From a virus, in the IMG/VR virus record IMGVR_UViG_3300025646_000426, positions 1 through 22,285 of that record: 22,285 bases of DNA. The stretch is one strand, 5' to 3'. Position numbers and translations under genes: made by a program. The notes beneath the pieces are model-generated. The model saw nothing but the letters and a program-made list of their open reading frames with translations. It had not been told where the DNA came from and searched no databases. Shown piece after piece: positions 1 through 22,285 of this stretch (its first letter is position 1; each line of letters opens with the position of its first letter).

Positions 1-164
1 TATTACTTTTATTTACTGTTAGTAAACGTAATCTTCTACAGTCTATTTTAGAAGATTGTAAAAGTAGATATTGCGAACATCATGAAGAAATAGTAGAAAG
101 TTATCTTAATGAAATTGATTTAGCATTAGATAAAGTTGAACTTGATAAGTATTTGAAAAAATGA
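1..164 (+). CDS. Partial CDS, C-terminal end of an unidentified protein
   Basis: An open frame (codons starting at base 3) runs from the left edge to a TGA at 162-164 and gives about 53 residues rich in Glu, Lys, Asp and Leu, ending in KYLKK. The start lies outside the window. The TGA overlaps the ATG of the next gene as ATGA, which is the normal junction style of this genome and supports real coding. The fragment looks helical and charged, but I recognise no family. It belongs to the only + strand transcription unit here, together with the DnaA-like gene, so an early or replication-related role is possible but is only inferred from context. Confidence 0.6.
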   Translation, partial: LLLFTVSKRNLLQSILEDCKSRYCEHHEEIVESYLNEIDLALDKVELDKYLKK

Positions 165-343
165 AACCACTAACACCAGAACACGCCACAGAAAACAATT
201 TTACACCGATTGACTACGTGAAGTATTTTAAACCTGATTGGAGCGATGAAGCTTGTTTTGATTTATTAATGGAAGAAACTAGCTATCCTTTTGACTTTGA
301 AATAATGATAAAACAATTAAACAACAAATTTTGTATAAAATGA
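161..343 (+). CDS. Small hypothetical protein, 60 aa
   Basis: The ATG at 161 overlaps the preceding stop (ATGA), and the stop at 341-343 overlaps the ATG of the following gene in the same way, so the three + strand genes form one coupled unit. The product is acidic and soluble, with Asp/Glu-rich helices around DEACFDLLMEET and no membrane segment or visible motif. Small proteins of this style are common beside replication genes in Bacteroidota phages, but I cannot assign a function. Confidence 0.6.
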   Translation: MKPLTPEHATENNFTPIDYVKYFKPDWSDEACFDLLMEETSYPFDFEIMIKQLNNKFCIK

Positions 344-648
344 TACACCCACAAATTTATGTAGGCTTAAAATTAAAGCCGAAACAAGTCAATTTAATAT
401 CCATTTTTGAAATGGTATGCGAAAAGTTAAACGTACACCCAAAGGAAGTTAAAGGACGCACCCGATTTGAAGAAATTGTAAGGGCTCGAATTGTTTACTC
501 AATCTTAGCACTTAACAACGGTTATACTTTGCGAGAAGTTGGGGAGCTAATCAACCGCCACCACGCTAGTATTATTCATTATAAAGATGAATTCAAATAC
601 ATGAAGTATAACCCACGACTAGAGGAAGATTATCACAAATGTATTTAA
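340..648 (+). CDS. DnaA domain IV-like DNA-binding protein
   Basis: This 102-aa protein resembles only the C-terminal DNA-binding domain (domain IV) of the replication initiator DnaA. The helix-turn-helix region contains RARIVYSILALNN (about residues 48-60), then GYTLREVGELI (61-71) and NRHHASIIHY (72-81). These align with the DnaA pattern ARQIAMYL, SLxxIG and GRDHTTVxHA. The AAA+ ATPase domain is absent. In the signature the acidic residue before the conserved His is replaced by His and the following Thr by Ala, so the DNA target may differ from a normal DnaA box. I prefer the ATG at 340, which overlaps the upstream TGA, over the in-frame TTG at 331. The gene converges on the DUF5675 gene and their stop codons overlap. 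A replication or regulatory role is inferred. Confidence 0.7.
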   Translation: MIHPQIYVGLKLKPKQVNLISIFEMVCEKLNVHPKEVKGRTRFEEIVRARIVYSILALNNGYTLREVGELINRHHASIIHYKDEFKYMKYNPRLEEDYHKCI

Positions 649-1031
649 AACCAATTTTCAATCTTTAATTTAAACGGTTGATTTTTAAGAATTTCATCAA
701 CTAAGGCGTGTGCCTTTCTGCTTTGCATGATTGTTTTTTGTTCCGTCACTTCCATACCTAAAGCAATGCACCCATTTAACTGACTTGAATAGTTAGCTGG
801 GTGTATTCTTATACCTGCCCGGCCACGTACGCCCCTAACCTCGTACAACATCGTTTTAAATTTCGGCGAATATGTTTTTAAAACATTGTAAAATCCGTCG
901 GGAATACAGGAAACCATTGGCGTATTATCAACCCACCCGCGTTCTAAAGTATGTAACTCAATATCCCCGATATGTAACTTGCCCAACGTTAAATTTGCGT
1001 CGGTGTAGTATCTAATTATTATCGCCTCCAA
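645..1031 (-). CDS. DUF5675 family protein, putative lysis-associated enzyme
   Basis: The 128-aa protein matches DUF5675 from end to end: the N-terminal strand IIRYYTDANLTLGKL, a LERGW segment, SCIPDGFYNVLKT, SPKFK, and the core IRIHPANYSSQLNGCIALG. The conserved His (about residue 76) followed by Gly-Cys-Ile recalls the catalytic layout of L,D-transpeptidases (His, then S-x-GC-I/V), but the spacing is shorter and homology is not shown. It is the last gene of the lysis cassette, so a peptidoglycan-related activity is plausible. The start is unusual: the only standard start giving the full N-terminus is TTG at 1031, inside the end of the holin-like gene (20-bp overlap). A GGAGG lies just after it, which would suit initiation at a nearby non-standard ATA/ATT codon. 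The stop overlaps the stop of the opposing + strand gene. Confidence 0.75.
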   Translation of the reverse strand: MEAIIIRYYTDANLTLGKLHIGDIELHTLERGWVDNTPMVSCIPDGFYNVLKTYSPKFKTMLYEVRGVRGRAGIRIHPANYSSQLNGCIALGMEVTEQKTIMQSRKAHALVDEILKNQPFKLKIENWF

Positions 1032-1275
1032 TATCTTTTATTTTTTCGGTTAAATTTTTGGCAACGTAAACGCCAACAATTAAGATAATAGAACCGCCGA
1101 CAATTTCAAACCAACTTTGATTGATTGCTCCGTCTGTAATTAGTGTTACGCCTGAGGACATTAACACGCCACCGCCACCCATTTGCACGATGCCTTTTGT
1201 TTTAGTCTTTGTATCGCTTTGTTTTAAAGCCTTAATAACCTCAATCGGGTTAATTATTTTTAGTAAATTTCTCAT
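1012..1275 (-). CDS. Putative holin, two transmembrane helices
   Basis: This 87-aa protein has a basic N-terminus (LKIINPIEVIKALKQ, then a TKTKTK stretch), a glycine-rich hydrophobic segment at about residues 32-50 (GGGGVLMSSGVTLITDG), a short polar turn, and a second hydrophobic helix at about 55-74 (WFEIVGGSIILIVGVYVA). It ends in a charged tail. Size, two predicted membrane spans, and position between the amidase and DUF5675 genes fit a class II-type holin that would permeabilise the inner membrane. Holins are diverse and I cannot name a family. The ATG at 1275 overlaps the TGA of the PAS gene (ATGA), so its translation is probably coupled to the PAS protein. Confidence 0.65.
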   Translation of the reverse strand: MRNLLKIINPIEVIKALKQSDTKTKTKGIVQMGGGGVLMSSGVTLITDGAINQSWFEIVGGSIILIVGVYVAKNLTEKIKDIGGDNN

Positions 1276-1667
1276 ATATTTCTACATGTACAAACTAAGT
1301 AATTATTAGGCAACAAAGTTAAATAAACTTCCTCTTTTACTTCATCGCCATTTTTTGCGTAACCTATATATTTGCCGTTCCATTTGCCATTTGCAAAGAT
1401 AATAGGAAAAACGATTGTTTTAAAATATTCAACATCATTAGGCTTATATAACACTTCCCACGTTTTGCCAATCAACTCGTTAACCGTATAACCAAACATT
1501 TCTGCATGAGCTTCGTTAATATAAATGTACTCGCCATTTTCGTTAAGTATGGCAATGCCCTCGTGGCTGGTATTAATTGCCAACCTTAGCAACTCATTTT
1601 GTTTAAATAACAAGCTAATTTTATCGCTTAAAGTTTTGATTTCTTCAATGCTACTTAAAGATTTCAT
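1272..1667 (-). CDS. Stand-alone PAS domain protein within the lysis cassette
   Basis: The 131-aa protein starts with a helical, coiled-coil-like segment (about 1-27), followed by one complete PAS fold (about 28-131). Typical PAS features are visible: AINTSHEGIAILNENGEYIYIN, then A-x-x-M-F-GYTVNELIGK (about 55-67), W and the FKTIVFPIIFANGKWNG helix/strand region, KNGDEVKEEVYLTLL, and a last strand YLVCTC with two cysteines. There is no kinase, cyclase, HTH or other output domain. PAS domains sense small ligands, redox state, light or oxygen, or act as dimerisation modules. Placement between a membrane-anchored coiled-coil gene (1-bp gap) and the holin-like gene (ATGA overlap) suggests that the protein acts in lysis control, perhaps by binding one of its neighbours. 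The ligand and role are unknown. The PAS assignment itself is strong. Confidence 0.85.
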   Translation of the reverse strand: MKSLSSIEEIKTLSDKISLLFKQNELLRLAINTSHEGIAILNENGEYIYINEAHAEMFGYTVNELIGKTWEVLYKPNDVEYFKTIVFPIIFANGKWNGKYIGYAKNGDEVKEEVYLTLLPNNYLVCTCRNI

Positions 1668-1668
1668 A

Positions 1669-1995
1669 CTAAATTTGTTTTAAAATCCAAGAAATTATAA
1701 AGCCGACAACTAATTCAATAGCGATTAATAACCCTATTGCTTTGGACCACTTATTTTTTTGTTCGTATAATTCGTCTTTAGCCTCTTTCATTTGTCGGGG
1801 CGACCATGTTTCGGTTACCTCTTTTTGCCAAACTTTTATATCTTGAATTTCTTTCTCGGTTGTGTGCACCTTAGCAATGTCACGGCGCAAACCTTCAAAT
1901 TTTAAATCAATATCCGCCTTTAGTTTGTCGATTGCATTTCTGTTGCGCTCTAACTCGTTTAAAATTAGCTTTGTGAAATCGTCAATTTCTTTCAT
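1669..1995 (-). CDS. Coiled-coil protein with C-terminal membrane anchor (XhlA-like)
   Basis: The 108-aa product has a long charged helical region (about 1-80, with heptad-like spacing of Leu/Ile) and one hydrophobic segment near the C-terminus (about 86-104, IGLLIAIELVVGFIISWIL) followed by KQI. This layout matches XhlA-like phage membrane proteins that help endolysin export or cell lysis, though the sequence match is general, not diagnostic. A different accessory role, such as an antiholin or membrane anchor for the PAS protein, is possible. The ATG at 1995 overlaps a TGA that ends a remnant copy of the 3' end of the gene at 2507-2923. In the assumed ancestral arrangement this gene followed that one directly. 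Confidence 0.55.
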   Translation of the reverse strand: MKEIDDFTKLILNELERNRNAIDKLKADIDLKFEGLRRDIAKVHTTEKEIQDIKVWQKEVTETWSPRQMKEAKDELYEQKNKWSKAIGLLIAIELVVGFIISWILKQI

Positions 1996-2033
1996 TTTAT
2001 TTTCCTAATCGCTTTAAATATGCTTATGTATTA
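1993..2033 (-). repeat. Direct repeat copy A: remnant of the 3' end of the 2507-2923 gene
   Basis: These 41 bases match 2508-2548 with only a few differences. Read on the - strand, they encode (after the amidase stop codon) YISIFKAIRKIK followed by TGA. The intact gene at 2507-2923 ends YMSIFKAIRKIK. The remnant stays in frame and its TGA overlaps the ATG of the 1669-1995 gene, exactly as the intact copy's TGA overlaps the amidase ATG. It now serves only as an untranslated spacer between the amidase and the next gene. Confidence 0.9.
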
Positions 2034-2510
2034 ATATATATAATTGCCAATTTCTTCCTTTACGAATTTCTTTACATCAAAGTTAGGACAAGTTTTTCTT
2101 TTATCTAAATCCGTATGTCCAAAAAAATGTTCTTGACTTAATATTTTTCTGTCTATTAACTCTACTATCAAATACGATAAAGTTTTTTTCTGTTCATCAG
2201 TTCTTTCATCTTTACCTTTAAATCCACCAATTAAACAAATACCTAAGTTACCAGTATTAAATCCTTTTACGTGCGCTCCTGTTTTATTTATATCTCTTCC
2301 TATTTGTACATTACCATTAGGTAAAATAACTAAATGATAACCAATTTCTTTAAACCCTCTTTGTTTGTGCCACAATTCAATTTGTTCTGCTTTATCTCCC
2401 CTATTAACAGGACTATCACTTACATGAATTGTGCAACGTGTTAACTTTTGTCTTATAGTAGGAAATGTTTTTAAAAACTCTTCTAATGTAAAAATTTCAA
2501 ACTTTGTCAT
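2031..2510 (-). CDS. Endolysin: N-acetylmuramoyl-L-alanine amidase (Amidase_2 / T7 lysozyme type)
   Basis: This 159-aa single-domain enzyme should cut the bond between N-acetylmuramic acid and L-alanine in peptidoglycan. The first zinc ligand is His29 in TIHVSDSP. Tyr58 lies in GYHLVILPNG. The second and third ligands are His132 (GHTDLD) and Cys141 (KTCPNFD), with Lys139 two residues before the Cys as in T7 lysozyme. GRDINKTGAHVKGFNTGNLG is the usual central loop. There is no signal peptide, so release needs the holin system. The ATG overlaps the upstream TGA as ATGA. The gene is bracketed by 41-bp direct repeats and its DNA looks more AT-rich than the head and tail genes, which suggests insertion of this gene into an existing cassette. 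Confidence 0.92.
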   Translation of the reverse strand: MTKFEIFTLEEFLKTFPTIRQKLTRCTIHVSDSPVNRGDKAEQIELWHKQRGFKEIGYHLVILPNGNVQIGRDINKTGAHVKGFNTGNLGICLIGGFKGKDERTDEQKKTLSYLIVELIDRKILSQEHFFGHTDLDKRKTCPNFDVKKFVKEEIGNYIY

Positions 2511-2923
2511 TTTATTTTTCTAATCGCTTTAAATATGCTCATGTATTCGGTTAATTCTCTTACGTTTCCTTTCTTTTTATGTTGGTTTTTGTATTTAAGT
2601 GCCCACGCCAACCGAACGCCGTAATAACGTTTGTAGGCTATGTATTTGCCCAAACCGCGTCTTAACATCATTTCAAGGAATATTTTGTCCGATACCTTAC
2701 CCCCGCGTCCTGTTTTCCAATGAAAATCATGCACAAAGCAATCAAAAACATAAAAATCGTGGTGCAATTCAGCAACCGCCGTGCAACCGTCATAATCGTG
2801 CATAAAATCCCAATCGTTGGAATATACTGCCTCTTCAATTAAACGGTAATGTATAGCGTCTAAGTTACAATTTTTCGAGTGCTCGAATAAGCTGTCTATT
2901 ATTTCGCTTCGTGTTCTATTCAT
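2507..2923 (-). CDS. Hypothetical protein, weakly DUF1353-like, first gene of the lysis cassette
   Basis: The protein is 138 aa from the ATG at 2923. An in-frame TTG at 2950 exists but lies inside the predicted promoter and adds only a hydrophobic stub. Visible elements are DYDGCTAVAELHHDFYVFDCF, VHDFHWKTGRGGKVSDKIF and YYGVRLAWALKYKN. The His-Asp-Phe followed by an Asp-containing helix and a Tyr-x-x-Val-Arg-x-x-W end recalls DUF1353 phage proteins, which often sit beside tail and lysis genes, but I am not certain of the family. Several His, Asp and Cys residues could bind metal. Its 3' end is duplicated downstream of the amidase gene. Confidence 0.65.
   Translation of the reverse strand: MNRTRSEIIDSLFEHSKNCNLDAIHYRLIEEAVYSNDWDFMHDYDGCTAVAELHHDFYVFDCFVHDFHWKTGRGGKVSDKIFLEMMLRRGLGKYIAYKRYYGVRLAWALKYKNQHKKKGNVRELTEYMSIFKAIRKIK
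2508..2548 (-). repeat. Direct repeat copy B: intact 3' end of the 2507-2923 gene
   Basis: This is the partner of 1993-2033. The segment encodes the last residues of the upstream gene and includes the base pairs of the ATGA junction with the amidase start. The offset between copies is 515 bp, which corresponds to one amidase gene plus the junction. One difference changes Met to Ile in the remnant; another is silent. The in-frame relation of both copies to their downstream ATG shows a duplicated gene junction and argues against chance similarity. Confidence 0.9.
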
Positions 2924-2930
2924 AATAATA

Positions 2931-2959
2931 CAAATATAAAAATATTCCAACTAAAACAA
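2931..2959 (-). promoter_or_regulatory. Predicted Bacteroidota-type promoter for the lysis cassette
   Basis: On the - strand TTG (2957-2959) is followed, after 18 bases, by TATATTTG (2931-2938). This fits the flavobacterial consensus TTG-N17-23-TAnnTTTG. It lies in the 62-bp gap before the ATG at 2923, one of the few real gaps in the late region. The transcript would start only a few bases before that ATG, giving a very short or absent leader. Chance matches occur in AT-rich DNA. Confidence 0.5.
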
Positions 2960-2985
2960 TAAAAATAATGCGTTCAAAATTGGTT

Positions 2986-3396
2986 TTAAGCTTCATTTAT
3001 CTCAGCATTAAATTGTTCAAATAAGGCTCTGTGTTCGGGAAATAGGTTATTTACATAAACATAAACAAATCCGTTTTCTCTAATACTTTCAATGTTATTT
3101 TCTTTTCTATAAACTGCTATTTCTGGGTATTCATCTAACATCGCTAAACAATCATTATTTGATTGTATAATTTGAATAGATTTAGTTTCATCGTGCCAAA
3201 TGTATAAAGGCGGTAAATCTACCAACGGTAAAGTGTTAACCCAACTTACTGATTGATTAGTATTCTGTAATACTTCTGCTTCCGAAATATACCAAACCTC
3301 ATATCTTTGAAATGGACTAAACAAACTATTTTCATTAAACATTAAACCTTGTAAAATGTTTGCTTGTGTTTCTGTTATAATTGCACCTCTAGACAT
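2986..3396 (-). CDS. Hypothetical protein downstream of the receptor-binding gene
   Basis: The 136-aa product starts MSRGAIITETQANILQG and contains an aromatic-rich middle (YEVWYISEAEV, PPLYIWHDETKS) and a C-terminal part with NGFVYVYVNNLFPEHRALFEQF. There is no signal peptide or membrane segment. Its ATG lies within the end of the receptor-binding-like gene (8-bp overlap), so the two are probably translated together. Genes in this position often encode fibre chaperones or small tail-tip proteins, but I see no motif that proves either role. Confidence 0.65.
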   Translation of the reverse strand: MSRGAIITETQANILQGLMFNENSLFSPFQRYEVWYISEAEVLQNTNQSVSWVNTLPLVDLPPLYIWHDETKSIQIIQSNNDCLAMLDEYPEIAVYRKENNIESIRENGFVYVYVNNLFPEHRALFEQFNAEINEA

Positions 3397-4225
3397 TTCT
3401 TCCTAATATTGTTTGAAATTGTTGAACTATATCATAAAATAAAGCTTGTTCCACATTACTCATTCCATTACCAGCACTAGCAAATGCACATTGTTTAGTC
3501 GTATATGTTAATGGCGTTCCGTTGTTGTTATACGATGCTAAATATATTGGTGCAGTTGATTTTAAAATAGCTAAATTTACTGTATTTTGGTTTAAAATAG
3601 TTTTATTTTTTAAAATTTGTCGAAGTGTATTACTTTGAAAATTAGCCATAAATAACCCTGTGCTATCTGTCGTCCCAATATAAGTTGGTTGATTAGTTTC
3701 AGAATTTGCAAAAGCGCCTTGCGTTCTGTTTCCCGCATCTCTAATTTGTAAATAAGAAAAAGGTGCAGAGCCAAAACTATTCGACCCCATTATTAATTCA
3801 CTCGCTGTCTGTGCGTTTGTTCTTGAATAATAACTAAAATGGGCGTTATCTGTACCACTTATATTACTGGGAATAAATCCAGTAGTTGCATAAGTATTTG
3901 TCCCATTAGGAGTTGCGCCACTAGTAGAGTGCGTCCACCCACCAAAAAAAGTTAATTGGTATAAACTTGGATTTATAAGGTTATAGCTGTGCCTTGTAGC
4001 ATCGCCCCCGACAAATGGATAAATAAAATTAAATTTATTAATCAACTCATTATCTACCAACTGTTTTACCAAGTATCTAATAGCTTCTTGCTGTGTTGGG
4101 TTGGTTATATTGGCAACTTGAATAAATAGTTCGCCTTGTGCGTATGGGTTAATTCCAGCAATGCTACTGCCAACATTGAAAATTTTATCAGTTCCAACTT
4201 TGAAAAATTTAGTTTCTATTGCCAT
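3389..4225 (-). CDS. Putative receptor-binding / distal tail protein (LamG-like)
   Basis: This is a 278-aa protein. After an N-terminal helical part (about 1-70) comes a beta-rich region beginning YQLTFFGGWTHSTSGATPNG and continuing NTYATTGFIPSNISG and NAHFSYYSRTN, a pattern seen in concanavalin/LamG-like domains of Bacteroidota phage tail proteins. The end, MSNVEQALFYDIVQQFQTIL, resembles the common C-terminal helix of such proteins, which may trimerise. A role in binding host surface glycans follows from family and position near the end of the tail module. The gene overlaps the end of the upstream fibre gene by 10 bp. Its DNA is more AT-rich than the core tail genes, as expected for frequently exchanged host-range genes. 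Confidence 0.65.
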   Translation of the reverse strand: MAIETKFFKVGTDKIFNVGSSIAGINPYAQGELFIQVANITNPTQQEAIRYLVKQLVDNELINKFNFIYPFVGGDATRHSYNLINPSLYQLTFFGGWTHSTSGATPNGTNTYATTGFIPSNISGTDNAHFSYYSRTNAQTASELIMGSNSFGSAPFSYLQIRDAGNRTQGAFANSETNQPTYIGTTDSTGLFMANFQSNTLRQILKNKTILNQNTVNLAILKSTAPIYLASYNNNGTPLTYTTKQCAFASAGNGMSNVEQALFYDIVQQFQTILGRNV

Positions 4226-5322
4226 ATTTTTGAAACTTTAATATGAATATCAATATTCGCACTATTCCAACTCCCCGAACTTATATATAAATTCTGTGCT
4301 GTTGTAATACTAAAAAAAGTTGTTCCCAAAGGTGCTAAAACTAAAGCATTTGCACCAATTACTAAGGCGTTAACTACATCAGTACCTCCAGCAGTTGTAC
4401 CCACGTTAACCGTAACCGAATTTGCTGTATTATTCTGAAACGCAATAGTATCAACGTTAAATTTAGCCTTTATACTTGAAGATAAACCGCTAATATCTAA
4501 CAAAGCAAGTGTTTTATCGGCCGTTAATCCCGTTTCTTTAAGTATATTATAAACTTCAACAGCTTCAAACTCTTGCACTTCATTACTAGCACCAAAACCA
4601 ATTATACTGCCCTCTGTACCTGTTAATTCAGTTGCAAACCCGTTGCTATCTCCTGTTAATAGTTTGTTTTCGGCTATTTTTAAATCTACTTCATCGCTAC
4701 CATTTACGCCAAATCTATTAATATTACTTTCTTTCAAAGCTGTACTACTTAAATCTACTTGCGTTTCTTCAGCAACAGCGTCATCAACCGCTTCTAAGTA
4801 ACCGCTAAACCTTAGTTTATTACGTTTTGTTAATGGACTTACATCAACACCATTGTAAATATTTTGCCCCGCATTATCTAAAGCAGTTTGCAAATCTGTT
4901 TGGTCGGATAAAGTGCCCGTAATTGAACCCCAAACAGGCGGAATTGCGAACTCTACCCAATCAGTTGTAAATCTGTAATATTTATTTTCGGTTAAATTAT
5001 AGCCAAAATAACCCGCTGTTGGTGTAACTGCAACGGGTACACCATCGAAAAATCGTACAATATCATTTTCAACTGCACTCCCCCAATCAGCATCAACCGT
5101 TCCCGCTCCTACCAATACATAAACGTGATTGTTGGTGGTCGTTGGCGGTGCTAATGTTGGGTCGGCAAAGTCTATAAACGTGCCTATATTAATGTTATCT
5201 ACATAACGACTTTCGCCCCTTTCATCACGTATTAACTTGCTGTTGTTAGTTGCGTCGGTAAACCCTTTAGGCGTGTGCTTATTGCTTTCTGTTGAATTTC
5301 TATGTAGATTTGATAGTGACAT
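4216..5322 (-). CDS. Tail fibre-like protein
   Basis: This is a 368-aa protein of fibre character: Ser/Thr/Asn/Gly-rich, no cysteine and few charged helices. The segment WGSITGTLSDQTDLQTALD (about 131-149) is a motif widespread in phage tail fibres. Before it, NHVYVLVGAGTVDADWG and YFGYNLTENKYYRFT look like short beta-strand modules. The last 100 residues (from about TLALLDISGLSSSI) form a beta-rich domain with VTVNVGTTAGGTDVV and could be the tip. It probably extends from the tail to contact the host and works with the next two gene products. Assignment to fibre is good; the receptor is unknown. Confidence 0.75.
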   Translation of the reverse strand: MSLSNLHRNSTESNKHTPKGFTDATNNSKLIRDERGESRYVDNINIGTFIDFADPTLAPPTTTNNHVYVLVGAGTVDADWGSAVENDIVRFFDGVPVAVTPTAGYFGYNLTENKYYRFTTDWVEFAIPPVWGSITGTLSDQTDLQTALDNAGQNIYNGVDVSPLTKRNKLRFSGYLEAVDDAVAEETQVDLSSTALKESNINRFGVNGSDEVDLKIAENKLLTGDSNGFATELTGTEGSIIGFGASNEVQEFEAVEVYNILKETGLTADKTLALLDISGLSSSIKAKFNVDTIAFQNNTANSVTVNVGTTAGGTDVVNALVIGANALVLAPLGTTFFSITTAQNLYISSGSWNSANIDIHIKVSKIWQ

Positions 5323-5324
5323 TG

Positions 5325-5813
5325 TTAGAAATTAAAATATGTAAATTCAGGATATAGCACTATTTTAGTCGCATCGAAGTCGGGATAGTCAACCGTATTA
5401 TTTAGTAAAAAATTACCCAACTGCTTTTGATAATGGAAACATTTTTCATATAAAAAAAACGCTTGTTTACGCTCATTCTCTTTTGCTACGTTGGAATAAT
5501 CTGTGCGGTTTTCCATTAGCCCCTGATTTTCCGCTTGTGTTTGGATATTGCCCACAACCGAACGGTATGCAGTGCCATAACATACAATAAACTTAATATA
5601 TCTATCGTAGATAATTTGATTTTCTGCGCTTAACGGTAAAGTTTCAAAATCGTCTAAAAAGGAGTAATACAATTCCTCGGTTAATAGATTTTTTAAATAT
5701 ATTTCTTGACAGTATAAAATTTCCCTATCAAACCAAAACGGATCAATAGACTGGTCAAAGGTACAAACCTCAAGGATATTACTACTCGTAACTAATTTTG
5801 TCGTGGTGGCCAT
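5325..5813 (-). CDS. DUF6712-like phage structural protein
   Basis: The protein has 162 aa and is mostly alpha-helical. Features resembling DUF6712 proteins are the opening with short repeated strands (LVTSSNILEVCTFDQSID), REILYCQEIYLKNLLTEELY, the central YIKFIVCYGTAYRSVVG, and the terminal YEKCFHYQKQLGNFL followed by a YPDF segment. Such proteins resemble head-tail connectors but their exact place in the virion is not established. Here the gene lies between the tube-like gene and the fibre genes, far from the portal, which would fit a tail-tip or adaptor role better. The ATG at 5813 lies inside the 3' end of the 50-aa ORF. Confidence 0.6.
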   Translation of the reverse strand: MATTTKLVTSSNILEVCTFDQSIDPFWFDREILYCQEIYLKNLLTEELYYSFLDDFETLPLSAENQIIYDRYIKFIVCYGTAYRSVVGNIQTQAENQGLMENRTDYSNVAKENERKQAFFLYEKCFHYQKQLGNFLLNNTVDYPDFDATKIVLYPEFTYFNF

Positions 5814-5934
5814 TATCGTACAATAGTTTTAAGGTTTTTTGGCTCAGCTTTGAAGTAAGCAGAAAACTGCCCAACTCGCTATGAAGTAGGCAGTTCTCAA
5901 ACTTTTTCTTTAATATGTACTTTTTCTTTGTCAT
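5782..5934 (-). CDS. Small ORF of 50 aa, coupled to the tube-like gene
   Basis: The ATG at 5934 shares its A with the TAA stop of the upstream gene (TAATG), and the frame stays open to TAG at 5784-5782, overlapping the next gene by 32 bases. The product is basic at the N-terminus (MTKKKYILKKKFENC) and ends in KLLYDNGHHDKISYE. The closing pattern Leu-x-x-Leu-Tyr-x-x-Gly-His is common in very small proteins of Bacteroidota phages. It fills what would otherwise be a 120-bp gap. The DNA contains an inverted repeat (5865-5871 with 5889-5895) and a near-direct repeat (5851-5862, 5882-5893). Function is unknown. Confidence 0.65.
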   Translation of the reverse strand: MTKKKYILKKKFENCLLHSELGSFLLTSKLSQKTLKLLYDNGHHDKISYE

Positions 5935-6515
5935 TATGCACCAAAGCTTACAGATGTACCTGTTGCACCGTCTTCAACCGTAATAGTTCCAATGAACTCT
6001 CTAGTTAATTCAGTACCAGCACCAACCAAAGTTAACATATAACCATTTTGTCCGTTTACCGTAGCCTCTAACATTTGAGCTGTAGTACCCTTTAAAAATG
6101 CGTCGCCACCGATTTTTTTATCGTAGCCAAATACTAAAGCTTGTTTGTCAGTACCCGCACTCTCGTAAGTTTCAACGATTGCAACCGTACCACGAACAGC
6201 ATCTAACTGAGCTAATACCTCAGCTTTAGTCTTGTTTAATTTCGGGATAAACAACTCAATAGTGTGAGTATATCTTACACCACCGTTGTCTTTGTTTGCT
6301 TCCGTAGCAATGGATTTAGTTTCAAATCTACCCATGTACTCCACAAATTTAGCACTATCAACGGTTGTAATTCCTGTAATAGTGTGCGCTGGAGAAACGC
6401 CAAATGTAACAGACGCCACTTGTTTATCTGCTACCATAAAAATTCTTGACAAACCACCGTTTGCAGTTTCGTCGGCACAAGTTACCGATAAGTTAGAAGT
6501 TATTGAACAACTCAT
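5934..6515 (-). CDS. Probable major tail tube protein
   Basis: This 193-aa beta-rich protein has two early cysteines (MSCSITSNLSVTC), strands such as VASVTFG and TITGITTVDS, a helix KLNKTKAEVLAQLDAVRG, and a final part with NGYMLTLVGAGTELTREFIG. The size, Gly/Thr/Val-rich beta pattern and position next to the tape measure gene fit a tail tube subunit, which would stack as rings around the tape measure. No decisive motif can be read by eye. It is the first gene after a 48-bp gap that holds a TAACTTTG promoter-like octamer, and it may be expressed separately at a high level. It lies downstream of the tape measure gene, not upstream as is usual. Confidence 0.55.
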   Translation of the reverse strand: MSCSITSNLSVTCADETANGGLSRIFMVADKQVASVTFGVSPAHTITGITTVDSAKFVEYMGRFETKSIATEANKDNGGVRYTHTIELFIPKLNKTKAEVLAQLDAVRGTVAIVETYESAGTDKQALVFGYDKKIGGDAFLKGTTAQMLEATVNGQNGYMLTLVGAGTELTREFIGTITVEDGATGTSVSFGA

Positions 6516-6544
6516 AATTTTTTTAGTTTTAGTTTATATTTTTT

Positions 6545-6552
6545 CAAAGTTA
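6545..6552 (-). promoter_or_regulatory. Possible -7 promoter element before the tube-like gene
   Basis: TAACTTTG on the - strand fits the Bacteroidota -7 pattern TAnnTTTG and lies 29 bases before the ATG at 6515. I find no TTG at the expected 17-23-base distance upstream, so this is only half a promoter. The A-rich sequence between it and the ATG would suit ribosome recruitment in Bacteroidota. Confidence 0.25.
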
Positions 6553-6563
6553 ATAAATTTTAC

Positions 6564-9563
6564 TTATATCCGCCTTGCATTTTGTAAATTTTTTACACGA
6601 TTTGCAATATTTGTTGTTTCAGTTGCAACATTCACGACTTCAATTCTTTGCGGTTGCATTTGCATTGGTGCGTTTTTTTGTCCGATTGCCTCGATTGGAT
6701 TGCCACCGTAAGCCGTATTTATTGCCGATAATATAGGAGCTGTAATTGGGTTTACCGCCTCTCGCATTATAACCGCCTCGCCTTTTTCCGCTTCAATCAT
6801 TGTTCCCCCTTGTGAGTGTAATTTACCGCCAACGTTACCACCAAATCTGAACTTCTGCGCTTTGATAGTCGCAATTTGTCCCGCAGTTTGGGCAGCTAAA
6901 GCAATTAATAAAGGTAAAGAAAATGCGCCACCTTGACTTAACATCTTAGAAACCGCAACCGCCGAGTTCATTAATACTTGTTTAATATCTAAGTTCTTTT
7001 TTTTCTCAAAGGCGTCTTTCTCAATTTGTAGCCTTTTCTTTTCGTACTCCTCTTGAGATATTTCCCCCGCTTGACGTCTTAATGTAAGGCTGTCAATTTC
7101 ACGCTTTTGTGTCGCTTCTATTCGGCGTACATCAGCTTTAAATAATTCATCGCCTACCTTTTGCGCTGCATCTACTCGCTCTTGTTGTTTTTCTTTTCTT
7201 TTGTTTTCTTCATTTATTTTATTTTGGCGGTCTTTTTCTGCAAATTCATTTTTTAAATTTAAAAGGTTTAACTCGTGCGCTCTCGTTATTTCTAACTCGG
7301 TTTGATTTTGTGCTACTAAGCTTTGATTTTTTAAATCTAATAACTCTTGTTCGTATTGTTCTCTTAAAAACTTTTTAATTTGTAAAGTGTTTTTTTCGTT
7401 GGCAAGTTCTTTATCTAACTCACTTTTTAGCTCTAATTCTTTTTGTTTTAATTCTTCTTGGGCGCCCTCTTTTGTTAATGTTATTTTTAAATTATACAAC
7501 TCTTCTTCTAATCTTTTTTTGCGTTCAAACTCACTTTGTAAAGCTTCGTTTTGTATTTCTGTTAATTTTTTTTGATTGTTTCGATTTGCAAAAAGTTTAT
7601 TGTTTAAATATTCCTCATTTAACGCTGTTTGTTTTTCCATTTCAAATTCAGCAGTAAGGATATTATTTTCTAATGTTGCCTTTCTAGCTTCTAACTCTGC
7701 TATTTGATTTTTTGTTAATGCTTCAAGTTTTTTATCCTCTAACTCTTTTAAAGCTTCTTTTTGCTTTTGTATGTCTTGTTTTTGAAAGTCGTTTAATTTG
7801 TTTTGTACTTCAATGCGTCGCCCTGTCGCTTCTGCTAACATACGTTCGTTTTCAGCTATCATATCGTAGTAAGCCTTTTTTTGTTCGTCGTCGCTATCGT
7901 TAGCTTTCATACTTAAATAAGCGTGTTTCAACTTCATTTTGCTTATATCACTTTCACGCTTTACATTTTCATCTAATAAACGCATGTACTCCTTACCCGC
8001 CTTATTTCTTTCCTCGATTGGTAGTAATTGGTTTTCTAAAATTAACTTTTGCTCCTCCATTTTGCGTCTATTACGCTCCAAATCTCGGTTTAAAGTAATT
8101 TCGCTTTTACGTATTTTAATTAGTAACTTTTCCATTTCGTTACGTCTTAACGTAGCTTCATCCATTGCTTTACCTGCCTTATTAAAGCCCTCTTTTACTG
8201 CGTCCATTGCTGTTGCTTGTGCAAGTCCTTTCTTCATCTTTTGTGCGCCGTCTGTAACTTTTTTCTTAGCCATTGCAATATCTTTATCCAATTTCGCAAG
8301 TGCTTCTTTACCTAAACCAGCTCCAATTATCGGCACATTATTTAAAACCTTTTTTAGTTTTAGTCCTAAAGTTTGCCACGAGCCAACAAAAATATTGCCC
8401 CACCCCTCAAAAAACATTTGTAACCCTTTAAAGCGGTTTATTACAACATCTTTTACAAAACCTAGTAAATCTTGAAACGCTTGTTTAGGGGTGTTGATTG
8501 CTTCCTTTAAACGGTCGAATATTGCAAATGCTTTATCTTGTAAGAAGCCAACAAACACCGCAAAAATTTCTTTAACAGGTGCTAAAGCCCTAGCTATTGC
8601 GTCCGCTCCTCTTTGAGTACTAGCAAATGCCGCGATTAAACTACCTAAAGCCACCACTATCGCACCTATTCCTGTACGAATTAGGGCAATTCTAAACAAT
8701 TTTAACGATTTTGAACTAACATTTGTTGCGACCGCTTGGGCTTGAGTTGAAGCAGTAGCGGATTGAGTTGCTCTCTGAAATCCTATTGTTGAAGCAGTAG
8801 CGGATTGAGTTGCTCTCTGAAACCCTATTGTTGAAGCAGTAGCGGATTGAGTTGCACTGTTACTTATGTTCTGCGCTTGACTATACCCAATAGTAGAGGC
8901 GGTTGCATTTCCGATACTTGCGGACATCCCATTAATATCGTTACTTGTAGATTGCGTTGATTTCCCAAACCCTTGCACAACGGTTCTTTGATTACCGACA
9001 ACCGTACCTATTTTAGAAAAAGCCTCTTTAACTTGTCCCAATGTACCTATAATAGACTGTATTTGTCCGCCAAAGCTCCCCATTAACGGCAAACTTGATT
9101 GTATAGCGTCTGAGTAACTACCTACCATTACTTGGGTGTTACCTATGCTAACTTGTAACTCTTTATATTCCGCGTCTTGGGCTTGGATAGTGCGCAATAA
9201 TTCGCCACCTATTGCATCATTTTCGCGCTCTTCTTTGCTTAAGTTTTGATACGCTTTTTTGTTTTTAGACAATTCCGCGCTTAGTTGCTTTATACTCATA
9301 CCAGCACCAGCAGACGCCTTAGCGTTTGCCATGTATGCCGTTTCAGCTTGGCGCGTTGCTTCCTTTAACGACTTAGTTTCGGCTTCCAATTTAACTTGGC
9401 TCTCGTAATATTCCTCTTGCGAAATAGTACCTAGTTTTAAAGCTTCCTTATTTTCTTTTTGTTTTGCAGTTAAATCTGCTAACTCTTTTTTTAGTTTCGC
9501 TAAGTTCTTTGTGCTTTCATCAGCACCCTCAAAATTTAGTTTGTAAATTAATTCTTCAGCCAT
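6564..9563 (-). CDS. Tail tape measure protein
   Basis: The product has 999 aa. The N-terminal 100 residues form a coiled coil (LAKLKKELADLTAKQKENKE). Residues about 130-275 are Ser/Thr/Gln/Ala-rich and contain a tandem 14-residue repeat. A hydrophobic segment (about 287-312, IALIRTGIGAIVVALGSLIA) follows. A very long Lys/Glu-rich coiled coil covers about 460-870, then comes a second hydrophobic stretch (LPLLIALAAQTAGQI) and a Gly-rich end. This is typical of tape measure proteins, which set tail length and later help DNA cross the cell envelope. By the usual rule of about 0.15 nm per residue, the tail would be near 150 nm. The gene follows the 765-aa tail gene with a 1-bp gap. Confidence 0.92.
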   Translation of the reverse strand: MAEELIYKLNFEGADESTKNLAKLKKELADLTAKQKENKEALKLGTISQEEYYESQVKLEAETKSLKEATRQAETAYMANAKASAGAGMSIKQLSAELSKNKKAYQNLSKEERENDAIGGELLRTIQAQDAEYKELQVSIGNTQVMVGSYSDAIQSSLPLMGSFGGQIQSIIGTLGQVKEAFSKIGTVVGNQRTVVQGFGKSTQSTSNDINGMSASIGNATASTIGYSQAQNISNSATQSATASTIGFQRATQSATASTIGFQRATQSATASTQAQAVATNVSSKSLKLFRIALIRTGIGAIVVALGSLIAAFASTQRGADAIARALAPVKEIFAVFVGFLQDKAFAIFDRLKEAINTPKQAFQDLLGFVKDVVINRFKGLQMFFEGWGNIFVGSWQTLGLKLKKVLNNVPIIGAGLGKEALAKLDKDIAMAKKKVTDGAQKMKKGLAQATAMDAVKEGFNKAGKAMDEATLRRNEMEKLLIKIRKSEITLNRDLERNRRKMEEQKLILENQLLPIEERNKAGKEYMRLLDENVKRESDISKMKLKHAYLSMKANDSDDEQKKAYYDMIAENERMLAEATGRRIEVQNKLNDFQKQDIQKQKEALKELEDKKLEALTKNQIAELEARKATLENNILTAEFEMEKQTALNEEYLNNKLFANRNNQKKLTEIQNEALQSEFERKKRLEEELYNLKITLTKEGAQEELKQKELELKSELDKELANEKNTLQIKKFLREQYEQELLDLKNQSLVAQNQTELEITRAHELNLLNLKNEFAEKDRQNKINEENKRKEKQQERVDAAQKVGDELFKADVRRIEATQKREIDSLTLRRQAGEISQEEYEKKRLQIEKDAFEKKKNLDIKQVLMNSAVAVSKMLSQGGAFSLPLLIALAAQTAGQIATIKAQKFRFGGNVGGKLHSQGGTMIEAEKGEAVIMREAVNPITAPILSAINTAYGGNPIEAIGQKNAPMQMQPQRIEVVNVATETTNIANRVKNLQNARRI
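8747..8855 (-). repeat. 42-bp tandem repeat inside the tape measure gene
   Basis: Copies start at 8747, 8789 and 8831 on the + strand. Two are complete and the third is cut after 25 bases. The period of 42 bases keeps the frame and encodes ATQSATASTIGFQR. The DNA copies are almost identical, including synonymous sites, which suggests recent duplication. A degenerate further copy (TASTIGYSQAQ) is visible in the protein next to the array. Confidence 0.9.
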
Positions 9564-9564
9564 T

Positions 9565-11862
9565 TTATTCGTATATTAGGTTTATAAAATTTCCGTTATC
9601 ATCAACATCTAGCACGTTAATTAATTGCCCTGTCGTGTCGTCTTCATACAAAACAAATCTTGCGGGTTGGTTTTGTTGGTTTTGCGTGTTTGCGTTTATA
9701 TTCGTTCGTTGGCTCGGGTCAACGGTCAACGGCGCATAATCTTTGTAAGTTAGCAACTCCACATTTACCAAATCATCATCTAATAAGTTTGCTTCAATAC
9801 TTTGCACCGCGTAATATCCCGCTAATTGTTGCGGTAATGCAATATAAACGGGTTTACTAAAATCAAAAGTTTTAATCTCATACTTAGTTAACCGTACCTT
9901 ACACTTAACCACTACGGCGTTCATTAAGTTGCGTATATTCTTGCTCCAAAACCTTTCAAATAGTCCGTTTGTACCGTTAAAAGTTAACTTACTGCTATCG
10001 GCAAACACTACCAAGTCATCAAAAGCTTCCATTACAAAACTCGAATACTCAAAAACAACAGGACCAACTTGAATACTGCTATTCACTATCCACCCTATAC
10101 GCGGTGCATATCTGTTATTCGGGCTCGGTTGTTCGGTATCAACCCCAATTAATGGGGCGTACTCTTGACGCACTATTGAAGTAATCACGTTGCTTGTACG
10201 TCCTTGTATGCTTGGCGCTATTAATTTTGTTTCAAGTATAGTTTCGCCATTAGGAAATCTAGTGCCTAAATCATGGATGTATTGCGCATACGTACGGTTG
10301 TTGTTTTTCTCCCATTGCAGTAACCATTTATCGTCGTTATCGGCTTTGTATCTTAACTTTAAATCTCTATTATAATTTAATTCGTTAAATATCTCAGGTG
10401 GATTTGTATAGTCGATTAAGTCCGTCCAATTTGAAGCCAAACCAACACTTTGATAATATCCATCTACATCAGCACTATCCACATCAACCCAACTATTGCG
10501 GGGCTCAATCTTTACTACCTTGCGTTTAATATCCGCGTCAAAGTACAAATTAAACAAAAATTTAAAGTCGCTAATTAAATCTATTGCTTTCATTTCCTTA
10601 GGCACTACTTGGCTAATTGCGTAGGTATCGCCCAACTCTATTTTAGCTTTAAATTGTATGTTGAAAGTGTTGGCATTAGGCACAAATCTATACATTGAAA
10701 AAATTTGAAAAGCGCCATTATCTAACCTTATATTATCTTTAACCAATTCAAAGGTGGCTAAATCCCCTTGCAACATATAAACACCCAAATCAACTTTTAA
10801 ACCCGCTGGATTTGTTGAAGAATTTATAGGTATAAAGGCTTTTTGTATTCCGTTAACTAATATCCTTAAATTTATCAATGGAAAATTTGCTCCTGTTGCG
10901 GGTTTATATCTAAATATACTAACTCCCGCTCCTACTACGCTTTCCTCTATAAAGTCAGCGTTTGAACCTCTAAAATCAAAAGTAAAATTATAAAAACCGT
11001 CTTTCGGTGCTTCATACCCTCCTAACGTCGTGAATAAATCAAAGGCGTCATCAATTTTAGTTTCGTATCTGCTATTTAAATTAAAACTTGTTATTTCACT
11101 TGTTACCGCACTACCTGCGCTTTGAATTAATCTTCCTAACCTCCCTAAATCAATATTTAACGTACTTCTCCATTGCGCAATAGTATCAACAATATCACTT
11201 TCATCAAATTCAAAGTTTACCCCTAAATCAACTGCTAAACCGTTGTTATCGCCCGAACCGTTTACAAATTTACTGCTTAAAAAGTCGCTATCTATACTAT
11301 AACCAATGCCACCAAAAAACAACTCAAATAAATTACGCAAATAAAATACAGGTCGATACGTGCCTATATCGTTTGCGGTGTTCCTATCTACAAATGGATA
11401 AAATATATCATTAATCGAACGCCCCGAAGTGTTAACTGTTGTAATTCCCGACTGCGTAAAATTCTGCGTGTCGTTTTTCCAATCTAAATCTTTAACCAAT
11501 ATATTTGCACCCTCTTCTATCCATTCAGCATTTCCACCGAAGAAGTTACAAACATATTTGTCCATAAACCTAGAAGCGCGTACCTCAACAAATCCACGCT
11601 GGTACTCAGCACCGTTTAACACTATAACCGCTTCTTGTTTGCCTAATATAGATTTATCCGCATAACTCACATACTCCATACCAAATAAAATGCTGTTGTT
11701 ATTCGCATTATTAGGTATTTCAAAATCGTAACTGAAGTCACTTTCTCGGGCAGTTACATCACTAATATTGGCAATGCTTTTTTTAAGTACCAAAGGAAAA
11801 TCGGTAAAATCTAGTAAATCTAAATATCCCTTACCTACTATGTAAATCTGTAAATCTTCCAT
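9565..11862 (-). CDS. Large tail / baseplate-hub-like protein, Bacteroidota phage family
   Basis: The protein has 765 aa. The N-terminal region includes FPLVLKKSIANISDVTARES, DFSYDFEIPNNANN, and then IVLNGAEYQRGFVEV, an arrangement found in Bacteroidota phage tail proteins whose first domain resembles hub proteins. The middle is beta-rich (FNFTFDFRGSNADF, FNIQFKAKIELGD) and the C-terminal part includes KTFDFSKPVYIALPQQLAGYY, which looks like a hub/lysM-free tail domain. It probably forms the distal tail or baseplate with its neighbours. The ATG shares a base with the upstream stop (TAATG). No enzymatic motif is visible. Family recognition is fair; the exact role is inferred. Confidence 0.65.
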   Translation of the reverse strand: MEDLQIYIVGKGYLDLLDFTDFPLVLKKSIANISDVTARESDFSYDFEIPNNANNNSILFGMEYVSYADKSILGKQEAVIVLNGAEYQRGFVEVRASRFMDKYVCNFFGGNAEWIEEGANILVKDLDWKNDTQNFTQSGITTVNTSGRSINDIFYPFVDRNTANDIGTYRPVFYLRNLFELFFGGIGYSIDSDFLSSKFVNGSGDNNGLAVDLGVNFEFDESDIVDTIAQWRSTLNIDLGRLGRLIQSAGSAVTSEITSFNLNSRYETKIDDAFDLFTTLGGYEAPKDGFYNFTFDFRGSNADFIEESVVGAGVSIFRYKPATGANFPLINLRILVNGIQKAFIPINSSTNPAGLKVDLGVYMLQGDLATFELVKDNIRLDNGAFQIFSMYRFVPNANTFNIQFKAKIELGDTYAISQVVPKEMKAIDLISDFKFLFNLYFDADIKRKVVKIEPRNSWVDVDSADVDGYYQSVGLASNWTDLIDYTNPPEIFNELNYNRDLKLRYKADNDDKWLLQWEKNNNRTYAQYIHDLGTRFPNGETILETKLIAPSIQGRTSNVITSIVRQEYAPLIGVDTEQPSPNNRYAPRIGWIVNSSIQVGPVVFEYSSFVMEAFDDLVVFADSSKLTFNGTNGLFERFWSKNIRNLMNAVVVKCKVRLTKYEIKTFDFSKPVYIALPQQLAGYYAVQSIEANLLDDDLVNVELLTYKDYAPLTVDPSQRTNINANTQNQQNQPARFVLYEDDTTGQLINVLDVDDNGNFINLIYE

Positions 11863-12995
11863 TATACAACATTTATTCGTTTGTTAGCCATTACCATGTT
11901 AAATGTAACTCGGTTAATTGGCTCGTGGTAATTATAATCTTCCGTTGTTGCATTTTCAACTATTACAGGTATTATTTGCGCTCCAATTCTAACAGCAACT
12001 TGCGGACTAACTGAAATGTAGTTTAATTTCTCTATATCTTCCATTTTTTCATAGTCGCTCCAAATGGTAAACCTCTTAACACTTTCAACCATGTAATTAT
12101 TTTGCCCTCTATCGTATGCTGTTGGGTTAACTGGTCTTACTTTCTCAAATGATTTTTTATTTATTTGCGTACCAAATGCGAAATTTGAGTTAAACAATGT
12201 AATTTCCATTGCTCCAAATTGATTAATCCATAATACTTCTACATATTGGCAAGGCTCGGCAACCTTTTCAAAGGTGTAAATTCTACTCCTAAGCGTACGA
12301 CTAAACCCCGAACCACCAACATCGGCAATAAAAATACTCATTTTAGTGGCTGTTGGCTCGTCAAATTGTTGTATTAAAGTGCTTCCGTAGTTTATGTCAC
12401 TTCCTAGTGTACCGTCAAACACAGGCAAAACCTCAGCGTCTGACACTATACTATCCGTTGCGTCTGTAAATACTACGCACCACCTTTGAGTGTCGCCCGT
12501 TCTAAAGCTTGATAAGGCCACGTAACTATTTAATATTACCTTTCTAGGGTTTAAAAAGTCGGTTAAAAGCAAGTTGGTTGCTATACCTGTATTCGAGTTC
12601 AGATAATCGGCAATATCAATAGGCGCTAAATCATCACTGCTGTAGTTCATTACTACGTTGGTACCACTTGCGGAAGTTTCCCCACTTATAACATCGTTGT
12701 TAACATCTAAGCCAACAAACACGTACGTGAACAAAGTAGTGTTACCACTTGCAACACTGCCCGAGCTTAAAGTCTTTAAACTACTCACTACAAAGTTTCT
12801 TAAAAAGCTATTTAACTCAAATGTAAATAGGTTGCTTGTTCCAATATCTGGTAACTGCTCAAATACATAATCAACCGCGTCAATAGTTACGGTCATACGC
12901 ATTTGTATCACACTTGCATTATTAGTTTGTGCCCTTGCCACCCTCTTTTGGGTTAAATACGGGCTACCCGTTAATCCTAAATTCGTTGTTGCCAT
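11862..12995 (-). CDS. Minor tail protein, Bacteroidota phage family
   Basis: The protein has 377 aa and is beta-rich. The most recognisable part is EPCQYVEVLWINQFGAMEITLF (about residues 243-264; here cut into EPCQYVEVLW and INQFGAMEITLF), followed by a region on binding and orientation strands and a C-terminal YISVSPQVAVRIG segment. This combination is typical of a tail protein encoded beside the 765-aa hub-like protein in Bacteroidota siphophages. It has no signal peptide or membrane segment. The gene overlaps the upstream gene by about 19 bases and is coupled to the next by TAATG. A distal-tail location is likely but not shown by the sequence. Confidence 0.65.
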   Translation of the reverse strand: MATTNLGLTGSPYLTQKRVARAQTNNASVIQMRMTVTIDAVDYVFEQLPDIGTSNLFTFELNSFLRNFVVSSLKTLSSGSVASGNTTLFTYVFVGLDVNNDVISGETSASGTNVVMNYSSDDLAPIDIADYLNSNTGIATNLLLTDFLNPRKVILNSYVALSSFRTGDTQRWCVVFTDATDSIVSDAEVLPVFDGTLGSDINYGSTLIQQFDEPTATKMSIFIADVGGSGFSRTLRSRIYTFEKVAEPCQYVEVLWINQFGAMEITLFNSNFAFGTQINKKSFEKVRPVNPTAYDRGQNNYMVESVKRFTIWSDYEKMEDIEKLNYISVSPQVAVRIGAQIIPVIVENATTEDYNYHEPINRVTFNMVMANKRINVV

Positions 12996-13483
12996 TGCTT
13001 TCTAATATTTACCATTTCATTTATAAACTCGGTTTTTACCGTTTTATCAAATATTTCTACTACCTTTTTCAGTATAATCTTTTCATTTTCCGTAACTGCA
13101 AACTTGATAAAGTCCTTTCTTCTGCCGTTTTTAGAGTGCTCCAAACTTAATACCGTTGGGCTACCCTCTTTAAATATAGCCGTTTGGATTGCATACGCCA
13201 CCTTTTTAACCTCTGTATCTCCACTCGCTATACCTTTCTGCTCAATCCAACTAATTAACGCGTCTATCGGCACCCTACGCGCTCCCTTTTTTCGCCCACT
13301 ATCCACAAACTTAGCATAATCCTCAGCGTAAAACTCAATAGTATCGCCGTTAATCTTGTAAGTCATTGTGTCAATTAGCTTACCAGTCGCCCTGTGCCCT
13401 TGTTCCTCTAATTCCGTTTTCATCAAATCGAGGACAAATTCCCCGATTAAATTCAAGCCGTTTGCTCTCCAACTATCCAGCAT
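12977..13483 (-). CDS. HK97 gp10-like head-tail / neck protein
   Basis: The protein is 168 aa from the ATG at 13483; an in-frame TTG two codons earlier is less likely. The features match the HK97 gp10-like family: RATGKLIDTMTYKI, DYAKFVDSGRKKGARRVP, and then ALISWIEQKGI. Such proteins sit at the neck and complete or stabilise the head-tail joint. It overlaps the previous gene by 11 bases and the next by about 19. The position after the capsid genes and before the tail genes agrees with this role. Confidence 0.75.
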   Translation of the reverse strand: MLDSWRANGLNLIGEFVLDLMKTELEEQGHRATGKLIDTMTYKINGDTIEFYAEDYAKFVDSGRKKGARRVPIDALISWIEQKGIASGDTEVKKVAYAIQTAIFKEGSPTVLSLEHSKNGRRKDFIKFAVTENEKIILKKVVEIFDKTVKTEFINEMVNIRKQWQQRI

Positions 13484-13943
13484 ACTCAAAAACTCCTAAA
13501 TCACAAGTATTGTTGCCCGTTACCCTTAAATTAGCACTACATTGCTCCAATTTACCATTCATTTGGCGTTTAGCTACAAATCCGTTGCTTAACTCCACAT
13601 TGTACCCTAACTCATTTAACGCCCTATGTTTAAACTCAGCTAAATACCTATCCATTGCGGTTTTTAACTCTTGTTGCTTGGTTGCACGTCCCACCGTTGT
13701 ACGCTCGGCTTGGTTGTAGGTGTCAAATAGGAATATTCTTAAATCCCACGTTGTCTTATTCCCTAAGCCATTGCCCCTATACTCGCCCTTATTACTCCAG
13801 TCGGGCGTGTCAGCTACCAAAATATGTGGAAATTGCATACTAGGCGCACCGTTCATTTCGTACGGACTTGCGTAACTAAACCCCTGCACATAAGTGTAAG
13901 CGGTTGCAACTTCTTCAAGTAATTCAATTATTTTGTTAATCAT
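13473..13943 (-). CDS. Putative neck / tail-completion protein
   Basis: The protein has 156 aa, with the pattern MINKIIELLEEVATAYTYV, FPHILVADTPDWSNKGEYRG, and WDLRIFLFDTYNQAE, followed by an amphipathic helix region and a beta C-terminus (CSANLRVTGNNTCDLGVFEY). Proteins of this size next to gp10-like genes usually are tail terminators or neck proteins, and Bacteroidota phages carry one at this position. I do not see a diagnostic motif. The ATG lies inside the 3' end of the shifted frame of the preceding gene (8-bp overlap), which supports that frame being translated. Confidence 0.6.
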   Translation of the reverse strand: MINKIIELLEEVATAYTYVQGFSYASPYEMNGAPSMQFPHILVADTPDWSNKGEYRGNGLGNKTTWDLRIFLFDTYNQAERTTVGRATKQQELKTAMDRYLAEFKHRALNELGYNVELSNGFVAKRQMNGKLEQCSANLRVTGNNTCDLGVFEYAG

Positions 13944-14190
13944 AATTTATTAATTTAGCTTGTGCTTGTTTTACATTTAAATAGTGCAGTACATCCATGC
14001 AGTTTGTTTCGTGTACACTCTCTAAAGGCGTTTTGTTAGGTTTATTAAAAATTCCCAGCTCCGCCACCTCAAAGGCAAAAGAAAACCAAAAATTGTTTTC
14101 AATAATCTTCTTTGCAAACGCTCGATACTTAACAGCGCTTGAACTCTCGTTTGTGAATATACCGACAAACAATTTAGAAATTTGTTCCAT
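13936..14190 (-). CDS. -1 frame extension of the preceding gene (84 aa from its first ATG)
   Basis: This frame reads FEVAELGIFNKPNKTPLESV and ends NVKQAQAKLINYD. It has sensible composition and overlaps the next gene in the usual way, while the competing frame at the same place is full of Arg and Leu (RLQRRLLKTIFG) and looks like a shadow. Reading upstream in this frame without an ATG gives GFFFVSKGMEQISK across the T9 tract, which continues smoothly from the upstream protein. I therefore take it as the true C-terminal part of that protein, reached by -1 frameshifting or split by a one-base error or mutation. Independent initiation at 14190 is less likely. Confidence 0.65.
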   Translation of the reverse strand: MEQISKLFVGIFTNESSSAVKYRAFAKKIIENNFWFSFAFEVAELGIFNKPNKTPLESVHETNCMDVLHYLNVKQAQAKLINYD

Positions 14191-14735
14191 TCCCTTTGAA
14201 ACAAAAAAAAACCGCTGAAAGCACTATACAAATCTAAGTCCATGAACTTTTTCGCTCGTTCCTCTATTGCCTTATCCGAAAAGTCATCGCCATACAACAC
14301 CGCCACCAATGAAGCTAAGTTTGTAGGGTCAACTTCCTTATTACGTGCTAATATATCGTGTAATTGTCCCATTAAGGCAAATTGTTTAAAGTTGTTTTTA
14401 CCAAACATTACTTTAATACCGCTTAATGTTAACAATTCTTCACGCTTGTAATATTTAACACCGTCAACTTGCACATAATCCATAAACACATCAATGTCAG
14501 GAGTGCGTAAACCTATAAGGCTCATTTCAGCTAATACCTTTATTTCACTTTCAAAATCCAATATTTCAAGCACCTCAACAGGGATGTTAGTCGTTTCCTT
14601 TAACAACTTCATACAAAATCTTGGGCTCATATCGTTTTCCCTTAAGATACGATTTGCCCAAATTAAGTCCTTTATTTTGTACTCCCCAAACAAGGTCTTA
14701 ACCTCGTAATTCTTGCCCTCTATCTTAACCCTCAT
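14022..14735 (-). CDS. Conserved Bacteroidota-phage protein, interrupted at a T9 tract
   Basis: The 0-frame product has 237 aa from the ATG at 14735, which follows GGGGAG and overlaps the end of the upstream gene by 11 bases (TTG at 14756 is an alternative). The mainly helical N-terminal part includes VKIEGKNYEVKTLFGEY, ELLTLSGIKVMFGKNNF, GQLHDILARN and LASLVAVLYGDDF. At about residue 175 it enters GGT TTT TTT TTG. A -1 slip on the T9 run joins it to the 13936-14211 frame and gives a fused protein of about 266 aa. Without the slip about 60 low-quality residues follow. The family is one I associate with the neck or early tail region of such phages. Function is unknown. Confidence 0.65.
   Translation of the reverse strand: MRVKIEGKNYEVKTLFGEYKIKDLIWANRILRENDMSPRFCMKLLKETTNIPVEVLEILDFESEIKVLAEMSLIGLRTPDIDVFMDYVQVDGVKYYKREELLTLSGIKVMFGKNNFKQFALMGQLHDILARNKEVDPTNLASLVAVLYGDDFSDKAIEERAKKFMDLDLYSAFSGFFLFQREWNKFLNCLSVYSQTRVQALLSIERLQRRLLKTIFGFLLPLRWRSWEFLINLTKRL
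14203..14211 (-). other. Possible -1 frameshift site: T9 tract
   Basis: On the - strand the tract is read in frame 0 as GGT TTT TTT TTG. The two T codons allow a -1 slip onto TTT TTT. Nine identical bases are enough both for programmed slippage and for a sequencing or assembly error, and I cannot separate these by eye. Confidence 0.5.
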
Positions 14736-15537
14736 AAACTCCCCAACCTTTAGCAACTATTAAGTTTGCTTTTTCCTCCGGCAACAACAATGTTCTACCC
14801 TTTAAACTTTCGTTTTTGTCGTTACAAATTACACGCACGTAACCGTTTAACACTGCTTTAGGTGTAAATGTTAACTGCTCTACTTTATTCGCTGTTTGTT
14901 TTCCTACTTTTTTAGCCATAATATTAAAATTTTCTTTCTTACAAGCAAAGATAATGTTTTTGCTCGATATATTATAATCGTGCTTTATATCAATTAAAAA
15001 AAGATTGTTTTTCTTTATACTTATACGCTCAAATTCAATCCCCAATGTTTTAAAATAACGTTCTGTTTCAGTGTCGCAACCCCTATCTAATTGCCTTTGC
15101 CATGCTTTGTAATTGCACTTTTCTAACACTGACTTAGGGAAAAACCGCCCAGCACCAAAATGTTTGTCAAGTTCTAAATATCCTAACTGCTTATGCTCAG
15201 TTGAATAAAAGTAAATATCACTAAACCCAAATACCTTATCTGTTTGTAGGTGCTTGTAAAATTCCACCGTATTAGGACAAATAAAATCGTCGCTCCCTAA
15301 CAAAACAACTGCATCGTGTTCATACTTCTGCACCTCTTTAAGCATTGCGTTATTTTTGTATGTTAGCGGACTATTAGCCACTTCAATGTATTTAAACCCT
15401 TTGGCCACCTCTTGACTTATTACGCCCTCACTACCAGCAATTATTAAATCAATGCCTAAATCCCGATAATAGTCTAACACTATCTTAGTTAATTCATGGC
15501 GTTGATATATTGCCATTATGTATATTACTTTATTCAT
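14725..15537 (-). CDS. Glycosyltransferase-like protein fused to a small C-terminal head-type domain
   Basis: The protein is 270 aa from the ATG at 15537; a TTG at 15561 would lie in the terminator hairpin. Residues 1-206 look like a GT-A glycosyltransferase: a strand-helix start NKVIYIMAIYQRHELTKIVL, AVVLLGSDDFICPNTVEFY with the acidic SDD motif (82-84), FGAGRFFPKSVLEKC, RGCDTETERYFKTLG and NLFLIDIKHDYNISS. The last 64 residues begin with an internal Met (base 14919) and read like a separate small protein (MAKKVGKQ..., RVICNDKNESLKGRTLLLPEE). An A/T-rich stretch precedes that Met, so a second start is possible. The gene follows the capsid gene and its terminator. It could glycosylate a virion protein; donor and target are unknown. 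Confidence 0.65.
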   Translation of the reverse strand: MNKVIYIMAIYQRHELTKIVLDYYRDLGIDLIIAGSEGVISQEVAKGFKYIEVANSPLTYKNNAMLKEVQKYEHDAVVLLGSDDFICPNTVEFYKHLQTDKVFGFSDIYFYSTEHKQLGYLELDKHFGAGRFFPKSVLEKCNYKAWQRQLDRGCDTETERYFKTLGIEFERISIKKNNLFLIDIKHDYNISSKNIIFACKKENFNIMAKKVGKQTANKVEQLTFTPKAVLNGYVRVICNDKNESLKGRTLLLPEEKANLIVAKGWGVYEG

Positions 15538-15542
15538 CTTAC

Positions 15543-15573
15543 AAAAAAAAAGTGGGGGCAATTACGCCCCCAC
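15543..15573 (-). terminator. Rho-independent terminator after the major capsid gene
   Basis: On the - strand GTGGGGGC (15573-15566) pairs perfectly with GCCCCCAC (15559-15552) around a 6-base loop and is followed by nine T (15551-15543). It is 37 bases after the capsid stop codon and just before the ATG of the next gene. It should end most transcripts at the capsid gene, with some read-through supplying the downstream genes. Confidence 0.93.
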
Positions 15574-15610
15574 CATTCAACAATTAAACTACTATGATAT
15601 GAAAGAAAGA

Positions 15611-16873
15611 TTACGTAGTTTGTAATAATGCTTCAGCAGATGCAAAGTCGCCTTTGATAAACGCTGTTCTATCGTTAGTCTTAACAACAACCGCACCTCT
15701 CCACTCAGCTAATAATGTAACAAAGTTCTTAGTGAAGTCGTCATTTTCGTAACCGATGTCAAACTTAACACCGTCTTTTTCTACTAAGTACGCTTTGTCA
15801 AAGTTACCCATTAAGAATTCTCCTGTTGGGATTAAAGTAGTTGGAACGATTTTAGTAATTCCGTCTAACAATAAAGTGTCCCCGATAGTTTGTAAACGGT
15901 CGATATATCTCTTATCTGTTCCTGATACTTTTTGAACTTTTAATTTCGCTATATCTCTAGGGTTTAAGAAACATAAAGATGCTTGTCCTTGCTCAGCTAA
16001 TTCAATTTGTAAGTTACCAGCTACCAATACATCAACAATGTTAGGGTTAACAACTACCTCGCCAAAGTCAGCTCCTGTAATTGCGAACGCAGTAGCTACG
16101 GTTTTAACACCTTTCAAGTTAGCTCCTGTACCGTCACCGCTAAATGCACCGTTTTCAACAGCTTTGAATAATTCTCTCATTAACTCCGCTTCGATTTCTG
16201 ACTGCATCCAATCAACATCGTCTAACATTTCGTTAGAAATTTTAATGTACGCAGTTGTTTTCTTAACATTCTCAGACGCTACAACTAAATCAAAATCAAT
16301 TTTGTTTTTAGCAGTACCCTCAGCAGTTTGACCAGCTGAACCGTCTTTATTCGCTTGAGCAACCCAGCTAATTACATTGCTTGAAGTTGCTTTTGCTTGT
16401 AATGCCGATAAGAATTTATTCTCTCTTGAAGCAATTACATTTAAACCCTCAATTCTATCCTCAACAGGTACATTACCGCCTGATAAGTTACCGCTAAAGG
16501 TCATGTTACCAACCGCCTTAAATACAACGGATTTGTTTTTGTCGTTCTTTAAATCGCTTAACGCTTGTTTGTTAGCCATTAAGCTTTCACGGATTTGAGC
16601 GCTAAAGCTCTTTACTACGCTTTCAACTGATTTCATTTTTTCTAATTTTTTAGATAATTCTTTAAACCCAATTTCCATTTGATTTTTCATTACTGAAATT
16701 TGAGTTTTGTTTTTCTTGTTTTCTTCTTCGTACATTTTAACCAAGTTAGCCAAAGCGTCTTGGTAGTCTTGCACTAATTTTGCTTGTTCCTCTTCAGGTA
16801 ATTCATCAAAGTTGGTAATACCCAACATTCCTAAATATTCCTCAAAGGTTGTTTCTGCTGTAAAGTTTTCCAT
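15611..16873 (-). CDS. Major capsid protein, HK97 fold
   Basis: The protein has 420 aa. The first 110 residues or so are acidic and coiled-coil-like (NLVKMYEEENKKNKTQISVM) and correspond to the scaffolding delta domain of HK97-type capsid precursors. From about residue 115 the body shows the usual pattern: VEDRIEGLNVIASRENKFL, SWVAQANKDGSAGQTAEG, KKTTAYIKISNEMLDD, IEAELMRELFKAVENGAFSG, GTGANLKGVKT, and a closing FVTLLAEWRGAVVVKTNDRT. The preceding gene encodes a matching prohead protease, so the delta domain is probably removed during maturation. The gene lies 5 bases after the protease gene and has its own terminator downstream, as expected for the most abundant virion protein. Confidence 0.93.
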   Translation of the reverse strand: MENFTAETTFEEYLGMLGITNFDELPEEEQAKLVQDYQDALANLVKMYEEENKKNKTQISVMKNQMEIGFKELSKKLEKMKSVESVVKSFSAQIRESLMANKQALSDLKNDKNKSVVFKAVGNMTFSGNLSGGNVPVEDRIEGLNVIASRENKFLSALQAKATSSNVISWVAQANKDGSAGQTAEGTAKNKIDFDLVVASENVKKTTAYIKISNEMLDDVDWMQSEIEAELMRELFKAVENGAFSGDGTGANLKGVKTVATAFAITGADFGEVVVNPNIVDVLVAGNLQIELAEQGQASLCFLNPRDIAKLKVQKVSGTDKRYIDRLQTIGDTLLLDGITKIVPTTLIPTGEFLMGNFDKAYLVEKDGVKFDIGYENDDFTKNFVTLLAEWRGAVVVKTNDRTAFIKGDFASAEALLQTT

Positions 16874-16878
16874 TGTTT

Positions 16879-17667
16879 TTACTTTTTAATTAAATGTTTA
16901 TAATAGTTCTTTTTCTTCGGCTCTACTACCTGAGTGACATTTGTCGGCTCAGTTCCTAGAGTGATTTTACAAAATTCATAAAATTTTTCTATATCTCCAA
17001 ATTTATTATAAATTTCTTTTATAACAGCATCGTCTTGCATGGTTGGGGTAAGTATATTACTACCCGATAAAACTGCGCTTATTTCAAACAATTTCGCTTC
17101 CTTAACTAGGTAGAAATAACCGCACTCCTCAGCTTCAATCGGATTGCCTAACATTGGTAAGTATTTTAACCAATTTGCATAACCATCTTTGTCGTAAGTG
17201 TCGTTAATTGCAATATCCAATTGAATATATTCCATTCCTACCGAGTGTTGGTTAATCATACCATTTTTATATTGGTAGTATACACTTTTGTTTAAGTCCT
17301 CTATTACGTCAACATTTGCCTTTAAACATTCGGTGTTTCCGTCTTTATCAACTCCTAATTCCGCCCAACTAATTGGTGCTTCCATTACCTCGTTAATAAT
17401 ACCCACCTTTGCGGTTACATCGTGTTTATGGTCGGCTAAGAAAAACGGTACACGCTCACTTATTGACTTTGCAAAACATCCAGATAAATGCACATCGCCG
17501 TGATTATCTAACCAGTTATAAGTGTTGCCGATAATCGTGCGTTTTAGTACATCGTCTTCGCTCTCAATCTCTACAACATCGGATTTAGTTATAACGTCGT
17601 ATTTTCTTGCAATTCGCCTAAGTTTTAATACTTCTGCTTTTTTCTCAATTAGTGTTTTTATTTCCAT
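16879..17667 (-). CDS. Prohead maturation protease, HK97 (S78-like) family
   Basis: This 262-aa serine protease should process the capsid precursor inside the prohead. The core is recognisable: NWLDNHGDVHLSGCFAKSI (about 51-69), ERVPFFLADHKHDVTAKVG with a candidate catalytic His (80 or 82), NGMINQHSVGMEYIQL with the candidate catalytic Ser142, and LFEISAVLSGSNILTPT near residue 205. The N-terminal 45 residues and the last 50 (with many charged residues) are less conserved and may be trimmed. The order portal, protease, capsid is classic. The gene starts three bases after the portal stop codon. Confidence 0.9.
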   Translation of the reverse strand: MEIKTLIEKKAEVLKLRRIARKYDVITKSDVVEIESEDDVLKRTIIGNTYNWLDNHGDVHLSGCFAKSISERVPFFLADHKHDVTAKVGIINEVMEAPISWAELGVDKDGNTECLKANVDVIEDLNKSVYYQYKNGMINQHSVGMEYIQLDIAINDTYDKDGYANWLKYLPMLGNPIEAEECGYFYLVKEAKLFEISAVLSGSNILTPTMQDDAVIKEIYNKFGDIEKFYEFCKITLGTEPTNVTQVVEPKKKNYYKHLIKK

Positions 17668-17670
17668 TTT

Positions 17671-18858
17671 TTAAAGGTTTAGTTCTGTTTTAGCTTCTTC
17701 AACTGTCATTAATCCTGCATTTATTAGTTTCAATATGTTATCTACTTTAACGGTATAATCAGGCTTCAATGCGTCAATATCGTTTTTGTCTATTGTTAAC
17801 TTATACTTTTGCCCCGATATGTAGTTATAACGCTTGATTAGTTGCTTGTTCTTCTGCGCCAAAATTTGCTCCATGATAGGAATACACGTTTGGTTATAAA
17901 AGTCTTTCATTGCTTCTTGCATGTTGTTGTAAGTACTCGCACCAACATCGCCGAATATAACCGATTGAACGCCGAACAATGAGCAAACCGCCCTTAGGTG
18001 CTCCGCTCTCATACCTAGTAACTCCATATCCGTTGCGCTCATACCTAACTGCTTGTAGTCAACAGCTCCCTGAACGGTTATAATTTTGTTGGCGTTTTTT
18101 GCTCCACCAATACGCTTATCAAAGTCATATTGTAGTTGTTGCCTATCTTCTGCGGTAATTGGATATTCATTTTTTGAAGATATAATACCACTAGCCCCCC
18201 TATTTTCATATAGGCTACTTTCTGCTAAGTTACGGTTATTGGTTGATTTCAACAAATCAAACCCCGATTGTAAAGGACTTAACCCCTCGTTGTTTCTAAT
18301 TCCCTCAATACTTGGATTAAAATATTGGCAGTGCATTATTTCCGTTGGGCTTATCTTCCTAATGCTTATACCGTCATTAAACTCGTAACGGTCAATATCG
18401 GACAATATCGACATTGTTTCACGCCACGCCCTCACATTTTGAGGGGGCAAAATATAATTTTTGCTTGGTAAACTAGCGCCAATATACTCATACGGTGCGT
18501 AGTGATAACTATCCCCTGTTAGTATCAAATATAGCACCTCTTTAAACAACGCCTGTTCTAAGCTGTCGTTATCATGCCAATTCTCGAATATAAACCGCTT
18601 TAACTCATCGTTGTCGTCCTCAATGTATTGCCCATTATTCTCGAGTATTATGGGTAAACTTGCGGTTACCTGAGCTATACGCTTGGCAACAGCGTAAACC
18701 ATGTCGTTGGTTATGTACCCCTCTTCGATTAAATAGCTTTCGCTTATATTAGTATTTGCCCTCCCCGAACTAAACAAGGGTATAAAAACATTTTCGGTTG
18801 CTGGTTTGCTCGTTTCGAAAACGTTGTAAGGCTCTGTATTATAGTTTTTAATTATCAT
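17671..18858 (-). CDS. Portal protein, HK97 family
   Basis: This 395-aa protein should form the dodecameric ring through which DNA enters the head and to which the tail attaches. Typical parts are MVYAVAKRIAQVTASLPIIL (about 54-73), KEVLYLILTGDSYHYAPYEY, EIMHCQYFNPSIEGIRNNEG with SPLQSGFDLL, and VIFGDVGASTYNNMQEAMKD with FYNQTCIPIMEQI, the latter being very characteristic of HK97 portals. The ATG at 18858 follows a 22-bp gap after the large terminase gene. In that gap TAACTTTG lies six bases before the ATG, but no matching upstream promoter element is seen. Confidence 0.95.
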   Translation of the reverse strand: MIIKNYNTEPYNVFETSKPATENVFIPLFSSGRANTNISESYLIEEGYITNDMVYAVAKRIAQVTASLPIILENNGQYIEDDNDELKRFIFENWHDNDSLEQALFKEVLYLILTGDSYHYAPYEYIGASLPSKNYILPPQNVRAWRETMSILSDIDRYEFNDGISIRKISPTEIMHCQYFNPSIEGIRNNEGLSPLQSGFDLLKSTNNRNLAESSLYENRGASGIISSKNEYPITAEDRQQLQYDFDKRIGGAKNANKIITVQGAVDYKQLGMSATDMELLGMRAEHLRAVCSLFGVQSVIFGDVGASTYNNMQEAMKDFYNQTCIPIMEQILAQKNKQLIKRYNYISGQKYKLTIDKNDIDALKPDYTVKVDNILKLINAGLMTVEEAKTELNL

Positions 18859-18880
18859 ATTTGCAAAGTTATAAAAAAAA

Positions 18881-20038
18881 TTAATAAGTATAGTCGTACC
18901 AACGCAAATAATATCCTAAAGGATCGATTGAGTGGTCGTTACCGTCTTCAGGTACTTCCCCCGCTTTGTCTTTCCATTTGTATTTGTAAAGCTCATCTTG
19001 TATGTTGTAGGATTGTTCCGTGATAAGTAGTTGGTAACTAGATAATAGTTGAATACTATTTAACTTTTTCTTGGGTAAACATGGTCTTGCATTAAAGCCG
19101 TTCCTTGTTAGCAACACGATTAAATCAGGTCGGGCACTATCGCAAATTATAACCTTTGAGCGGTCTTTTATCTTCTTGGTAATAGCTTCCACCATATTAT
19201 CCAAATTCGGCATTGGTGCGTATATTTCTTGGTGCGCCCAAATACGTTTGCCCTTTTTGTCGACTGCCACCTTAGTCAATGTAAACGGGTCTTTTGCTCC
19301 CCAGTCGATACAATAGCCGTAAACGTCTGTTTCAGGAAATGGGGCAACTTCCCAATTATTAATTATCGTACCACTAACACGCCCCAACAAGCCTAAGCCG
19401 TAAACACGCCACCAATTATAGTAGTAGCCTTGTATTCCTCTTTGGCGTTCCTCGTCGTGTTTGCGCTTTGCCATTTCAAAATCATCAATTTGGGCGGGTG
19501 TTAAATTCTCGGCATTGTCTAAAAATGTGGAGTGTATCAATGTTGTGCGCTCGTCCTCCAATATTCCGCACGTATCAATCCAGAACTTACTACTTGGGTT
19601 ATAGTCTAAAAAGATAGTGCCCCTTGTACGCTGAAATAGTTGGTGGCAAATCTCATACTTCATTAAATTACACTCGTTAATAAATAGTATATCCCTCTTG
19701 GCTCCGTGTGATTTACCTACGTTATCAAATCCAATAAATTTTATAACTGATAACCCTATTTTATAAGTATGGGGGTTTTGCGTTCGTATGGCATCAATGT
19801 TAATCTGTTGACCGTTTAGGATATGTTCAAAATCAACTATTGCACCGTCCTTTAAATGAGGGGTGCTATGGCTTACAACGTGTATGATTAATGGTTTCTT
19901 GCTATCTCTTGCAATGATATAAAGCAGTTGGAGTGCCGAATATGTTTTACCGCTTCGGCTACCCCCCTTATTTACTATAAATCTGCTATTTTTTAAATAG
20001 GCTCTTAGGGTATTATGAAACGTCTTCGTTAGTTTCAT
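18881..20038 (-). CDS. terL: Terminase large subunit
   Basis: The protein is 385 aa from the ATG at 20038 (a TTG two codons earlier is less likely). It is the ATPase and nuclease that packages DNA into the head. Walker A is GGSRSGKT (about 25-32), Walker B is DILFINE followed by CN, and a coupling motif may be DYNPS. The RNase H-like nuclease half shows the usual acidic residues in YCIDWGAKDPF, KVIICDSARPD and GNDHSIDPLGYY. The protein is short for the family but all motifs are present. The gene overlaps the small terminase gene by 26 bases. It belongs to the Bacteroidota-type phage terminases; no packaging mechanism can be read from the sequence. Confidence 0.95.
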   Translation of the reverse strand: MKLTKTFHNTLRAYLKNSRFIVNKGGSRSGKTYSALQLLYIIARDSKKPLIIHVVSHSTPHLKDGAIVDFEHILNGQQINIDAIRTQNPHTYKIGLSVIKFIGFDNVGKSHGAKRDILFINECNLMKYEICHQLFQRTRGTIFLDYNPSSKFWIDTCGILEDERTTLIHSTFLDNAENLTPAQIDDFEMAKRKHDEERQRGIQGYYYNWWRVYGLGLLGRVSGTIINNWEVAPFPETDVYGYCIDWGAKDPFTLTKVAVDKKGKRIWAHQEIYAPMPNLDNMVEAITKKIKDRSKVIICDSARPDLIVLLTRNGFNARPCLPKKKLNSIQLLSSYQLLITEQSYNIQDELYKYKWKDKAGEVPEDGNDHSIDPLGYYLRWYDYTY

Positions 20039-20465
20039 CTTCAAAACGTTTTCTTAATTCCTCTAAAGCATCTGCGGTTTCCTTGTTAGCCACTATTATA
20101 GGCGTTTGGTTTATTTCGTTGCCTTTGGTGGTATGGTCTAATTGTTGGCGGTCTGTCCACCCATGATTAGATTTAAGGTTAATAATTCCTATTGCAACAT
20201 TAATATTTTCCTTTTTTACGTTCCTGAAACAATTTACTTCACAGTTAGTTAAAAGCTTTTCCTTTAATGGTTTAAGCTCAGGAAATTTATCTATTAAATA
20301 ATCAAATATATTCTTACTTTCATCTAAATCGTAGGCTATTTCTCCTATAAAATCGTATTCGTTATTTTTGGAAAGTGTTAAGGCTTTATCAAAAAAAGCA
20401 CTAGCTTCTTCAAAAGTCCACCTTTCAGCGTTTTTATTCCCTTTCGGCGCTCCTACTTTGCTCAT
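20013..20465 (-). CDS. terS: Terminase small subunit
   Basis: The 150-aa protein starts MSKVGAPKGNKNAERWT, a basic DNA-contact type N-terminus, and continues with a helical body: DFIGEIAYDLDESKNIFDYL, then ELKPLKEKLLTNCEVNCFRN, NVAIGIINLKSNHGWTDRQQ, and a flexible acidic tail. This matches phage small terminases of the P22-gp3-like type, which recognise the packaging site and hand DNA to the large subunit. The position directly before terL supports the call. Its ATG overlaps the previous stop as ATGA. Confidence 0.88.
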   Translation of the reverse strand: MSKVGAPKGNKNAERWTFEEASAFFDKALTLSKNNEYDFIGEIAYDLDESKNIFDYLIDKFPELKPLKEKLLTNCEVNCFRNVKKENINVAIGIINLKSNHGWTDRQQLDHTTKGNEINQTPIIVANKETADALEELRKRFEDETNEDVS

Positions 20466-20707
20466 AACTTACCCTTTAATTTTTCAATCTGTTTATTAAT
20501 TTCCTCAATAAGTATCTTATCTACCGTTGGTTTTAACTTATCGTCTTTTTCAAGTACAAAATCCATGTAACCAACCCTTACATTAAGCTGTTCAGTTGGT
20601 AAGGCTAAAATCAAAGCTTCATAAAACTTAATTTGCTTAAGTGCTTCAAGTTGTTGCTCGATTTCCTTTAATTCTCGTTTTACCTTTATTTTCTTAAAAA
20701 AGTTCAT
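20462..20707 (-). CDS. Small coiled-coil protein upstream of the terminase genes
   Basis: The protein has 81 aa. Lys/Glu-rich amphipathic helices at both ends (KIKVKRELKEIEQQLEALKQ and EEINKQIEKLKGKL) flank a central part NVRVGYMDFVLEKDD. It has no membrane segment or enzymatic motif. It is the first gene after the terminator at 20737-20764 and starts the packaging/head unit. A TAACTTTG octamer lies 7 bases before its ATG. Its role is unknown; a packaging accessory protein is a guess from position. Confidence 0.65.
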   Translation of the reverse strand: MNFFKKIKVKRELKEIEQQLEALKQIKFYEALILALPTEQLNVRVGYMDFVLEKDDKLKPTVDKILIEEINKQIEKLKGKL

Positions 20708-20736
20708 AGGCTACAAAGTTAATGAAAAAAATTAAT

Positions 20737-20764
20737 AAAAAAAAGGCGGAGTAAATACCCCACC
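20737..20764 (-). terminator. Rho-independent terminator before the packaging genes
   Basis: On the - strand GGTGGGG (20764-20758) pairs with CTCCGCC (20751-20745), with two G-U pairs, around a 6-base loop, and is followed by eight T (20744-20737). It ends the unit of helicase-methyltransferase and two small genes, and separates them from the late genes. Confidence 0.85.
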
Positions 20765-20771
20765 TATAAAG

Positions 20772-20981
20772 TTAGTTATTACTAATTACATTCCCTATTT
20801 TCTGCATGGTGGTTAAATTTAACCCACCTTTACCGCTTAAGAATAAGTGTAACTGCGCTGGGTGTATCTTGCACTTTACACCCATTGCGTTAATTGTTAA
20901 ATTGTTTTTTTCCATGTATTCTTTGATAAGTTCCCTGCAGTCCTCGACAAGGTTGCTTAGTTGTTTTGCTTGTATTTTCAT
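20772..20981 (-). CDS. Small helix-turn-helix-like protein
   Basis: The protein is 69 aa from the ATG at 20981, which overlaps the upstream stop as TAATG; an in-frame TTG at 20993 is less likely. The segment NNLTINAMGVKCKIHPAQLHLFLSGKGGLN (read in parts: NNLTINAMGVKC, KIHPAQLHLFLSGKGG) followed by LTTMQKIGNVI resembles the helix-turn-helix of lambda-repressor/XRE-like proteins: helix 2 AMGVKCKI, turn HP, helix 3 AQLHLFLSG. It may regulate transcription or DNA processing of this phage. The protein is too short for a dimerisation domain beyond the helices. A terminator follows it directly. Confidence 0.6.
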   Translation of the reverse strand: MKIQAKQLSNLVEDCRELIKEYMEKNNLTINAMGVKCKIHPAQLHLFLSGKGGLNLTTMQKIGNVISNN

Positions 20982-21187
20982 TATTTTTTCCAACTATTTT
21001 TACATATTAAATAACACTCATATAGTTCTTCATCTGTTAGATTGTCTAAGCTTTTCCAACGGCTATTCCCATAATCGCAGAAATACCAACCAGCTTTTTT
21101 AACTAAAGGGTCGTCCATTGCCCCCCAATTAGGCACCACTCCTTTAAGTAGTGCCAACAAATCCTCTCTATTAAGTTTTGCTTCCAT
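20981..21187 (-). CDS. Small hypothetical protein, 68 aa
   Basis: The product starts MEAKLNREDLLALLKGVVP and contains NWGAMDDPLVKKAGWYFCDYG and SRWKSLDNLTDEELYECYLICKN. It has two or more tryptophans and cysteines but no recognised motif. The ATG is three bases after the methyltransferase stop, and the stop shares a base with the next ATG (TAATG). It is part of the early-type unit that ends at the terminator. I cannot suggest a function beyond context. Confidence 0.6.
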   Translation of the reverse strand: MEAKLNREDLLALLKGVVPNWGAMDDPLVKKAGWYFCDYGNSRWKSLDNLTDEELYECYLICKNSWKK

Positions 21188-21190
21188 AAT

Positions 21191-22285
21191 TTAAAATAAA
21201 GTTAATTGGCTGTTTTTAATTAATGCGTTTCTGTGATTTTGTTCATTTATTTTGAAGTAACTTTCCTTTAATTCAATCGATATTGATTTTCTACCCATTG
21301 TTAATGCTTGATAGCCCTCTGAACCTATACCGCCAAAAGGACTTAATACAACTTCATCAGGATTTGAATATAAATGTATAATTCTTTGAATTGTATCAAG
21401 TTGTAATGGACAAATGTGTTTTTCATCATTGCTATCTCTTGCAGTTGTATATTGCAATGTTCTTGAATAATCAACATCATACCAAACTGGCGATGCGTAT
21501 TTTTGCCATAAATCAACTGGTAAATAATCTTTTTGGCTCGGATCTGTATCTTGATGTGTTATTGGGTGTTCATTTTCGCCCTCATTACGAAAAAATAAAA
21601 CATAATCAGGAATACCTACTCTAGTCATTGAACTATCCTTTTTAATTGTTTTATGCAATAAACCTAATGCCTTAGTTCTTTGCATTTCTGTAACAGGGTT
21701 CTTCCAAATTGTAACCCTAGAATGATATATAAACCCCTCACTTTGAAACCAATCTATTAACATACCGCTAAAATCCCTTAAACCAATATATCCCTCTTTA
21801 CCTTTTTGTATAGGTAAATCCATACAATGAACAGCGCAAATACGCCCACTTTTTAAAACTCTTTTTAACTCAGGAATTAAATATTTAAAATGTTGTTCAA
21901 ATTGCTTATAATTCGATACATTTCCCATGTCTTCTTCTTTATCGGAATATACATAAAGTTCTGCAAATGGTGGACTGAACACAACTAAATCGGCTACATT
22001 ATCATTTAACTTTTTTGTTTCTTGAACACAATCCCCATTAATAACATGGTATTTATCGTTTTTAATTTCTTTGTTGTTTATCATAACTTTTGATTTTGCA
22101 GATTTGTAATCGGTTTCACTTGAATATTTAGCCATTTCCTGTATCATTTCAAAGTGCCTTTTCTGTTTTTCTAAAATAGTAACCCTAACATTTGATTGAC
22201 TTTCTGGAACTAAAATATGAACTTTTACTTTATTCTTTTGCCCAAAACGATATGAACGCCTAACAGCCTGATAAAATGCTTCAAA
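21191..22285 (-). CDS. Partial fusion: SNF2-like helicase C-terminus plus DNA methyltransferase
   Basis: The frame is open to the right edge; the Met at 22147 is internal. Upstream of it 46 more codons read FEAFYQAVRRSYRFGQKNKV and then KVHILVPESQSNVRV. This is motif VI (QxxRRxxRxGQ) of SNF2-type SF2 helicases. About 70 residues later the methyltransferase begins with KYHVINGDCVQE, then motif IV VVFSPPF, and finally motif I-like SPFGGIGSEGYQA near the C-terminus. Motif IV before motif I indicates the beta class of DNA amino-methyltransferases (N6-adenine or N4-cytosine). The two parts are in one frame. The enzyme may protect phage DNA from host restriction or act in replication, but target and partner are unknown. 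Confidence 0.85.
   Translation of the reverse strand, partial: FEAFYQAVRRSYRFGQKNKVKVHILVPESQSNVRVTILEKQKRHFEMIQEMAKYSSETDYKSAKSKVMINNKEIKNDKYHVINGDCVQETKKLNDNVADLVVFSPPFAELYVYSDKEEDMGNVSNYKQFEQHFKYLIPELKRVLKSGRICAVHCMDLPIQKGKEGYIGLRDFSGMLIDWFQSEGFIYHSRVTIWKNPVTEMQRTKALGLLHKTIKKDSSMTRVGIPDYVLFFRNEGENEHPITHQDTDPSQKDYLPVDLWQKYASPVWYDVDYSRTLQYTTARDSNDEKHICPLQLDTIQRIIHLYSNPDEVVLSPFGGIGSEGYQALTMGRKSISIELKESYFKINEQNHRNALIKNSQLTLF

Follow-up and report, generated by a model that had tools for sequence, protein, structure and literature searches.

How a phage times lysis has been worked out in detail for only a few systems, and sensing of the cell's state is best documented for T4-type lysis inhibition. 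Could the gene for a solitary PAS domain in the lysis cassette of an uncultured phage serve such sensing, and on which protein would its product act? If it controlled lysis, it would connect a metabolic or redox cue directly with the membrane lesion, in a way that can be tested. We analysed a window, i.e. the whole 22,285-nt stretch of viral DNA, whose minus strand carries the following cassette in this order.

2507..2920, minus strand: 137-aa DUF1353-like protein, a weak match below the cut-off; upstream cassette border in several relatives
2487..2547, no strand: second copy (84%) of a 61-nt direct repeat, spanning the amidase gene start and the DUF1353-like gene end
2031..2510, minus strand: N-acetylmuramoyl-L-alanine amidase (endolysin), PHROG 822 lysis, E 1.3e-40
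1972..2032, no strand: first copy of the 61-nt direct repeat, spanning the CC108 start and the amidase gene end
1669..1995, minus strand: CC108, 108 aa, a coiled-coil part (predicted to be cytosolic) and one C-terminal transmembrane (TM) helix, residues 87-105
1272..1667, minus strand: PAS protein, 131 aa with ATG start, one complete PAS domain and an N-terminal helix (residues 7-31)
1012..1275, minus strand: 87-aa two-TM holin-like protein, whose gene overlaps the PAS gene; an inconstant partner
645..1031, minus strand: DUF5675 protein, E 1.3e-26, the next cassette gene

The PAS gene lay where the preliminary description had placed it, between a coiled-coil protein gene and a holin-like gene with an ATGA overlap at 1272-1275, and the amidase and DUF5675 genes of the lysis cassette lay close by. 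The scan for promoters and terminators gave chance-level results only. The direct repeat flanks the amidase gene on both sides, its second copy being where the DUF1353-like gene naturally ends, and in the related locus L003 the DUF1353-like gene leads directly to CC108; the amidase gene therefore looks inserted with a short duplication. Beside the lysis end, on the opposite strand (331-648, plus strand), a small protein with a DnaA C-terminal DNA-binding domain (Pfam E 1.7e-10) was encoded; DnaA-like genes are annotated in Cellulophaga phages as well.

The 131-aa product was confirmed as a genuine, stand-alone PAS protein. Five Pfam PAS families exceeded the cut-off (including PAS_9, E 1.6e-10; PAS, 1.9e-10; PAS_8, 2.1e-9), and NCBIfam TIGR00229 sensory_box matched residues 23-129 with E 4.5e-13 and 49.4 bits (cut-off 22.9). 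Structure prediction of the protein alone, which the preliminary description had named as a check that could overturn its reading, returned a PAS fold. The AlphaFold2 model, obtained with a seven-sequence alignment as input, had a mean pLDDT of 84 and a pTM of 0.71, and its elements (helix 7-31, two strands, three helices, helix 76-93, three strands) followed the PAS order, with a five-stranded antiparallel sheet and helices C-F. Confidence was lower, about 60-70, in helix 7-31, which precedes the domain. VIA-align gave Z ≥ 2 for 993 of the 994 PDB chains compared with the model, most matches covering residues 34-131, and the top match was 3lyx (Z 15.6, rmsd 2.9, 106 residues); Foldseek also grouped the model with PAS domains. 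Solved sensor PAS domains matched the protein by sequence too. The chain stops at 'CRNI', where cellular relatives have 'CRDIT..RK' or similar, followed by kinase modules. PAS domains usually end here, and the earlier statement that an output domain is missing is therefore correct. The fold and S-box sequence are those of sensor-kinase PAS domains (2r78, 3lyx, NifL 2gj3, MmoS 3ewk, DosP), whereas those domains belong to kinases, cyclases or regulators with several domains and the phage domain stands alone.

Neither a kinase nor a receiver accompanied the domain in cis or within the same phage record: HATPase_c and Response_reg had no match in eight phage records, some of them fragments, while the controls were positive in 12-14 of 14 genomes. 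Each of seven phage records had exactly one PAS match. A candidate explanation of the domain as the remnant of a phage kinase was set aside, no kinase or receiver having been found in the records. As to cofactors, the LOV cysteine (NCRFLQ motif, helix E) was absent, the aligned segment IGKTWEVLYK containing no Cys, and the haem-ligating His of FixL/DosP (helix F) was absent from helix 76-93 (PNDVEYFKTIVFPIIFAN), which contains no His. The domain resembles the FAD-type PAS domains 2gj3 (NifL) and 3ewk (MmoS) in both fold and sequence. A phage-specific redox pair formed by the C-terminal VCTC cysteines, as had been suggested, was weakened by comparison with five close cellular PAS relatives, themselves found via conserved motifs: C126 occurred in all five and C128 in two, the cyanobacterial ones. 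The cysteines go back largely to PAS relatives in cells.

Among the cellular PAS domains found, the nearest had about 40% identity and belonged to cyanobacterial and proteobacterial multidomain histidine kinases, and 22 alignment columns were invariant between the phage PAS proteins and the five cellular sensor PAS domains. The PAS matches in L023-L027 formed a subgroup with HAEMFGY, W..LY and C-terminal Cys (ICVC, ICIC, LCTT, VCVT); the HAEMFGY / W..LY subgroup is common to these phages and to cyanobacterial and proteobacterial hybrid kinases. IMG/VR contained six full PAS relatives with 73-95% identity and two end fragments, L014 (PAS end) and L013 (CC108 and PAS start). Scanning with a broader alignment of PAS sequences added no viral loci beyond the L014 contig, and the cultured phage records searched held no relatives of PAS, CC108 or the 87-aa protein. 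The PAS gene is under purifying selection and is not a chance ORF, because its dN/dS was 0.04-0.12 in comparisons with unsaturated dS; the corresponding values for CC108 were 0.02-0.19, and the CC108 proteins of L004 and L006 were identical.

The genomic location of the relatives, a further check that had been proposed, strengthened the placement in a lysis cassette. All PAS homologues found in viral contigs lay in lysis regions and at no other genome location, and the pair stood among endolysin, holin-like and spanin-like genes at every full locus. CC108 preceded PAS in all relatives whose contig covers that region, with a gap of 1 nt between the two genes at every locus. In four blastn comparisons the similarity set in at most 6 bp from where the pair starts and broke off no more than about 25 bp from the far end: window/L002 (similarity 4001-4734, pair 4006-4729), L002/L003 (3018-3752, 3024-3747), L004/L005 (5668-6433, 5670-6414) and L005/L006 (5668-6420, 5670-6396). 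The window and L002 also have the upstream amidase gene in common, as a separate block. Within each of the two clades the pair was kept and the flanks varied: downstream lie the holin-like and DUF5675 genes in the window and a spanin-like gene in L002, while in the other clade L004 and L006 have amidase and spanin-like genes and L005 and L007 holin-like and M15 peptidase genes. The label 'spanin-like' is taken from an N-terminal TM helix and position only. Such a protein of 171-177 aa, with an N-terminal TM, is encoded 3' of PAS at 3726-4256 of L002 and 6432-6944 of L004, in phages that have no 87-aa gene. These data establish CC108-PAS as a two-gene lysis-cassette module that is exchanged as a unit, and the constant partner of PAS is the upstream CC108 and not the 87-aa holin-like gene to which it had been linked. 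Overall the preliminary description is partly supported, its observation and setting having held and the partner having been corrected.

The 87-aa protein family was present in 14 contigs (13 loci and the window). The slot directly upstream of its gene was occupied by CC108-PAS in five (window, L003, L005, L007, L014) and by a two-TM protein of 64-81 aa in the other nine, and never by both; some of these two-TM proteins weakly matched the PHROG 20 holin profile (E 0.002-0.01). The exchange could be delimited between L003 and L016. Identity was 91% up to position 5677 of L003, at the CC108 start, and 88% from position 6400, in the holin-like gene; between these flanks, 722 nt with CC108-PAS in L003 faced 182 nt with a 68-aa two-TM gene in L016. 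Pair-bearing phages that lack the 87-aa protein encoded another two-TM protein close by (79 aa in L002, 71 aa in L004 and L006). The slot data and these nearby proteins therefore show CC108-PAS in the place of one of the cassette's two small membrane proteins. The swap in close relatives amounts to a natural experiment, in which one cassette exists with and without the sensor.

TM prediction gave one helix for CC108 and none for PAS, and CC108 was richer in K/R before the TM helix than after it. CC108 is accordingly predicted to be tail-anchored with its N-terminus inside, which would put the coil on the cytosolic side, as PAS. Its model consisted of two long helices, with moderate confidence. 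Within residues 8-27 of the PAS N-terminal helix, 15 of 20 residues were invariant, and residues 3-19 of CC108 were highly conserved, between clades about 30% apart. Coiled coils are a common route of signalling for PAS domains. For this reason, and because the genes are inseparable and the PAS N-terminal helix and CC108 residues 1-19 rank with the most conserved stretches, the CC108 coil is the likeliest partner of PAS.

We infer that the PAS protein takes part in the timing of lysis, and propose a mechanism whose contact, topology, ligand and lysis effect are put conditionally. CC108 would be anchored in the inner membrane by its tail, the coiled coil facing the cytosol, and the soluble cytosolic PAS protein would use its N-terminal helix to dock on this coil. 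Any change that the PAS pocket undergoes (a small molecule, redox or cofactor state) would be passed to the coil, as in sensor kinases, and the altered coil would change the assembly of CC108 in the membrane. CC108 would then be a signal-dependent holin partner, an antiholin or accessory holin, that sets the time of endolysin release. The chances that the module senses a signal and sets lysis timing in this way appear to us nearly even. If it does, CC108-PAS would be a natural small-molecule-controlled lysis switch.

Linkage and replacement would also fit a PAS protein that senses nothing and acts as a fixed adaptor, folding around or stabilising the coil of a CC108 that is itself a holin or accessory. 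PAS domains are often dimerisation modules, and no cofactor signature was recognised in this one. XhlA-type lysis proteins are small, with an N-terminal coil and a C-terminal TM, and lie beside a holin gene; CC108 has this layout, with a holin-like gene nearby. It did not match the Pfam XhlA family at E up to 1, and we know of no PAS partner of XhlA. A scaffold would not need the 22 columns shared with cellular sensor domains, although folding may explain part of them, and we regard a fixed adaptor as rather unlikely.

Alternatively, the pair may be directed at the host or at other phages, as a membrane-bound decoy of host PAS signalling or in superinfection exclusion, and lie by the lysis genes through late expression. 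The PAS relatives are indeed host-type sensor kinases, and small late membrane proteins of this type exist in phages. Against this, the pair occupies the slot that otherwise holds a small membrane protein of holin-like type, and it was found at no other location. PADLOC returned nothing for PAS and, for CC108, only LeoC as a weak match of coiled-coil type (E 0.0066), and a reading as a defence system was rejected on this result. A target outside lysis thus seems improbable.

Direct restraint or release of the 87-aa holin-like protein by PAS was suggested by the ATGA overlap and by their neighbourhood in five contigs. Each gene also occurs alone, however: PAS without the 87-aa gene in L002, L004 and L006, and the 87-aa gene without PAS in nine of 14 contigs. 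Nor is the overlap kept, being formed with a different gene in L002 and missing in L004-L007. The overlap was consequently discarded as the main link of PAS, and direct action on the 87-aa protein is very improbable. That CC108-PAS is a neutral passenger pair, as its rarity in collections (only about nine contigs, all of uncultured phages) might suggest, is hardly credible given the dN/dS of PAS where measurable, the location kept in two clades and the replacement of another cassette gene.

A search of open-licence papers found no PAS protein or gene described in a lysis cassette. Like the PAS protein of the CC108 module, VqmA of vibriophage VP882 is a phage-encoded PAS protein tied to the host lysis decision, a receptor that binds DPO and triggers lysis via qtip transcription (PMC8284805). 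VqmA has a DNA-binding domain, whereas the PAS protein here lacks an output domain and is encoded, next to a membrane partner, within the lysis cassette. In T4, whose holin is T, the antiholins RI (periplasmic) and RIII (cytoplasmic) can time lysis on a signal, and RIII is an earlier example of an antiholin in the cytoplasm (PMC8385771). RI and RIII are not known as PAS proteins and had no sequence match here, and T carries a periplasmic domain and has its TM at the N-terminus, whereas CC108 has its TM at the C-terminus. Searches of Pfam, PHROGs and NCBIfam matched neither CC108 nor PAS to a family of holins or antiholins, holins being very diverse.

A possible parallel among cultured phages was indicated by Foldseek against viral models (BFVD), in which the PAS model matched a 172-aa protein of Cellulophaga phage phi18:3 (E 1.2e-3) and a 240-aa protein of phi19:1 (E 3.5e-4), both with probability 1.00 and TM 0.49-0.56. 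Unique protein length assigned these matches to gp090 and gp108, respectively, and gp090 had homologues of 51-57% identity in phiSM and Ingeline_1. All four proteins are annotated as hypothetical.

39102-39617 of L029: phi18:3 gp090
5703-6422 of L036: phi19:1 gp108
3911-4543 of L034: phiSM gp11
3935-4534 of L033: Ingeline_1 gene 36

The proteins belong to the unnamed families PHROG 10199 and PHROG 31932. Pfam and profile comparison did not identify them as PAS, and they had no sequence similarity to the window PAS; the gp090 and gp108 families are therefore candidate PAS-like proteins, a lead given by the fold match only. The gp090 family comprises an N-terminal basic stretch, a TM helix, a coil and the PAS-like part. 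Its gene adjoins the endolysin gene in phi18:3 and phiSM (GH108; M15-type), followed by overlapping spanin-like genes, and the DUF5675 gene in Ingeline_1, while gp108 lies about 1.5 kb before the lysozyme gene in phi19:1, as in Nekkels_1. These proteins thus share with CC108-PAS a membrane-anchored coil and a PAS-like domain in or near lysis genes, but form one chain with an N-terminal TM, and their PAS-like C-terminal part is probably periplasmic. A broader proposal may be tentatively drawn, one that we would sooner expect to fail than to hold: CC108-PAS would be a split sensor that works without transcription, the cytosolic PAS sensing a small molecule or redox state and acting through coiled-coil CC108 directly on membrane permeabilisation, and lysis cassettes would have acquired PAS-type domains on at least two occasions, in the cytosol here and probably in the periplasm in the gp090 and gp108 families.

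The overlapping gene pairs 3' of the endolysin gene lie at 5156-5437 and 5340-5708 in L034 and at 40900-41181 and 41132-41452 in L029. The second gene of these pairs reads as lipoprotein-like (FSIAC), and a lipoprotein encoded by the second overlapping gene is typical of two-component spanins.
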